The notes under the pieces were generated by a model. It searched no databases. It saw only the letters and a list, made by a program, of their open reading frames with translations, and was not told the origin of the DNA. From an uncultured Caldilineaceae bacterium (GTDB lineage Bacteria; Chloroflexota; Anaerolineae; Caldilineales; Caldilineaceae): DNA of 64,000 nucleotides. Below, piece after piece: positions 1-64,000 of the stretch (position 1 is its first letter; each line of letters starts with the position of its first letter). A program made the translations under genes and the position numbers. The DNA lies in contig OY282381.1 of NCBI GenBank assembly GCA_958295915.1, forward strand, positions 4,300,722-4,364,721. The letters are read 5' to 3'.

Positions 1-1
1 C

Positions 2-385
2 GCGCGTCTGGCCGAAATCCACGTCGGCTATGAAGAGATGCCCGTCTATCCCCTGACAGTCAGCGAAAACCCGGATCTGCCGCTCGATTGGCGCGTCGAG
101 AAGATGAAACTCTCCCGAGACAAAACACAGCTCCAATATAACGATTTCCTGACACTGGGCGGGATTCCAGCAAAAGCGTTACACTATCGGCTGGGCAGCC
201 GCTCGGCCCTAGCATGGATCATCGACCAGTACCGCGTCAAGACAGACAAACGCAGCGGCATCGTCAACGACCCCAACCGCGCCGACGACCCGCGTTACAT
301 CGTCAACCTGATCGGGAAGGTGATCAGCGTCAGCCTGGAGACGGTGGAGATTGTAGACGGCTTGCCGGCGTTGAGGACGGTTTGA
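2..385 (+). CDS. C-terminal part of a single-chain restriction-modification protein (5' end outside window)
   Basis: An open frame enters from the left edge and ends in TGA at 383-385. Its roughly 127 residues match the C-terminus of the complete gene at 9342-12449 with only about a dozen differences, including the shared stretches KRSGIVNDPNRADDPRYIV and GKVISVSLETV. By that homology it is the C-terminal (probably DNA-recognition) end of a type ISP/IIG-like methyltransferase-nuclease. Whether the upstream part is intact cannot be seen. The differences are spread out, so this is an older paralogue rather than a very recent copy. Confidence 0.8.
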   Translation, partial: ARLAEIHVGYEEMPVYPLTVSENPDLPLDWRVEKMKLSRDKTQLQYNDFLTLGGIPAKALHYRLGSRSALAWIIDQYRVKTDKRSGIVNDPNRADDPRYIVNLIGKVISVSLETVEIVDGLPALRTV

Positions 386-390
386 AAACA

Positions 391-465
391 ACGCAAAGGC
401 GCGGAGCCGCCGGGACACACTGAACTCCCTGGTTTTTCTTTGCGCCTTTGCGACATTGCGTTGTC
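391..465. repeat. Dispersed palindromic repeat, family B (GCGCCTTTGCG arms)
   Basis: The left part contains ACGCAAAGGCGC and the right part GCGCCTTTGCG, so it can fold back on itself. Related copies lie at 7314-7405 and 9188-9270, with half copies at 24355-24455. It follows directly after the preceding stop codon. Confidence 0.7.
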
Positions 466-522
466 TTCTCATTCCCGCCCACAGTTGACAAGCAGACTGC
501 CAATCGCTAAGATCGGGGAAAG

Positions 523-551
523 GTTGTTTTGCGCGCTACTGTGGAGCGCGA
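523..551. repeat. Single copy of the 29-bp hairpin repeat, family C
   Basis: Matches the unit that is repeated four times at 7482-7597. It holds inverted arms CGCGCT and AGCGCG around a 7-base loop. It lies about 50 bp upstream of the SRAP start codon. Confidence 0.75.
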
Positions 552-602
552 CATCGCGGTTTGCCAATCGTTACGCTCAGTTTACTTCGTCGGAGGGAGA
601 GT

Positions 603-1271
603 ATGTGCGGTCGTTTTGTCCTGCGAGCCTCGCCGGAACAGCTACAGAGTCTCTTTGAGCTGGCGGAAGCGCCGCGCTCCGAGCCTCGCTATAATATAGC
701 GCCTACCCAACCCGTTCTCTCTGTGCGCGCAAGCCCATATACCGGCAAACGGGAGGCGACATTTTTGAATTGGGGACTGATTCCATCCTGGGCGCAAGAT
801 CCGAAGATCGGCTACCGGATGATCAACGCCCGCTCGGAAACAGCAGCGGAGAAGCCATCGTTCCGCGCGGCCTTCAAATACCGGCGCTGCATCGTGCCAG
901 CTGATGGATTCTACGAGTGGAAAAAGGAAAACGGCGGCAAACAACCCTATCTGATCGCTCTGAAGTCGGGCGCAGTATTTGGCATCGCCGGCCTGTGGGA
1001 GCGCTGGGAGCGGGAAGGTTCAGTGATCGAGTCCTGCACCCTGCTGACAACAGGGCCAAACGAACTTCTGGCATCGGTCCACAACCGTATGCCGGTCATT
1101 CTGGAGCCAGAAGACTATGATGAGTGGCTCGATCAGAGTGTGCAGAAAGCAGATTCGTTGCTGCATCTGATGCGGCCATGCACCGGCGCGGCTATGCAGG
1201 TTGTGCCTGTCAGCACAGTTGTCAACAACCCGCGCAACGAAGACCCGGCCTGTGTCGCGCCAATCGGCTAA
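603..1271 (+). CDS. SRAP (SOS response-associated peptidase) family protein, YedK/HMCES-like
   Basis: 222 residues beginning MCGRF, the family's hallmark. After removal of Met1, Cys2 becomes the N-terminal residue that forms a thiazolidine crosslink with abasic sites in single-stranded DNA. The other conserved active-site residues are visible: N75 in NARSET, E105 in GFYEW and H160 in VHNRMP. The family shields abasic sites during replication. The frame is open upstream to 561, but the ATG at 603 is chosen because Cys2 must follow the initiator Met; GGAGGG precedes it. The gene stands alone between restriction-modification and metabolic genes, and a family A repeat follows its stop. Confidence 0.92.
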   Translation: MCGRFVLRASPEQLQSLFELAEAPRSEPRYNIAPTQPVLSVRASPYTGKREATFLNWGLIPSWAQDPKIGYRMINARSETAAEKPSFRAAFKYRRCIVPADGFYEWKKENGGKQPYLIALKSGAVFGIAGLWERWEREGSVIESCTLLTTGPNELLASVHNRMPVILEPEDYDEWLDQSVQKADSLLHLMRPCTGAAMQVVPVSTVVNNPRNEDPACVAPIG

Positions 1272-1273
1272 TT

Positions 1274-1311
1274 GTCAGTGGCTAGTGACCACTGGCAACT
1301 GCAGTTCTCAC
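1274..1311. repeat. Dispersed palindromic repeat, family A (CAGTGG...CCACTG)
   Basis: Perfect arms CAGTGG (1276-1281) and CCACTG (1289-1294), followed by the family's GGCAACTGCAGTTCTCAC. Family A recurs in many gaps of the window. Confidence 0.75.
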
Positions 1312-1333
1312 TTCTCACCGAGGCCCGATTTCT

Positions 1334-2491
1334 ATGAATGCAACAACTGCGAACATGACAACAGATACAGGGATGGAGCTCTTCGACACGCCGGCGGATA
1401 AGCCCGCCCAGCGGTTGTTCGTGCCCGGCCCCACGGATGTGCACCCGGATGTGCTGGCCGCGCAGGATGCGCCGATGATCGGCCATCGCAGCGAGGAGCT
1501 GGAGTCTCTTTTTGGCAAATGTACCGAACAGTTGCAGCAGCTCTACCACACGGAGGCACGGGTCTTCACTGTAGCGGCGTCCGGCTCCGGTATGCAAGAG
1601 GCTGCCATCCGCAACGCCGTGAACCGACGGGTCATCAATTTCGTGAACGGCGCCTTTAGCCGGCGCTGGCACGACGTATCCGTCGGCTGCGACAAAGAAG
1701 CCATCCTGGTGGAAGTGCCCTGGTGCACAGCAATCAAGCCCGCGCAGGTGGAAGATGCCCTGCAAACAGCCCTTGCAGGCGGCCGTGTCGATGCGATTAC
1801 AGTCGTCCACAATGAGACGAGCACCGGGGTCGCCAGCCCGATTGAGGCCATTGCCGCAAGCGTGCGGCGGGTCAGCCCGCACACCCTGATTCTCGTGGAT
1901 GCGGTCTCCTCCTTCAGCGGCACAAAACTGCCTTTCGATGCCTGGGGCCTGGATCTGCTGCTCACTTCCTCCCAGAAGGCGTTGGCCGTACCACCGGGGC
2001 TGGCGTTTGCCGCGGTCAGCGACCGGCTGATCGACGGCGCGGCATCACTGTCGGGGCGGGGCTGGTATTTCGACTTCCTGCAACTCGACAAATACCGAAA
2101 GCGCAACACAACCCCGGCCACCCCAGCCATTTCCCTGCTGCGAGCATTGAGCGTCCAGTTGGACCGCATCTTTGCCGAGGGGATCGATGCCCGCTACGCC
2201 AGGCACGCATTCTGCGCGCAGAAGACCCATACCTGGGCCACCCAGCATAACTTTGGCCTGATGGCAGAAGCCGGGTACGAGTCGCCTACTGTGACAACTG
2301 TCGAGAACAATCTGGGGCTGGATATCGCTGCGCTCAACCGTTTCCTGGGCGAAAGGGAGATGCAGATATCCAACGGCTACGGTCAGTACAAGGGCAAGGC
2401 CTTCCGCATCGGGCATATGGGCGAAGTCTGGCCGTCGGACCTGGACCAGCTGTTCAGGGCGATTGAAGAGTTCATGGCAGCAGAGCGATAG
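1334..2491 (+). CDS. Class V pyridoxal-phosphate aminotransferase (alanine-glyoxylate / serine-pyruvate type)
   Basis: 385 residues, typical length for the family. Early residues carry FVPGPTDVHPDV, matching the family's PGPT start. The PLP-binding lysine is K215 in TSSQKALAVPPG, and D187 in LVDAVSSF is placed to contact the cofactor ring nitrogen. The C-terminal IGHMGEVW matches the family's RIGHMG. Members transfer amino groups between alanine or serine and glyoxylate or pyruvate; soluble aspartate aminotransferases of cyanobacterial type share the fold, so the exact substrate is open. It is alone on its strand before rsmI and no operon partner is evident. Confidence 0.88.
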   Translation: MNATTANMTTDTGMELFDTPADKPAQRLFVPGPTDVHPDVLAAQDAPMIGHRSEELESLFGKCTEQLQQLYHTEARVFTVAASGSGMQEAAIRNAVNRRVINFVNGAFSRRWHDVSVGCDKEAILVEVPWCTAIKPAQVEDALQTALAGGRVDAITVVHNETSTGVASPIEAIAASVRRVSPHTLILVDAVSSFSGTKLPFDAWGLDLLLTSSQKALAVPPGLAFAAVSDRLIDGAASLSGRGWYFDFLQLDKYRKRNTTPATPAISLLRALSVQLDRIFAEGIDARYARHAFCAQKTHTWATQHNFGLMAEAGYESPTVTTVENNLGLDIAALNRFLGEREMQISNGYGQYKGKAFRIGHMGEVWPSDLDQLFRAIEEFMAAER

Positions 2492-2596
2492 ACAGTAGAG
2501 GTCTGTTTGGCTGACATGGCGACAGCTGACACAGACTGTGTACGAGCATACCGGGTCCGAGAACGATCGAGCCAACGTCAGAAATAATTGGTTGAG

Positions 2597-3262
2597 ATGT
2601 TATATCTCGTCGCCACCCCCATCGGCAATCTCGGCGATATTACAGTACGGGCGCTGGAGACGCTGCGCTCCGTTGATCTGATCGCTGCGGAGGATACCCG
2701 CAAAACCGGGCGGCTACTCAAACATTTCGAGATCGACACTCCCCAGTTCTCCTACCACGAACACAACGAGCGGCAGGCTGTAGAGCGCATCATCCGCGCG
2801 CTCCACAGTGGCCAATCTGTCGCGGTGGTGACAAACGCCGGCACGCCGGGCATCTCCGACCCCGGCTTTTCAGCCGTGCGCCGCGCGTTGGAAGAAGGGT
2901 TGCCGCTCTCCGCCATCCCGGGGCCGACCGGCCTGGTGATGGCTCTCCTCCTTTCCGGACTGCCCTTGCATAGCTTCACCTTCCGCGGATTCCCGCCGCG
3001 CAAATCCGCCTCCCGCCGGCGCTTTCTGGAAGTGGATGCCGCATCGCCCCATACTCTCGTCTTCTACGAAAGCCCCTACCGGCTGGCGGCTTTCCTCACC
3101 GATGCTCTGGCCGTCTACGGCGACCGGTCAGCGGCGCTGGCCAACGATCTGACAAAGTTGTACGAACAGATGCAACGGGGCAAGATTTCCTCTTTGTTGG
3201 ACGCCGTGAAGGACAAGAAACCCAGAGGAGAATATATTGTTGTCATCGCCGGTAGTCAGTGA
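2597..3262 (+). CDS. rsmI: 16S rRNA (cytidine-1402-2'-O)-methyltransferase RsmI
   Basis: 221 residues starting [16 protein letters not shown], the classic RsmI opening. Further family motifs are [32 protein letters not shown] and IPGPTGLV. The enzyme methylates the ribose of C1402 in the decoding centre of 16S rRNA using S-adenosylmethionine. A TTG at 2588 in frame could add three residues; the ATG is preferred because it places the motif at the usual distance. The final residues and stop run into a family A palindromic repeat shared with the convergent gene on the other strand. Confidence 0.95.
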
Positions 3263-3306
3263 GAACTGCGGTGATCAGTGGTCAGCACTGATCAGTAGCC
3301 ACTGGT
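3256..3306. repeat. Family A palindromic repeat shared by two convergent gene ends
   Basis: Perfect arms TGATCAGT (3272-3279) and ACTGATCA (3287-3294). The stop of rsmI and the stop of the DMT permease (read on the minus strand) both lie in it. It may act as a bidirectional terminator, but no T-run follows. Confidence 0.7.
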
Positions 3307-4202
3307 TTTCTCTCCAACGCGGGCGCGCTGGTTACAAGGGCCACGCCGGTCAGAATGCCCGCGCCGCCGAGGAGCTGTTGGCCGCTGGGGAAGACATCGA
3401 ATAAAAATAACGACCAAACGATGGCCGCCACCGGGCTGATTGCCAGCACCACGGCGAAGACGCTCATATCCAGCCGACGCAACGCCCAGTAGTACAGGGT
3501 CCGACTGATAACAACATCTACAGTGCCCGTTATCAGCAAAATCGGCAGCGCCTGGCTACTGGGCAGAGCCAATTCTCCGCGCACCCCAATGATCAGTACC
3601 AGTACCGTGGCCGTCAACAGCAGCCGGTAAAAGAAAAAATTGAGCAGATCGACTTCACCCATATGCTTCTTGGTCAGGGCTGTATGCAGGGCGTAGAGAA
3701 AAGTGGAGCCGAGCACCATCATCACTCCCAAGTTCAGATAGTGGCCCGGTTGAAAGGAGATGACCGCCAAGCTCACCAAGGCGACGACTGTACCTATCAC
3801 CTGCCAGAGACTGAGGCGGTCACCCAGCCACAACAGGCCGAACCCCAGGCTGAAGATGATCGCCATCTTGCCCACCATGGCCGCGGCGCCAGGGTCGATA
3901 AAGGCGATCGCGGTATAGTTTAAGTTGGCGCCGATCCCCACACAGATGCCAATGGCGACGAAGGTCGGCCAGTGACGGCGCAAGGGCGCCAACCGCAGCC
4001 TATTGGTGAGCAAACCAAACAGCCCTACCTCGACCGTCGCGATTCCGATTACATACAGTGCGCCAAGCGCCGGCGGGATCAAGGGGAGCAAGAGCCGGGC
4101 AAAGACAAAATGCAAACTGTCGATCAGCAGCAGACAGATCAACGGCGCCAGCTCCTGCGCGTTGCCCACCTTTCCGACATGTCTCCGCGCCGTTTCCGTC
4201 AT
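3282..4202 (-). CDS. DMT-superfamily (EamA) transporter
   Basis: 306 residues with about ten hydrophobic segments in two halves, the usual architecture of drug/metabolite exporters. The second half holds the typical segments TGTVDVVISRTLYYWALRRLD and SPVAAIVWSLFLF, each in the EamA style. Substrate unknown. The ATG at 4202 (MTETARRH) is chosen; the frame extends upstream to 4292 but that stretch is basic and unlike a membrane protein start. The last ten residues (KPVATDQC end) come from the family A repeat that covers the stop. It follows the PhyH gene after a 262-bp gap containing repeat remnants, so it is probably transcribed separately. Confidence 0.85.
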   Translation of the reverse strand: MTETARRHVGKVGNAQELAPLICLLLIDSLHFVFARLLLPLIPPALGALYVIGIATVEVGLFGLLTNRLRLAPLRRHWPTFVAIGICVGIGANLNYTAIAFIDPGAAAMVGKMAIIFSLGFGLLWLGDRLSLWQVIGTVVALVSLAVISFQPGHYLNLGVMMVLGSTFLYALHTALTKKHMGEVDLLNFFFYRLLLTATVLVLIIGVRGELALPSSQALPILLITGTVDVVISRTLYYWALRRLDMSVFAVVLAISPVAAIVWSLFLFDVFPSGQQLLGGAGILTGVALVTSAPALERKPVATDQC

Positions 4203-4304
4203 CGCATCGCCCGAGTATCGTGCATCATGCCCCTCTCTCCACCAATTTCCATCATATCTGTGGGCTCTACGGCAGAACGCCAAAACGGGCAAGCGGGTCT
4301 GTAA

Positions 4305-4345
4305 TAAGAAGGGACGCCTGCGCGCCCAGGGGGATGTTTCTCACC
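4305..4345. repeat. Repeat remnant, family I (GCGCGCCCAGGGGGAT)
   Basis: The 16 bases at 4320-4335 are identical to those at 7428-7443. It lies in the 262-bp gap between the DMT transporter and PhyH genes, which otherwise shows nothing recognisable. Confidence 0.55.
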
Positions 4346-4464
4346 ACCGTCCGCTGGGCAGCTACACTGGCTTCGGCAGCCCGCCCCAAACGAGATGCGC
4401 CCCTGGCGGAACTCCCCCGTCCGCTGGACGCGACTGGCAAGACGTGCAACGAGGTGATCTTTCC

Positions 4465-5349
4465 TTATGCCATCATCTTGTCCCCGCGCCACTGCGGATC
4501 AATGCCGACATAGTCTTCCACCAGGGGGTGCAAATGTTGGGGCAGGGCTTTGACAAACGCTTGCGCCGATTCTGAAAGCGGCCACGGCGCGTGAACCGGA
4601 TACCCGCGCGGCCGGAAGCCAATGCCACAGGAAAGCCGTACACGGTCAATCCGGTTTGGAAATGCGGAGTGGTAGGTGCGCGCGGCGAAGATGATCTCAT
4701 CGCCTGGCTCCGTGAACAGGGGGACAACACCCGGCATATCGAACCCCACGTAGCTGTGCGGCTCGCTCCCTTCAGGGTGAAATGAGCGCCGATCCGGGGT
4801 CAGTTCAAAGCCTTCCGGCCCCGTCCAATCCGGCGCATGTGAATCTTCGATGACGGCCAATCCCCCATGTTTGGGATGCGAACCGGTTATGTAGAACCAG
4901 AGCCCAGAAGGCCAAGGACCGCGGTTCAAGACATCCCCAGGGTCCTGTGGGGCTCCCTGGGTAAAGCCATGCCAGTCAGTATGCCACGAAAGAGGCGATG
5001 AGCCGGGATTGCGCAGAATCGCCGCTGTGCGGTTGATTGTCAACTCGTCCGCCTGGCAGAATACTCGCTGCGCCCTCATAAAGGGTTCGTGGTCGAACAG
5101 TTTCCACATGGCGGGTGAATGTTCGATAAAGGAAGTGTGTGTGTAGCTTTCGCCAGAGCCCAATGCGCCGTCTGGATCAAGAACCTGGCGAACCGATTCC
5201 TGCAGTTCTGTAACCAGCTCGTCAGACAGGACCTTTTTGACCACCGCAAACCCGTGGGCGTCGACACATGCCTGGGCAGCGTCCAACTCATCAAGGTCGA
5301 ATTCATAGCGATACCCCAGCTCAGGTTTCTGAACGGTACTGTAGTCCAT
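4465..5349 (-). CDS. Phytanoyl-CoA dioxygenase (PhyH) family Fe(II)/2-oxoglutarate-dependent oxygenase
   Basis: 294 residues. The iron-binding facial triad is visible as H123 and D125 in WHTDWHG and H227 in ARTYHSAFPN; the arginine of RVRLSCGIGFRPRG can bind 2-oxoglutarate. The family hydroxylates or otherwise oxidises small molecules with O2 and 2-oxoglutarate. It sits 18 bp downstream of two sugar-type ABC permeases on the same strand, so it probably modifies the imported compound or a derived metabolite. Substrate not inferable from sequence. Confidence 0.88.
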   Translation of the reverse strand: MDYSTVQKPELGYRYEFDLDELDAAQACVDAHGFAVVKKVLSDELVTELQESVRQVLDPDGALGSGESYTHTSFIEHSPAMWKLFDHEPFMRAQRVFCQADELTINRTAAILRNPGSSPLSWHTDWHGFTQGAPQDPGDVLNRGPWPSGLWFYITGSHPKHGGLAVIEDSHAPDWTGPEGFELTPDRRSFHPEGSEPHSYVGFDMPGVVPLFTEPGDEIIFAARTYHSAFPNRIDRVRLSCGIGFRPRGYPVHAPWPLSESAQAFVKALPQHLHPLVEDYVGIDPQWRGDKMMA

Positions 5350-5367
5350 GCGAAACTCCTTGCGTTG

Positions 5368-6291
5368 TTAACCCTTCAACGACCCGATCGTGATCCCCTG
5401 GATCATCTGTCGTTGCATCAGCAGGAATGCGATGATGGGAAGAACCGACATAAGAATGGCGGCAGACATACTAATCCCATAGGACGGTCCGGCCCCCTTG
5501 ATCTGGTACATAATGATGGACACGCCCACGGGCATAGTGTAAATTTGGGGTTTGTTCAGCACCAACAGCGGCCACAGGAAATCGTTCCAATGGGCCACGA
5601 ACGTAAAAATAGCCAGAGTCGCCAATACCGGCCTGGACAGGGGAAGAGTGATGAGCCACCAGAGTTGCAGCTCATGCGCGCCGTCGATGCGTGCGGCCTG
5701 AAAGAGCTCCTCCGGCAGCGTCACCGCGAATTGGCGGAACAGAAAGAGGGCAAATGGAGAAGCGAGACCGGGCAGTATCAATGCCCAATAGGTGTCATGC
5801 ATTCCCAACTTCAGTGTCAAAACATAGGCAGCGATAATCGTCGACCAAGCCGGGACGAGCATGGTGCTGATGATGATCCAGAATAGCTTGTCCCGACCTG
5901 GAAACCGTTTGCGGGCGAAGCTGTAGCCGGCCAGGGAAGCCACCAGAACAACGCCTAGCGTCGAGGCAATGCCGGTAAAAACACTGTTCCAGAACCAGCG
6001 GACTACCGGCGCGTTGGCCACGCCAGTACCCTGGAGCAGGTCGATGTAGTTCTTCAGCACTGGCCGCGTCACCACAAACGAAGGCGGGATCGTGGCGACG
6101 TCCTGCGGGTGTTTGAAGCTGGTAATGACGGCCCAATAAAGCGGGAAGAGCGAGATAGCGCCTAGCAAGAGAATCAAGAAGATCGCGAGATAGCGCATGG
6201 CGCTGGCCGTGCCCTCCGGCAACAGCCGAGTATGCGCAGTTGCGAATGCTGACGCTCTTTGGCTCTGGTTCAGGCTCGCTTTGGTAGCCAT
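5368..6291 (-). CDS. Carbohydrate ABC transporter permease, MalG/CUT1 type
   Basis: 307 residues, six hydrophobic segments. The EAA loop that docks the ATPase is visible as FQAARIDGAHELQLWWLITLP, followed by HWNDFLWPLLVL, the CUT1 signature. It lies 14 bp downstream of the MalF-type permease and 18 bp upstream of PhyH, all on the minus strand. No ATPase is encoded nearby, so the system probably shares a multitask ATPase (MsmK/UgpC-like) encoded elsewhere, as is common for CUT1 systems. Confidence 0.92.
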   Translation of the reverse strand: MATKASLNQSQRASAFATAHTRLLPEGTASAMRYLAIFLILLLGAISLFPLYWAVITSFKHPQDVATIPPSFVVTRPVLKNYIDLLQGTGVANAPVVRWFWNSVFTGIASTLGVVLVASLAGYSFARKRFPGRDKLFWIIISTMLVPAWSTIIAAYVLTLKLGMHDTYWALILPGLASPFALFLFRQFAVTLPEELFQAARIDGAHELQLWWLITLPLSRPVLATLAIFTFVAHWNDFLWPLLVLNKPQIYTMPVGVSIIMYQIKGAGPSYGISMSAAILMSVLPIIAFLLMQRQMIQGITIGSLKG

Positions 6292-6305
6292 ATCGTGCCC
6301 TCGGT

Positions 6306-7262
6306 TCAGAACTCCACAACCTGGGAGAAGCGGCGAAACTGCCAGATGGTAAAACCAACCGTTGCCACCAGCAGAAGCAATCCGGCCGCCGCCGCCGTCC
6401 CCGCGTTGGCATAAAAGATCAGCTGATTGTAGATATAGTAGCCAACTGTCATGGTGCTGTGCACCGGCCCGCCCCGCGTCAGTACGAATACCGGCACAAA
6501 TACCTGTAGGGCGCCCAGCGTTGAGACAACAATCACATACAACAGAGCGGGTGTCAGCAGAGGCAAAGTTATAGACCAGTGCTTACGCCAGAAGGCGGCG
6601 CCATCCACCGCGGCGGCATCGTAGAGGCTGGTGGGAATGCTCAACAGGGCTGCGCAGAAGATAATGATAGCCACGCCGTTACTGGAAACAACAGCCATAC
6701 CCGCCAGAGAGGGCAGGGCCGTGTACACATTCCCCAGCCAGTTCACAGGCTCCAGGTTGACAAGCGACAAGGCGAAATTGAGCACGCCCACGTGGAAATC
6801 AAACACAAAGCGCCAGATGATAGCGACGGCCAAACCCGAGATGACGCCGGGCAGGTAGAATGCCGCCTGGAAAAAACTCCGTAAGGTGCGGCTGCGCAGA
6901 GAAACGATCAGAATCGCCGTAATCAGAGAGAGGACCGTCGAGGCGGGCACGACCATAAGGGTGTAGTAGAACGAGTTGACCATGGCCTTGCGCGCGCTGG
7001 GCATCTCTACGACGTCGGCATAATTTTGCAGGCCAACATACTCGGTAACCCCACGCGGATGCCAATCGACGAAACTCAGCCAAATCACCATGCCGTAAGG
7101 CAGAATGAAGAACACCACGAAAAATGCCATGAATGGCGCGATCAGAACGTAGCCCCACATCTTGTCCAACTGGGCGTATGTCATTCGCGGCCAAGGCGAC
7201 CTCATCCAGCTTGGCCGCCCCGCGCCACCAATCCTATCTACACCCCTATCTACACCAGCCAT
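6306..7262 (-). CDS. Carbohydrate ABC transporter permease, MalF/UgpA type
   Basis: Up to 318 residues with six membrane segments, the first in WGYVLIAPFMAFFVVFFILP. The EAA loop reads DAAAVDGAAFWRKHWSITLP. The C-terminal half has VLTRGGPVHSTMTVGYYIYNQ, as in CUT1 permeases. The start is uncertain: ATG at 7262 or at 7205 (MRSPWPRMTYAQ); the N-terminal 19 residues are unlike a conserved domain. It is separated from the binding protein gene by 337 bp carrying tandem hairpins and other repeats, but belongs to the same transcription unit by order and strand. Confidence 0.9.
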   Translation of the reverse strand: MAGVDRGVDRIGGAGRPSWMRSPWPRMTYAQLDKMWGYVLIAPFMAFFVVFFILPYGMVIWLSFVDWHPRGVTEYVGLQNYADVVEMPSARKAMVNSFYYTLMVVPASTVLSLITAILIVSLRSRTLRSFFQAAFYLPGVISGLAVAIIWRFVFDFHVGVLNFALSLVNLEPVNWLGNVYTALPSLAGMAVVSSNGVAIIIFCAALLSIPTSLYDAAAVDGAAFWRKHWSITLPLLTPALLYVIVVSTLGALQVFVPVFVLTRGGPVHSTMTVGYYIYNQLIFYANAGTAAAAGLLLLVATVGFTIWQFRRFSQVVEF

Positions 7263-7313
7263 CCCCTAGCCTCTGTTGCGCATTGAAAAAAACGCTGAAA
7301 AAACGCTGAAAAA

Positions 7314-7405
7314 ATGCAATGTCGCCCGGACGCGGAGACGCAAGGGAAAACCAGGGCATTCATTGCGTCCCTGCGCCTCTGCGTCATAGCGTTGCATTTT
7401 CCATC
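7314..7405. repeat. Dispersed palindromic repeat, family B
   Basis: Left arm begins AAAATGCAATGTCGC and right arm ends GCGTTGCATTTT, giving an imperfect inverted repeat over about 90 bp. The interior contains the GCGGAGACGCAAGG and GCGTCCCTGCGCC motifs common to the family. Confidence 0.75.
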
Positions 7406-7412
7406 ACTTCAT

Positions 7413-7443
7413 GCGGGCGAAACGCCCGCGCGCCCAGGGGGAT
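7413..7443. repeat. Palindromic repeat, family I
   Basis: Perfect 7-bp arms GCGGGCG (7413-7419) and CGCCCGC (7423-7429) with an AAA loop, then GCGCGCCCAGGGGGAT shared with 4320-4335. Related palindromes occur near 47726 and at 53419-53448. Confidence 0.65.
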
Positions 7444-7481
7444 ATTTTCACGACCTGGACTTTCTCGAACCGTCTATGCGA

Positions 7482-7597
7482 CCTGTTTTGCGCGCTACTG
7501 TAGAGCGCGACCTGTTTTGCGCGCTACTGTGGAGCGCGACTTGTTTTGCGCGCTACTGTGGATCGCGACCTGTTTTGCGCGCTACTGTAGAGCGCGA
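7482..7597. repeat. Four tandem 29-bp hairpin repeats, family C
   Basis: Units at 7482-7510, 7511-7539, 7540-7568 and 7569-7597 abut with no spacers. Each starts with a pyrimidine-rich TGTTTTG and holds arms CGCGCT and AGCGCG around a 7-base loop; the third has one arm mismatch. The array begins 2 bp downstream of the stop of the solute-binding protein gene (minus strand). In the transcript it would form a row of hairpins between the binding protein and permease coding regions. A fifth copy is at 523-551. Confidence 0.9.
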
Positions 7598-7599
7598 CC

Positions 7600-8988
7600 T
7601 CAAACAAACCAGTCAAATTTCTCGACCGTAGCGCAGAAATCCTGCACAGCTTCCTCAGGAGGAGTAGGCAGGAAGATTTTCTGCAGTACCAACTCCAACT
7701 GCTCAACGGTCTCGCGGGCGCGTCCGCCGTTGGCCGATATTCTCTGCCGTCCATAGGGAATATAGTGTTCGAGGTGCCACTCCAACATGGGGTTGCTGAT
7801 ACCACCAAGGGCGGACTTTCGCGCCGGCAGCAGATACTGCGCCAGCCATGTCTGGTTCTCAACATTGCTAAGCCACAGCGAAAAATCGATGGACGGTTGA
7901 ATCGTCTCCGCGCCGCCGGCGCGGAAGAGAACGGTATTGACATCCAATAGCGGTCCGCCCCAATACGAGGAGTGTTCCACCCCTGGATTTGTGGGCGGCT
8001 GGACAAAGATCCATCTGAAACCGAGTTCAGTGTTCGTCACCTCTAGAGTGTCCGGATCGATCTCCATTTCCGGTCGCTGAGCATATCCAATGCTCGGTCC
8101 GATTGTGCCCAGTAGGGACTTTTGGTTCCAGAAGTCCCAGCGGCCGGCGCTCAGACCAGCAGGGTTGGGCACGACTTCATGAACGAAGTAGAGATCCTGC
8201 ATCCATTGCAGCCAAGCCAGACCCTCTTCATCGCCCAGCTTGCAGCGCCATTGGCCGTCCTTGAGCTCCACCGTGTCCGTTCCCCAATTCCAGCTAAGAA
8301 CCTGCTCTGGCCAGTAGAAGAATGGGTTGCTCTGTTGGGTCGAAAATACGTTGCCCCAAACCTGGCTACCGTCATCCCGTTGAAAGGTGCATGCTTTCAG
8401 CAAAGTTAGATAGTCGTCGAAGTTCCATGTCCGCTCCGGAGCCTCCGGTATCAGGTGCGTGGCGCCCGCCTCCTCCACGACATCCAGATTGATGGTCATG
8501 CCGTTGGCAAGCGTATAGAACGGCACCATATAGTTCTTGCCCTTATACAGCATCCCGTCATACCAACCTGCAGGTAGGTCATCCAGGAACTCCTGCGGCA
8601 GTTCCACCTCCAGGGCAACGTCGCCGTCCAGAGCATAAATGATCTGATCGACCCCACCGCGTAAGATCATATTGGGAGGATTCCCGGCCGCGACCGAAGT
8701 CGACATTTTTGTCAGAGAATCCCATCCCATGCCTTGATAGGCGATCTCAACGTTGGGATGCAGCTCCATGTACTCATCCGCTTTCTCCTGCTCCCAACTT
8801 CCATGCGGATAGAGTTCACCAGGAAGTCCAAGTGGAAAGGACCACCATTGTATTTCGACCGGCGCCGCTAGGGCTTCACCCTCGCCAGCTCCTGGCGCTT
8901 GGGGGGGTGTACAGGCTGCCAAAACGACTGCTCCGCTGCTCAATGCCGCCGCCTTCAAGAATTTGCGGCGAGAAAGAGATCGTTGCAT
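7600..8988 (-). CDS. Carbohydrate ABC transporter substrate-binding lipoprotein
   Basis: 462 residues. The N-terminus has a Tat signal, SRRKFLK, a hydrophobic stretch and a lipobox LAAC, so it is exported folded and lipid-anchored. The rest reads as an extracellular solute-binding protein family 1 member (EKADEYMELHPNVEIAYQGMGWDSL, then NPPNMILRGG). The start at 8988 is fixed by a strong AAAGGAGG 8 bases upstream and by the signal peptide. It is the first gene of the operon with two permeases and PhyH. A sigma-70-type promoter lies at 9057-9086. Ligand likely a sugar or sugar-like compound; identity unknown. Confidence 0.92.
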   Translation of the reverse strand: MQRSLSRRKFLKAAALSSGAVVLAACTPPQAPGAGEGEALAAPVEIQWWSFPLGLPGELYPHGSWEQEKADEYMELHPNVEIAYQGMGWDSLTKMSTSVAAGNPPNMILRGGVDQIIYALDGDVALEVELPQEFLDDLPAGWYDGMLYKGKNYMVPFYTLANGMTINLDVVEEAGATHLIPEAPERTWNFDDYLTLLKACTFQRDDGSQVWGNVFSTQQSNPFFYWPEQVLSWNWGTDTVELKDGQWRCKLGDEEGLAWLQWMQDLYFVHEVVPNPAGLSAGRWDFWNQKSLLGTIGPSIGYAQRPEMEIDPDTLEVTNTELGFRWIFVQPPTNPGVEHSSYWGGPLLDVNTVLFRAGGAETIQPSIDFSLWLSNVENQTWLAQYLLPARKSALGGISNPMLEWHLEHYIPYGRQRISANGGRARETVEQLELVLQKIFLPTPPEEAVQDFCATVEKFDWFV

Positions 8989-9056
8989 CTCCGTGCCTCC
9001 TTTGATTGCGAATGTCATCATGGATTTGAGAAAGAACTGACAATAAGACATAGGAG

Positions 9057-9086
9057 ATTGTACAATCCTTTTCAGACGGTTGTCAA
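9057..9086 (-). promoter_or_regulatory. Sigma-70-type promoter of the ABC operon
   Basis: Read on the minus strand: -35 TTGACA (9086-9081), 18-bp spacer, -10 TACAAT (9062-9057). It lies about 70 bp upstream of the binding protein start codon. Confidence 0.7.
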
Positions 9087-9187
9087 CCCACGAAACGGGT
9101 CGGGCGCGTCCTAAGTTTCAGTGGTCAGCGCTGTTTCTGGTTATACAAGGGCGCGTCCCAAGATAGGGCGTTTCTGGCTCACCGCTG

Positions 9188-9270
9188 GCGGGATGAATGC
9201 AACGCAAAGGACGCGACTATGATCGACCATGTCTCTTTGCGTCTCCGCGTCCTGGCGACATTGTGTTTCC
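9188..9270. repeat. Dispersed palindromic repeat, family B, with family A fragment upstream
   Basis: CGCAAAGGACGCG on the left faces CTTTGCGTCTCCGCGTC on the right. A short family A piece (CAGTGGTCAGCGCTG, about 9119-9133) precedes it. The 353-bp gap 8989-9341 holds the promoter and these repeats only. Confidence 0.65.
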
Positions 9271-9341
9271 TTTTCAAAATTGCGTTTCCTTTTCAAAGCA
9301 GCTACGCTGACTCTACGCAATACGCAATTCCTAATTCCCAA

Positions 9342-12300
9342 ATGCCAACACTCACCCTCAAACCCACGCACAAGCCTATCCGGGCATACTACGCCGCGCT
9401 CGAGCGCTTCGACCGCCTCGGCGTCAGCCATGAAAGCGCGGCGCGCTCCGCCTTTCAGGCGCTGCTCGAACACTGCGCGCGGCAGTGCGCCTGGACCCTG
9501 GTACCTGAACAGGCCATCGCGCCTCTGCTCGCAAGAGGCGCATCGAACACTGCGCGCGGCAACAAGCGCATCATAGTTGACGGCGCCCTGATCGACGATT
9601 TCCAGTTGACCCATGGCATCTGGGAGGCGAAGAACATCCACGACGACCTGCTGTCTGAAGCGCGGCGCAAGTTCGAGGCCGGCTATCCGCACGACAACAT
9701 CCTCTTCCAGACGCCGCAACGGGCGATCATCTGGCAGAACGGGCGTCAGGTTCTCGACGCCGATCTGAGCGACCCGGCGCACCTGATCGAGACACTGGAA
9801 ACCTTTTTCAGCTACCTTCCGCAGGAGTACGCCGCCTGGGAGGAGGCTGTCGCGCAGTGCAAAGACAGAGTGCCGGACATCGGACGCGGCCTGGCGCGCT
9901 TGATCCACAAGGAGCGGCAGAGCAACCGCCGCTTTGCCACGGCCTTTGCCGGTTTTCTGGAAAAATGTCGTCAATCGATCAATCCCAACCTCTCTGCGGC
10001 AGCGATCGAGGAGATGCTGATTCAACATCTGTTGACCGAGCGTCTGTTCCGCACCGTCTTCAACAACCCCGACTTCACCCAGCGCAATGTCATCGCCAAT
10101 GAGATCGAGAAGGTGATCAACGCGCTCACATCGCAGTCGTTCAGCCGTGGTGACTTTCTCCACAGCCTGGACCGCTTCTACCTGGTCATCGAGCGCGTGG
10201 CCGCAACCATCAGCGATTTTTCGCAAAAGCAGCATTTTCTCAACACGGTCTACGAGCAGTTTTTCCAGGGGTTTTCGCTCAGGGTGGCCGATACGCATGG
10301 CATCGTCTACACGCCGCAGCCGATCGTCGATTTCATGGCGCAAAGCGTTGCCCACATTCTGCAGACGGAGTTTGGGCGCTCGCTATCCGACCCCGGCGTG
10401 CATATCATCGACCCGTTTGTGGGCACGGGCAACTTCATCGTGCGCCTGATGCGGGAGATACGCAGAACCGATCTGGAGGACAAGTACAGGTCGGAGCTGC
10501 ACTGCAACGAGGTGATGCTGCTGCCCTACTACATCGCCAGCATGAACATCGAGCACGAGTTCTATGAGGCAACCGATACGTATCAGCCCTTTGAAGGCAT
10601 CTGCCTGGTGGATACCTTCGACTTAGCGGAAGACCGCCAGCTGCCGCTGTTCGCGCCTGCGAACGCGCAGCGCTTGGAGACGCAGAAGCCGATGTTCGTG
10701 GTCATCGGCAATCCACCCTACAACGTCGGACAGGTCAACGAGAACGACAACAACAAGAACCGCAACTACGGGACGCTGGACAAGCGGGTGGCGGAGACCT
10801 ACGCGCACGATTCCAAGGCGACCAATAAGAACAGACTCTCCGACCCGTATGTGAAGGCGATACGCTGGGCAGCGGACCGCATTGGCGAGGAAGGGATTGT
10901 CGCCTTTATCACCAACAACAGCTTTCTCGACGGCGTAGCGTTCGATGGCATGAGACAACACCTTGCACAGGATTTCACCCGGATCTATCACATCGATCTT
11001 AAGGGGAATGCCCGCACATCCGCTGAACGCCGACGCAAAGAGGGCGGCAACATTTTTGATGATCAGATCCGGGTTGGGGTGGGGATCAGCTTCTTCATCA
11101 GGAAAGCGGGAGCGAAATCCGAGGCGGCTGAGGTCTGGATCTACTCGATTGACGACTATCTCAAAGCCCGCGCGAAGCAGGAAGTTTTAACCCGATTCGG
11201 CGACTATACCAACGTCCCGCTGAAACAGGCTTCCATCGATGCAAGGCACACATGGCTGACCGAGGGACTCCACACTGAATTTGAGACCTTTATGCCGCTG
11301 GGAAGCAAGGAAGCGAAGGCGACAAAAGGCGAGGCTGTGGATGTGATTTTTCACACCTTCAGTAATGGCGTTCAAACCAGCCGGGATGCCTGGGCGTGTA
11401 ATTTCAACCGCGACGCGCTCACAGAGAACATGGGTCGGATGATCGATTTCTACAATGAGCAGGTGTTCAAGTGGAAAGGGCGGGGAAATCGGGAGGCAAA
11501 CGTCGATGATTTTGTGGTCTATGATGATAAGAAAATCAAGTGGAGTTCAGGCTTAAAACAGAAATTGAAGGGTAGGCAAATCGCAGAATTTACCGAAGCA
11601 AAAATCCGACAGTCCCTCTACCGTCCTTTCACGAAAACGAATCTGTTCTTTGATCGAATTCTAACCCACCGAGTTTTTGTTTTTCCATCGATCTTCCCCA
11701 CAGCGCAGACCGAAACGGAAAATCGGGTGATTGTTGCTCCAAGTGCTGGGGGACGCGCTGAGTATTGGTGTTTCTGCGCAGGTATAATTCCTAGTCTGAC
11801 AGTAACATCCATTGATGCTTCCCAATGCTTCCCCTTCTACACCTACGACGAGGACGGGACAAACCGGCGCGAGAACATCACCGATTGGGCCTTGGCGCAG
11901 TTCCGCGCGCGCTACCGCGACGACACAATCAGCAAATGGGATATCTTCCATTCCGTCTACGCCATCCTGCACCATCCGCGCTACCGCGAGCGCTACCAGG
12001 CCAACCTCAAACGCGACCTGCCGCGTCTGCCCTTTGCCCCGGACTTCCGGGCCTTTGCCCAGGCCGGCGCGCGCCTGGCGCAAATCCACGTCGGCTATGA
12101 AGAGATGCCCGCCTATCCCCTGACAGTCAGCGAAAACCCGGGTCTGCCGCTCGATTGGCGCGTCGAGAAGATGAAGCTGTCCCGAGACAAAACACAAATT
12201 CGCTACAACGACTTCCTGACACTCGACGGAATTCCAGCAAAAGCTTTTGACTATCGGCTGGGCAGCCGCTCGGCTCTGGAGTGGATCATCGACCAGTACC

Positions 12301-12449
12301 GCCTCAAGACAGACAAACGCAGCGGCATCGTCAACGACCCCAATCGCGCCGACGACCCGCGCTACATCGTCAATCTGATCGGAAAGGTCATCAGCGTGAG
12401 CCTGGAGACAGTAAAAATTGTAGAGGGCTTGCCGGCGTTGAGACTATAA
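9342..12449 (+). CDS. Single-chain restriction-modification protein: PD-(D/E)xK nuclease + N6-adenine methyltransferase (type ISP/IIG-like)
   Basis: 1035 residues. Residues about 78-100 contain D85/D86 and E95-x-K97 in a GIWEAKNIHDD context, resembling a PD-(D/E)xK nuclease site. The methyltransferase core has motif I DPFVGTGNF (D357 onward) and catalytic motif IV NPPY (457-460). The C-terminal third, ending KVISVSLETV, should carry target recognition. Unlike full type ISP enzymes there is no helicase domain between nuclease and methylase. The ATG at 9342 (MPTLTLKP) is preferred: the frame upstream to 9219 consists of repeat-derived sequence. No separate specificity or nuclease gene lies nearby. 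Its C-terminal 127 residues are duplicated at the left edge of the window. Confidence 0.85.
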   Translation: MPTLTLKPTHKPIRAYYAALERFDRLGVSHESAARSAFQALLEHCARQCAWTLVPEQAIAPLLARGASNTARGNKRIIVDGALIDDFQLTHGIWEAKNIHDDLLSEARRKFEAGYPHDNILFQTPQRAIIWQNGRQVLDADLSDPAHLIETLETFFSYLPQEYAAWEEAVAQCKDRVPDIGRGLARLIHKERQSNRRFATAFAGFLEKCRQSINPNLSAAAIEEMLIQHLLTERLFRTVFNNPDFTQRNVIANEIEKVINALTSQSFSRGDFLHSLDRFYLVIERVAATISDFSQKQHFLNTVYEQFFQGFSLRVADTHGIVYTPQPIVDFMAQSVAHILQTEFGRSLSDPGVHIIDPFVGTGNFIVRLMREIRRTDLEDKYRSELHCNEVMLLPYYIASMNIEHEFYEATDTYQPFEGICLVDTFDLAEDRQLPLFAPANAQRLETQKPMFVVIGNPPYNVGQVNENDNNKNRNYGTLDKRVAETYAHDSKATNKNRLSDPYVKAIRWAADRIGEEGIVAFITNNSFLDGVAFDGMRQHLAQDFTRIYHIDLKGNARTSAERRRKEGGNIFDDQIRVGVGISFFIRKAGAKSEAAEVWIYSIDDYLKARAKQEVLTRFGDYTNVPLKQASIDARHTWLTEGLHTEFETFMPLGSKEAKATKGEAVDVIFHTFSNGVQTSRDAWACNFNRDALTENMGRMIDFYNEQVFKWKGRGNREANVDDFVVYDDKKIKWSSGLKQKLKGRQIAEFTEAKIRQSLYRPFTKTNLFFDRILTHRVFVFPSIFPTAQTETENRVIVAPSAGGRAEYWCFCAGIIPSLTVTSIDASQCFPFYTYDEDGTNRRENITDWALAQFRARYRDDTISKWDIFHSVYAILHHPRYRERYQANLKRDLPRLPFAPDFRAFAQAGARLAQIHVGYEEMPAYPLTVSENPGLPLDWRVEKMKLSRDKTQIRYNDFLTLDGIPAKAFDYRLGSRSALEWIIDQYRLKTDKRSGIVNDPNRADDPRYIVNLIGKVISVSLETVKIVEGLPALRL

Positions 12450-12470
12450 TGCGCGTGATAATAACGCAAC

Positions 12471-13172
12471 CTACTTGTCGGGCGGAACACTGACAGCCAA
12501 GAGTTCGATAACCTCGGCATCGCTCACCTGCTGAAAGTCATCATACCAGGCCCCCACACCCCAAAAGGGAGACGGCGTCAGCAAGACGATGATCTGTTTA
12601 ACCAGCCGGTCGAAAGGCCGAGTTCTCCGTTTGCCGGCCTGAAATCGACTTTGCGATGTCAGTTCTGTGAAAACCTGGGGCGGAGCGACAGGAATCGCCG
12701 GCACGATCTCGAGCGGATTCTGAAAACTCAGGGCCTGTATAGCGGCCCGCATGGACGCGCCTGTGGCCAGTCCATCGTCGACCAAAAAGATGGTGCGTCC
12801 CTCTATCGAAGCGGGAGGACGCTCTCCTCGGTAAAACCGCGCTCGACGGTACAGCTCCCGGCCTTGCTGTCGAGTCACCTGCTCGATCACATCCTCACCC
12901 AAGCCCAGCCGTTTGATGACCTCCTGGTTGAACACTTGCACGCCGCCTTCGGCAATGGCGCCGAAGGCCAGTTCACTCTGCCCGGGCACGCCTAATTTTC
13001 GTACCAGAAAGACGTCCAGGGGGGCCTGGAGCGCCCGGGCCGCTTCGTAGGCCACCGGCGCCCCGCCCCGCAGCAGGCCGAGCACGAGCGGATTCACAGC
13101 CTCCACTTCACGCAGACGTGCGCCGAGAAGCGCGCCGGCCTGCCGCCGGTTGCGGAAACGTTTCAACTTCAT
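12471..13172 (-). CDS. Phosphoribosyltransferase-domain protein
   Basis: 233 residues. The PRPP-binding loop is IFLVDDGLATGASM, and an upstream VLGLLRGGAPVAYEAARAL fits the pyrophosphate loop of type I phosphoribosyltransferases. This group (often called predicted phosphoribosyltransferases) has DVFLVRKLGVPGQSELAFGAIAEGG and no assigned substrate; some members are fused to hydrolases. Start at 13172 (MKLKRFRNRRQAG) matches the usual beginning; the frame is open to 13208. Convergent with the upstream restriction-modification gene, 21 bp apart. Confidence 0.85.
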   Translation of the reverse strand: MKLKRFRNRRQAGALLGARLREVEAVNPLVLGLLRGGAPVAYEAARALQAPLDVFLVRKLGVPGQSELAFGAIAEGGVQVFNQEVIKRLGLGEDVIEQVTRQQGRELYRRARFYRGERPPASIEGRTIFLVDDGLATGASMRAAIQALSFQNPLEIVPAIPVAPPQVFTELTSQSRFQAGKRRTRPFDRLVKQIIVLLTPSPFWGVGAWYDDFQQVSDAEVIELLAVSVPPDK

Positions 13173-13212
13173 CTTTGCAAAAAGCAACCTCGCCAAACGA
13201 TGCAGCAATGCC

Positions 13213-13262
13213 CGCAGAGCGAGTAGTGAGGAGCGAGAAAAAAGAAGTGAGAGATGTTCTCT
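13213..13262. repeat. Dispersed palindromic repeat, family E (GTAGTGAGGAGCGAG)
   Basis: Starts AGTAGTGAGGAGCGAG and ends TTCTCTCCTC, which is its approximate reverse complement. Copies inserted in coding sequence are at 26115-26159 and 61936-61990. Confidence 0.7.
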
Positions 13263-13307
13263 CCTCTATACCGATCCGGTCGATACACAGAGGCGGCCTT
13301 CTGTCCG

Positions 13308-14216
13308 CTATGGCTCCCGATTGGGATCGAGCAGCCACTCTACCAAGCCCCGGATCTCATCTTCGCTCAGCTTTTCTGCAAAATTTTCTGGCATCTGACC
13401 CGCCGCTTCGTATGAAGCAACCACAAAGGCGGTAGGATCGACGATGCTCTCGTAGACGTACTCTTCAGCCGTCAGCCCTTCTACCCGGCTGCCGGCCCGC
13501 TCATAGAGATCAGCCATATTCGGGCCACTCTGGCCACGGACATCCACCTGTCTTTCGTTGATGTTGTGACAAGCGGAGCACACCTCAGACGTCCACAACT
13601 CCTGGGGCGACCTGATATTGCGGGCCTTGAACTCTTCCCTGGCTATGGCCTGCTCCTCTTCGCTCAATAGCAGGAAGGCGGCATTCTGGAATTCGACAGC
13701 GTTGTTCACATCCGGGAATGGCTGGAAGGGATCTTCCTCCGCTGTCTGGGCCAAGGCGAACTCGCGCCAATTCAAAACGTAGGCGGTGAGGTCCTCCACC
13801 TGATCGCCCCGCAGTGGACCGCCGAACTGCGAGCCCCAGGTGGGCATTACCTCAGCCCATGGGCTGTTGGTCTTGCTGGGACGTCCCGCGGCAATGGTCA
13901 GGGAAACGTAATCTTCGAGGGAACCGACCCAACCGATATCCTGCAAACGCCCTTTTTCCATGAAGAAGTAAAAGCTGTTTAGCGCCGGCCCCAGTCCAGG
14001 CAGCCCTTGCCCGTTCGGCCCGTGGCAGCGAGTGCAGTTATTGGCGAACAACGTGGCGCCGTTTTCTATCGAACGGCCTTCCCAGTTTACAGTCTGCGCA
14101 GCCATGCGAGTGTCTTCACTCACCAGCACCAGTAACAACACAATGATGCCGACCAGGGATGCCAGAATGCCCCACAGAAGTTTGGCAATTGGAGACGTAA
14201 CGAAAAAACGATACAT
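13308..14216 (-). CDS. Membrane-anchored dihaem cytochrome c of the quinol oxidoreductase
   Basis: 302 residues. A single N-terminal membrane segment (about 12-33) anchors two c-type haem domains with CTRCH (61-65) and CSACH (213-217). Methionine ligand candidates are in EVMPTWG and GQMPENFAEKLSE. The gene follows cytochrome b by 9 bp in the Rieske-cytochrome b-cytochrome c operon, so it should accept electrons from the Rieske centre and pass them to a terminal oxidase or soluble carrier. Dihaem cytochrome c subunits are typical of actinobacterial and some Chloroflexota bc complexes. Confidence 0.9.
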   Translation of the reverse strand: MYRFFVTSPIAKLLWGILASLVGIIVLLLVLVSEDTRMAAQTVNWEGRSIENGATLFANNCTRCHGPNGQGLPGLGPALNSFYFFMEKGRLQDIGWVGSLEDYVSLTIAAGRPSKTNSPWAEVMPTWGSQFGGPLRGDQVEDLTAYVLNWREFALAQTAEEDPFQPFPDVNNAVEFQNAAFLLLSEEEQAIAREEFKARNIRSPQELWTSEVCSACHNINERQVDVRGQSGPNMADLYERAGSRVEGLTAEEYVYESIVDPTAFVVASYEAAGQMPENFAEKLSEDEIRGLVEWLLDPNREP

Positions 14217-14225
14217 TTCGTTTGA

Positions 14226-15869
14226 TTACTCCCCTGCGAAAGCGCCGGATAGACTCTTCCATCCGTCAGAGACATAGCCCAAGAATGACTGCTTCCAGCC
14301 ATACTGCTCCCAGTAGATGGAGTCTTCATGCAGCCAGAAGCTCGTTTTATAGCTGCCTTCCGCGCCCTGCGCATCATACCAGAAGATCTCCCAGTGCAGT
14401 TTCTTGAGGCCCGGTTGATCCTGGGTGATCGTCAGTTGGCCGACAGGCGCGTTGAAGTCAGGATCCTGCCGCCGGTAATAATCGACAGTTGCCTGGAACT
14501 CATGCAGAAGCTCATTGAATTCGTGGTCATGCGCATCGTACTCTTCATCTGTGCGCCAGATGCCAAGCGGAAGGTGCGTGTAGCCGATCTCGCGCGAGAT
14601 GCCGGAGCCTTCCTCCGGCATCAGTTCCTGGACGATTTCCACCGAAGGCGCGCCTTGCACTGCATATTCAGGGGTACCCATCCAACTCAGAATCACCATC
14701 ACCGTGCCGGCGACGATGCCGGCGACGATAGCCACCTTTCGATCTTTGCCCCGACGGCTGGGGTTATAGTCCAGGTAGGGGATGGCCATCAGCAGCGCCA
14801 GCAATACGCCCGGCAGCAGAACGCCAGCGATGAACTTGTCCGCGATCTTCAACATGCCTTGCAGCCAGTAGAAATACCAGGGCGCTACCGTGTGCAAAGG
14901 CGTCGATTGCGGATTGGCGATGTGTTCCAGGGGCGCTTGGAAGAAGAAAACTGTAATCAGAATGAGCAATGTGGTGATGACAGTCATGAAACTCATTTCA
15001 TCGGTCAACACATCCGGCAGATAGTACACCCGTTTATCCGCCGGCACCCGGTTGGCCGTATCCTCACCCACCTCCTCTTCGTCCGCCGGCAGACTGATGC
15101 CAAAATGCACGACTTTGTAGTAGTGGACGAAGAAGAAAAGGATCAGCAACAGCGGTAGGAAGAGAACATGCAATAGATAGAAACGCAGCAGTCCGTTGGC
15201 GCCGATGTCCGGCGCGCCCCGAGCCAGCAGATTCACCGTCTCACCGACGACCGCCGGGGGTACCGCCTCTGCCATCGACGTGCCGATCGTCACAGCCCAG
15301 AACGCCAGCTGATCCCAGGGCAGCAGATAGCCGGAAAAACTGAGGAACAACGTCATCACCAGCAGCAGCACGCCCGTGAACCAGGTAAACTGGCGCGGCG
15401 GCTTATAGCTGCCGGTGAGATAGGCCCGCACCATGTGAAGCGTTACAATCGCAACCATCGCCTCCGCGCCGAGCCGGTGCAGATCGCGCAGGAACTGGCC
15501 GAATGGTATGTTCGTCAGCAGCAGGATCATATCCGTATAGGCCCGTTCCGGCGAAGGAGCGTACCAGATCATCAGCAGAATACCGGTGATCGTTTCGACA
15601 ATGAAGAGATATGTCGACAGCAATCCTAAGCGGAATGTGTGGTTGAAGCGGGTAACGCTTTCGTGATAGTACGTAGGTTTGATGTGAAGCAGAAAGGCTT
15701 CGCTGTGGGGCTTCAGGCGCGGGTTGGGACGGCCTGGCGGATCCCCCTGCAACATGCGGCGAAACTCGCCAGCATCGATGCCGGCGGTGATGCGGGTGAA
15801 AACATTGTCCGCCGCGGCAGCTGCCGCTCCCAAAAGTCCTTTTTCCCGAATGTCTTGTTGGACACCCAT
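14226..15869 (-). CDS. Cytochrome b subunit of menaquinol:acceptor oxidoreductase (bc-type complex)
   Basis: 547 residues. The b haem histidine pairs are visible in [19 protein letters not shown] and [27 protein letters not shown]. The Qo region reads [13 protein letters not shown], where APWY stands in place of the usual PEWY; the same substitution type is met in low-potential menaquinol complexes. The C-terminal about 130 residues (after [11 protein letters not shown]) form a long soluble tail. Start at 15869 ([11 protein letters not shown]) is preferred, with AGGAG 12 bases upstream; the longer frame to 16052 overlaps the Rieske gene and is arginine/proline-rich shadow. Second gene of the operon. 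Confidence 0.92.
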
Positions 15870-15921
15870 TTGGATCTGTTTCTCCTGGTAAACGGAATGC
15901 AGATTGAATACGCTTTCTTCT

Positions 15922-16914
15922 TCAAGCGGGTTTGCCTTTGGCTCTGGCCGGGGACAGAGCGGCCGGCTTTCCTTGAAGGCGCTTTCCGGTGTCCACGACG
16001 ATCTCCGCCTCGGGCGCGGGCACGGCCGGGGCCGCGAGCATGTCGCCTGCATCTTCCGTCATCGCTACTACGGAGCCGCCTTCCACGACCTCAATCAGAA
16101 ATTGGTCCAGAGAGCGAGGCGCAGGCCCCTCGATGTAATGTCCCTCGCGGCTGAACTTGGAGCCATGACAAGGGCACTCGAAGCGGTTGTTCGAAGGCTC
16201 CCACTTGTACAGACAGCCCAGATGCGTGCAGACCATATACAGCGCGCGCGGGCCTTCGTCTGTGCTGATGAGCCAGAACTTGCCGGTTGTATTGCCCTCA
16301 GGGTCGATGCCTGTCGGCGGCAGCGCCGTAGCCGCGCCGAGTAGAAACTTGCCGCCAAACTCCCCAGCGCGGAAGCGAGGGTACATAAACTGATAGGTAG
16401 CCAGACCACTCTCCAATGTCAGCAAACCCAGCGCCCCGGCCCAGGCGTATGTCAGAAACTCACGCCGGTTGATGCCCTCATGGCCGCTTTCGATCGCTTC
16501 GAGAACCGCCGCGCGACTGACCGGCGCAACCCGACCCGCGGCCGCCGCTGCCGGACCGCTGCCATTGCTTTGGGCTGCGGCCTGGGCCTTCGCGGCCGCC
16601 ACCCGCGCGGCCGCCGCGTCTTCCGCTGTGGATTCTGCGCCGGCCGCTGTCTCTGCCGGATCGACCTCCGCGACAGGCGCCGCGGCCGGAAGACTTGACG
16701 ATGCAACCTCCGAGCTTTCGGCAATCGTTGCCTCAGCCAACTGCTCTGTTACCGGTTCGACAACCGCTTCTGCTGCTGGAACGGCTCCAGCCTCAGCTTC
16801 CCCGCTGCCGTCACGTGGCGATTGCATGACGCTCACATCCACGCCACGCCGTTCGGCAGCCATCTGCTGCGCACGTTTGACTCTGTCGAGCCATGCCTGA
16901 CTCACTTCCGCCAT
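15922..16914 (-). CDS. Rieske iron-sulfur protein with Ala-rich N-terminal extension
   Basis: 330 residues. The C-terminal domain binds a [2Fe-2S] cluster through C229 and H231 (CTHLGC) and C247 and H250 (CPCHGS), with C234 and C249 placed for the stabilising disulfide. Residues about 30-140 are a low-complexity Ala/Glu/Pro stretch before the twin-arginine motif [12 protein letters not shown] (R150-R151) and the membrane anchor. The cytoplasmic extension is unusual: standard Rieske proteins have 10-40 residues there. Start at 16914 (MAEVSQAW) has AAAGGAG 9 bases upstream. First gene of the operon, downstream of a strong promoter at 16962-16990. Confidence 0.92.
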
Positions 16915-16961
16915 AGTGCTGGTCTCCTTTCCGCCACGGGCTAGATTGCGGAATTTCGCCG

Positions 16962-16990
16962 AGTATAGCATGCAGTTAAAACATTGTCAA
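16962..16990 (-). promoter_or_regulatory. Promoter of the Rieske-cytochrome b-cytochrome c operon
   Basis: On the minus strand: -35 TTGACA (16990-16985), 17-bp spacer, -10 TATACT (16967-16962), close to the sigma-70 consensus. About 48 bp separate the -10 from the Rieske start codon. Confidence 0.78.
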
Positions 16991-17015
16991 AATTATCACA
17001 AACATTTTGACAATG
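16982..17015. promoter_or_regulatory. Palindromic operator candidate overlapping the -35 box
   Basis: Perfect 12-bp inverted arms CATTGTCAAAAT (16982-16993) and ATTTTGACAATG (17004-17015) around a 10-bp centre, TATCACAAAC. One arm covers the -35 hexamer, the usual position for a repressor site. It does not match the Rex, Fnr or Fur consensus by eye. Not one of the dispersed repeat families. Confidence 0.65.
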
Positions 17016-17117
17016 CGTATGTTCCATGCGCTAGAGCGTGTCTGATTGAAATCTGGCGAGAAACTCGGCCGGACCGAGTACGCGGAAAGCTTCTGCCCGC
17101 AGATCTCGCAAGAAATG

Positions 17118-17163
17118 ACCAGACCATAGCAATCTGACCATAGCAATCTGACCATAGCGATCA
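17118..17163. repeat. Short tandem repeat (14-bp unit AATCTGACCATAGC)
   Basis: About 2.7 copies in the 288-bp gap between valS and the Rieske gene. The gap also holds the palindromic operator and a short hairpin ACTCGG/CCGAGT near 17070-17086. No gene is seen. Confidence 0.6.
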
Positions 17164-17202
17164 ACGCGCGCCGTATAGTTTTTTGATGCCAATGCAATTT
17201 TC

Positions 17203-20166
17203 CTACGCGCGCAGTTGCGCCAGACTCTCTGCAATCCGCTCTTGTCGGGTCTGAAGCTCTTTCAGTTTGTCCCGTTCCCGCTGCACCACCCGCTCCGGCG
17301 CCTTGCTAACGAACTTTTCGTTGTTCAGCAACCCCTCGGCACGGGCGATCTGCCTTTCGATATCGGCCAGCTCCTTCCCCAGTCTTCTTCTCTCTGCCTC
17401 CAGATCCACCATACCGGTCAGCGGCAGGCAGGTGGTTATGCCGCCGGCTGCCAGCAAGATGGCTGGACCGCCGGCGTCTGTAGAATCTGACATCACGGCT
17501 CGACCGTCTTGGCCTGCGGCGCTGTCCGCTGCCCCAGCGGAAAAGACCGCGCGGCCTTGCGCAGCATCGGCCTCGACCGCAACCTGCGCTTCGTCCAGTC
17601 GGGCCAGGTTGGTGAGCAGCTCTAGATTCTCATGCACCAAAGCGCTGCTGCCGTTGACGCTGTAAGCGGATTCGTTCCCGGCAATCTGTTCCTGCCCGGG
17701 GCTGTGTTCAGGCGAGTCTACGTGGAAGGTGGCGGCGATGCGCCGTCCAGGCTCCACATTGTATTGGGCGCGAACAGTGCGGATGGCGCGCACGATCTCT
17801 TGTACGCGACCGAAGGCCTCCTCTGCAGCCGCGTCTTTGCGCTCCAGAGAACAGGGCCAGCGTTGGGTCATCAGCGCCTCTGCTCGCTCGGAAACGCCGG
17901 GCAGATGGCTCCAAATGGCCTCGGTGACGTACGGCATAAAGGGATGTAACAGCCGCAAAGATTGCTCGAGTACATACGCCAGCACCTGACAGGTGGCCCG
18001 GGCCGCCTCGCCCTGGTCGTCGCCATAGAGTCGGGGCTTGGCCGCCTCTATGTACCAGTCGCAGTATTCGCTCCACAGGAATTCGTGCAACTGGCGGCCG
18101 GCCTCCCCCAACTGCCAGCTTGCGACCAGCTGGGTCACATGGGCCTGCACGGTGTTCAACCGGCTGAGAATCCAGCGGTCGGCCAATGTCTGCTCAGAAA
18201 TAGGCGGCAGAGCAAACGTTACGCTGTGGCGCTCCTTCTCATTGCCCAGTTCGATATCCGAGGCTGTCTCCAGGTTCAATAACACGAAACGGGCCGCATT
18301 CCAGATTTTGTTAGCGAAATTGCGGTTGGCCTCGATGCGACTGATACTGAGTTTCATGTCGTTGCCCGGTGTGCTGCCGGTGAGCAGTGTAAAGCGCAAG
18401 GCGTCGTTGCCGTATCTGCTGATCAGATCCAGCGGATCGAGAGCGTTTCCCAGGCTCTTGCTCATCTTGCGCCCGTCTTCCGCCCGCACCAGCCCGTGCA
18501 AATAGACGTGCCTGAAAGGCGCTTCGCCTGTAAAATGAACTCCCAGCATAATCATCCGGGCTACCCAGAAGAAGAGAATGTCGTAGCCCGTCTCGAGAAC
18601 GCTTGTGGGATAGTAGCGGGCCAGATCCTCGGCAGAGCCTGATATGATGGCGGATTGTCCCTCAGATCCTGCCGCATCCGTTTCGCCCGGCCAACCCAAG
18701 GTGCTGAACGGCCACAATCCGCTGCTGAACCAGGTGTCCAGCACATCCGCATCCTGTTCCAGCTCCACCGTCTCGCCGTACTGTTCGATGGCCTGTTCCA
18801 GCGCTTCACTTTCGCTGCGCGCGGCGAACTGGTGGCCGTCCGGCCCGTACCAGATAGGGATGCGATGCCCCCACCACAGCTGGCGGCTGATGCACCAGTC
18901 GCGGATGTTTTCCATCCAGTGGAAGTAGTTCTTCTCGAACCGTGCCGGCACAATTTTGATGCGCCCGTTCCGCACCGCGTCGATGGCGGGTTCCGCCAGA
19001 GGCTTCATCTTCACGAACCACTGCGTGCTCTGCAATGGCTCAACAATCGTATGGCAACGCTCGCAGTGGCCCACCTCGTGGGTGTGGGCTGTTTCTCTTA
19101 TGACCAGCCCCGCGGCGCGCATATCCTCCCACAGCTTTTCTCTGGCATCGAAGCGATCCAACCCTTCATAGGGGCCAGCTTCCGGATTGAGACTGCCGTC
19201 TTCGTTCGTAATATTGATGAACGGCAGATCGTGGCGCCGGGCGATCTGGTAGTCGCTCGGGTCGTGGCCCGGAGTCACTTTCAACGCGCCGGTGCCGAAT
19301 GCCGGGTCCACATGCTCGTCAGCGATGATGGGGATCTCCCGTTCCAGCATCGGCACCACCGCCGTCCTGCCGATCAGATGGGCGTAGCGCACGTCATCCG
19401 GATGTACAGCAACTGCGGTATCGCCCAGAATCGTCTCCGGGCGGGTTGTGCTGACTTCAACATGGCCGACAGCAGCCTCTGATCGCCCCTCTATGGCCAT
19501 ATCCGCCCCCGCCGATGTCTCGCGTAGCGGATAGCGGAAGGTGTACAGCTTGCCCTCGATCGGCTCGTGCTCTACTTCCAAATCGCTGATAGCGCTTTCA
19601 CAGCGGGGGCACCAGTTCACCAGGTAGTTGCCGCGGTAGATGAGGCCGTCGTTGTACAGGCGGATGAACGCCTCCAGCACCGCATCGCTGAGACCGTCAT
19701 CCAGTGTGAAGCGTTCCCGGCTCCAGTCGCAGGAGATGCCCATGCGCCGCTGCTGACCGCTGATCTGGCCGTGATACTCGTCCTTCCAATCCCACACCTC
19801 CTGCACGAAGCGCTCCCGCCCCAGATCATGACGGGTGACGCCCCCTTCTTCCAGCTTGCGCTCCACCACATTTTGGGTGGCAATGCCAGCATGATCTGTG
19901 CCCGGCACCCACAGAGTCGGCCGACCAGCCATGCGGTGATAGCGGATCAGCATATCCTGGATCGAGCTGGTGATGAAGTGACCCAGATGGAGCGCGCCGG
20001 TAACATTTGGCGGCGGCATGGCGATGACGAACGGTGGGAGAGCCGGGTCGGCCAGACCGCTCTCGATCTGCTGCTCCGGCTGGAAGAATCCCATCGACTC
20101 CCACCATTCGTACAGCTTCTCTTCCCACTGTTGGGGCGCATAGGTTTTGGGCATTTCCTGTGTCAT
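17203..20166 (-). CDS. valS: Valyl-tRNA synthetase
   Basis: 987 residues, class I aminoacyl-tRNA synthetase. The HIGH-type motif is NVTGALHLGHF near the N-terminus, the KMSKS motif is GRKMSKSLGNALDP, and the editing domain has STTRPETILGDTAVAVHP. The C-terminal coiled coil (DLEAERRRLGKELADIERQI) is the ValS tRNA-binding arm. Charges tRNA-Val and edits threonine. Several family-foreign stretches are inserted: around TSAGADMAIEGRSEAA in the editing domain, GETDAAGSEGQSAIISGSA before the KMSKS region, and a run of small residues just before the coiled coil. No T-box motif is visible upstream. Confidence 0.96.
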   Translation of the reverse strand: MTQEMPKTYAPQQWEEKLYEWWESMGFFQPEQQIESGLADPALPPFVIAMPPPNVTGALHLGHFITSSIQDMLIRYHRMAGRPTLWVPGTDHAGIATQNVVERKLEEGGVTRHDLGRERFVQEVWDWKDEYHGQISGQQRRMGISCDWSRERFTLDDGLSDAVLEAFIRLYNDGLIYRGNYLVNWCPRCESAISDLEVEHEPIEGKLYTFRYPLRETSAGADMAIEGRSEAAVGHVEVSTTRPETILGDTAVAVHPDDVRYAHLIGRTAVVPMLEREIPIIADEHVDPAFGTGALKVTPGHDPSDYQIARRHDLPFINITNEDGSLNPEAGPYEGLDRFDAREKLWEDMRAAGLVIRETAHTHEVGHCERCHTIVEPLQSTQWFVKMKPLAEPAIDAVRNGRIKIVPARFEKNYFHWMENIRDWCISRQLWWGHRIPIWYGPDGHQFAARSESEALEQAIEQYGETVELEQDADVLDTWFSSGLWPFSTLGWPGETDAAGSEGQSAIISGSAEDLARYYPTSVLETGYDILFFWVARMIMLGVHFTGEAPFRHVYLHGLVRAEDGRKMSKSLGNALDPLDLISRYGNDALRFTLLTGSTPGNDMKLSISRIEANRNFANKIWNAARFVLLNLETASDIELGNEKERHSVTFALPPISEQTLADRWILSRLNTVQAHVTQLVASWQLGEAGRQLHEFLWSEYCDWYIEAAKPRLYGDDQGEAARATCQVLAYVLEQSLRLLHPFMPYVTEAIWSHLPGVSERAEALMTQRWPCSLERKDAAAEEAFGRVQEIVRAIRTVRAQYNVEPGRRIAATFHVDSPEHSPGQEQIAGNESAYSVNGSSALVHENLELLTNLARLDEAQVAVEADAAQGRAVFSAGAADSAAGQDGRAVMSDSTDAGGPAILLAAGGITTCLPLTGMVDLEAERRRLGKELADIERQIARAEGLLNNEKFVSKAPERVVQRERDKLKELQTRQERIAESLAQLRA

Positions 20167-20384
20167 AAGATTGTCCTAGCGCGTGCTGCGCCATAGGTGT
20201 TGCAGGTAGACCGCTGCAGTCTAAAAGTGTCGAAATGTCCGAGAAGATTTCGCATCAAGGCCCGCTCAGTTTGAATCCAATCCAAGTTCCGGTACAAATT
20301 GGTGATACTCCGAATAGCGTAGAAAGTGCAAAAAGTATAGCAGAGCGGTAAGGAGAGAGCAATCTATCGGCGTCCTGACCTGCA

Positions 20385-20431
20385 TTCGGGCTTCGCATGA
20401 TGCGCAAAATCCGCAGCGCGCGAAGCCCGAA
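20385..20431. repeat. Dispersed palindromic repeat, family G
   Basis: Perfect 12-bp arms TTCGGGCTTCGC (20385-20396) and GCGAAGCCCGAA (20420-20431) with GCAAAATCCGC in the middle. A related copy with the same middle lies inside the penicillin acylase gene at 22097-22145. It sits in the 281-bp gap between valS and that gene. Confidence 0.8.
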
Positions 20432-20447
20432 CCGTACGCCTCTCCTG

Positions 20448-23117
20448 TCATCTATCCGGATCTCCGCTCGCTTGCAAAACCAGGCGAAACTCTGTCGCTT
20501 CCTCCACCGCCGGCCGGCTCCAGGGCATTTTGTGATATGCCCCTTCCAGCCACATGGGGATCTGATCCGCATAGTTGCGGCTAACCGGATGGCCGGACTG
20601 CCCGTTGGTCGTCACGCTCTGGGCGACGTCCCAGTTCCCGACTTCGATAATCTGCCGATAGCTCGCGACCACCTGCGCCAGACCAGGAGGAAGCTCCGGC
20701 ACAAACGCGGATTGATTGGGTGTGGCGCCGTCTCCGCCAATCGGATACGGTCCCCGGTTGAAGAACCAGCCAAGGATGGGTGCGCTGCCCAGCAGGTGAT
20801 TGTAGCGGATCTGGTGCATCCGTCCCCAAGCCCACTTGCGCGGCGTCGCATTCACTTCGCGACGCAGCCGGTGCACCGACTTTTGCAGCGCCGCCTCGAT
20901 CAACTCTTCTTTCGTGCGCCGGCGGCCAGTGGAGGCATCCGCATACCAGAGCGAGTCTTCTTCGCTTTGCAACAGTTCCAGCAGGCGGGTTTCAGCCCGA
21001 TGCTTGAATCCATTGATGAGGGAAATCGGGCTGCTGCCGCCGCCCAGAAACGCCTGGGCTGTCGCGCCTAATTTCTGCCCAAAGGTCAGATCCAGCAGAT
21101 GCAGGAGCGTGTAGTGGAATACAAGCGCGGCCGCGCTCTCTTGATCCATGCGATAGCCCCAGTTCTGTAGCATGTTGACCGCTACGCGCACGTACGGGTC
21201 ATCGCTCAAGTGGTTTGTCAGCAGCGGCGTCAGAGCTTCGGCGTAGAGACTCGTCTGATCGAGTTGAATCTGCTCCATATCCCGCAGGGAGAGCCGTTTT
21301 TTCTGCCTCAACATCTCTTCGATACGCCGTGCCCGCCAGCCAGGCATCGTCTCGAAGCTGAGAATGTGTGGGTAATCGTCGCCAGTAATTTTGTTGTTGG
21401 CCGTCACGATCATGCCGGAGCGCGGGTTCAGTAGCCGCGGCAGCTCGTCATCGGGGATCAGCCCGCGCCATTCGTAATCGCTGCTCCAACCGGGCGCGGG
21501 GACCAGACCAAGGCCGTTGCGGCGCAAGGGAATGGCGCCGGCCAGGCGGTAGGCGATAGTGCCTTCCCGGTCAGCGAAGACGAAGGTTTGGGCAGGCGCG
21601 CTCCAGTCAACCAGCGCCGCGTCGAACTCCTGCCAGTTTCGCGCCCGGTTCATCTGCAGGATGGCGCGTATCAGTTGCCCTGGCTGATGCCCGACCCAGC
21701 GCAGCGCCAGAGGCGTGGCCGGCAGAAAATCCTTTGAGAAACCGGTAAGCAGTCCGCTCAGCAGAGGGCCGTGGCGGGTGATAACCACCTCCTCCACATG
21801 GGGACGAGCGCGGTTACGCAGGTAGATCTCCTCCCGAAGAACCGTTGCCTCCTCCCATTTGCCGTCATATTCAAAGCGCGGCGCGGGATCTACGCCGCTG
21901 CCATCGGCATCGTTGGGCGTGTCCCTGTGGGCGTCCACGAGGGACGCCCCTGCCAGCCGGACATTCTCCGGATGGGGCCGCTCGATGTACAGATCCTGCA
22001 CGTCCGGCAAGGCGTTCGTCATCCCCCAGGCGATCTGCTCATTGTGACCGATAATGATACCCGGCACGCCGGCCCAAGAGGCGCCGCTGACATCAATGTC
22101 AGGCTTCGCGCAATGTGCAAAATCCGCGGCGCGCTCAGCCTGACAGTCGAGAGTGCGCGCGGCAGAGGGGCCGGTGTCTTGGCCGGCCTGCTCGTGTGGG
22201 CGTCCACGAGAACAGGTCAGGCGCATCTCATACCAGACGCCGGGCATCGACAGAGCCAAGTGGGGATCGTTGCACAGAATCGTGCGTCCGCTGGTGGTTT
22301 TCTCCCCGGCCACCACCCAGGCGTTGCTGCCCTGGCCCATCTCCTGATGGCCGAGCCAACCCTTCATCTGCGCGTGTTCATGCAGCAGCAGCCCCGCTGT
22401 ATGTAGCATCTGCAGGGACTCTGCGCTGCCCACGCCCTCCGACACAACCGGGTTGTTCGCTGGGTAGTCTGGTTCCAGATCCGCCGCCAGTGTCGGCTCC
22501 AGTTTGCCCGCTATCTGCAAGCGAATCAGTTCACTCTCCCAGTTGACGCTCCGATTCCAGGCCATCATCTTGCTGAAAGCCACGACATCCACAGGATGCC
22601 ACTCTTCCGGCTGGCGACGGAGCAGATTGAACTCCGCAGCCAGCCGGCCCGGGCGACTACGGATATAGGCGTTGATGCCTTGGCAATATTGGCGCAGCGT
22701 CGCCAGGGTCGGCTCGTCCATGACTGCCAATTCTGCTTGCGCGGCCCGTCGAAATCCAACGATGCGGCTGAAGCGGTCGACGTCCAGAGCCGGCGCGCCG
22801 AATAACTCCGCCAGCCGTCCATGGGCGATGCGGCGGTTCTGCTCCATCTGCCATAGCCGCTCCTGAGCGTGGACGAAGCCCTGGGCCCGCCACAGGTCCG
22901 CGTCGGTCTGGGCGTAAATATGGGGGATGCCATGTTTGTCCCGCAGGATCTCCACAGCCGCGTCCAGTTCATCCAATGTCAGTTCGCCTTCAAGTTGGGG
23001 CGCGGCCCTCTGTATCAGCCACCAGTAGATGTAGATGATCAGCCCACCGACCAGTAAGATGATAATGAACAGAGTGACGAGGGCCAGGATAGCGGTTTGT
23101 AGGGTCATCGGCTTCAA
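20448..23117 (-). CDS. Penicillin acylase family N-terminal-nucleophile hydrolase with repeat-derived inserts
   Basis: 889 residues. An N-terminal membrane anchor (about 10-34) is followed by VEILRDKHGIPHIYAQTDADLW, the family's opening. The nucleophile is the serine of GQGSNAWVV near residue 265, where autoproteolysis splits alpha and beta chains. Later family motifs are GVPGIIIGHNEQIAWGMTN and GMIVTANNKITGDDYP. The family hydrolyses amide bonds (beta-lactams, N-acyl homoserine lactones and others); substrate unknown. Residues about 303-339 and 389-400 have no counterpart in the family pattern and are encoded by palindromic repeats of families G and H kept in frame. Confidence 0.9.
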   Translation of the reverse strand: MKPMTLQTAILALVTLFIIILLVGGLIIYIYWWLIQRAAPQLEGELTLDELDAAVEILRDKHGIPHIYAQTDADLWRAQGFVHAQERLWQMEQNRRIAHGRLAELFGAPALDVDRFSRIVGFRRAAQAELAVMDEPTLATLRQYCQGINAYIRSRPGRLAAEFNLLRRQPEEWHPVDVVAFSKMMAWNRSVNWESELIRLQIAGKLEPTLAADLEPDYPANNPVVSEGVGSAESLQMLHTAGLLLHEHAQMKGWLGHQEMGQGSNAWVVAGEKTTSGRTILCNDPHLALSMPGVWYEMRLTCSRGRPHEQAGQDTGPSAARTLDCQAERAADFAHCAKPDIDVSGASWAGVPGIIIGHNEQIAWGMTNALPDVQDLYIERPHPENVRLAGASLVDAHRDTPNDADGSGVDPAPRFEYDGKWEEATVLREEIYLRNRARPHVEEVVITRHGPLLSGLLTGFSKDFLPATPLALRWVGHQPGQLIRAILQMNRARNWQEFDAALVDWSAPAQTFVFADREGTIAYRLAGAIPLRRNGLGLVPAPGWSSDYEWRGLIPDDELPRLLNPRSGMIVTANNKITGDDYPHILSFETMPGWRARRIEEMLRQKKRLSLRDMEQIQLDQTSLYAEALTPLLTNHLSDDPYVRVAVNMLQNWGYRMDQESAAALVFHYTLLHLLDLTFGQKLGATAQAFLGGGSSPISLINGFKHRAETRLLELLQSEEDSLWYADASTGRRRTKEELIEAALQKSVHRLRREVNATPRKWAWGRMHQIRYNHLLGSAPILGWFFNRGPYPIGGDGATPNQSAFVPELPPGLAQVVASYRQIIEVGNWDVAQSVTTNGQSGHPVSRNYADQIPMWLEGAYHKMPWSRPAVEEATEFRLVLQASGDPDR
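21917..21949. repeat. Family H repeat inside the acylase coding sequence
   Basis: Contains TGTCCCTGTGGGCGTCCAC, which occurs reverse-complemented at 61194-61217 between genes. Here it is read in frame as part of GASLVDAHRDT. Confidence 0.75.
22097..22145. repeat. Family G palindrome inside the acylase coding sequence
   Basis: Arms TGTCAGGCT and AGCCTGACA (9 bp, perfect) enclose GCAAAATCCGC, the same centre as the intergenic copy at 20385-20431. A partial family H element (GTGGGCGTCCACGAG, 22195-22209) lies beside it; together they encode the 37-residue insert. Confidence 0.8.
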
Positions 23118-23119
23118 TT

Positions 23120-23185
23120 TCAGTAAACTGCAGTGGTTAGTGGTCAGTAGTTGCAGTATACTAGCTACTGGTCACTGGCCACCAA
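23120..23185. repeat. Family A repeats between divergent genes
   Basis: CTGCAGTGGTTAGTGGTCAG followed by CTACTGGTCACTGGCC, typical family A pieces. They fill the gap between the acylase and queA start regions, so any promoters for both must overlap them. Confidence 0.6.
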
Positions 23186-23206
23186 TGATTGCATAGATGG
23201 CGCTTC

Positions 23207-24292
23207 ATGCGAACGAATCTTTTCAATTACAATCTTCCGGCCTCCTTCATCGCCCAGCAGCCGGCCGATCCGCGCGACAGCAGCCGCTTGCTTGTGTTGG
23301 AACGAGCATCGGGCCGCATCGAACACCGTGCCTTTGGCGAGATCGGCGCCTGTCTGCGGCCCGGTGATCTGCTCGTCGCCAATGACAGCCGCGTGATCCC
23401 GGCCCGTTTGCGCGGCCGTAAGCCGACCGGCGCCGTGGTGGAGATCTTCCTCTTGCGCCAGTTGGACGCCAGTGGCAGCGAGTGGAGCTGTCTCGTACGC
23501 GGGCGCGGTCTGCAGCCCGGCGCTACGGTGATTCTGGATGCCCGTTCCATTCAGGCAGAAATCGTGGCAATGGCCGAGGGCGGCATGCGCACAGTGCGTT
23601 TTGCCGAGCCGATTCAGACGCATCTGCACGAATTGGGCGAGATTCCACTGCCGCCCTATATCCGGAACTTCGCCGGCGACCGCGGACGCTATCAAACTGT
23701 CTACAGCCGTTCCGCAGGAAGCGTCGCTGCGCCGACCGCAGGCCTGCACTTCACGACGGAGCTGCTGCGGGTCCTGCGCGGCCAAGGCATCGGCTGGGAG
23801 ACGATAACCCTGCACGTGGGGCTGGACACCTTCGGCCCGGTAACGGCAGAGAGGGTGGAGGAGCACCGGATTCATCGGGAATGGGCGCATCTGTCGGCCC
23901 CATCCGCGCGCGCTATCAGGGCGGCCACAGCTCAGGGCGGCCGGATTGTGGCCGTAGGCACGACAACCACCCGCGCCTTGGAGTTCGCCGCCACCACAGC
24001 GCAGAAGATCGAACCCTACGGCAGCGAGGCGCCCCCCGGGCGAGTAGCGGCTTTCGCCGCTGCGGTCGATCTGTTCATCTATCCCGGCTATCGCTTTCGG
24101 GCTGTGGATGCCCTGTTGACGAACTTTCATCTGCCCCGTTCCTCTCTGCTGATGCTGGTCAGCGCCTTTGTGGGGCAGGCCCATCCACAGCAGCCGGACA
24201 CAGGTCGTCAGATGCTTCTGCATACCTATGAGGTGGCGAAGGCAGAGGGATATCGCTTCTTCAGCTTTGGGGATGCGATGCTGATCCGCTAG
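23207..24292 (+). CDS. queA: S-adenosylmethionine:tRNA ribosyltransferase-isomerase QueA
   Basis: 361 residues beginning MRTNLFNYNLPASFIAQ, as QueA proteins do. Family motifs include RDSSRLLVL, LVANDSRVIPARLRGRK, LPPYI, YQTVYSR and AAPTAGLHFT. It transfers the ribosyl part of S-adenosylmethionine to preQ1 in tRNA to make epoxyqueuosine. The frame is open from 23189, but the ATG at 23207 fits the family start. The rest of the queuosine pathway is not in this window. Confidence 0.96.
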   Translation: MRTNLFNYNLPASFIAQQPADPRDSSRLLVLERASGRIEHRAFGEIGACLRPGDLLVANDSRVIPARLRGRKPTGAVVEIFLLRQLDASGSEWSCLVRGRGLQPGATVILDARSIQAEIVAMAEGGMRTVRFAEPIQTHLHELGEIPLPPYIRNFAGDRGRYQTVYSRSAGSVAAPTAGLHFTTELLRVLRGQGIGWETITLHVGLDTFGPVTAERVEEHRIHREWAHLSAPSARAIRAATAQGGRIVAVGTTTTRALEFAATTAQKIEPYGSEAPPGRVAAFAAAVDLFIYPGYRFRAVDALLTNFHLPRSSLLMLVSAFVGQAHPQQPDTGRQMLLHTYEVAKAEGYRFFSFGDAMLIR

Positions 24293-24299
24293 TAGGGGC

Positions 24300-24457
24300 A
24301 TAAACCAGTGGCTAGTGGCCAGAAACTGCAATTTGTAGTTGTGAGTTGCCAGCTGTCCTTGCGTCCTTGCGCCTTTGTGTTAAAAAGATAGCCAGAAACT
24401 GCAGTTTGTAGTTATGAGTTGCCGGCCGTCCTTGCGCCTTTGCGTTAAAAAGATGGT
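24300..24457. repeat. Family A/B composite repeat, tandemly duplicated (73-bp period)
   Basis: Copy one 24319-24391 and copy two 24392-24457 share CCAGAAACTGCA, GAGTTGCC and CCTTGCGCCTTTG, ending GTTAAAAAGAT. The second lacks about 8 bases (GCGTCCTT). A family A piece (CAGTGGCTAGTGG) precedes them. They fill the gap between convergent queA and pyrD. Confidence 0.75.
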
Positions 24458-24479
24458 TGCAGTTACTCGAAACGAAAAA

Positions 24480-25484
24480 CTAACCACCTTCTACGGACCC
24501 CTGGGGTACCGGTGGCGTAGACGGCGAGTCGCTATACAACAGCTCCCTGTGCGCCCGATTGTGGAGATCAGCGATGCGGGGAATGTGATGGGTAGCCATC
24601 CATTCCTGCAGTTCGGCGCAGATCGTCTGAATGGCGGCCGCTCCCCGCAGGTAGATGGCGCTGCCAATGCCGACGACCGTCGCGCCCGCCATGAGCATCT
24701 CTACCGCGTCCTGGCCGTTGGTAACGCCGCCGGTGCCGATAATCGGTGTTCGTGGGCAGGCTTTGCGAGCATCGTAAACGGCTTTGAGGGCAATCGGCTT
24801 CAGGGCTGGCCCACTGATGCCGCCGCTGCGGTTGGCGAGGACCGGCTGACCGCTGTACGGGTCGAGAATTAATCCCGGCATTGTGTTGATGGCGCAGAGA
24901 GCGTCCGCGCCGGCATGCACCACCGCCTGGGCGATGCGCCCGATGCTGGGCGCGTTCGGGGCCAGCTTGACGATCACCGCGATGTCTTGGCCGGCAACGG
25001 CCTCCTTCACCTGAGCGGTGACAGCGGCCGCCGCCTCCGCATTGGCGGCAAAGGGTTCGCCGAATTCACTGTCCACGTTCGGGCAGGAGATGTTCACCTC
25101 GATGAAGTCGGGCCGGGCCCGGGCAATGCTGCGGGCTACGTCGCCAAACTCGGCGGCCGTGCCGGCAAAAATGCTGGCGATGACGGCAATGCCGCGTGGT
25201 TGCAAGCGCGCTTTGGCCTCCTGCAACAGCCCTACCTCCTCCTCCACGCCAGGATTCGCCAGCCCAATGGCGTTGATGAGGCCGCCGCCCCAGTCCACGC
25301 AGGAGGGGTTGACATGACCGCTGCGAGGGGTCGGCCCACAGCTCTTGGCCGTTACCGCGCCGCAGCCGGCCGTCGCGGCCCGCTCCAGCAAACTGACCGT
25401 TGTGCCCCATATGCCGCTCGCCAGCACAAGAGGCGTGGACAGTTCACAATCCAGGAAGGTGACCGACAGCTCACTATGATTCAT
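24480..25484 (-). CDS. pyrD: Dihydroorotate dehydrogenase, class 1
   Basis: 334 residues. [19 protein letters not shown], the catalytic cysteine C134 in [14 protein letters not shown] and the FMN phosphate site [19 protein letters not shown] match class 1B enzymes; K47 in TAKSCGP contacts FMN. It oxidises dihydroorotate to orotate in pyrimidine synthesis. It lies 17 bp downstream of the pyrF-pyrE fusion gene, so orotate made by PyrD would feed straight into the fused enzyme. A class 1B enzyme would need a PyrK electron-transfer subunit, which is not seen here. Confidence 0.93.
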
Positions 25485-25496
25485 CAGAATGTAAGT

Positions 25497-25530
25497 AGGA
25501 ATTACGAATTGGGCAGTTCATTCGTAATTG
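25497..25530. repeat. Palindromic repeat, family F (AATTACGAAT...ATTCGTAATT)
   Basis: Perfect 10-bp arms around TGGGCAGTTC. It supplies the last codons (ITNELPNS) and stop of the upstream pyrFE gene, read on the minus strand. A near-identical copy is at 63107-63138. Confidence 0.8.
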
Positions 25531-26998
25531 GTTTCGACGCCAACACTTCCTGACGCATCTCTTCAGAAATATAGCCTGTCGTCGCCAGCGCATCCAATAC
25601 TTCCTCCAGAACCAGGACACTGTGAACGCGGATGCCGATCTCTTGCAGATTCTCGACGCCACCCTGCTGTCTGTCCAGCAGTACGACCGCCTCCTCGACT
25701 ACCAGCCCAGCTGCACGGAGCATCTCGACGGAACTGACGATGCTGCCGCCGCTGGTGACAACATCCTCGATAATAACGACCCGCTCTCCCGGCTGCCAAT
25801 GTCCTTCAATATGTTTGCCCAGTCCGTGACGTTTGCGCTCTTTGCGAGTATAGATCAGAGGGATACCACTTGCCAGAGAGACCGCCGCGCCAATGGGCAA
25901 GGCTGCGTAGGGGATACCGGCGATGCGGTCACACGCCAGGGCGTCCAGCGCCTTTGCATAGACCCCTGCCGCCATCTGCAGCAATGCAGGCTGGCTGACA
26001 AGCAGGCGCAGATCCACGTACAGCGGTGAGCGTTTGCCGCTGGCCAGGATGAAATCGCCGAACTGTAACGCATTCAATTTTGCCAGACCGACGATCAGTT
26101 CTTTCAGGGTATGAGCAGAGAGAAGCGCGCTGTTTCTCGCTGCTCGCTCCTCACTACCCTTCGGGGGCCGCCTGCCCTGGGCAACCACAAAGGACGCCCC
26201 TACCGTCTGGGCCCGGTTGATGCGATCCCGCAAATCCGCCGCCGCCTGCCGGGGATCTTCCGCCTGGGTGATGCTTCGGGTGGCAGAGATGAGCAGGCCC
26301 AATCCGTCGCCGCGCAGTCCGGCTGCCAACGTCCCTTCCAGATCGCCTCCCTGCGCGCCAATGCCCGGCGCCAGCAACCACGCCTCGGACGCCACAGCTC
26401 GCGCATCGGCCAGAGCCTGGGGATAGGTAGCCCCGACCACCAGCCCCACGGCCGGCGACCAGCTTACCGCCTCCTTCGCCACCTCCACGAAGAGGGAACG
26501 CTCCGCGCTGACAGACAGCCTTTGAAACCTGCCGGCGCTGGGGTTAGAGGTGTGACAAAGCACAAACAACCCTTTGCCCTCATAGGCAGCGAAAGGCGCG
26601 ATGCTGTCCTCTCCCAGATAGGGGCTGAGAGTGACCGCATCGACGCCGAGTTCATCGAAGCAGGCGCGCGCGTAGGCCGCGGCGCTGGACCCAATGTCAC
26701 CCCGTTTGGCATCCAGGAGCACGGGAATGTCCGCAGGGATGGCGGCGATAGTTTCCCGCAGAAGGGTCAGCCCCGCCAGACCCAGAGCCTCGTAAAAGGC
26801 GATATTGGGCTTGTAACAGCAGACCAGATCCGAAGTGGCTTCGATGACCGCCCGGTTCCAGCGCAACAGTGCGTCGTAATCATCCTGATCCCTTGTGTGG
26901 AAGCGTGTAGGACAGACCTCCGGCGTTGGGTCCAATCCGACACACAGCAACGTGTTGTTGCGACGAGCGGCCGCTTCCAACTGCGCATAAAAAGACAT
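25502..26998 (-). CDS. Bifunctional orotidine-5'-phosphate decarboxylase - orotate phosphoribosyltransferase (PyrF-PyrE fusion)
   Basis: 498 residues. Residues 1-265 are PyrF of the long bacterial/mycobacterial type, with the catalytic D96-x-K98-x-x-D101 in [12 protein letters not shown]. Residues 297-498 are PyrE, with the PRPP-binding loop [13 protein letters not shown] and the [13 protein letters not shown] opening. Together they turn orotate into OMP and OMP into UMP. Residues 266-296 between the two domains correspond exactly to two adjacent palindromic repeats (families H and E) read through in frame; PyrF of this type normally stops shortly after LRDRINRA. Start at 26998 is supported by AAGGGGG upstream. 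The C-terminus comes from a family F repeat. Confidence 0.94.
26115..26159. repeat. Family E repeat forming part of the PyrF-PyrE linker
   Basis: On the minus strand GTAGTGAGGAGCGAG and CTTCTCTCTGCTC match the copies at 13213 and 61936. It encodes [14 protein letters not shown]. Confidence 0.82.
26179..26205. repeat. Family H repeat forming part of the PyrF-PyrE linker
   Basis: GGGCAACCACAAAGGACGCC with inverted ends GGGC and GCCC, nearly identical to 63834-63859 in an intergenic gap. It encodes VGASFVVAQ in the fusion protein. Confidence 0.82.
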
Positions 26999-27063
26999 GC
27001 AGCCCCCTTCTGTGGCCAAGTAAGAACCGTTCAATATTCGTAAACTGACCACCAGCCACTGAT

Positions 27064-27954
27064 TCAGCCCTTGATCGAGCCAAGCATAATGCCCTTGACG
27101 AAGTAGCGCTGAATGAAAGGGTAGATCATCAGAATCGGCAGGGTGGTGATCACGATCATGGCAGCCTTGAGAGACTCTGCCGGAGGCGGGTCAGCAAGTT
27201 CAGTCATTTCCGCCAACCCTGAGTAGTCGCTGTATTGGCCGGCGCCGTATTCCAGAATGCCGCGCAGGATCAACTGCAGGGGCAACTTTCGCGTATCGTT
27301 GATGTAGATGGCCGCATCGAACCAGGCGTTCCAATGCATGACCGCGTACCAGAGGCCGATGGTGGCGATAACCGGCATGGAGAGGGGAAGGATGACGCGT
27401 ACCAGAACCACCAATGGGCTGGCGCCGTCCATAATTGCCGCCTCTTCCAGCTCTTCCGGGATGGCCAGCATGAAGTTGCGCATGATCAGCAGCCACCAAG
27501 GGTTGATCAGGGGCGGCAAAATCATAGACCAGAAACTGTCCAACAGGTTTAGCTTCTCCACCAGTACAAAGTTGGGAATCAGGCCGCCGTGAAAAAGCAT
27601 AGTGAAGAAGATGAACATGGTGAGGGGCACGCGGCCGTACAGCTTGCGCTTGGAGAGCACATACGCCAGCGGAAATGTAAAGAGCAGGTTGAGACCAGTG
27701 CCGACAATGACGCGGGCAGCGGTTACAAAATAGGCGTTGATCACGATAGATCCCTGGCCCAGCAGCATCTGATAGGAGTTCAGCACCGGCTGTCTGGGAT
27801 AGAGGATGAATAGCCCCCGAGTGGCGTACTCTTTGCCGCTAATCAGGGATGTGGAGACCACAGACAAGAAAGGAAGCAGAAACAGTAAGGTCAGAACAAT
27901 CAGTATGGCTATATTGAAAAAGTTGAACAGCCTTTCATCGCGGGAAAATTGCAT
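27064..27954 (-). CDS. Carbohydrate ABC transporter permease, LplC/YtcP (MalG-like) type
   Basis: 296 residues, six membrane segments. EAA loop [22 protein letters not shown], then [18 protein letters not shown] as in LplC/YtcP-type permeases for complex polysaccharide breakdown products. Start at 27954 ([13 protein letters not shown]) has GGAGGG just upstream. Its start codon overlaps the end of the partner permease. Last gene of the sulfatase-binding protein-permease cluster; the pyrimidine genes follow after 65 bp. Confidence 0.92.
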
Positions 27955-27964
27955 AGTGGCCCTC

Positions 27965-28957
27965 CTACCAAAGTCCTTCCTGTCCAAGGCGTTGGGCAAC
28001 CTTGTTGGCCATGTACATCAAAATGAGGGCCAGAATGGATTTGAATAAGCCTACGGCCGCGCCAAAGGAGTATTGCCTGCCGATCAGCCCCGCGCGGTAG
28101 ACATAGGTATCGATAATGTCGGAAACCGCGTATACCGACGGTGAATACAGGAGCAGTATCTGCTCGAAGCCAGCGTTGAGCATGCCGCCGATGCGGAAGA
28201 TCAGAGTGATGACGATGGCGAAGGAGATGCTGGGTAGCGTGACATACCACATGCGTTGGAAACGATTGGCCCCATCCATGGCTGCCGCTTCATACATCTC
28301 CGGGTTGATGGTCGCCATAGCCGCCAAATAGATGATGCTGTTCCAGCCGGCCTGCTGCCAGATGTCCATGGTCACCAGAATAGAGCGAAATAGCGTCGGA
28401 TCTGTGAGAAAGGCTTTGGGTTCCCCCCCCAGAGCCACAACCAGCTGATTCAACAATCCGCCCTGGGGTGTCAACATGGCTCGGACGATACCGGCCGCTA
28501 CCACCATAGAGAAAAAATGGGGCAGGTAGGAGATCGTCTGGACCGTGCGCTGAAACAGGCGCATCCGCAGTTCGTTGATCATCAGAGCCAGGATAATGGG
28601 CAGAGGGAAGCCGAAGATCAGCTTGTAGAGGCTGATAACGACCGTGTTGCGCATCACATTCCAGAAGAAGATGGAGTCGAAAAAATTGCGGAAATGCTTT
28701 AATCCCACCCAGCGATCCATGCTGAACATGGCATCGATCCCCAAGAACGGATCATAGTCCTGGAAAGCGATGATCACGCCGACCATGGGGAGATACTGAA
28801 AAATCACGAAATAGAGCAGAGGCAGCGCGGCCAGGGCATAGAGAAAACGATCGCGCTTGATCTGTCGCCACGCCTCGCGAAACCCTCGTCGTTCCGTATA
28901 GGCAGAGGAGGCCGGAGTTACACCCACGCCTAACTGCTCGCCGCCAGTCTGTTGCAT
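27965..28957 (-). CDS. Carbohydrate ABC transporter permease, LplB/YteP (MalF-like) type
   Basis: 330 residues. The opening KRDRFLYALAALPLLYFVIFQYLPMVGVIIAFQDYDP is characteristic of LplB/YteP permeases; the EAA loop reads EMYEAAAMDGANRFQRMWYVTLP. It pairs with the permease downstream and with the two binding proteins upstream. No ATPase gene is present. Confidence 0.93.
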   Translation of the reverse strand: MQQTGGEQLGVGVTPASSAYTERRGFREAWRQIKRDRFLYALAALPLLYFVIFQYLPMVGVIIAFQDYDPFLGIDAMFSMDRWVGLKHFRNFFDSIFFWNVMRNTVVISLYKLIFGFPLPIILALMINELRMRLFQRTVQTISYLPHFFSMVVAAGIVRAMLTPQGGLLNQLVVALGGEPKAFLTDPTLFRSILVTMDIWQQAGWNSIIYLAAMATINPEMYEAAAMDGANRFQRMWYVTLPSISFAIVITLIFRIGGMLNAGFEQILLLYSPSVYAVSDIIDTYVYRAGLIGRQYSFGAAVGLFKSILALILMYMANKVAQRLGQEGLW

Positions 28958-29033
28958 CTGTCAACCTCCAAACATGCCAGCCTACGAGGGTCCATCTGTC
29001 AGATCAACCAGACCTGACAGATGGAGATATGGT

Positions 29034-30599
29034 TCAGACAGGGTGATAAAGTCGGAACTGCTCAGTGTAGAGTTCGCTCCAGCGTTGCAGACCGGCCCCG
29101 TTCAACTCCTCGACAAAGCTGCTCCACTCAGACAGGGGGCGAACGCCAGTGATGAACTTGATGCTCTCTTCATCCACAAAACGCTCGAAGTCCGGTTCAC
29201 CGGGGAACCTGTCGCGGATGGCGGTGCGGTCGTAGGGTACGTCGAAGTCCACGGGCATGCGTCCGCCCTCATACTGATTCCAGTAGGTGTTGATGTGCTG
29301 CCAGTGGCGGTTCCATCCGATACTGCCATCCTCCAACTCCAGTTTGACAGCAGTGGCCCATGTTTCCGGACCCAGACCCAAGGTAATCTGGAAGTCTCGC
29401 GAATACTTCTGTTCGCACACAGGGCTGCCTGCGGTGAACTGGCGAGCCATCTTCTGTTCCTTGTCTATCCATTCCCAGTCCTCGCCAGGAATGCCCCAAG
29501 AGGCAATCAGGTAGTTGGTCACATCGTCGGGCCCGCCTTCGTAAATCCAGTTGACGTAGCGGATCACCGCATCAGGAGTCTTGGATTTGCGCGGGATCAT
29601 GTAGGCGGTGTTGGAACCGGCGTTATTGGTCTTGGCTCGCCCTGACGGACCGTTGATGACCAGTGCAAGCGCATAGTCCTCCTCCACATAGCCCGCGTCC
29701 CGGCGAATCTGATCCCACCAGCCGGTAATGCGTGAATACCAGCCCAACCACAAGCCAATGGTCAGGGTCTTGAGCATGGACCGGTAGTCCGGGTTGGCAA
29801 AGGATTCCTGCTGCATCCAGCCAGCCTCCCACCATTCATTCATCTTGGCCAGCCAGGTCTCGTAACCCGGTTGCAGTTCGGCCGGTTTGAGCATGTTGTC
29901 GGCCGGATCGATCCAGCGGGAAAAGCCGTATTCGGTAAAGGCCCCCAATGTGTTGTACATCAGGTGACTGCGGCCCATGGTTGTGATGACCGCTTCCGGA
30001 TGATTGCTCTGCATGGCCACAAAGGCCTCTTCCATTCCCTCCCAGGTATCAGGCATATCCAGGCCAGCTTCGGCCAGCCAGTCGCTGCGGAAGAAGGGGA
30101 AATGTGTGTGACCCATCAGACCCAAACGCGGGTACCCCCAAGTAGTGCCCTCAAAGTCCTTCATCATCTTCCAGTCCAGCTCCGAATGACCAGCCAGGAT
30201 GTTCTGACCTTCCTGCTCCAGCAATTCATCCAATGGCAAGGTGATGCCCTTGAAATCGGGCCACGTTCCCTCGAAGATATCCAGGGGCTGGGTTCCGGAA
30301 GCCAGCAAAAGATTGAGCTTTTCCGTTCTGGCCGCGCCCGGCGGCAGGATGTAGGCATTCACGAGGATGCCGGTCAGGTCAAGAAGGTGCTGTCGCACAG
30401 CCTCAGTGCGTTCTGGACTGCCGCCGCCAGGACACGGGGTGGAAACCGCGAACCAGACTTCGGGCGTTTCCATGGCCGCGGCGCCATCGCCGGCCTCTTG
30501 GGGCGCCGCCGGCGGCGCGCAGGCAGCCAGCGCCGCTCCGGCAGCCGCCAGACCCATGCCCTGCAGCATCTGGCGTCGATTCAGCTTTGGGGTCGACAT
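29034..30599 (-). CDS. Extracellular solute-binding lipoprotein (LplA-like), copy 1
   Basis: 521 residues. Tat-like NRRQMLQGMGLAAAG signal followed by lipobox LAAC. The body has DWLAEAGLDMPDTWEGMEEAF and other features of polysaccharide-oligomer binding proteins. It is clearly paralogous to the next gene upstream, sharing long identical stretches (TWGYPRLGLMGHTHFPFF versus TWGYPRLGLMGHTHFCFF). Start at 30599 is set by the signal peptide and AGGAAA upstream. Closest binding protein to the permeases. Confidence 0.92.
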   Translation of the reverse strand: MSTPKLNRRQMLQGMGLAAAGAALAACAPPAAPQEAGDGAAAMETPEVWFAVSTPCPGGGSPERTEAVRQHLLDLTGILVNAYILPPGAARTEKLNLLLASGTQPLDIFEGTWPDFKGITLPLDELLEQEGQNILAGHSELDWKMMKDFEGTTWGYPRLGLMGHTHFPFFRSDWLAEAGLDMPDTWEGMEEAFVAMQSNHPEAVITTMGRSHLMYNTLGAFTEYGFSRWIDPADNMLKPAELQPGYETWLAKMNEWWEAGWMQQESFANPDYRSMLKTLTIGLWLGWYSRITGWWDQIRRDAGYVEEDYALALVINGPSGRAKTNNAGSNTAYMIPRKSKTPDAVIRYVNWIYEGGPDDVTNYLIASWGIPGEDWEWIDKEQKMARQFTAGSPVCEQKYSRDFQITLGLGPETWATAVKLELEDGSIGWNRHWQHINTYWNQYEGGRMPVDFDVPYDRTAIRDRFPGEPDFERFVDEESIKFITGVRPLSEWSSFVEELNGAGLQRWSELYTEQFRLYHPV

Positions 30600-30635
30600 T
30601 GTTCGTTTTCCTTTCTTTATGGATTCTGATAAATA

Positions 30636-30690
30636 AACTGCAGTTGCCAGTGACCAGTGCTGACCACCGGCAACTGACCACTGACCAAAT
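30636..30690. repeat. Family A repeat between the paralogous binding protein genes
   Basis: CTGCAGTTGCCAGTGACCAG and CCGGCAACTGACCACTGACC face each other. It begins just after the stop of the upstream gene. Confidence 0.7.
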
Positions 30691-30693
30691 GGT

Positions 30694-32247
30694 TTAGGCA
30701 GGATGGTACTGGCGATACTGCTCCGTATGCAACTCGCTCCACTTGTCCAGACCCGCCCGCTTGAGGGCATCCATGAAGTTGCTCCATTCAGACATAGGCT
30801 GCACGCCGGTGATGAATTTGATCGATTCCTCCTCTACGAGCCGCTGAAAATCGGCCAGTCCGGGGTATTGGTCGCTAATGGCCGCAAGATCGTAGGGTAC
30901 ATCGTAGTCAATGGGCATCTTGCCCAGGTCGAAACGATCATTATAGGCGACTGTGTGGGAGCTCTGGCGCCCAGCCCTACCGTCATCCAGCACCCTGATG
31001 ACATGGGGCTCAGTGCCCATGCCTTTGACATTGTAAAAGTCATAGGCATACTTCTGCTCGCAAGGCGCCGTGGCCGGAATCAGGGAGCGGTAGTGGCCCT
31101 GTTCCTTATCATGCCATTCCCAATCCACCCCTTCAATGCCCTGGCGTATACTGACAAGATTGGTGGCATCGTCGGGCAGGCCCTGGTAGCACCAATCAGC
31201 GTAGCGAATGACGGCCTCCGGGTGCTCCGCCTTGCGGGGAATCATATAGGCAGCGTTGCCGCCCACGTTGTTGGTCTTGGCTAACCCCTTTGGGCCGGTC
31301 ATGGTTTCGGGAAAATCATAGTCGATGTCGCTATAGCCCGCGTCCAACCTGATCTGTTCCCACCAGATGGTCATGCGCGAATACCAGCCCAGCCAAGAGC
31401 CGATGGTCAACGTCTTCAGCATCGCCCGGAAGTCAGGATTGGCAAAGGTCTCCTCCTGAAACCAGCCTTTCTGCCACCATTCGTTCATCTTGGCCACCCA
31501 TTCCTGGTAGCCCGGATGGGTCTCCACCGGCTTGATCATGTTGTCGGCCGGATCGACCCAGTTGGAGTTGCCCTCCTCCACGAAGGCCCCAAGTGTATTG
31601 TTCATAATGTTCCGGCGTCCGTTGGTAGCCACCACCGATTCGGGGTGCAGCTCTCTGAAGGCGGCGATCGTTTCTTCCATGCCACCCCAGGTGTCGGGCA
31701 TCTCCAGGCCGGCCTCGTCCAACCAATCGCTGCGGAAGAAGCAAAAATGGGTATGCCCCATCAGCCCCAAGCGCGGGTACCCCCAAGTGACCCCTTCAAA
31801 GTCCTTCATGCGTGCCCAGGCGAAGTCGTTGTTCAGAGCCAGGACGTTCTGGCCGTGCTGTTCCAGCAGATCATCCAGAGGCATAATAATGCCCTTGAAG
31901 TCAGGCCATTGCCCCTCGAACAGATCCAGTGGCTGGGTTCCCGATGCCAGGATCAGGTTCAGCTTCTCAATCTGAGCGGCTCCTGGCGGTACCAGGTAAA
32001 CCTGCACCAGAACACCGGTCTCGTCCAGGATCCGCTGACGAACGGCGTCGGTCTTTTCGGGATTGCCGCCCCCAGGACAGGCCGGCTGCCCTTGGAATAC
32101 CCAGACTTCAGCCGTCTCTGCGGTCTCCGCCATGTCGCCAGCCCCTTGGGGCGCGGCCGGCGGCGCGCAAGCGGCCAGCACTGCGCCTGTGGTCGCCAAT
32201 CCCATACCCTGCAGAAAATGACGTCTGCTTAGCGTTCGGTTGGACAT
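30694..32247 (-). CDS. Extracellular solute-binding lipoprotein (LplA-like), copy 2
   Basis: 517 residues. Signal LSRRHFLQGMGLATTGAVLAAC holds a twin-arginine motif and lipobox. AGAGGAG lies 8 bases before the ATG. Highly similar to the neighbouring copy through the whole length, differing most in the last third, where ligand contacts and surface loops vary. Two binding proteins with one permease pair suggest that the system accepts two related glycans, or that one copy is a recent duplicate. Confidence 0.92.
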   Translation of the reverse strand: MSNRTLSRRHFLQGMGLATTGAVLAACAPPAAPQGAGDMAETAETAEVWVFQGQPACPGGGNPEKTDAVRQRILDETGVLVQVYLVPPGAAQIEKLNLILASGTQPLDLFEGQWPDFKGIIMPLDDLLEQHGQNVLALNNDFAWARMKDFEGVTWGYPRLGLMGHTHFCFFRSDWLDEAGLEMPDTWGGMEETIAAFRELHPESVVATNGRRNIMNNTLGAFVEEGNSNWVDPADNMIKPVETHPGYQEWVAKMNEWWQKGWFQEETFANPDFRAMLKTLTIGSWLGWYSRMTIWWEQIRLDAGYSDIDYDFPETMTGPKGLAKTNNVGGNAAYMIPRKAEHPEAVIRYADWCYQGLPDDATNLVSIRQGIEGVDWEWHDKEQGHYRSLIPATAPCEQKYAYDFYNVKGMGTEPHVIRVLDDGRAGRQSSHTVAYNDRFDLGKMPIDYDVPYDLAAISDQYPGLADFQRLVEEESIKFITGVQPMSEWSNFMDALKRAGLDKWSELHTEQYRQYHPA

Positions 32248-32277
32248 GTGATCTCTCCTCTCTTGCGGTGTGTTAAA

Positions 32278-32332
32278 GTGAGAACTGCAGTGATCAGTAG
32301 TTCGTGGCCAGCGCCACTGGCCACTGGTTTAT
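32278..32332. repeat. Family A repeat at the sulfatase 3' end
   Basis: GAGAACTGCAGTGATCAG, then inverted CCAGCGCCACTGG. Read on the minus strand it encodes the sulfatase tail NQWPVALATNY and its stop. Confidence 0.75.
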
Positions 32333-33721
32333 GTGCGCCCTTGCGATACCATCGCGCTGCTGGTTCTCCTTGGCGCGTCGATCGACTTCATCGGGATCCA
32401 ATCTGGCCAGCAACTCCTGATGTAAGTCCGCCTGCACAGACGCCCAATCGGGATGGCCGGCCAGGTCCGTGAACTCATTGGGATCGGCATCCAAATCAAA
32501 GAGTTGCGGCGGCGAGCCCACGTAGTAGTTGTATTTGAAATGGCCCTTTTTCACCATGTATCCGGCATCGAGCATGCCTTGGGCATGATACTCGGCCACA
32601 GCCACCCAGTTTGGGTCGGAGAGACCATCGCGCAGGGATGGCAACAGGCTCCGCCCTCGCAACCCGTAATCATATGAATCACACTCTGGCATAGGCGTAG
32701 CGGCCAGATCCAGCAACGTGGGCATGATGTCGACCAGGCTGACGTTTGCCGCGATCCGAACCCCTTCCGCCAGATCAGGGCCTCTGGCAATGAGCGGCAC
32801 GCCTACCGCTGCCTCGTAGAAACACTGCTTTTGCCAGAGGCCATGTTGCCCTGCCATCTCGCCATGATCGCTGAGATAGATAACCACCGTGTTCTCCTGC
32901 AGAGCTGAACCGTCGACCGTGTCCAACAGGCGGCCTATATGCTCGTCGGTCAGCGTCACCAGAGCATAGTAACTGGCCAGAGCGGTACGGGTGATCTCCT
33001 GTGGCAGGGGCTTGTCATTGCGTAAAAAGTAGCGTAATTGTTGAATGGCCGGGTGCTGCGTTTCCACCGTCTCTCCTCCCAGATCAGGAAGGATAACCCG
33101 GTCGGTCGGGTAGCGGTCAAAGTACGCCTGCGGTACCCACAGAGGGAAGTGCGGATACATAAAGCTGGCTACTAAGCACCACGGCTTCGCCCTCGGCTGG
33201 TCCGCCTTGTCCCGCAGGAAGCGCTCGCTCAGGTCCGCGACAGTGCGATCGTAGGCCAGCCAGCGGGCCGGGCCGGGACCGCATTCCGTAACGTGGGAAT
33301 CGCTCTTCCGCCGCGCCTGCGCAGTGCGCTGGGGCTTCTGGTGAAAGTGGGTCCACTGGGTCATATCGTCGAAGAGCCGCCGCCCGAAGCCGTGGAGGCG
33401 ATCCGGGCCGATCATGTGCATGCGCCCACAGAGGGTGGTCTCATACCCTGCCGCCTCCAGGTAATGGGCAAAAGTCGGTATCTCAGAGGCCAGCGGCGAC
33501 CCATTGTCAAAAACATTCACATCGGAAGCGTATCGCCCGCTGAGAAACGACATGCGCGAGGGAACGCAGATGGGGTTGTTGCAATAGGCATTATCGAAGA
33601 TCACGCCCTCGCTGGCCAAGCGGTCCAGGTTGGGCGTCTGCGCAACCGGATGTCCGTAGCAGCCGGTCACAGCCGCATCGTGCTCGTCGCTCATGATCAG
33701 CAGAATGTTCGGTCGTCGCAT
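32294..33721 (-). CDS. Sulfatase (arylsulfatase A-like)
   Basis: 475 residues. RPNILLIMSDEHD carries the metal ligands D12 and E13; C52 in CVPSRMSFLSGR is the cysteine to be converted to formylglycine (CxPSR motif); YLSDHGEMAGQHGLW carries further metal and substrate residues. No signal peptide, so probably cytoplasmic. It removes sulfate esters, here likely from sugars brought in by the downstream transporter, whose genes follow after 46 bp. The 11 last residues come from a family A repeat. The sulfatase-maturing enzyme is not in the window. Confidence 0.93.
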   Translation of the reverse strand: MRRPNILLIMSDEHDAAVTGCYGHPVAQTPNLDRLASEGVIFDNAYCNNPICVPSRMSFLSGRYASDVNVFDNGSPLASEIPTFAHYLEAAGYETTLCGRMHMIGPDRLHGFGRRLFDDMTQWTHFHQKPQRTAQARRKSDSHVTECGPGPARWLAYDRTVADLSERFLRDKADQPRAKPWCLVASFMYPHFPLWVPQAYFDRYPTDRVILPDLGGETVETQHPAIQQLRYFLRNDKPLPQEITRTALASYYALVTLTDEHIGRLLDTVDGSALQENTVVIYLSDHGEMAGQHGLWQKQCFYEAAVGVPLIARGPDLAEGVRIAANVSLVDIMPTLLDLAATPMPECDSYDYGLRGRSLLPSLRDGLSDPNWVAVAEYHAQGMLDAGYMVKKGHFKYNYYVGSPPQLFDLDADPNEFTDLAGHPDWASVQADLHQELLARLDPDEVDRRAKENQQRDGIARAHINQWPVALATNY

Positions 33722-34456
33722 TCAGATGCCTGTCAAACCCACAAGGTGATCCGCTAGAGATTCACTGTATAACTGGCGACAAGCAACCAGTGTGTGTTGA
33801 AGACGAACGTAGCGTTCCGTGTGCAGTAACCCCTTATCCACTATACCACAAGTCAGGTAGCGTCCCCGTTCCTGTTCGCTTCGTCCCCGCCGACAGTGTC
33901 CACATCCTCTTGCAGCAATCGCAGGAGCGTCCGGCGTTCTGCAGCGCTCATGCCTGCCAGTCGCTCTTCCGGCTAGGCGTTGTGGGGTTGGGATGGCAGG
34001 TCGTTCAACACCAGCAGCCGCACGCGCCGCAACAGAGGGAGACGGCTGCGGAAGACACCCTGCCGCTCCTCTGTGTACCCCCAGTGTACCAGCCGCGGCA
34101 TCCGTGGCGCTCAGCGCCACAGTCAGCGCCTGCTCCGCAGGCAACTTCTGCGCCTGGCGGTAGAAATGGTCGTAGGCGCCCGCCTGCGCCAGGACCGTCT
34201 CGTTCACCGATTCCGTATACTTGAACTCCAGCAGCACATGGCCGGCCGCGCTATCGCGCACGCCATCCGGCAGCCGTGCCCGTTGCGACGCGCTCCACGT
34301 CTCTCCCTCACGCCGCATGAGAAGAATATCCGCTTTGGGCGACTCGCTCAGGAGATCCACCTCGATGTTCACGCTGATCTGCACCGGCGTCAGGGACAAC
34401 TGCAAGAGCGTGCCGAGGAGCTGATGGGACTGGGAGAGGGCCGCTTTCCTGGTCAT
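33722..34456 (-). pseudogene. Frameshifted PD-(D/E)xK-like (Rpn/transposase-associated nuclease type) gene
   Basis: The first about 122 residues look coherent: ADILLMRREGETW and HVLLEFKYTESVNE, with D and E-x-K placed as in PD-(D/E)xK folds. Past about 34098 the frame turns into low-complexity arginine/alanine text, while another minus-strand frame continues sensibly (MPRLVHWGYTEERQGVFR, then LLVLNDLPSQPHN) to a stop near 33975, and a third frame follows with LAGMSAAERRTLLRLLQEDV. At least two frameshifts are therefore needed. Family assignment is tentative. It borders the methyltransferase-STAND cassette and may be a relic of the same island. Confidence 0.6.
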
Positions 34457-34856
34457 ACTTACAAACGCTACTCGATTTCTGTGACGATGTCAAAGAAGGG
34501 AAAATCCGCCGGGCGCATCCAGTCGCATCGTAAAGCAGTCAGACAGGAAGCGGCCGCCGCCGGCGACAGGTCTGGCCTCGGTATTTTCGGCTACTCACTG
34601 AAAGGAAACTTCACCTTCCAGCCGCTCATAGGGCAAAAATCTGTTCATCCACTGGTCAAGGTCGATCCTTCAGGCTTCACCCTGCGGCTTCTGTCGCGCG
34701 GTTGGGCGGGGATACCGCGTTAACTCTCTTTTCAAATATCAACGGAACCTAATGCTACAATGGAATTTTACCGCTGTCAACCTCCTTTTGTTGGGAGGCG
34801 TCCTGTTGGTATGATGCATCTGCTGCCCGCGAAATGGAACTCGGAAAAGAGGAACG
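34457..34856. other. 400-bp gap upstream of the methyltransferase gene
   Basis: No convincing gene. A short hairpin CCTCC/GGAGG lies at about 34776-34798 and a possible promoter is TTGTTG, 16 bp, TATGAT (about 34790-34817), 40 bp before the methyltransferase start. Both are weak guesses. Confidence 0.35.
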
Positions 34857-37800
34857 ATGAACGACAGTATCCATTCGGACGGCGCAACCTCCCAGCCTTT
34901 GGGCATCGTTGCGCCGTTCGATCACGAAATCCGCTCCGCCCTGGCTGCCCTGCCGGCGGGCGACTTCGCGGCCGCGGCGACCGACCTGCTGGCCGCCCTC
35001 GGCTACCGCAGCGAACGCACGCTGGAACTCTCCGGCGATGTGGACGACTTCAGCGCGCAGTTTCCCGCCGCGAACCCGGACACGGCCACTGAACGCGTCT
35101 TCCGCGACAACGCCCAATCCGCGCGCCTCCTCTTTCAGCTGACCGATAGCGAAATCGAGGAGGCGGCGCCAGCTTCTTTGTTCGATGCCGGCGTCTTTGA
35201 CAGAGGCAACGTCCGCAGCTTCCTGTTCATCGCCATCGAACTGCGTGGCGCTACCTACCCCCGCGGCCAGTATGCCGCATTCACCCGCGAGATAAACAAA
35301 CGGCTGGGCCAGCCCGCTGTCATCCTCTTCAGGAGCGCCGCGGACCTGCTCACCCTGGCCTTCGTGCACCGCCGCAAGCACAAGCGCGACCCCGCCCGCG
35401 TCGTGCTGGGCAGCGTCTCGCTGATACGCGAGATCGACCCCGCCAGCCCCCACCGCGCCCATCTGGACATCCTGGCCGAACTGGCCCTGGCAGACCGTCT
35501 GCGCTGGATGGAGGGGCGCGGCGCGCGGCACAACTTCGATGGCCTGCTGGCCGCCTGGCTGGACGCCCTGGACACAGAGGAGTTGAACCGGCGCTTCTAC
35601 AGAGACCTGTTCGCCTGGTTCACCCGCGCGCTCAGCGAGGCTACCTTTCCCGCCAACGAAGCCAGGACCCTGCCGGCCGAAGAGCACGTCATCCGCCTGA
35701 TCACGCGTCTGCTGTTCGTCTGGTTCATCAGGGAGTTGGACGGTGCAACCTCCCAGCCTTTGGGCATCGTTGCACCGTTCAATAAGGGACTGATCGCCGC
35801 AGACCTGTTCATCGAGGCGCGAGTCGAAAAGCTGCTGCAAGACTACGACCGCGCCTCGGGCGATTCCTACTATCGCGCGGTGCTGCAAAACCTGTTCTTC
35901 GCCACGCTGAACACCGACATCGACCAGCGACGATTCGCCGGGAAAACGAACGCCGACCACCGCAACTTTTCCCTCTATCGCTACAAGGAGGAGATTGCCG
36001 ACCCCGACGCGCTGCTGGCGCTGTTCGCGCAGACGCCCTTCATCAACGGCGGCCTGTTCGACTGCCTGGACAGCGAGGAAGCGCCCAAACAGGGCGGCTA
36101 CCGCCTCGACTGCTTCAGCGACAACGCCAACCAGCGCCGGGACTACTCCATCCCCAACCGTCTGTTCTTCGGCCCGGACGGGCTGATCCCCCTCTTCAAC
36201 CGCTACAAGTTCACGGTCGAGGAGAACACGCCCGCGGAGCAGGAGGTGGCCCTGGACCCGGAGCTGCTGGGCAAGGTCTTCGAGAACCTGCTGGCCGCCT
36301 ACAACCCCGAAACGCGCGCGAGCGCGCGCAAGCAGACCGGCTCCTACTACACGCCGCGCCCGGTGGTGGACTACATGGTGGACGAGGCTCTGGTCGCGGC
36401 TCTGGCGGAAAAGGCGCAGCCCACTGACGGCGACGCCGACTCCTGGCGCAAGCGTCTGCGCGATCTGCTGGACTACGAGGACGCGTTCAACGACGCCCAC
36501 GAACTCTTTGCCGAGAGCGAAAAAGAGAGCCTTGTGCGCGCCATCGCCGAACTCAAACTCCTCGACCCCGCGGTCGGCTCCGGCGCTTTTCCCATGGGCG
36601 CGCTACACAAGCTGACCCTGGCCTTGCGCCGCCTCGACCCCGACAACCGACGCTGGGAGCAGTTGCAGAAAGACCTGGCCTGGCGCCGCGCGGCCTCGGC
36701 CTTCGACACGCGCGATCAGCGGGAGCGCGATGCCGAACTGGCCGAAATCAGCGACACCTTCGAGCGTTACCGCGACTCCGACTTCGGGCGCAAGCTCTAT
36801 CTGATCCAGAACAGCGTCTACGGCGTGGACATTCAGACCATCGCCACCCAGATCGCCAAGCTGCGCTTCTTCATCTCCCTGGCCATCGAGCAGGAGCCCG
36901 ACCGCAACGCCGCCAACTTCGGCATCAAGCCCCTGCCCAACCTCGAAACCCGCTTTGTCGCCGCCAACACGCTGCTGGCCCTGGGCTGGACACATCGTGG
37001 CCAGATGAGCCTGGGACAGACCGACGCCGTAAACGCACTGCAGCGGGAGCTGAACGCCAACCGCGAGCGCCACTTCCACGCCGCCACGCGGCGCAAGAAG
37101 CTGGCGTGCCGGGAGAATGACCGGCAGCTGCGCGACAAACTGGCGGCAGCGTTGACACAGAGCGGCATGCTCGCCGACGACGCGCAAAGAATCGCCCGCT
37201 GGGACCCCTACGACCAGAACGCCAGCGCCGACTGGTTCGACGCCGAGTATATGTTCGGCGTCGCTGACGGCTTCGATGTGGTCATCGGCAACCCGCCCTA
37301 TGTACAGTTGCAGAAAGACGGCGGCAAGCTGGGCAAACTCTACAAGGACGCCGGCTACAAAACCTTCGCCCGCAGCGGCGACATCTACCAGCTTTTCTAT
37401 GAGAAGGGAATGAGTCTGCTGAAAACAGACGCCGGGTATGTTTGCTTCGTATCGTCCAATCAATGGATGCGCGTTGACAGCGGAAGAGTCTTGCGGAAAT
37501 TCATCGAAAATCAAAATCCGATACAATTGATCAATCTCGGCGCGGGTGTGTTTGACAGCGTAACGGTCAACACCTGTATCCTGTTAGTCAATCGGTCATC
37601 CAACAAGAACGCGCTGCAGGCAGCCGATCTGCAGCAAGCGACACAGCGATTCCCACCAACCGAATGGACGCGCATTCGCCCTGAGAATGGCGAAACGTGG
37701 ATTGTCTTGCCCAAGACGGAACAGCGCATAAAAGAGAAAATGGACATCGCAGGAACGCCGCTGAAAGAGTGGGATGTGTCTATCTATCGCGGTATCACAA

Positions 37801-38540
37801 CTGGCCTCAACGACGCTTTTATTATAGACGATGCGACCCGGCGGGCGCTGCTTGCCGAAGATCCCAAATCCACCGAGATACTGAAGCCGGTACTGCGCGG
37901 CCGGGACATTCAGCGCTATCGGGCGTACTGGGCAGGCTTATGGCTGATTACGACCTTTCCCTCATTAACACTAAATATTGATGACTACCCTGCCGTAAAG
38001 GGATATTTGTTGTCTTTCGGCAAAGACCGATTAGACCAAAGCGGTAAGAGATTGGCCAGCGGAGGCCGATCCCGTAAAAAGACACAACATTCGTGGTTTG
38101 AAGTACAGGATGTAACCGCCTACCACGAAGAATTCGCCAAAGAAAAAATTGTGTGGGGAAACCTGTCCAATCAGGCCAAGTTTTCTTATGCTCCCAAAGG
38201 TATGTTTCTGAACGCGCCCAGCCCACTTCTGACACCGTTCAGTCAGTACCTGCTGGCGGTTCTCAACTCAAAGCTGCTGGACTGGTACTTTCGATTGATT
38301 GGGGTAGAAAGGGACGGCGGCTATTACGAATACAAACCAATGTTCATCGAACGCTTGCCCATCCCCAGAATCACCGCCGCGCAGCAGCGCCCGTTCATCC
38401 GTCTGGTGGAGCGCATCCTGTCCGCCAAAGACGCCGACCCGTCCGCGGACACCAGCGAGATGGAAGCGGAGATCGACCGGCTGGTGTATACTGTATATGG
38501 ACTGACGGCGGAGGAAATCGCGGCGGTGGAGGGGAATTAA
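34857..38540 (+). CDS. Eco57I-type adenine-specific DNA methyltransferase (type IIG / DrmMI-like), with two in-frame palindromic repeats
   Basis: 1227 residues. Methyltransferase motif I is LLDPAVGSGAF (D570) and catalytic motif IV is NPPY (812-815) followed by VQLQKDGGKLG. A TaqI-like recognition domain begins near residue 1009 (LKPVLRGRDIQRY) and ends QQRPFIRLVERIL. The N-terminal 500 residues have no clear nuclease triad, so it may be methylation-only, as in the methylases of DISARM-type or orphan systems. Start at 34857 has AGAGGAA upstream. The peptide GATSQPLGIVAPF appears twice, near residues 9-21 and 297-309, encoded by two copies of one palindromic repeat. The stop is 4 bp before the STAND nuclease gene. 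Confidence 0.88.
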   Translation: MNDSIHSDGATSQPLGIVAPFDHEIRSALAALPAGDFAAAATDLLAALGYRSERTLELSGDVDDFSAQFPAANPDTATERVFRDNAQSARLLFQLTDSEIEEAAPASLFDAGVFDRGNVRSFLFIAIELRGATYPRGQYAAFTREINKRLGQPAVILFRSAADLLTLAFVHRRKHKRDPARVVLGSVSLIREIDPASPHRAHLDILAELALADRLRWMEGRGARHNFDGLLAAWLDALDTEELNRRFYRDLFAWFTRALSEATFPANEARTLPAEEHVIRLITRLLFVWFIRELDGATSQPLGIVAPFNKGLIAADLFIEARVEKLLQDYDRASGDSYYRAVLQNLFFATLNTDIDQRRFAGKTNADHRNFSLYRYKEEIADPDALLALFAQTPFINGGLFDCLDSEEAPKQGGYRLDCFSDNANQRRDYSIPNRLFFGPDGLIPLFNRYKFTVEENTPAEQEVALDPELLGKVFENLLAAYNPETRASARKQTGSYYTPRPVVDYMVDEALVAALAEKAQPTDGDADSWRKRLRDLLDYEDAFNDAHELFAESEKESLVRAIAELKLLDPAVGSGAFPMGALHKLTLALRRLDPDNRRWEQLQKDLAWRRAASAFDTRDQRERDAELAEISDTFERYRDSDFGRKLYLIQNSVYGVDIQTIATQIAKLRFFISLAIEQEPDRNAANFGIKPLPNLETRFVAANTLLALGWTHRGQMSLGQTDAVNALQRELNANRERHFHAATRRKKLACRENDRQLRDKLAAALTQSGMLADDAQRIARWDPYDQNASADWFDAEYMFGVADGFDVVIGNPPYVQLQKDGGKLGKLYKDAGYKTFARSGDIYQLFYEKGMSLLKTDAGYVCFVSSNQWMRVDSGRVLRKFIENQNPIQLINLGAGVFDSVTVNTCILLVNRSSNKNALQAADLQQATQRFPPTEWTRIRPENGETWIVLPKTEQRIKEKMDIAGTPLKEWDVSIYRGITTGLNDAFIIDDATRRALLAEDPKSTEILKPVLRGRDIQRYRAYWAGLWLITTFPSLTLNIDDYPAVKGYLLSFGKDRLDQSGKRLASGGRSRKKTQHSWFEVQDVTAYHEEFAKEKIVWGNLSNQAKFSYAPKGMFLNAPSPLLTPFSQYLLAVLNSKLLDWYFRLIGVERDGGYYEYKPMFIERLPIPRITAAQQRPFIRLVERILSAKDADPSADTSEMEAEIDRLVYTVYGLTAEEIAAVEGN
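34880..34916. repeat. In-frame palindromic repeat, family K, copy 1
   Basis: Perfect 9-bp arms CGGCGCAAC (34880-34888) and GTTGCGCCG (34908-34916), loop CTCCCAGCCTTTGGGCATC. Encodes part of DGATSQPLGIVAPF at the protein N-terminus. Confidence 0.88.
35741..35777. repeat. In-frame palindromic repeat, family K, copy 2
   Basis: Arms CGGTGCAAC (35741-35749) and GTTGCACCG (35769-35777) with the same loop as copy 1. The C-to-T change in the left arm is matched by G-to-A in the right arm, so pairing is kept. Confidence 0.9.
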
Positions 38541-38544
38541 CCAG

Positions 38545-41500
38545 ATGAATATTGATTTTTCAAACATCAGAGCACATAACGGAAGCAAAGCATCTGGCTT
38601 TGAAGAGTTGGTTTGCCAACTTGCACATCTACAAAAACGAGAAAACGCATTGAGATTTATAAGAAAGGAAGGTGCAGGTGGTGATGCTGGTGTCGAATGC
38701 TACTGGATATTAGATGATGGGTCAGAAATATGCTGGCAAGCAAAGTATTTTCCAAATGGCATGGATTCGTCTCATTGGCGGCAACTGGATAAATCCTTTA
38801 CCACCGCATTGGAGAAACATCCAAATTTAACGAAATATATCATTTGTTTGCCTTTGGATAAATCGGATAGCAGAAGAACAGAGCAAGGTGGAAAGCCAGT
38901 CGTATCTGTTGAAGATAAATGGAACGCTAAGGTAGCTGAATGGAAAGATCGTGCCCGACAGCAGGAACGCTGTGTCGAGTTTGAGTACTGGGGAAAGCAC
39001 GAAATTACGTCCTTTTTGACTATTGATGATCCTTTGTATTCCGGCAAAGCATTGTATTGGTTTAACGATCCAGTACTGGGTTCTGAAAAATTTAGTCATA
39101 CAGTGCATAAAGCGCGGCAGGCTTTGGGAGATAGGTATACGCCCGAATTCCACGTTGATTTACCTATTGCTAAAATGTTTGATGGGCTCTGCCTGAATGA
39201 TCAATGGCGGGAGGATTTAGAAGAGAGAATAACAAGGCTAAATGCACATAAAGAACGGTTCTTCAGGACATTTACAAAAGACAAACCGGAGTCGTTGGAT
39301 ACAGAAAAAATTAAAGAATTGAGAGACAGGTATTCAGTGGTGTTTCGCATCTTATCAGATGGGCTGAACCAAAGAGACACCCTATTCAATGCTCAATGTG
39401 TGCAAAAGCTGCTTGGAGAAATATCAGAATATCACGGTGTCCTTAAGGGGGCGTACACAGAGAACACTCAAGGTCAACGTGATCACAATGATGAAAGTAG
39501 AATTTTTGTTTTTGAGAATTTCTTTAGGGAATTGAGGGCTTTCTCTCGGTTCTTAGAAACGAAAGAGGTTAAAGCGGCAGAGATTAAGGCAGCCCTTTTA
39601 TACGGCGATGCTGGAATCGGGAAGTCACATTTGCTCTGTGATATTAGTCTTCATCGGATAGAAAACAGTCAACCTACAATTTTCCTTTTAGGATCTCAAT
39701 ATGGCGGTGGTAATCCGATTGAACTTATAAAAGACGCTGTTGATTTGAAAGGATATAGGAATTCAGAGGTTCTTGGGGCAATAGACGCTGCCGGAGAGGC
39801 TTCTGGTTCGAGAGCGCTTATCGTAATCGATGCTATCAACGAAGGTTTACGTAGAGAATACTGGAAGAATCATATAAGTAGCTTCTTATCAGATGTATCT
39901 GAATTTAATAATATCGCAATTTTATTGAGCTGCCGGAGCACTTACGTAGATTATATTCTGCCTGACAATAACTCAATAAATGAAAATCGGCTTGTTCAAA
40001 TACAACACCCCGGATTTCAAGGGCATGAGCATTGTGCGGCAGAAAAATATCTATCTCAGCAAGGTATTTCAAAGCCCAGTGCTCCTATGTTGGCGCCGGA
40101 ATTTACTAATCCTCTGTTCTTAAAAACCTGTTGTCAAGCTCTGAAAGCAAACAATCAGACCGCTTTCCCTAAAGGCTTACACGGTATTATGAGTTTGTTT
40201 GATTTCTACTTTCAAAGCGTTGAAAAAACAGTTGCTAAACATAAACATTATTCCCCCGAAGAAGGAATAGTCAAATGTGCCTTGATAGAATTCTCATCAA
40301 AATTATTTCCAGAACATTTAGCTGGAATATCTACGGGCGAAGCTAGAAAACTAGTCAATGCGCATGATCCGAATGTAAACAAAGGAGAGCCTCTTTTTGA
40401 TAAATTATTGCATGAAGGTGTCTTGTCAGAGGAGATAGATGAAGGTCAAAAAAAACCTTTCGTCAGGTTTACTTATGAGAGATTCAGCGACCATTTTGTT
40501 GCTCAACAAATTATAGAGCAGTATAACCCAGAAACTATTGACAGTATTTTCTGCTCTGATCAGCCCCTCGGTAAGATAATTTACGAACGCAGATATGATA
40601 GATATGCTGGAATATTTGAGGCGTTGGCAATAATCATCGCAGAAAAATACAATAAGGAGTTCGTTGATCTTCTACCCGAGGATGCAAATATTGCTAAATG
40701 GAAAATCAATAAAATATTTTCCAACACCGTTATTCGGAGGAGTCCCGGCTCATTTTCGGACAGAACATTAGAATTATTTAATCAGCTAACAGGTTTTGGA
40801 GACAATAACCTAGCACTGAATATTTTATTGAAACTCTCAACAGAACCCTCACATCCATGGAATGCAGACCTGTTACACGAAAAATTGATCGATAAAGAGA
40901 TTGCTGAACGTGATTACTTTTGGTCAACCTATGTGGCATTTGGTTATAGCTCACAAGAAAATGAAGGGTTTGAGTCCATTGTAAGAGCTCTTATCGAATG
41001 GTCATGTTTCGGAGATATAGAAGAAACTGAAGAAGAGCGGATAAGGCTTTGCGCAATCACGCTACTATGGTTTCTTACAACGTCGAATCGCAAGGTGCGA
41101 GACAGGTCAACAAAGTCACTGGTAAGGATGCTTTCAAGGTATCCCTCACTCTTGCCGGACTTACTTCACGAATTCCATTCAATTAATGATCCCTATTTGG
41201 TTGAACGTTTATATGCTGTTGCGTATGGAGTAATTTGTAATATCGCTGATTCACAGATCATTTCTCGCATAGCAGCTTTAGTTTTCAAACTCGTCTTCAA
41301 AAACGGCAAGCCTACACCACATATACTTCTCAGAGATTATGCGCGGGGTATTCTGGAATTCGCACTATATAAAGAGTTGCTTCCTGATGACGTGAATCCT
41401 GATCTGTTTCGACCGCCATACAATAGTGAATGGCCATTAGAGAATCCTACAGAAGAGGAAATTGACGACATAATTGGGGATGAAAACTATTCAAGAATAA

Positions 41501-42945
41501 GAAATTCTTTGATGGACTTTCTGGGAGATTTTGGAAAGTACACGATGCGTTGCGTTCATGACTGGTCACCAACACCTCTATCTGAGTCTTCCCCAGAAAC
41601 GGGATATGATCTGAAAAAGCAATTTGCGGAAACATACTTACATGGGGAGGTCAAAGCAGAGTATCTGGAAAAAATGCAGGAACGAAAAAAACAAGAAGAG
41701 TTTGAAGAAAAAATAAAAGCGCAAATTAATGATGACAAGAGAGAATACTATCGGTGGCTATCTGGTTTGCGTAACGACGGTCCAGCGGAATTTAGCCGCA
41801 AATGGGCGCAAAGGTGGGTATGCAAGCGTGCTTATGAGTTTGGTTGGACAGAAGAACTTTTTTTTAATTTTGATGAAAGGTGCTCCGACGTACGAGGTAG
41901 TAGAAGACAGGATAACGAAGCGATAGAAAGAGTCGGAAAGAAATATCAATGGATCGCGTTTCACGAGTTGCTTGCGCGTCTATCCGATAACGTACATTGG
42001 ATAGATCCTGGTGAAGACAAGCATTACTATGGCCCATGGCAGATGCAGAAGCGAAACATTGACCCAACTATTTGGATAAGAAAGAAGGCTGAGTATCGTT
42101 CGTATCACAATAAGGTGAGTACATGGTGGCAGCCATACAAATTTCCTTTTGATGGCGTCAATGATATTCCTGAGCAGCGAGAGTTTTTGTGGGATGAACA
42201 AAAACTCCCTGATTTTTCCGATCTTTTGCGAGTAGAAGATCCTGATACACAGAATCAATGGACAGTATTGCGAGGATGTTGGTCAGAACAACAGAGAAAA
42301 TCCGGTAGCAACGTAGATTCTCCAAGACTAGATTGTTGGTTTAGGATTAATACTGTCTTTATCTGTAAGGAAGATTATGAACTTGTAGAAGAAAAGCTAA
42401 AAAATAAAACTCTCACAGCCCCTGACATTATCCGTACCCCCTCCACACAAGACCAAGGGTATCTTGGTGAATACCCTTGGCACCCAGTTTACAGATTCAT
42501 GTCAGGCTGGCAAGACCCTGACAGTAGTGTTGGAAAATTGATACCGACTGAATATTTTGCGCCTGTTTCAAGTTATGAGTGGGAAACGAATGCTATAGAC
42601 TACTCACTTGATAGCTCTTTATTATTTTATCTTCCTGCGAGAGAGTTGGTGGAAAGTCTGGGTTTAAGAAAAACTGATAATGATTTTGGATCATGGGAGA
42701 ATGACGATGGAGTGATTTTCCGTGATCCAAGCATCAAACAATATGGGCCACGTTATGCTCTGATGGACAGTCAACAATTAGATGATTGGCTGAACAAAAA
42801 TGGGTTGGTTATTCTCTGGCTAATCGGCGGTGAGAAACGATTATTTTCATCCGATAGTCGCAAGTTTTATGGGAGGCTTACATATAGTGGACTATTTAAG
42901 CTTGTTAAAGGTATGCCCATCGGATCGCTGTGGGTTGAAAAATAG
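38545..42945 (+). CDS. Avs-like antiviral STAND NTPase with N-terminal Mrr-type PD-(D/E)xK nuclease
   Basis: 1466 residues. The N-terminal 150 residues carry E20, D47 and Q65-x-K67 (FEELV, GGDAGVE, CWQAKY), the E-D-QxK pattern of Mrr-like nucleases. A P-loop NTPase follows with Walker A GDAGIGKS (354-361) and Walker B ALIVIDAINEG (424-434), then a long helical C-terminal half without a recognised enzyme motif, as expected for a ligand-sensing repeat region. This order (effector nuclease, STAND NTPase, sensor) is that of Avs proteins, which bind phage terminase or portal proteins and then cut DNA. The gene is strikingly AT-rich next to GC-rich neighbours, pointing to recent acquisition. It begins 4 bp after the methyltransferase stop. 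The exact Avs type cannot be fixed without searches. Confidence 0.8.
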   Translation: MNIDFSNIRAHNGSKASGFEELVCQLAHLQKRENALRFIRKEGAGGDAGVECYWILDDGSEICWQAKYFPNGMDSSHWRQLDKSFTTALEKHPNLTKYIICLPLDKSDSRRTEQGGKPVVSVEDKWNAKVAEWKDRARQQERCVEFEYWGKHEITSFLTIDDPLYSGKALYWFNDPVLGSEKFSHTVHKARQALGDRYTPEFHVDLPIAKMFDGLCLNDQWREDLEERITRLNAHKERFFRTFTKDKPESLDTEKIKELRDRYSVVFRILSDGLNQRDTLFNAQCVQKLLGEISEYHGVLKGAYTENTQGQRDHNDESRIFVFENFFRELRAFSRFLETKEVKAAEIKAALLYGDAGIGKSHLLCDISLHRIENSQPTIFLLGSQYGGGNPIELIKDAVDLKGYRNSEVLGAIDAAGEASGSRALIVIDAINEGLRREYWKNHISSFLSDVSEFNNIAILLSCRSTYVDYILPDNNSINENRLVQIQHPGFQGHEHCAAEKYLSQQGISKPSAPMLAPEFTNPLFLKTCCQALKANNQTAFPKGLHGIMSLFDFYFQSVEKTVAKHKHYSPEEGIVKCALIEFSSKLFPEHLAGISTGEARKLVNAHDPNVNKGEPLFDKLLHEGVLSEEIDEGQKKPFVRFTYERFSDHFVAQQIIEQYNPETIDSIFCSDQPLGKIIYERRYDRYAGIFEALAIIIAEKYNKEFVDLLPEDANIAKWKINKIFSNTVIRRSPGSFSDRTLELFNQLTGFGDNNLALNILLKLSTEPSHPWNADLLHEKLIDKEIAERDYFWSTYVAFGYSSQENEGFESIVRALIEWSCFGDIEETEEERIRLCAITLLWFLTTSNRKVRDRSTKSLVRMLSRYPSLLPDLLHEFHSINDPYLVERLYAVAYGVICNIADSQIISRIAALVFKLVFKNGKPTPHILLRDYARGILEFALYKELLPDDVNPDLFRPPYNSEWPLENPTEEEIDDIIGDENYSRIRNSLMDFLGDFGKYTMRCVHDWSPTPLSESSPETGYDLKKQFAETYLHGEVKAEYLEKMQERKKQEEFEEKIKAQINDDKREYYRWLSGLRNDGPAEFSRKWAQRWVCKRAYEFGWTEELFFNFDERCSDVRGSRRQDNEAIERVGKKYQWIAFHELLARLSDNVHWIDPGEDKHYYGPWQMQKRNIDPTIWIRKKAEYRSYHNKVSTWWQPYKFPFDGVNDIPEQREFLWDEQKLPDFSDLLRVEDPDTQNQWTVLRGCWSEQQRKSGSNVDSPRLDCWFRINTVFICKEDYELVEEKLKNKTLTAPDIIRTPSTQDQGYLGEYPWHPVYRFMSGWQDPDSSVGKLIPTEYFAPVSSYEWETNAIDYSLDSSLLFYLPARELVESLGLRKTDNDFGSWENDDGVIFRDPSIKQYGPRYALMDSQQLDDWLNKNGLVILWLIGGEKRLFSSDSRKFYGRLTYSGLFKLVKGMPIGSLWVEK

Positions 42946-43120
42946 GAACCTTCTTCAGAAAAATAATCAGCCATTATGGGGCTCTGCTCTACGTTTTGCT
43001 TTGTCATTGCCCGCGTTTTGAGCAATGGTAGTGGCATTCTCGGACAATGGTGGGGAAGACGGGTAAGCATTATCCCGCTACCGTCAATATGCAGCGTCAG
43101 AAACGAGTGGGCGTGTTGTC

Positions 43121-43234
43121 AAAGCGTCCGACCCGTCACCAGACCCTAGCGAGCAAGAAGCGGAGATCGACCGGCTGGTGTATACTCTCTACGGGCTGAC
43201 GGCGGAGGAAATCGCGGCGGTGGAGACTGTCTGA
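43121..43234 (+). pseudogene. Relic of the 3' end of a second Eco57I-type methyltransferase
   Basis: The last 69 bases before the stop region (43157-43225) match 38463-38531 of the methyltransferase gene at 65 positions, and the frame reads EAEIDRLVYTLYGLTAEEIAAVE as in that protein's C-terminus. Upstream homology fades (SDPSPDPSEQ against ADPSADTSEM). The STAND gene is thus flanked on both sides by methyltransferase 3' ends. The stop codon lies in the arm of the palindrome that follows. Confidence 0.85.
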
Positions 43235-43326
43235 ATCAGGAATTTTCAAGATCAAAGGATGCCCAGGATGAGGGAGGTCGCCGCCTATCCTGCTCATCCC
43301 AAAATCCAGTGAATCCTGATTCAGAC
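43229..43326. repeat. Large palindromic repeat, family D-like
   Basis: Perfect 13-bp arms GTCTGAATCAGGA (43229-43241) and TCCTGATTCAGAC (43314-43326), with further imperfect pairing inside (CCAGGATGAG / CTCATCC). Provides the stop codon of the relic. Confidence 0.8.
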
Positions 43327-43406
43327 AATGTGTACGGCGTGTACGGCCCGACCTCTCAGGAAATCACCGCTTGAGAATCCAATGAAAAGAACGTATCGCT
43401 CAACAG

Positions 43407-44396
43407 ATGACGAATTTGAAAGCGGTTGCCATGGCTGAGCCTATGCTTGCCACGCCAGATGCGCCAACTTTTTACTTTATTGGCGTTACCACGAGCCAAT
43501 CCTCATCCCGCAGGATGTTTCCGCTGTGGATGCAAGCCCTCGAACGCCCTGACGTGCTCCTGGCAGGCATCGACCTGGAGATTCACGCCGATCCGGACAG
43601 GTATCGTCAGGTGGTTGCCCACATCAGACGGGAACCCCTGGCGCTGGGCGCGCTGGTCACCACGCACAAAATCGACCTGCTGGCGGCGGCGCGTGATCTG
43701 TTTGATGAGCTTGGCCCCTTTGCGCAGACGACCCAGGAAGTTTCCAGCATTGCGAAAGAGAATGGCAGACTGATCGGTCGCGCCACCGACCCGGTCGCCG
43801 GTGGCCTCAGCCTGGACGCTATCCTGGGCCAGGATTATTTTGCCCGCGCCGGCGGACATCTCTTGCTGCTCGGCGCAGGTGGCTCGGCTGTGGCCCTGAC
43901 ATTGCGCCTCATCCAAAAGACGCGCCCCGCAGAGCGCCCCCAGCGCATCGTAGTGGTGAACCGTTCGCCCGCGCGGCTGGCTCGACTGCAGCAGATGGTC
44001 GAACAGTCGAATAAGGGCCCAATTCAGTTTGACTACATTCAGAACAACGTGCCGCAACGCAACGACGAACTCCTGGCCGCGCTGCCGCCGGCCAGCGTGG
44101 TCATCAACGCCACCGGCATGGGCAAAGATACGCCCGGTTCGCCCCTCACCGATGATGCCCTCTTTCCATATAACGGAGTGGTCTGGGAATTGAACTATCG
44201 CGGCGCGCTTGATTTCATGCGCCAGGCCCAGGCCCAACAGGCAGCCCGCAACCTCACCATTGCCGACGGCTGGGACTACTTTGTGCATGGCTGGTCGCAG
44301 GTCATCTCCCATGTGCTGCATGTTCAGATCGACCCTCCGCTGTTCGCGCGCCTGTCCCAACTGGCGACAGCGGCCAGAACGGCAAGTGGCCACTGA
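43407..44396 (+). CDS. Shikimate dehydrogenase-like NAD(P)-binding protein
   Basis: 329 residues. The Rossmann motif GAGGSAVALTL and NRSPARLARLQQM resemble the NADP-binding half of AroE, and VTTHKIDLL and INATGMGKDTPGSPL correspond to the shikimate-binding and NATPxGM segments, though diverged (TTHK instead of TxPxK). It is longer than ordinary AroE (about 270). The N-terminal 25 residues look unconserved, and the ATG at 43431 is an alternative start. The last residues (TASGH) and stop lie in a family A repeat. It may be a sugar-acid or inositol-type dehydrogenase rather than AroE proper. Confidence 0.75.
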   Translation: MTNLKAVAMAEPMLATPDAPTFYFIGVTTSQSSSRRMFPLWMQALERPDVLLAGIDLEIHADPDRYRQVVAHIRREPLALGALVTTHKIDLLAAARDLFDELGPFAQTTQEVSSIAKENGRLIGRATDPVAGGLSLDAILGQDYFARAGGHLLLLGAGGSAVALTLRLIQKTRPAERPQRIVVVNRSPARLARLQQMVEQSNKGPIQFDYIQNNVPQRNDELLAALPPASVVINATGMGKDTPGSPLTDDALFPYNGVVWELNYRGALDFMRQAQAQQAARNLTIADGWDYFVHGWSQVISHVLHVQIDPPLFARLSQLATAARTASGH

Positions 44397-44436
44397 TCAG
44401 TGACCAGTACCGGCCACTTGCCGCCAGCAACTGGGT
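44383..44436. repeat. Family A repeat between convergent genes
   Basis: GTGGCCACTGATCAGTGACC contains inverted CACTGATCAGTG, followed by CCGGCCACTTGCCGCCAGCAACTGGG. It gives the stop of the upstream gene and ends 2 bp before the stop of the next. Confidence 0.7.
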
Positions 44437-44437
44437 T

Positions 44438-46207
44438 TTACCGCCGCCAGGGGAAGGCGAAGGTGGGCTGGTTGGCGTAGCGGTCGGTTCCAATCTGCAG
44501 ACGGGCGCCACAGCCGGGCGCGAGCTCGACGTTGAAGCTGGTACCCTCCACGGCAAACGACTGGCCGTCCATATCGACAGTGCGGAACTGATGCTCAGCG
44601 TAGGCCCCGGCCTGGACCGTGAGCCTGCGGGCTGCTACCTGATTGGTGTTAACCAGCGCCACGGTCACAGAATCGGCGCTCAGGCGCTCCACCAGCGCGG
44701 CCACATCTTCTGGAATGCCGGCTCGCCGGCGCTCAGGGTCAAAGTAACGCAATCGGCAGTGCAGAGGGCCGCCGGTCCGACCGGTAGGCAGCCCCCCCAA
44801 CATCAGTTGCGTGAGCGTTTCGGTAGCCGCCGGATTGATACCGTTCATATCGTCGGAAAGGCGCGTATCCGGCGAGGCCGTGTCCATCCGCATCTCCGCC
44901 AGATTGCCGCGTACCTTCGCCAGATCCGCCTGCAACCCCTCCTGCGGATAGTTCGGATTGCTGCCCTCCAGAAACTGAATCCACGGATCGTCCGCCAGCA
45001 GTTTGCGATCGGCCGCATCCATCGACCAGTAATAGACCTCCAGCGCGCCGGAGGAGAAAGGCTGGGGCTGGAAGTCGTACCAGTCCTCCGCGCCGAAATA
45101 GTCACCATAGGCGTTGGGGTACATCAGTCGCCCGTCGATCTCGCGGGCGTTGCCGTTGACGAAGTCGATAACCCCCCGCCATGTGTTCACGTAACGCTGA
45201 TTCCCTGTGAGGAGCAGGGCGTTGCCGAAGCCATGGAGCGCCCGCGTGTGAAAGTAGGTGCGATGCGCCAGTTCGCCTGTCTGGGGCACAGTGACGGTAA
45301 AGCCCCAGCCATAGACACCCCCATACCAGCGCCCGCCGCATTCGCCGCCGATGACGCCATCCAGGCCGACATTCGTAGGGATGATGCCGCCGTTCTGTTG
45401 CGTGCGCTCCACCCAACTGTCCACATAGTCGATGAGCCAGCTCCTGTATTTCTCTTCGTGAGTCAGCATGTAGGCATTGAGGTGCAAGATCGTGGCGGCG
45501 AGATTGATCGGGTGATCGCCCACCACATCGTTGTAATCCTGGAAATGGGCCACCATCTCCGCGTAACTGCGCTCGCCATGGCCCAGACGAAAGCGCCCTT
45601 CAATCTCAATCGGATCGCCAGCCCAATCCAAACCTGTGGCCTTTCGCAGAAGCGGCCCCCGGCTGCCGTTGATCATACTGCGGATGATCTTGCGCTCCGG
45701 GTCGTAATTGAGCGCCTGGGCATCTTCGTCCATGTAAAAGCCGGCATAGCGGCGACAGCGCGCCTGAAACTGTCTGTCATGCGGATCGGATAGCCCCTGC
45801 AGGAAGAAGGCCGAGAAGCCCTCGCCGTTGTGAAACCAGTCGAACATTACCGGGAACTCTTTGTAGTACATCCCATCTCTGGCCATCGGTACCTCTACAG
45901 TTTTGGCTTCGGTATACTGCTGCAGATGGCCTTCCCAGCCGATCTTATACAAGGCAAGAATGTCGTCCCGGCCACCCAGCGCGTGGAGCATCGTCCAGTT
46001 GAGCAGATTTTCAGCGGCATCGTCCGGGCCGTCATCGCCGCCCCAGCGAGGCACGCACAGCAGATAGCCCCGCGCGTCAAAGTAGTGGTCGAAAAATTCC
46101 CGACAGCCGTCCGCCTGCGCACGCAGCAGCTCCCGCTCCAGTAGCGCCCAATGGGGTGGCGGCATGGGGGTATTGATGGCGATGGTTGGATCGGTATTGT
46201 TGGTCAT
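44438..46207 (-). CDS. Large soluble protein, possibly an alpha/alpha-toroid glycoside hydrolase
   Basis: 589 residues, no signal peptide. Helical, aromatic-rich text such as LLNWTMLHALGGRDDILALYKIGWEGHL, YRSWLIDYVDSWVERTQQNGG and LHGFGNALLLTGNQRYVNTWRG suggests the paired-helix repeats of (alpha/alpha)6 toroid sugar enzymes. The C-terminal 90 residues look like a beta domain. No catalytic motif can be named with confidence. Placed among sugar-acid and cell-wall catabolic genes, it may act on an imported oligosaccharide. Upstream lies a broken transporter gene. Confidence 0.55.
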   Translation of the reverse strand: MTNNTDPTIAINTPMPPPHWALLERELLRAQADGCREFFDHYFDARGYLLCVPRWGGDDGPDDAAENLLNWTMLHALGGRDDILALYKIGWEGHLQQYTEAKTVEVPMARDGMYYKEFPVMFDWFHNGEGFSAFFLQGLSDPHDRQFQARCRRYAGFYMDEDAQALNYDPERKIIRSMINGSRGPLLRKATGLDWAGDPIEIEGRFRLGHGERSYAEMVAHFQDYNDVVGDHPINLAATILHLNAYMLTHEEKYRSWLIDYVDSWVERTQQNGGIIPTNVGLDGVIGGECGGRWYGGVYGWGFTVTVPQTGELAHRTYFHTRALHGFGNALLLTGNQRYVNTWRGVIDFVNGNAREIDGRLMYPNAYGDYFGAEDWYDFQPQPFSSGALEVYYWSMDAADRKLLADDPWIQFLEGSNPNYPQEGLQADLAKVRGNLAEMRMDTASPDTRLSDDMNGINPAATETLTQLMLGGLPTGRTGGPLHCRLRYFDPERRRAGIPEDVAALVERLSADSVTVALVNTNQVAARRLTVQAGAYAEHQFRTVDMDGQSFAVEGTSFNVELAPGCGARLQIGTDRYANQPTFAFPWRR

Positions 46208-46249
46208 CAGATATGCCCTTTGTGTTCAGTGTTCAGGATTTCTTCTTAA

Positions 46250-46800
46250 TCAGGAGGGATCTCGTCGCGCGCGCCGTCTGTCTGGCGTCAGCGCCGCCAG
46301 CAGCGACGAAAGGGCGGCTATGCTCGCCTGCAGGGCGACGGTAAAACGCGGGCCGACCGGCTCGCCCAATGAGCCGGTCAAGAGCTCTGCGGGCAAGCCG
46401 ATCCCTTGCCTGAGGGCAACGCCGCTCATGGCCCGTCCGCGCATCGCATTGCTGGCCGTCGTCAGCAGAATCACATTGCGCATTGTGTGAAAGCCGGCCT
46501 GGCCTATGCCCGCCACAAAGAGCGGCAAGATGGACAGAGAAAACAGCGGCGAGACCGCAAAAGTCGCCCAGGCAAGGCGCTGGAGCAGCGCGCCGAGTGC
46601 GAAGGCTGCCACGGTCATCCGCCAGACGCGCCGTCCCCCTGTACTCAGCCGTCCCCCTGTAAACAGTAGAAAGAGCGCGTCACAGGAGCCGAGGAAAACT
46701 GCCTGGCTCAGAATCAGCGTAGCGCGCCATCCGAGCCGGTCATCGATGATGCCAGCGAAGCCGCCGCCGGAGAGCTGCGCGGCCCGCCGCCAGCGCCGAG
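46250..46800 (-). pseudogene. C-terminal remnant of an MFS transporter
   Basis: One minus-strand frame reads through as QLSGGGFAGIIDDRLGWRAT, LILSQAVFLGSCDALFLLF, ATFAVSPLFSLSILPLFVAG and ASNAMRGRAMSGVALRQGIG, typical of the second half of a major facilitator protein. There is no plausible start codon or first half: at about 46800 it abuts the end of the ThuA gene. It is a truncated relic. Confidence 0.65.
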
Positions 46801-46825
46801 TCGATCATATCCAGCTGTTGGTGAA

Positions 46826-47482
46826 TCAGTCGGCTGCTCCGTTGGCAGCCCAGCGTACCCCCTGCCGCAGCATCTGCCGCATGGCCGGTCGTTTGAATGT
46901 GTCGGATGTGTGGCCGAGCGTTGTATAGAAGACTCGTCCTCGATCGTACGCTTTCACCCAGGCCATGGGATGCGCTTTTTCGTGCCACTGGGCGCTGGCC
47001 AGGATGTGGATCGCAGGGTCATAGGCGGTCATGTAGATCTCATCCTCGACCTCAAAATCTTCGATGCCCTGCATAATCGGGTGGGCGCTGTCCTCCACAT
47101 TGACAGTAAATGTCAGTCCTGGCGGATGCCAGTTGGCGTGGCCGCCGATCAGGTCGACGGCCCGTCCGCCAATCCACCAGGCGGTTCCGTGGACGCCAAC
47201 CAGCCCTTTGCCTCCAGCCACAAATTGCAACAGCCCTTCCTCCTGATCCGCTGTCAGGTCCGAGTGATGGGTCGCTGAGCCGTCGGCATGGCGCTCTGTA
47301 CGGGTGAAACCGGTGCCGAAAACGCAGACGTCCTGCTCAGACAGGCTGGCCGCTGTGAGGATATCCTTGTCGTCGGTAAGGGTAATGTTCATCCGCGGGT
47401 CGTCACCGAGGAACGCGCCGATAACGGCAGCGCTCTCGGCGAATCCGTGATTGGAACCGGACAAGACGAGGACGTTGGTCAT
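46826..47482 (-). CDS. ThuA-like (glutamine amidotransferase-fold) protein
   Basis: 218 residues. VLVLSGSNHGFAESAAVIGAFL, GGKGLVGVHGTAWW, LIGGHANWHPPG, DEIYMTAYDP and PMAWVKAYDRGRVFYTTLGHT are the ThuA domain pattern. The family lies in trehalose/sugar catabolic clusters and probably acts on sugars; the class I amidotransferase cysteine is absent. Start at 47482 (MTNVLVLSG) with AGAAAGG upstream. Divergent from the DapA-like gene. Confidence 0.88.
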   Translation of the reverse strand: MTNVLVLSGSNHGFAESAAVIGAFLGDDPRMNITLTDDKDILTAASLSEQDVCVFGTGFTRTERHADGSATHHSDLTADQEEGLLQFVAGGKGLVGVHGTAWWIGGRAVDLIGGHANWHPPGLTFTVNVEDSAHPIMQGIEDFEVEDEIYMTAYDPAIHILASAQWHEKAHPMAWVKAYDRGRVFYTTLGHTSDTFKRPAMRQMLRQGVRWAANGAAD

Positions 47483-47786
47483 GAGTTTGCCTTTCTCTTG
47501 TTGTGCCGAACGGCGGCATCCTCGTATCGTCAAGGACGTTCCGACCGTCCGAGTGATGATAGTTTGATTGCCCAGCATCTTCGAGTCTGGTTTCTCCCGC
47601 GCTCATGCGCCGGGCATTCAAAAATGGGGCTTACGCAATCATAGCATACGCCGGGCAGAGATTCAATGCGCTTGCGCTTTTCGCGCTTTGGCGGCAAGAT
47701 GTTCTGATGAACCATCTTGGGATCGCGGGCATCTCGCCCGCCTTGACAACATGCTGGGGAAACCACCGTTTTGGAGAAGAAGACAG
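47483..47786. other. 304-bp divergent intergenic region
   Basis: Separates ThuA (minus) from the DapA-like gene (plus). It contains a promoter candidate for ThuA and a GCGGGC...GCCCGC palindrome of family I near 47726-47743. No gene is seen. Confidence 0.5.
47638..47666 (-). promoter_or_regulatory. Candidate promoter for the ThuA gene
   Basis: Minus strand: TTGAAT (47666-47661), 17 bp, TATGAT (47643-47638). The 5' leader would be about 150 bases. Confidence 0.45.
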
Positions 47787-48698
47787 ATGCAGAGCAACCC
47801 TATGCGCGGCGTGTATCCGATATTGGTCACGCCCTTTGATGAAGATTCGCGGATCGATGAGGAAAGCCTGCGCCGCCTGATCGAGTTCAATCTCGCTGCC
47901 GGGGTCCACGGGCTGGGGGTTGCCCTGGGCAGCGAGGTCTTCAAACTCTCGGAGGCCGAACGCGCGCAGGTGACCCGCGTCGTCGTCGAGCAGGTGGCCG
48001 GGCGGACGCCGGTCGTCATCAACACCGGCGCGCCGGGCACAGACCTGGCGCTGCAGTACAGCCGCATGGCCCAGGAAAACGGCGCCGACGCGCTGATGGT
48101 GCTGCCGCCGTCGTTCATACCCGTCGGCCCGGACGAAGTGCTGGCCTATTACCGCGCAATTTCTGAGGCGACGCCCCTGCCGATATTCATTCAGGACGTA
48201 TCTGCCTCGCCAATCGCCCCTGGCCTGGCGCGACGGCTGGCGCAGGAATGCGAATGGGTACAGTATATCAAGGTGGAGAGCCTGCCGGTGGTGGAAAAGG
48301 TGGCGGCGATGGCCGCGGCGGCCGAGGATCAGCTAACCATCTTCGGTGGCGCGGGGGGCAACTATTTCATCGAAGAGATGCGGCGCGGGTCCGTCGGCAC
48401 AATGCCATTTTGCACCCAGCCGGAAGCCTTTGTAGACATCTGGAATCGGGTGCAGGCCGGAGACGAAGCCGGCGCCTGGGAGACCTTCAACCGCTATCTG
48501 CTGCCGGTGAGCCGCATCGCCGCCCAGGGCACAGGCCTGTTCTACGCCGTCCACAAGGAGATTTTGCGCCGCCGGGGCATACTCCGCACCGCAACGGTGC
48601 GCGCGCCGGCCCCGCCCCTGGACCCTATCACCCGGGCCGAACTGACCGCGCTGATCGACAAACTGTATCCGCAGCCCGCAGCCGCTTCCGCAGTCTGA
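47787..48698 (+). CDS. Dihydrodipicolinate synthase (DapA)/N-acetylneuraminate lyase superfamily protein
   Basis: 303 residues, the usual length. Opens MRGVYPILVTPFDEDSRID. The Schiff-base lysine is K162 in VQYIKVES. The tyrosines expected after the PP motif (here PPSFIPVG) and in the LYN position (here FIQDVS) are missing, so it is unlikely to be a true DapA and may be an aldolase or dehydratase of a sugar acid. GGAG lies upstream of the ATG at 47787. It is followed by a mandelate racemase-family gene 57 bp later, a usual pairing of sugar-acid dehydratase with a lyase/aldolase. Confidence 0.88.
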   Translation: MQSNPMRGVYPILVTPFDEDSRIDEESLRRLIEFNLAAGVHGLGVALGSEVFKLSEAERAQVTRVVVEQVAGRTPVVINTGAPGTDLALQYSRMAQENGADALMVLPPSFIPVGPDEVLAYYRAISEATPLPIFIQDVSASPIAPGLARRLAQECEWVQYIKVESLPVVEKVAAMAAAAEDQLTIFGGAGGNYFIEEMRRGSVGTMPFCTQPEAFVDIWNRVQAGDEAGAWETFNRYLLPVSRIAAQGTGLFYAVHKEILRRRGILRTATVRAPAPPLDPITRAELTALIDKLYPQPAAASAV

Positions 48699-48755
48699 TC
48701 ACCGCATTTCGTATAGCCAATATGTACCAATATGTAACAGAAACTGGAGAACCCT

Positions 48756-49910
48756 ATGCAAATCGTTGATATTCAGGTGATCCCTTTCCGCGTGCCCCGT
48801 CAACAGTTCCACCAGGGCCGATTCTTGTCAGGAAGGGATATGGTGCAGACCCTGACAAAAATCATCACCGACGAGGGCGCGGAGGGCTATTACTTCGGCG
48901 GCCACGGCCACGGAGACGCCGACGGGCTGTTGCCGGACGACCGCGCCGTGCTGGAAGGACGGATCAAAGCTCTTGTCGTCGGTCAGGACCCATACGATCG
49001 GGAGCGCTTCTGGCATTGGCTGTGGGTAGCCAATCTGCCGGAAAATCTCCTCAGCGTGCTGGATATGGCCCTATGGGACCTGCAGGCCAGAGCGCTCAAT
49101 CTGCCCCTGTACAAGCTTCTGGGCGGCTGCCGGGACAAAGTCAAAGCCTATGCCAGCACCTTCCCCAACATGGGCTCCGTCGAAGAGTACGCCGCCCACG
49201 CGCTGGCCTGCAAAGAGGAAGGCTATACCCACTACAAAATCCATCCCTATTACTTCTGGGACCCGGTGACGCGACAGCCGGACCCAGGCCGTCCCTCCCA
49301 TATCGACCAGGATATCGAAGTCTGCCGGGCCGTGCGGGATGCGGTCGGCGATGATATGATGCTCAGCTACGACCCTTGGGGCACCTATCGTACCTATGAG
49401 GAGGCCTTCAAAGTGGGGCGGGTGCTGGAGGAACTCGACTTCTACTGGTATGAACACCCGATGAACGAATATCGGGTCCAGGCCTACATCAAACTCTGCC
49501 GCGAATTGGACATCCCGATCCTGTCACCGGAAATCGCTGCCGGCAGCTTCTACACACGCGCCGATTGGATTCTGCGGGGCGCTTCCGATATGACGCGCAT
49601 CGACGTGCTGCGCGGCGGCGTCACCGGCGTCAGAAAGATGGTCGCGGTAGCCGAGGCCTTCGGCGTCAAATGCGAGATCCACATGAGCGGTTTCGCCAAT
49701 CTGCAGCTTCTCGGCGCCGCCAGCGAAGACGTGTGCGAATACTACGAGCGCGGCCTGCTCGCGCCGGGCGTGGACTGCAATACGCCTCCGCCCTATCTGG
49801 AGGCGATCGGCGATCGCATGGATGCCGAAGGCTATGTCCATCTCCCCCAAGAGCCGGGCATGGGATATCGAATCGTGTGGGAGTATATCGAGGAGAATCG
49901 TATCCCCTAG
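48756..49910 (+). CDS. Mandelate racemase/muconate lactonizing enzyme family protein (enolase superfamily, probable sugar-acid dehydratase)
   Basis: 384 residues. The barrel has YKIHPYYFWDP (a K-x-H version of the second-strand base), metal-ligand positions in LSYDPWG, YWYEHPMNE and SPEIAAG, and H in CEIHMSGFANLQLLGA as the other base. The N-terminal capping domain ends SVLDMALWDLQARALNLPLYKLLGG. Such proteins abstract the proton alpha to a carboxylate and often dehydrate sugar acids. With the DapA-like gene upstream it probably forms a two-step sugar-acid degradation route. Substrate not known. Confidence 0.92.
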   Translation: MQIVDIQVIPFRVPRQQFHQGRFLSGRDMVQTLTKIITDEGAEGYYFGGHGHGDADGLLPDDRAVLEGRIKALVVGQDPYDRERFWHWLWVANLPENLLSVLDMALWDLQARALNLPLYKLLGGCRDKVKAYASTFPNMGSVEEYAAHALACKEEGYTHYKIHPYYFWDPVTRQPDPGRPSHIDQDIEVCRAVRDAVGDDMMLSYDPWGTYRTYEEAFKVGRVLEELDFYWYEHPMNEYRVQAYIKLCRELDIPILSPEIAAGSFYTRADWILRGASDMTRIDVLRGGVTGVRKMVAVAEAFGVKCEIHMSGFANLQLLGAASEDVCEYYERGLLAPGVDCNTPPPYLEAIGDRMDAEGYVHLPQEPGMGYRIVWEYIEENRIP

Positions 49911-49935
49911 GAGGCGCTCCGCCCACAGTCGTCGC

Positions 49936-50961
49936 TCAAAACGCAACCCCGAGTTTAATGTTCTCGGCCGGCGCAGTTGCGATCTTGGGATAGGCTTCCA
50001 GCAGATCATCAAAGGGGACAACCGGCTGCACCACCGGCTCCGATTTCAGGCTGCCGTCGCACAGGAGCCGCCACGCCACCGAAAACAGCCGCGACTCGTC
50101 CCAGTTGGGATATTCCGGGTTCGGCTCGCTGCAGGCCCGCGAAAAGACGATCGTCGGCCGGTTGAAGTGAGCCTCTGCGCCCAAGTCGAGGCCTGCCGGA
50201 TAGCTGCCTGGCCACGCGCCGGCCACGACTGTGCCCAAATAGGCTACGCCTCGCAGGGCCGCTTGCAGGGCGCTGAAATGGCCGCTATAGTCTACGCACA
50301 CATCCGCGCCCCGATTGCCTGTCTCCTGTTTAATCTTCAACCCGGCGTCGCAGGCAGTCGGATCCAAGACCAGGTCCGCGCCGCATTCCCGCGCCACATC
50401 CCGCCGCAGTTCGATGGGATCCACGGCGATGACCGGAGACGCGCCGGCCAGCTTGGCAAACTGCACAACAAACAGACCGATGGCGCCCATCCCGAAAACC
50501 GCCACCGCGTCGCCGATGCGGATGTGACCGTCCCGCACCGCGCCCAGAGCGAAATCCGCCGGATCCAGACATACGGCTGCCTGCCAGGGAACGCCATCGG
50601 GAAGTTTGCGCACCCGCTCTGCCGACCAAACGTGCTCCTCGCGCAACGACCCGTGGGCAAAGACCCACTCGCCGATCTGAATATCCTGCACGTCTGCCCC
50701 GATCTCTATCACATTGCCCACGCACATGTTGCCCAGCCCGGCCGGATACCTGACCATCTGCTTGTCCTGGGTAAATACGCGCATCTCGGCGTCGTAGCCG
50801 CCGCGGGCGCCGGCATAGCCCTGAAACAGCGCCATCTCCGACCCATGTTTGGCCGCGCCGAAACGACTCAGCGCCCGCACCTGATCGGCTGCAAGCGGCT
50901 GGCTTTCATATGCGCGGAAGGCAACTTTTTGCTGAGCCGGCGCGATCAGTTCTCTTGGCAT
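49936..50961 (-). CDS. Medium-chain dehydrogenase/reductase (zinc-type alcohol dehydrogenase superfamily)
   Basis: 341 residues. Rossmann motif GDAVAVFGMGAIGLFVVQFAKLAGA and DPIELRRDVARECGADLVLD for NAD(P). The N-terminal catalytic domain lacks the usual Cys and GHE zinc ligands (it begins KVAFRAYESQPLAADQV, then SRFGAAKHGSEMALF), as in the bacteriochlorophyllide and sorbitol-like outgroups. Convergent with the enolase-superfamily gene, 25 bp apart. May oxidise a polyol or sugar in the same pathway. Confidence 0.87.
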   Translation of the reverse strand: MPRELIAPAQQKVAFRAYESQPLAADQVRALSRFGAAKHGSEMALFQGYAGARGGYDAEMRVFTQDKQMVRYPAGLGNMCVGNVIEIGADVQDIQIGEWVFAHGSLREEHVWSAERVRKLPDGVPWQAAVCLDPADFALGAVRDGHIRIGDAVAVFGMGAIGLFVVQFAKLAGASPVIAVDPIELRRDVARECGADLVLDPTACDAGLKIKQETGNRGADVCVDYSGHFSALQAALRGVAYLGTVVAGAWPGSYPAGLDLGAEAHFNRPTIVFSRACSEPNPEYPNWDESRLFSVAWRLLCDGSLKSEPVVQPVVPFDDLLEAYPKIATAPAENIKLGVAF

Positions 50962-51146
50962 TATTCTTCCTTATTCTTCCTTCAAGCGGCATGGTAATGA
51001 ATTCAAGTCTATGAAGATTGTGCCATCTGCCGCCTAAAATTACAAATGAGGGATTGGAATCGGCCCTCGCCGCAATTGTCCTGCCCGATCCTCTGTGCTA
51101 TGCTGACCCTGATTCCCTACCCACTCACCCACCACCGCGCCCGCCT

Positions 51147-52133
51147 ATGCCTCTCTGGTTGACCCGCAATGATGTGGAAAGACTGTTGGATATGCCCACA
51201 GCCATCGACGCGGTCGCCGATGCCTTCCGCCTGCTCTACACAGGGCAGACAGAACTGCCCCTGCGCGCAAACATACCAGTAGCTCCCCACGTAGGCAGTC
51301 TGATGGCGATGCCCGCCTACGTGGGAGGAGACATCGACGCATTGGGCGTCAAACTCATTACCTTTTTCGGCGCAAACCCAGCGCAGCGCGGCCTGCCCGC
51401 GATTCAAGGGAATTTCGTGCTATTCGATGCAAAGACCGGACAGTTGCAGGCGGTCATGGAGGCCGGCCTGATGACCGCCATGCGCACCGGCGCGGCCGGC
51501 GGGGTGGCGGCCCGCTATCTCGCCCGCGAAGACGCCCGCACCCTGACGATCTTCGGCAGCGGCGTTCAGGCCCCCTACCAAGTGGAGGCTGTTCTGTGTG
51601 AACGCGCCATCGAACGGGTGTTTGTTCTCTCCCGCACACCCGCGCATGCAGCGTCATTGGCCGCCCTTCTCAGGCAGCGCTTCAGCGTGCCTGCCCAAGC
51701 CACTATCGACACAAAAAAAGCCGTGCAGGAAGCCGATATTCTCATTACCGCCACCAGCGCGCATGCTCCCCTCTTCGACGGCTCGCTTCTGCGACCCGGC
51801 GTTCACATTACGGGCATTGGCTCCCATCTGCCCAACGCCTGTGAAGTGGATGCCAGGACGGTGCGCCGCGCCAAAGTCGTCACCGACCAGACGCGCGCCT
51901 GCCTGTCTGAAGCGGGTGACCTGATCCAGCCCATCAAAGCCGGCCTGTTCGACCCCAGCCACATCCACGCCGAGATCGGCGCAATTATCGCCGGCGACCG
52001 GCCCGGCCGCGCCGATCCAGCCGAGATCACCTTCTTCAAATCCGTTGGCCTGGCGGCCCAGGACGTGGCCGTTGCCCGGGTGATCTACCGTAAGGCGCTG
52101 ACCCAGGGCGTCGGCATCCAGTTCGGCGAATGA
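51147..52133 (+). CDS. Ornithine cyclodeaminase/mu-crystallin family protein
   Basis: 328 residues. LTRNDVERLLDMPTAIDAVADAF, MEAGLMTAMRTGAAGGVAARYLAR (Arg and catalytic region), IFGSGVQAPYQVEAV (NAD(P) binding) and GIGSHLPNACEVD are family signatures. The general acid Asp of true ornithine cyclodeaminases (in the D-A-x-x-I-T context) is not evident, so it is more likely an imine reductase or amino acid dehydrogenase. Start at 51147 (MPLWLTRND) chosen because the frame upstream to 51018 is proline-rich and unlike the family. Confidence 0.88.
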   Translation: MPLWLTRNDVERLLDMPTAIDAVADAFRLLYTGQTELPLRANIPVAPHVGSLMAMPAYVGGDIDALGVKLITFFGANPAQRGLPAIQGNFVLFDAKTGQLQAVMEAGLMTAMRTGAAGGVAARYLAREDARTLTIFGSGVQAPYQVEAVLCERAIERVFVLSRTPAHAASLAALLRQRFSVPAQATIDTKKAVQEADILITATSAHAPLFDGSLLRPGVHITGIGSHLPNACEVDARTVRRAKVVTDQTRACLSEAGDLIQPIKAGLFDPSHIHAEIGAIIAGDRPGRADPAEITFFKSVGLAAQDVAVARVIYRKALTQGVGIQFGE

Positions 52134-52236
52134 CAGGGTAGATGGCCGCAACACTGATGGCCCGCAACACTGATGGGTGCAGACCGGCGACCGAGTGCCT
52201 GGGACGCCAGCGATTTCAAATGGATTGCTGGCTGTC

Positions 52237-53454
52237 ATGAAAGTCGTTGGACTGCTGAGCGGCACTTCCGCCGACGCAATCGACGCGGTCGTGGCCGAGA
52301 TCACAGCCGCATCTGCCCGTCCGCAGATGCGGCAGCTTGCGTTCCAGAGCATAGCCTGGCTACCGCAAGAGCGGACGCTCATCGAAACCCTGATCGCCAA
52401 TCAGGGCGATACCCGCGCCTTGAGTCGGGCCGGATTCCTGTTGGGACAGCGCTTCGCCCAGGCTGCGCTGCGCGTTATCGCCGAGGCCGGCCTGACGCCA
52501 GCGGACGTGGATCTCATCGGTTCCCATGGACAGACAGTATGGCACGAAGTGGCGCAGGACGGTTCGGTGCAATCCACTTTGCAGATCGGCGAAGCGGCCA
52601 TCATTGCCGAGAGAACCGGCATCACGACCGTCGCCGATTTCCGCGTAGCGGATGTGGCGGCCGGCGGTCAGGGCGCGCCGCTCATCCCCATATTTGACCA
52701 GCTGTTCCTGCGCCCCGGACCGGAATCTGCCGGCTGCCGGGCGGTGCAGAATATCGGCGGCATCGGCAACGTCACATTTCTGCCGCCTATGGGATCAGCC
52801 ACGCCGCCGCTGGCCTTCGACACCGGGCCGGGCAATGCGCTGATCGATTGGGCCGCGGCCCAGGCGACAGATGGCGCGCTGGCCTTTGACGTGGATGGCA
52901 GGTTGGCGGCTCAAGGCCGATGTGAAGACGAACTGGTAGAGCGCTGGCTGTCCCACCCCTACTTCCAGCAGAGCCCCCCCAAATCCACCGGACGAGAGAG
53001 ATACAGCCATGCCTTTGCAGAGCGCCGCCGCAAAGAGGCGGATGCGGCCGGGCTGTCAGCGTTGGATTTTGTGGCCACAGTGACGGAACTGACCGCGGCG
53101 TCGATTGCCGACAGTTACCGCCGCTTCGCGCCCCTGGCCGTGTCAGAGTTGATCGTCTGCGGCGGCGGCGCGCGCAACCCGGCGCTGCTGTCCCGTATTC
53201 AGGAGCAGGTGGGCCAGCGCTGCGGATGGCAGGTTCCCGTTGTGCGCTATGGAGACGTGCAGGAAGTTCCCGGAGATGAAGACTCGAAAGAGGCCCTCTG
53301 CTTTGCCCTCCTGGCTTGGCTGTCCATACAGGGCGAAGCTGGCAATGTGCCGGCCTGCACCGGCGCGGATGGGCTGCGGGCGCTAGGCAAAATCACCCCA
53401 GGGCGCAACTTCCCGGGAATGCGGGCGTCGCGCCCGTATCGCCCGCATATGTAG
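52237..53454 (+). CDS. anmK: Anhydro-N-acetylmuramic acid kinase AnmK
   Basis: 405 residues. Opens GLLSGTSADAIDAVV (phosphate loop), then GSHGQTVWHE, TVADFRVADVAAGGQGAPL, QNIGGIGNVTFLP and FDTGPGN, all AnmK motifs; the C-terminal DSKEALCFALLAWL and ITPG follow. It phosphorylates anhydro-MurNAc in cell-wall recycling. Start at 52237 (MKVVGLLSG) fits the family. The last residues (RASRPYRPHM) and stop are encoded by a family I palindrome at 53419-53448. MurQ, the usual next enzyme, is not in the window. Confidence 0.95.
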   Translation: MKVVGLLSGTSADAIDAVVAEITAASARPQMRQLAFQSIAWLPQERTLIETLIANQGDTRALSRAGFLLGQRFAQAALRVIAEAGLTPADVDLIGSHGQTVWHEVAQDGSVQSTLQIGEAAIIAERTGITTVADFRVADVAAGGQGAPLIPIFDQLFLRPGPESAGCRAVQNIGGIGNVTFLPPMGSATPPLAFDTGPGNALIDWAAAQATDGALAFDVDGRLAAQGRCEDELVERWLSHPYFQQSPPKSTGRERYSHAFAERRRKEADAAGLSALDFVATVTELTAASIADSYRRFAPLAVSELIVCGGGARNPALLSRIQEQVGQRCGWQVPVVRYGDVQEVPGDEDSKEALCFALLAWLSIQGEAGNVPACTGADGLRALGKITPGRNFPGMRASRPYRPHM

Positions 53455-53510
53455 GGCGCGACGCCGCGGTGCGCTCAGCCCGAACACAAGGGTCGCCCTA
53501 CCGCTCCTGA
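53419..53510. repeat. Palindromic repeats at the anmK 3' end (families I and H)
   Basis: Perfect arms ATGCGGGCG (53419-53427) and CGCCCGCAT (53440-53448), then TAGGGCGCGACG...GGGTCGCCCTA, a second palindrome. The first covers the end of anmK. Confidence 0.75.
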
Positions 53511-53559
53511 TGCATCCGAAATCTGACCCGCTTGTCAAATCTGGCGTGTGGAGGCGTAT

Positions 53560-53605
53560 CATCCCGTCTATCCATCCATCCTGAAAATCCTGATCAGACA
53601 ATCTG
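53560..53605. repeat. Family D-like repeat fragment
   Basis: CATCCTGAAAATCCTGATCAGACAA resembles one arm of the element at 43229-43326. The 216-bp gap before priA holds only this and the preceding repeats. Confidence 0.5.
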
Positions 53606-53670
53606 TTCCTCGACCCGCGCTGCGTGAAACCGCGCCAGCGCATCGAACCCCATATCGAATCCTATACTGT

Positions 53671-56355
53671 TCACATCATTGAAACCGGATCAACGTCAAC
53701 GCGCCAGCCGAAGGGAATGTCGATGCCGCGTAGAAACGCGGACGGGTCCGCGGCGCGGATGACGATCTGCCAGCGATAGTATCTCCGAAAACGGGCATAG
53801 GGCGCGGGGGCTGGGCCCAGCAGATCTATCCCCTCGCCCCACAGACCCATCTGCTCCGCCCGCCGGCGCAGGCCCACTATCATCCGCTGCGTCTGCTCCT
53901 CCACCGTGTCCAGTTTTTTGTGCCAGAAGATTAAACGGGCGATCCGACTCAGAGGCGGATATTGCCGCTCGCGGCGGAAGGCCATCTCCCGCTCATAGAA
54001 GGCGTGATAATCGTGCTCGGCCGCGGCTTGCAGCGCGTAATGCTGCGGCGTGTAACTCTGAAAGATCACGCGCCCGCCCCGACTGCTCCGACCCGCTCGG
54101 CCTGCCACCTGCATCAGAAGCTGAAATGTGCGCTCCGCCGCGCGAAAGTCGGGCAGATAGAGACCCACGTCCGCCGATACGACGCCGACGAGCGTCACCA
54201 GCGGCAGATCCAGCCCTTTGGCAATCATCTGAGTGCCGATCAGGACATCCGCCTCATGGTTGGTGAAGCGCTCAAGAATCTGCTCGTGGCTGCCTTTGCG
54301 CCCGGTGGTGTCTCTGTCCCAGCGCAGAAGACGGGCGCGGGGCGCAATCTGCCGCACAAGCTCCTCGATGCGCTGGGTGCCACTGCCGAAATATTTGATG
54401 CGTCGACTCTCACATGTGGAGCAGACCTCGGGAATCGCTTCGCGCGCGTTGCAGCGATGGCAGATGAGCTGAGAAGCCCGTTCGTGAAACGTGAGCGGAC
54501 TCTCACAGCGGGCGCATTCGGCGACGAAGCCACAATCCCGACACATCACAAATGTGTGGGCGCCGCGGCGGTTGAGAAAGAGAATCGCCTGTTCGTTGGC
54601 ATCCAGGATGGCGTGAAGTTCGGATTGCAAGCTGCGGCTGAAAATGCTGCGGTTGCCGGCGCGTAACTCCTGGCGCATATCGACGATTTCGACCGGGGGA
54701 AGAATCGCGTAGGAAGGGAGCCTACGGTCTGCCTCGTCATCTTGCATGACCGCTCCCTCCACTTCTCCATGACCCACCACCCGATTGGGCATCTCCAGCA
54801 GAGCCAGCACGCCCTGCTGCGCCTTGTGATAGGCATCCAGGGAGGGGGTAGCGCTGCCAAGGATCAGCCCACTGCCGGTTACGCGCGCCAGTTGGAGGGC
54901 CACGACGCGGGCATCGTAGAAGACCGTGTAAGTGCCCCACTCATCCGCGTTCTGTTTGTAGGAAGCCTCGTGTTCTTCGTCGATGACGATCAGACCCAGC
55001 CGGGGCAGGGGGGCAAAAAGCGCGCTGCGGGCGCCGATGATCACATCGATATCGCCGTCCCGCGCCCGACGCCAGACATCATAGCGCTGGTTGTTGTCCA
55101 GCCCCGAATGGATCACCGATACCCGGCCGGGGAAGCGTCCGGCAAAACGGGCGACAGTCTGGGGTGTCAAGGCGATCTCCGGCGCCAGAACGATGGCCTG
55201 ACGATTGCGGGCCAGAATTTCAGCGATGGCCCGCAGATAGATCTCGGTTTTGCCACTGCCGGTCGCGCCGTGCAACAGAAAGCCAGCGCTGTCTATGGCG
55301 GCGGCTCTGTCGGCAAAGCATCTTTCTTGAATTGCATCCCAGACCTGTTGTTGCTGTTCCGTCAGGTGGGGCGGATGAGTCCTGGCGTAGGCGCGCCCGG
55401 CGAGAGGGTCTCGATAGCGTACCTGCTGTTCGATCCGGATCAACCCAGCCGTTTGCAGATGGCGCAGACTCGCCAGATCCGTGTCCACCTGCGCGTAGAG
55501 GTCCGTCTTCCAGATAGGCGCGCCGGCCTGTGCCAGAGCCTGTAATACCGGCTCGTATTTCAGCGCGCCCCGCAGGCGAAGGATCGCCTGCTCCGTTGCC
55601 ATGGCCGACTGAGCCAGAGATACAACGCCGTCTGCCAGCCGGATCAGTCCCTTTTCCGCCAGAGTGGAAACAGAACTGTTTGAAGACAGGGTACAGATAC
55701 TCTTCAACGCATCGAGCGGCATTGTATGAGCGGGCGCAGCCAGCAATGCCGCCAGCGCCAGCGCCTGTTTTGTGCGATGGCCCAGGCCGAAAAGATGCTC
55801 TCGGATCGCTGTCGGCTCGATGAGTAGTTCGATCCGCTCTTCCCGTTTGGCGCGTACTTTCGGCTGCTCCCCGCTCTTGTGCAGCAGGCCAGGCGTCAGG
55901 AAAAGTTTGACCGCCTCAGATAGCGGCGCCGCATAATAGTCAGCGATCCAGAAGGCCATATCCAACTGCGCAGGAGTCAGGATCGGCTGTGGTCGGGCCA
56001 GGCGGGCGATCGGTTTGGTGTCAACCGGGGCAGACGATGCCGGCCGCACGATGATCCCCTGCACCTCTTGCGGGCCGAAAGGCGCCCACACCAGATGTCC
56101 GGGTTGCACCTTGCCTATCAGTTCCGGGGGCAGGTGGTAGTGGAAGGTCTGATACCGGGCGCCGCCGCCGCTGCGTTGATGAATCTTCCCTATCTTGTTG
56201 AATCCCGGCAACGCCTGGGCGGCTTCATCGTCCCCTGCGTCGTGAAACGCATCGTCGAAAGGCGGCTCCTGCCTCTTGCCGAATGAGCGGCGAATCGGCA
56301 CATTGACGATCACCTCAACGAAGGGTTGAACCTGTGAAACGGGCTGATCTTCCAC
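53671..56355 (-). CDS. priA: Primosomal protein N' (replication restart helicase PriA)
   Basis: 894 residues. Walker A HGATGSGKTEIYL, DEEH box VIDEEHEASYKQ, and the zinc-binding insert with CRDCG, CARCESPL, CHRCN and CSTC, then GTQRIEE, GTQMIAKGLD and VAGRAGR. PriA reloads the replisome at stalled forks. The N-terminal 50 residues (DDAFHDAGDDEAAQALPG) form a non-conserved acidic extension before the wing domain that starts near YHYHLPPELIGK. The start codon is therefore uncertain. Confidence 0.95.
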   Translation of the reverse strand: MEDQPVSQVQPFVEVIVNVPIRRSFGKRQEPPFDDAFHDAGDDEAAQALPGFNKIGKIHQRSGGGARYQTFHYHLPPELIGKVQPGHLVWAPFGPQEVQGIIVRPASSAPVDTKPIARLARPQPILTPAQLDMAFWIADYYAAPLSEAVKLFLTPGLLHKSGEQPKVRAKREERIELLIEPTAIREHLFGLGHRTKQALALAALLAAPAHTMPLDALKSICTLSSNSSVSTLAEKGLIRLADGVVSLAQSAMATEQAILRLRGALKYEPVLQALAQAGAPIWKTDLYAQVDTDLASLRHLQTAGLIRIEQQVRYRDPLAGRAYARTHPPHLTEQQQQVWDAIQERCFADRAAAIDSAGFLLHGATGSGKTEIYLRAIAEILARNRQAIVLAPEIALTPQTVARFAGRFPGRVSVIHSGLDNNQRYDVWRRARDGDIDVIIGARSALFAPLPRLGLIVIDEEHEASYKQNADEWGTYTVFYDARVVALQLARVTGSGLILGSATPSLDAYHKAQQGVLALLEMPNRVVGHGEVEGAVMQDDEADRRLPSYAILPPVEIVDMRQELRAGNRSIFSRSLQSELHAILDANEQAILFLNRRGAHTFVMCRDCGFVAECARCESPLTFHERASQLICHRCNAREAIPEVCSTCESRRIKYFGSGTQRIEELVRQIAPRARLLRWDRDTTGRKGSHEQILERFTNHEADVLIGTQMIAKGLDLPLVTLVGVVSADVGLYLPDFRAAERTFQLLMQVAGRAGRSSRGGRVIFQSYTPQHYALQAAAEHDYHAFYEREMAFRRERQYPPLSRIARLIFWHKKLDTVEEQTQRMIVGLRRRAEQMGLWGEGIDLLGPAPAPYARFRRYYRWQIVIRAADPSAFLRGIDIPFGWRVDVDPVSMM

Positions 56356-56472
56356 TGTGTTTCGCTCATATGTTCGGTAACGCCTGCCAGAATTGTAACC
56401 CAGGGGCCGGAGATCGACAAGATGGAGTGTTTGGGAAGATCGGGCGATCGGCTGATATGCCGCCGCCGGCGT

Positions 56473-57837
56473 CTACCACCGCCGCCGGCGCTGAAAGGTG
56501 AGCAACCTTGTGAAGCGGAAGATCAGCCCGTAGACGTATTCCTGCAGTAGTCCGATGGGGAAGGCAATGGCCGCCGGCACATAGGCGCTCACACGGTTGG
56601 CGGTAATGGACAAACCCAGACCTCTGAAGAGACCCGCCAGCAACAGGTAGAAGAACAGACCGAGCGCCATACCCATCAGCGGCTGAATCATCGAGCGCAG
56701 AGTATACCGCCGGTCAAACTCCTGGTCCGCGCGCATGTGATCCACCACAAAAGAGATCGCGCCAATGCCGCCGCCGATACCGCCAATAAGCGTCGCCCAG
56801 AGAGCCGGGAAGACATGGGCCGCGCCCCACCCGACTTCTGCCGCGGCGACGTCAACGAGGTAAGCTATCCCCTGTGGATAGAAATACAATGCGGCGCTCA
56901 ACGTAATCAGGAACGTCAGCCATAGGATGAGCTGGCAAACTGCGCGCAGTGCATAGCTCTGAGATCTGCGCCGACTTGACCGCGCCCGGTCAAGGATCTG
57001 ACGTACCTGCTGAATGTTGTGTTCAGCCCTTCCGATACGCTGAGGCTCGGCCGAGATGATTTCGTTGGCCTCTCGCAGCAAAGAGAGCGCATGGCCCGTA
57101 ATCTCCCGCCGGGTTGCCAGCACCCGGTTGATCGCCTCATACAGGTCGATAATCTCTTCTTCCATCAGCTGCGCATCGGTCAGGGATACGCCGGAAATGG
57201 TTTCGGCGGATCGTCTGAATGCTGGCAGTGTTGGCGAAATGGATCCATTGAGGGAAGAATCCGGCCGTGGTCGATGCTTCTGTATAGGATACGTCCGCGG
57301 TCGAATCTCCGTCGCTGATTTGTCTGTGGGCCGGGGCAGCTGAGAAACAGGCTTGGGATCAGACAATGTATTGGGATCAGATAATGTATTGGGTGGGGGC
57401 GTGGTCTGCCGGGGCTGGGTTTGAATCGTAGGCAGCTGATCCTCCGTCCAAATCGCCGGCGAATTCGAGGCGGCAGCCAATAGGGAATTGATTTCGTTTT
57501 CCAGAGGCGCCGGAGGGGCCAGTCCGTCATGGGCAGTCGGCGACCGCTCGTCGACTATCTTCTCGTTTTCCCCGTCTTCCGTTTCTTTCGCTTGTGCCCA
57601 GTCCCCTTCATCCACTGCGCCGCGGGCAGGAAGATCAGCATTGCCGATAGATAGTTCATCCAAAATATATTCCGCCCGCTGTCGTAGCGCGAGCACCTGC
57701 GCGACCGACTCTTCCAGCATTTGGAGGGACGGAAGCTCTGCCGGCGGTGTATTATTCTGTGTTGAAGCCGCCGGATTGATCTCAGACTGCTGTTCGCTCT
57801 CGCCCGAAGATCTGGAGTCGCTCTGGGATTTGGACAT
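56473..57837 (-). CDS. Membrane protein with disordered N-terminus, unknown function
   Basis: 454 residues from MSKSQSDSRSS. The first 210 residues are Ser/Pro/Gln-rich and low complexity, with a short coiled region (VAQVLALRQRAEYILDEL). A helical segment with LMEEEIIDLYEAINRVLATRREI follows, then four hydrophobic segments: LILWLTFLITLSAALYF, WAALWATLIGGIGGGIGAI, MIQPLMGMALGLFFYLLLAG and YVPAAIAFPIGLLQEYV. No family recognised. A bacterial membrane scaffold or stress protein is possible but not supported. Frame opens at 57882; ATG at 57837 is preferred as it removes an arginine-rich start. Confidence 0.65.
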   Translation of the reverse strand: MSKSQSDSRSSGESEQQSEINPAASTQNNTPPAELPSLQMLEESVAQVLALRQRAEYILDELSIGNADLPARGAVDEGDWAQAKETEDGENEKIVDERSPTAHDGLAPPAPLENEINSLLAAASNSPAIWTEDQLPTIQTQPRQTTPPPNTLSDPNTLSDPKPVSQLPRPTDKSATEIRPRTYPIQKHRPRPDSSLNGSISPTLPAFRRSAETISGVSLTDAQLMEEEIIDLYEAINRVLATRREITGHALSLLREANEIISAEPQRIGRAEHNIQQVRQILDRARSSRRRSQSYALRAVCQLILWLTFLITLSAALYFYPQGIAYLVDVAAAEVGWGAAHVFPALWATLIGGIGGGIGAISFVVDHMRADQEFDRRYTLRSMIQPLMGMALGLFFYLLLAGLFRGLGLSITANRVSAYVPAAIAFPIGLLQEYVYGLIFRFTRLLTFQRRRRW

Positions 57838-58051
57838 CAGTTTGCGCTGCGGATCGGGTTCGCAGAGGCGATATCGCCCCAACTCATATAACCATTCATA
57901 TAACCTAGAATGCTACTATATCATACATTCTACCGGACAAAGAAAGAGCCTTTTCAGCCCATTCACTGTATGTTGTCCGCATTGCGCAAGCTGCGAATTG
58001 CCGACGCCCGCGGTCTGAGGCAGAATTGAAGCATAGAAAAAGGCAGTAGAT

Positions 58052-58081
58052 TTGACAGTCTGACCGAAAACCACGTATAAT
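58052..58081 (+). promoter_or_regulatory. Sigma-70 consensus promoter of rpmH
   Basis: TTGACA (58052-58057), 18-bp spacer, TATAAT (58076-58081): both boxes are perfect. The start codon of rpmH is about 48 bases downstream. Fits a ribosomal protein gene with strong transcription. Confidence 0.88.
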
Positions 58082-58129
58082 TGACCTTTGGTAGTGAATC
58101 TGACAAGTAATGTCTGAAGGAGTATGGAT

Positions 58130-58294
58130 ATGCCCAAACGAACCTGGCAACCGAAGGTTCGCAAACGGCTGCGCACCCACGGCTTCCGCAAACGCATGCA
58201 GAAGCCAGGTGGCCGCAATGTGATCAAGCGCCGAAGGCTTAAGAACCGGACAAATCTGACCGTTAAACTGACGACCCGCAAACGGATATACTAA
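58130..58294 (+). CDS. rpmH: Ribosomal protein bL34
   Basis: 54 residues: [20 protein letters not shown], then [18 protein letters not shown] and a basic tail ending KRIY. The TxQP and KR-HGFR-RM-GG-V--RR pattern is that of bL34, a large-subunit protein, slightly longer than the usual 44-46 residues because of its C-terminal extension. AAGGAG lies 8 bases before the ATG. It precedes rnpA, as in most bacteria. Confidence 0.96.
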
Positions 58295-58334
58295 ACAGCG
58301 TTCCCTTGCGTACCCTGACCGCCAAAGCTTCGAT

Positions 58335-58400
58335 CAGGATCTACGGATCGACAGGAAAATGCTCGATGCCTGCCAATCCAATACTCTTGATTCCAATACT
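58335..58400. repeat. Dispersed repeat, family D, copy 1
   Basis: Begins CAGGATCTACGGATCGACAG and has an inverse CTGCCAATCC part 45 bases on. Lies in the gap between rpmH and rnpA. Copies at 58823 and 59148 share the first 45 bases with few changes. Confidence 0.78.
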
Positions 58401-58483
58401 CTTGATTGGGAATGCAGCGCCAGAACGTGGCTGCACGAACATGTGGCTGAGATATCGATGGATACCTGTGGAAATATACCGCT

Positions 58484-58912
58484 GTGAAACGACGTTACCG
58501 GGTCCGAGACAGTGAGCGCTTCCAGGAAATTCGCCGCAGTGAACGATCCTACAGCAATCGCTTGCTAGTGCTGTGCATATTGTCAAATGCCCTTCCATAC
58601 AGCCGCTTTGGTTTTTCAGTGAGCCGTCATGTCGGCAATGCAGTGGCGCGGAATCGCGTGAAGCGCCGCATGCGTGAAGTGGTGCGCTTGCGTATGCGCC
58701 AAATTCAATCAGGCTGGGACTGCGTATGGATTGCCCGGACTCCGATTCGCGACGCAACGTACCGCGAAATCGAAGTCGCCTGTTCCCGACTGCTTCGTCG
58801 GGCGTCTTTGTTCGTTTCTGAACAGGATCTGAGGATCGACAGGAAGATGCTCGATGCCTGCCAATCCAAAAATCCTGATGCTGAATCCTGTTGGGAACAG
58901 GACCGCGCCTGA
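58484..58912 (+). CDS. rnpA: Ribonuclease P protein component, with repeat-derived C-terminal tail
   Basis: 142 residues from GTG at 58484. [43 protein letters not shown] (the RNR basic motif) and [19 protein letters not shown] are RnpA hallmarks. It binds the RNase P RNA and tRNA leader. The family ends at about residue 113; the last 29 residues from [17 protein letters not shown] onward are encoded by family D repeat copy 2. Upstream rpmH and downstream yidD, yidC and jag make the classic cluster. Confidence 0.95.
58823..58890. repeat. Dispersed repeat, family D, copy 2, inside rnpA
   Basis: CAGGATCTGAGGATCGACAG with CTGCCAATCC and ATCCTGATGCTGAATCCTG. It lies wholly in the rnpA coding frame. 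Confidence 0.85.
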
Positions 58913-58919
58913 GGAGAAT

Positions 58920-59135
58920 ATGATTTTGCGCGCATTGTTCCTGCTCCTGATCCGATTTTATCAGCGAGCGTTGTCCCCACTTTGGGGGAGCAGCTGCCGC
59001 TATCATCCGACCTGCTCTCAATATACCTACGAGGCAGTGGAAAAATACGGCGCGACGCAAGGCGCGTGGATGGGTTTGCGGCGTGTTTGCCGTTGTCACC
59101 CCTGGCATCCTGGCGGATTTGATCCGGTGCCATAG
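58920..59135 (+). CDS. yidD: Membrane protein insertion efficiency factor YidD
   Basis: 71 residues. [20 protein letters not shown] and [12 protein letters not shown] then [20 protein letters not shown] are the complete YidD pattern with its conserved cysteines. It helps YidC insert membrane proteins. ATG at 58920 follows GAGGAG and lies 7 bp after the rnpA stop. Confidence 0.94.
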
Positions 59136-59147
59136 AGAAATTTCGAT

Positions 59148-59210
59148 CAGGATCTAAGGATTGACAGGAAGATGCCCGATGCCCGCCAATCCAACAATCC
59201 TGATGCTGAA
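59148..59210. repeat. Dispersed repeat, family D, copy 3
   Basis: Its first 27 bases (59148-59174) are identical to 61904-61930 in the PfkB-ParB gene. Lies between yidD and yidC. Confidence 0.8.
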
Positions 59211-59287
59211 GGCCAATGGGTTCACCTGCATGGACGAATCCGGCTCTGCTTGCGCAGACAATCAGCACCGCTATTAGGAGAAATACT

Positions 59288-60286
59288 GTGAATCGCAGAT
59301 GGGTTCTTTGGCTGCTGATCCTCATGATCGCAGCGCTGATGTTGGGCGGGTGCGGCGTCCCTAGCGAAGGTGTGACGGATTGGGAAGCCACTGAGCCGTC
59401 CGGATGGTGGCAGGCTGTAATCGTCTGGCCTTTGGCGCAATCACTGATTTGGCTCGATACCCGCCTGGTGGAGATGGACGTGCCGTACAGTTGGGGCTTT
59501 GCCATCATTCTGTTCACGATCATCATCAAACTGATCACATTCCCTCTGACGATGATTCAGATCAAAGGGATGCAGGCGCAAAAGAATCTTCAGCCAAGAC
59601 TGCAGGAGCTGCAACAGAAATATAGCAAGAACCGGGATAAGCTGGCCCAGGAACAGATGAAACTGTACCGGGAGTCCGGCGTGAATCCTCTCAGCGGCTG
59701 CCTGCCGATGGTTGTACAGATGCCGGTCCTGTTCGGCCTGTATTCGGCGCTGGTCGCCCTAAGTCCGTTGATCGATTCAACTCGCTTTTTCTGGATTCCC
59801 AATCTCGGTTTTCCTAAGTTTACGGAGGGCCTTGCCTGGTTGCCGGAAAAGTTCAATGCTGGTGAATACTCGCTATTGGTCGCCTATCTGATTCTGCCGG
59901 CCCTGCTGATGGTCAGTCAGGTATATATGCAGCGCATGACGACCGCCGCCACCCCCACCGGTAGTGATAAGCAGGCGGGGATGATGAAGCAGATGACAAC
60001 CATGATGACGCTGATGTTCGGTTTCTTCACACTGCAGGTGCCGGCCGGCCTGACATTGTATTGGGTGACGAGTAATCTGTTGCAAATGGGGCAGACCTAC
60101 GCGGCCAACTATATGAGCGGAGTCAACAAGGTGATCGCCCCTGTCGGGCCGTCGGCAGTAGCGGCCACGGCTGCCGTCACGTCAGCGGATAGCTCGGCAA
60201 CGACCTCAGCTACGGACGCGATAGACAGCGAAGCGAAGAGCCCCCCGACGCGTCGACGGACCCGCCGCAATCGAAAGAGAAGATAA
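59288..60286 (+). CDS. yidC: Membrane protein insertase YidC (Oxa1/lipoprotein type)
   Basis: 332 residues from GTG at 59288 with AGGAG 8 bases upstream. Signal LLILMIAALMLGGCG with lipobox-like end, then the Oxa1 core: WGFAIILFTIIIKLITFPLT, QPRLQELQQKYSKNRDKLAQE, GCLPMVVQMPVLFGLYSAL, and five membrane segments. The tail is Ala/Ser-rich and ends in a basic RRTRRNRKRR stretch that may bind ribosomes. It inserts membrane proteins, often with YidD next door. Confidence 0.95.
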   Translation: MNRRWVLWLLILMIAALMLGGCGVPSEGVTDWEATEPSGWWQAVIVWPLAQSLIWLDTRLVEMDVPYSWGFAIILFTIIIKLITFPLTMIQIKGMQAQKNLQPRLQELQQKYSKNRDKLAQEQMKLYRESGVNPLSGCLPMVVQMPVLFGLYSALVALSPLIDSTRFFWIPNLGFPKFTEGLAWLPEKFNAGEYSLLVAYLILPALLMVSQVYMQRMTTAATPTGSDKQAGMMKQMTTMMTLMFGFFTLQVPAGLTLYWVTSNLLQMGQTYAANYMSGVNKVIAPVGPSAVAATAAVTSADSSATTSATDAIDSEAKSPPTRRRTRRNRKRR

Positions 60287-60290
60287 GACG

Positions 60291-61178
60291 ATGAGAGGTC
60301 AGAGTTACGAGTACACAGCAAAATCTGTAGACGCGGCCGTAGAGACAGGCTTGCGCCAATTGGGAGTTTCCCGCGAGCGGATCGAAATCGAAGTGCTCCA
60401 TGAAGGAAGCCGGGGCATTCTCGGTATAGGCGCCACGGATGCCCAGGTTCGCCTCACGCTCAAAGCCGCGGCTGTGTCGCCAGAAACGCATACGCAGACC
60501 GATGCCCCCGTGTCCACAGAGCCAGAATCGTCTCGCGTAGCAGAGACAGAAGAGCCTGCAGAGACAGAGGAGCCTGCAAATACAGTTGCGCCTGCAAATA
60601 CAGTTGCGCCTGCGCCAGCCTCTGAACAGACGCCCACCGCAGACAGCGCGCCGGCCCCCATGCAGGCAGGCGAAACCCAAGCTGATATCGAACTGAACCA
60701 GGAGGAGGACAACTCCGAGCTGGCGGATCTTGCCTACGATCTGCTCGCCCAAATGTTGCAACATTTGGGTATTCAGGCCGAGATCGAAGTCTCCTGGTTG
60801 GACAATCCAGAGAACAGCGACCGCCCGCTGAATTTGAATGTCATCGGTGATGATTTAGGCATTCTTATCGGCCGCAATGGCGAGACGCTCGCCAGCATTC
60901 AGTATATGATCCGCCTGATGGTCAATCAGAAACTGCGTCGCTGGATAAATATCGTCATCGATATCGACGGTTATAAGCAGCGACGAGCAGAGCAGCTGAC
61001 CCAGTTGGCCCACCGCCTGGCGGATCAGGTCATCGCCTCCGGTCGGCCTGTTTCGCTGGAACCGATGCCGGCGAGTGAACGCCGTTTGGTCCACATTGCG
61101 CTGCGCAACCACCTTCACGTGTACACCGCAAGCATTGGAGAAGACAACCGACGCAAAGTGCAGATCTTGCTCAAATAA
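60291..61178 (+). CDS. jag: RNA-binding protein KhpB/Jag
   Basis: 295 residues. Jag-N domain (YEYTAKSVDAAVETGLRQLG), an Ala/Glu/Pro linker (about 65-140), a KH domain around NVIGDDLGILIGRNGETLASIQ, and an R3H domain with RPVSLEPMPASERRLVHIALRNH. It binds RNA and influences cell division and envelope in Firmicutes. The linker contains short tandem duplications (ANTVAP twice). It begins 4 bp after yidC. Confidence 0.93.
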   Translation: MRGQSYEYTAKSVDAAVETGLRQLGVSRERIEIEVLHEGSRGILGIGATDAQVRLTLKAAAVSPETHTQTDAPVSTEPESSRVAETEEPAETEEPANTVAPANTVAPAPASEQTPTADSAPAPMQAGETQADIELNQEEDNSELADLAYDLLAQMLQHLGIQAEIEVSWLDNPENSDRPLNLNVIGDDLGILIGRNGETLASIQYMIRLMVNQKLRRWINIVIDIDGYKQRRAEQLTQLAHRLADQVIASGRPVSLEPMPASERRLVHIALRNHLHVYTASIGEDNRRKVQILLK

Positions 61179-61183
61179 CAGCC

Positions 61184-61240
61184 GTAGCGACGCCCCTTGT
61201 GGACGCCCACAGGGACAGACACAAGGCCCTACCGCTTCGC
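61184..61240. repeat. Dispersed repeat, family H
   Basis: TAGCGACGCCCCTTGTGGAC followed by GCCCACAGGGACA, the reverse complement of 21917-21935. Fills the gap between jag and the PfkB-ParB gene. Confidence 0.7.
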
Positions 61241-61258
61241 GTGCGCCGGGTATAGCCA

Positions 61259-63091
61259 ATGTCGATCGATTTTCTTGCAGTCGGAACCGTCAGCCGGGAC
61301 ATTGCGACGGCGGACCCCACCAGCGCCGAGTATGTACTCGGCGGCACCGTCAGCTTCGCCGCAGTCACCGCTGCCCGTTTGGGGCGCAGACCAGTGGTCC
61401 TCACCCGCGCCGGAGACGATATCGACTTGTCGCTCTTGCGCGCCCTGGCCGACGTTCACGTTCTGCCATCTAAGCATACAACGACATTCGCCAATCTGTA
61501 TACGCCAGACGGCCGCGTGCAGTACTGTTACACGCCATCGCCGCCAATCGCCGCCGAGGACGTTCCTCCTCGACTGAGGGTGCCTCATATCGCTCTCCTG
61601 GGACCGCTGGCGAATGAAGTCCTGCCGGAAGTAGCGCGTGTCTTCGACTCCAAAACAATCGTGGCCGCAGTGCCCCAGGGCTGGATGCGGCGATGGGATG
61701 CCGACGGTAGGGTGCATTCAGCGCCATGGACCAGCATGGCGGAGATCCTGCCCCACCTGGATGCGCTCATCCTGTCGATTGAAGACATCGACGGCGATCT
61801 GCGGCTGGTGGACGAATATCTGGAGTATATTTCGCTCGTTGTCATTACTGAATATCGGGACGGCAGCACCGTCTATCGTCGCAACGCTGCCACGAAAATC
61901 GACCAGGATCTAAGGATTGACAGGAAGATGCAGGCGATGAGTAGTGAGGAGCGAGAAAAGCGAAGTGAGAGCTGTTCTCTCTCTCCTCATAATATCGAGG
62001 TGATCCCCGTTCCACCGCGCCCGGCTGACGAACTTGATCCGACCGGAGCAGGGGATATATTCGCCACTGCTTTCTTGCTGAGGCTGGATGAGACCGGCGA
62101 CCCGCTGGACGCGGCCCGCTATGCCAATGTCACCGCTTCCTTCGGAGTAGAGGGCCAGGGCGTTTCCGGCATCCCAACCCATGAACAGGTGTTGGCCTAT
62201 ATGGCCCAGAATCCTTGGCAACCGGCGACGCGCGCCAGTAGCCAGCAACTGACCACGGGACACAGATCGCGGGCCACTGCTGTTCGCGGCATTCTGGAGC
62301 TGCCCATTGACGCCATTCAGGCGAATCCACACCAACCGCGCACCCTTTTTGACCCGGACAGCCTGGCCGAGTTGTCCGCCTCAATCCGGAAACATGGCGT
62401 CATCCAGCCCCTGATCGTTACCGAAAGCCCGAATCAGCCGCAGCGTTTCTGGCTGATCACCGGTGAACGCCGCTGGCGGGCAGCGCGGCAGGCCGGGATT
62501 CAGACTGTGCCGGTGATTGTGCGGGAGGCGACGCCTCAGCAGTTGCTGGAATGGGCCCTGGTGGAGAACCTGCAACGGGCCGATCTCAACCCTCTGGAGG
62601 AAGCGGCCGCCTACGCTACCTTGATGAATGAGTTCGACCTGACCCAATCGCAGGTGGCGGAGCGGGTGGGGAAAAGCCGCTCCGCAGTGGCCAACGCTGT
62701 GCGCCTTCTGAGCCTGCCAGCCGCAGCCCAAAATGCGCTAAACGATCAGCGTATTAGCGCCGGCCACGCGCGCGCTTTGCTCAGCCTGAAGAGTGATGCC
62801 GACAGACAGCGGGCCTTGAACCTGATCCTCGAACGGGAGTTGAACGTCCGTCAGACCGAAACGCTGGTCCGCCGCTGGATGGAGGAGCCGCCGGCGGCGG
62901 AACTGACGGAGGACCCGCCCCACATGCAGGCGCATGTACGCTTTTGGGAGAACCGCTTTCGTGACCGCCTTAGCACGAAAGTGAGCCTGGAGCGCCAGGC
63001 AGATGGCAGCGGCCGGCTCGTCATTCACTTTTTCAATGACGACGATCTGGAGACGATCTACCGGGAAATTCTCGGGGATGAGGATTGGTAG
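61259..63091 (+). CDS. PfkB-family carbohydrate kinase fused to ParB chromosome-partition protein
   Basis: 610 residues in one frame. Residues 1-320 are a PfkB-like sugar/nucleoside kinase: FLAVGTVSRD, GGTVSFAAVTAARLG and the C-terminal DPTGAGDIFATAF with catalytic Asp. Residues 340-610 are ParB: ELPIDAIQANPHQPR, the CTP/parS-binding GERRWRAARQAG, ENLQRADLNPLEEA and the helix-turn-helix SQVAERVGKSRSAVANAVRL. The usual ParB N-terminal GLGRGLDAL motif that stimulates ParA is absent. Residues about 216-244 in the kinase come from adjacent repeats of families D and E, and the joint (RASSQQLTTGHRS) resembles a family A repeat. No parA is visible. Confidence 0.9.
   Translation: MSIDFLAVGTVSRDIATADPTSAEYVLGGTVSFAAVTAARLGRRPVVLTRAGDDIDLSLLRALADVHVLPSKHTTTFANLYTPDGRVQYCYTPSPPIAAEDVPPRLRVPHIALLGPLANEVLPEVARVFDSKTIVAAVPQGWMRRWDADGRVHSAPWTSMAEILPHLDALILSIEDIDGDLRLVDEYLEYISLVVITEYRDGSTVYRRNAATKIDQDLRIDRKMQAMSSEEREKRSESCSLSPHNIEVIPVPPRPADELDPTGAGDIFATAFLLRLDETGDPLDAARYANVTASFGVEGQGVSGIPTHEQVLAYMAQNPWQPATRASSQQLTTGHRSRATAVRGILELPIDAIQANPHQPRTLFDPDSLAELSASIRKHGVIQPLIVTESPNQPQRFWLITGERRWRAARQAGIQTVPVIVREATPQQLLEWALVENLQRADLNPLEEAAAYATLMNEFDLTQSQVAERVGKSRSAVANAVRLLSLPAAAQNALNDQRISAGHARALLSLKSDADRQRALNLILERELNVRQTETLVRRWMEEPPAAELTEDPPHMQAHVRFWENRFRDRLSTKVSLERQADGSGRLVIHFFNDDDLETIYREILGDEDW
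61904..61930. repeat. Family D repeat inside the PfkB domain
   Basis: Identical in all 27 bases to 59148-59174. Read in frame as QDLRIDRKM, the same peptide as in the RnpA tail. Confidence 0.9.
61936..61990. repeat. Family E repeat inside the PfkB domain
   Basis: AGTAGTGAGGAGCGAGAAA to TTCTCTCTCTCCTCAT, in frame as MSSEEREKRSESCSLSPH. Directly follows the family D copy. Confidence 0.88.
62230..62262. repeat. Family A-like sequence at the kinase-ParB joint
   Basis: GCCAGTAGCCAGCAACTGACCAC resembles family A copies such as GGCAACTGACCACTGACC at 30670-30687. Assigned with caution since the match is short. Confidence 0.5.
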
Positions 63092-63106
63092 AAACAACCC
63101 TTTGGG

Positions 63107-63138
63107 AATTACGAATTGGGCAGTTCATTCGTAATTGA
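63107..63138. repeat. Palindromic repeat, family F, copy 2
   Basis: AATTACGAAT / ATTCGTAATT arms, nearly identical to 25497-25530. Between the ParB fusion and the next gene. Confidence 0.82.
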
Positions 63139-63155
63139 ATAATTCCTGATCGACC

Positions 63156-63833
63156 ATGCCTGAACAACGCAGCAATGTCCTGCAGACAGAACGAGAGTTG
63201 GTGGCCCAGATGCTGGAAGGAGTGGTGGCGGAGTTGCCGCAGGGGCTGGCGCAGTTCGTCCGCAGTGAAATGGCGGCGGAGCAGACCCTGGCGGGCATTG
63301 TGCTGGCCTCAGCGACCCCGAAATATGATTCAGCCGAGGCCGTGTCTCGTCGCGTGGCATTGGCCGCCGCATTGGAATTGCTGCAAATCGCCTTGAACAT
63401 CCACCGCTTGCTGCTGATCCCGGTCCAATCAGACACGATCGACAGATCCCTGCTGGGCGGCACGATTCTGGTGGGAGATTACTGCTTCAGCCGGGCTGCA
63501 GGTCTGGCGGCTCGCACCTGCCACCCGCAAGTGGTGATGGTCTTCGCAGAGCTGTTGAAAGAGGTAAGCGAAGTCAATTTGCGCCGGGTGATTAACCAGG
63601 AAACGTCTAGCCAGGATGCCATTGTCGCCGACGAGCGCGAGGTGCTTTTCCGTAGCGGCGCCTTGGCCGGTGTGCTGCTGGCAGGGCTGGGAGAGGAAGA
63701 ACAGACCCACGTCGCCAGATACGCATCCCACTTAAGCCGGCATGTGCCGCCGACGGACAGCCTGCCGCCACACCAGAAAGATCGCTGGCGCGTAGTCGTG
63801 TGCGTTCTGATAGCAAAGGTCAGTGGTCAATAG
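63156..63833 (+). CDS. Polyprenyl synthetase-like protein lacking Asp-rich motifs
   Basis: 225 residues. The segment GGTILVGDYCFSRAAGLAARTCHP and the following EVSEVNLRRV resemble the helix after the first Asp-rich motif of trans-prenyltransferases (usually VLAGDALLARAFELLA). Neither DDxxD motif is present, so it cannot be a standard prenyl synthase; it may be a non-catalytic subunit as in heterodimeric heptaprenyl synthases, or a relic. The last residues (KVSGQ) and stop come from a family A repeat. Confidence 0.55.
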   Translation: MPEQRSNVLQTERELVAQMLEGVVAELPQGLAQFVRSEMAAEQTLAGIVLASATPKYDSAEAVSRRVALAAALELLQIALNIHRLLLIPVQSDTIDRSLLGGTILVGDYCFSRAAGLAARTCHPQVVMVFAELLKEVSEVNLRRVINQETSSQDAIVADEREVLFRSGALAGVLLAGLGEEEQTHVARYASHLSRHVPPTDSLPPHQKDRWRVVVCVLIAKVSGQ

Positions 63834-63863
63834 GGGCAACCACAAAGGCTCGCCCCTACCAGC
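63834..63863. repeat. Dispersed repeat, family H
   Basis: GGGCAACCACAAAGGCTCGCC with inverted ends GGGGC/GCCCC, almost identical to 26179-26205 in the PyrF-PyrE linker. Confidence 0.8.
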
Positions 63864-63880
63864 ACATACAGTTTCCTATA

Positions 63881-64000
63881 ATGGCCCAGAGACAAGAAGG
63901 CAGCGCGCCGCGCAAACGGGCGTTGCTACTCACGACCCCCAATAGCTACCGCACGCAGGATTTTGTCGATGCCGCCGCGCGCCTGGACATCGAAACGGTC
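63881..64000 (+). CDS. N-terminal fragment of a gene running out of the window, possibly an ATP-grasp protein
   Basis: Starts at ATG 63881 and is open to the edge. It reads KRALLLTTPNSYRTQDFVDA then AARLDIETV, resembling the first strand-helix-strand of ATP-grasp or carbamoyl-phosphate-type enzymes that begin with a short alpha/beta domain. Too short for a firm call. Confidence 0.45.
   Translation, partial: MAQRQEGSAPRKRALLLTTPNSYRTQDFVDAAARLDIETV

Follow-up and report, generated by a model that had tools for sequence, protein, structure and literature searches.

The chromosomal ParB proteins of ParABS systems (the Spo0J/Noc group) carry a CTP-binding domain, a helix-turn-helix (HTH) domain and a C-terminal dimerisation domain, and a motif at the ParB N-terminus binds and stimulates ParA (PMC12462528). 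In CTP-hydrolysis mutants of B. subtilis ParB, recruitment of SMC persists and ParABS segregation fails (PMC8494293), and in S. pneumoniae an orphan ParB without parA promotes SMC loading (PMC7022226). ParB-CTPase domain fusions, in which a ParB fold is linked to a second domain without parA nearby, have been surveyed; the serine kinases SerK and SbnI described there are ParB folds themselves, and the main text of the survey makes no mention of 'sugar' or 'carbohydrate' (PMC12704722).

The window analysed here is a stretch of 64,000 nucleotides in which a sugar kinase gene of the PfkB type and parB form one continuous frame of 610 codons without a stop, as read from the window sequence. The features of the locus are listed below.

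60291..61178, + strand: jag/KhpB gene with Jag_N, KH and R3H domains, the upstream neighbour and marker of the conserved locus; jag precedes pfkB in the closest relative (G012) as well
61259..63091, + strand: fused pfkB-parB gene, 610 aa, from the open frame and Pfam domains
61259..62221, + strand: PfkB/ribokinase-like kinase part, from alignment with 36 relatives, AlphaFold and Foldseek
61899..61934, + strand: family D repeat fragment inside the kinase, in frame, from repeat matches and its absence from sister kinases
61939..61992, + strand: family E repeat (hairpin) inside the kinase, in frame, from repeat matches, a fold test and the low-confidence model loop 211-240
62222..62285, + strand: putative deletion joint in place of parA and the ParB N-terminus, from the homology break against G012 and a partial copy (~49 nt) of the dispersed CAGTAGCCAGCAACTG... 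repeat
62291..62575, + strand: ParB CTP-binding (ParB/Srx) domain with NPHQPR, GERRWRA and ENLQR motifs (PF02195, E 1e-31)
62582..62878, + strand: ParB HTH (parS-binding) domain (PF17762, E 2.7e-36)
62930..63067, + strand: ParB C-terminal dimerisation domain (PF23552)
63156..63833, + strand: 225-aa ORF, a conserved downstream neighbour with a homologue after parB in G012 and more in other sister loci

Like the chromosomal ParB proteins, the fused protein has all three ParB domains, among them a ParB/Srx CTP domain with the family motif GERRxRA, and an exact parS is present in the genome; unlike the canonical system, a ParA gene and the N-terminal ParA-binding motif of ParB are missing, and the N-terminal part is a kinase plus linker of ~340 residues. 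Retention of ParB and parS without parA is shared with S. pneumoniae, whose ParB is an orphan gene and not a fusion, whereas the present loss, known from one genome, is tied to a deletion scar (PMC7022226). With the ParB-CTPase fusions the present protein shares the linkage of a ParB fold to a further domain, apart from parA; unlike SerK and SbnI, it is a ParB with HTH and dimerisation domains joined to a ribokinase fold (PMC12704722).

The kinase occupies residues 1-321 and ParB residues 342-609. The Pfam domains follow in the order PfkB (247-303), ParB_N (345-439), HTH_ParB (442-540) and ParB_C (558-603), which bears out the earlier note in its view that PfkB is translationally continuous with ParB; the PfkB match is short because the kinase sequence is divergent and interrupted. 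The ParB half matches Spo0J, Noc and ParB in the PDB and retains the HTH and dimerisation domains together with the NPHQPR, GERRWRA and ENLQR motifs. The downstream 225-aa ORF had no match in Pfam or NCBIfam. A match to mad1 in a defence library (E 4e-4, 36 residues) was dismissed as too weak and short.

In the alignment with 36 relatives the kinase half retains the motifs GG and PQGWMRRWD and the catalytic DPTGAGD. AlphaFold modelling was confined to the kinase part (residues 1-335) and gave a pLDDT of 89 and a pTM of 0.87; the best Foldseek match of the model was the PfkB kinase TM0415 (E 6e-18), with the PPi-dependent myo-inositol kinase of the ribokinase family as a further neighbour. Judged from the model, with its ribokinase fold and catalytic GAGD, the kinase half is a member of the PfkB/ribokinase family. 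It shares the fold and the GAGD motif with the solved structures of TM0415, the PPi-dependent myo-inositol kinase and the M. jannaschii nucleoside kinase, and differs from them in its low identity (18-20%) and in a repeat-derived loop.

That loop is an insert of 32 residues, missing from every sister aligned, and consists of an in-frame family D copy of 33-36 nt followed by a family E copy of 54 nt. The earlier note was right about D and E fragments in tandem inside the kinase, for which it gave 29 residues. Further copies in the window lie at 58330, 58818 and 59143 (family D) and at 13221 (family E), and both families are dispersed repeats with dozens more copies across the genome. The insert probably leaves the kinase fold intact, since in the model it forms a low-confidence stretch (211-240) between two strands.

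The joint is ~64 nt long and has no counterpart in G012: homology of the fused gene to this relative stops at 62221 and restarts near 62286. The partial repeat copy that makes up ~49 nt of it had its best match in the whole genome at 93% over 28 nt (E 7e-5), and several more short genomic copies are only ~73-93% alike. Repeats thus occur both at the joint and inside the kinase, as had been noticed before. Their description as palindromic holds for the family E piece, which folds as a hairpin (z -2.4 against shuffles), and fails for the joint copy, which gave no hairpin signal and folds no better than shuffles. In Rickettsia, palindromic elements are dispersed repeats inserted in frame in coding genes. 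The D and E pieces at 61899-61992 resemble them as dispersed repeats lying in frame in a conserved protein; the organism is unrelated, the likeness is one of placement in coding sequence, and a hairpin is found for E and none for the joint copy. Dispersed repeats would have remodelled coding genes here in two ways, by inserting in frame into the kinase gene and by occupying the point where two genes were fused.

The genome of the window is a single 5.06-Mb contig, 99% complete. Among named relatives, Caldilineaceae MAGs come nearest to it; they belong to a group that we take to be sponge-associated. In every same-genus relative that holds the locus, pfkB, parA and parB are three separate genes in this order. 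The sister ParB proteins have the motif GLGRGLGALL ~16 residues from the start, and this motif is missing from the fusion. From the PfkB 'PW' to the ParB 'NPHQPR' the distance is 1090-1180 nt in 12 sisters versus 105 nt in the fusion, a net loss of ~1.0 kb that corresponds to the whole of parA and ~46 N-terminal ParB residues, GLGRGLGALL included. Because of the ancestral order, the shortening by ~1 kb and the homology break at the joint, comparison of the loci indicates that the fusion arose by deletion of parA from a pfkB–parA–parB locus. The earlier note had correctly reported the loss of the ParA-stimulating motif and had overlooked the deletion of parA at the locus; since parA is deleted here and found nowhere else in the genome, the motif loss is better taken as part of one event than as a separate specialisation of ParB. 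Open frames of 917-997 residues in G001 and G007 were considered as further fusions and excluded, as a TAG stop follows pfkB and parB is separate.

As proposed in the earlier note, the fusion was sought in related genomes and parA and parS in the rest of the genome. We searched 396 genomes of the class with a query that ran from the C-terminus of the kinase into the N-domain of ParB. Among the matches listed, only that in the genome of the window extended across both halves, each of the others being confined to the kinase or to ParB; in such a listing a genuine fusion should outscore single-sided matches. The fusion is thus known from one genome only. pfkB and parB were already near-neighbours in the operon, and a deletion suffices to explain it.

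A search of the genome with sister ParA found no ParA beyond distant matches, the best being a MinD-like protein at 595686 (28% identity, E 8e-10) that is also present in the sisters. The next match, at 1924661, is partial, and others, one of them at 4400062, are weaker. From their sequence motifs we take these three to be MinD, Mrp and CpsD-like proteins. Apart from G010, all same-genus relatives searched have a true ParA match at E 1e-132 or better, besides similar secondary matches. Relocation of parA elsewhere in the genome was rejected, only the distant MinD/Mrp/CpsD-like matches having been found. G010 was not accepted as another instance of parA loss; as jag and ParB are missing there along with ParA, the absence of the locus is probably an assembly gap.

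The fused ParB is the sole HTH_ParB protein in a search of the genome, so the idea of a second ParB that would make it expendable was rejected. One exact parS, TGTTTCACGTGAAACA, lies at G000:C1:2646974 (L154:12975) in a conserved neighbourhood common to G010 and G011 and near gyrB (named from sequence); it is the only site within 2 mismatches in the genome. ScpA is present. Most same-genus sisters have two parS sites, ~12-13 kb apart in most cases with both on one contig. In G012, with parAB on contig G012:C5 (L158), no parS was found within 2 mismatches, and this genome has a second, weak ParB-like protein (G012:C40:25020).

Relative-rate counts (Tajima-type) for the genome of the window versus G012 were 21.4 versus 16.0 for ParB and 17.8 versus 25.7 for PfkB, with YidC, Jag and the downstream 225-aa ORF as controls. 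By these counts neither half shows clear acceleration relative to G012. Such unaltered rates could mean that constraint persists, or that the fusion is too young for decay to show.

Beside the observed anatomy, ancestral order, exact parS, ScpA, conservation of both halves and absence of another recognisable ParA we set the following reading, to which we give a probability of about two in three: a deletion of parA welded pfkB to parB, and the resulting ParB, free of ParA, probably still works by way of parS and SMC and carries the kinase as a passenger. A net deletion of ~1.0 kb would have taken away the stop codon of pfkB, the spacer between pfkB and parA, the whole of parA and the first ~46 parB codons, joining the flanking pfkB and parB in frame; it probably took place at copies of a dispersed repeat or between them. 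We infer that the repeat took part either by recombination between copies or by insertion with deletion. The fusion would be made as a single chain, form a CTP-dependent clamp that loads at parS, and recruit SMC-ScpAB; it would mark the origin region at parS, and ParA-driven movement of the origin would be gone. The kinase would be an N-terminal passenger that may retain its own activity. Given the B. subtilis mutants (PMC8494293) and the S. pneumoniae orphan ParB (PMC7022226), the fusion probably keeps its role at parS and in loading condensin without ParA. Provided that the organism truly carries this locus, a single deletion took ParA together with its contact segment in ParB and spared the rest of ParB, a natural test of ParB, parS and condensin without ParA in a group in which nearly all genomes examined keep parA.

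The strongest competitor, though clearly less probable, is that the chromosome keeps parA and the assembly collapsed two copies of the repeat into one or traced a rare molecule that carries the deletion. The genome is probably metagenome-assembled, like its relatives, the repeat sequence sits exactly at the joint, and the fusion is seen in a single genome. However, the contig is single and nearly complete, the 64 nt of the joint are unlike either flank in G012, repeat copies this short and divergent are a poor target for collapse, and the frame remains open through the joint.

Somewhat less probable still, at long odds, is a recent loss that is heading for decay, with an impaired fusion and a partition system that is disappearing from the lineage. 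The absence of parA and of the ParA-binding motif would fit, as would one parS-like site versus the two usual in sisters, and six changes in the fused ParB at sites invariant in 14 sisters (0-4 in the other sequences). Against it stand the lack of any stop or frameshift, the retention of all CTP and HTH motifs and the lack of a clear rate acceleration.

We consider it improbable that the kinase senses a nucleotide or sugar state and thereby tunes clamp loading or localisation of a tethered ParB, and just as improbable that a ribokinase-fold enzyme in a ParA-free partition protein gates ParB clamp loading or positions the centromere complex instead of ParA. The catalytic motifs of the kinase are intact and fusions of ParB-CTPase folds with other domains are frequent (PMC12704722), but the fusion is seen in a single genome, its linker is repeat-derived and the old gene order already accounts for the choice of partner. 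Production of two proteins, by internal initiation or by cleavage in a disordered joint, is the least credible alternative: the confidence of the kinase model is low beyond residue ~320, but no Shine-Dalgarno sequence precedes the in-frame GTG/TTG/ATG starts at 62189, 62192 and 62201, and between 62201 and the ParB domain there is no start except CTG.

In most Anaerolineae loci examined (L067-L131), parA is preceded by a divergent PfkB-like kinase in which the motif PQGWMRRWD is invariant, and homologues of this type of kinase also occur in Sorangium and in other phyla.
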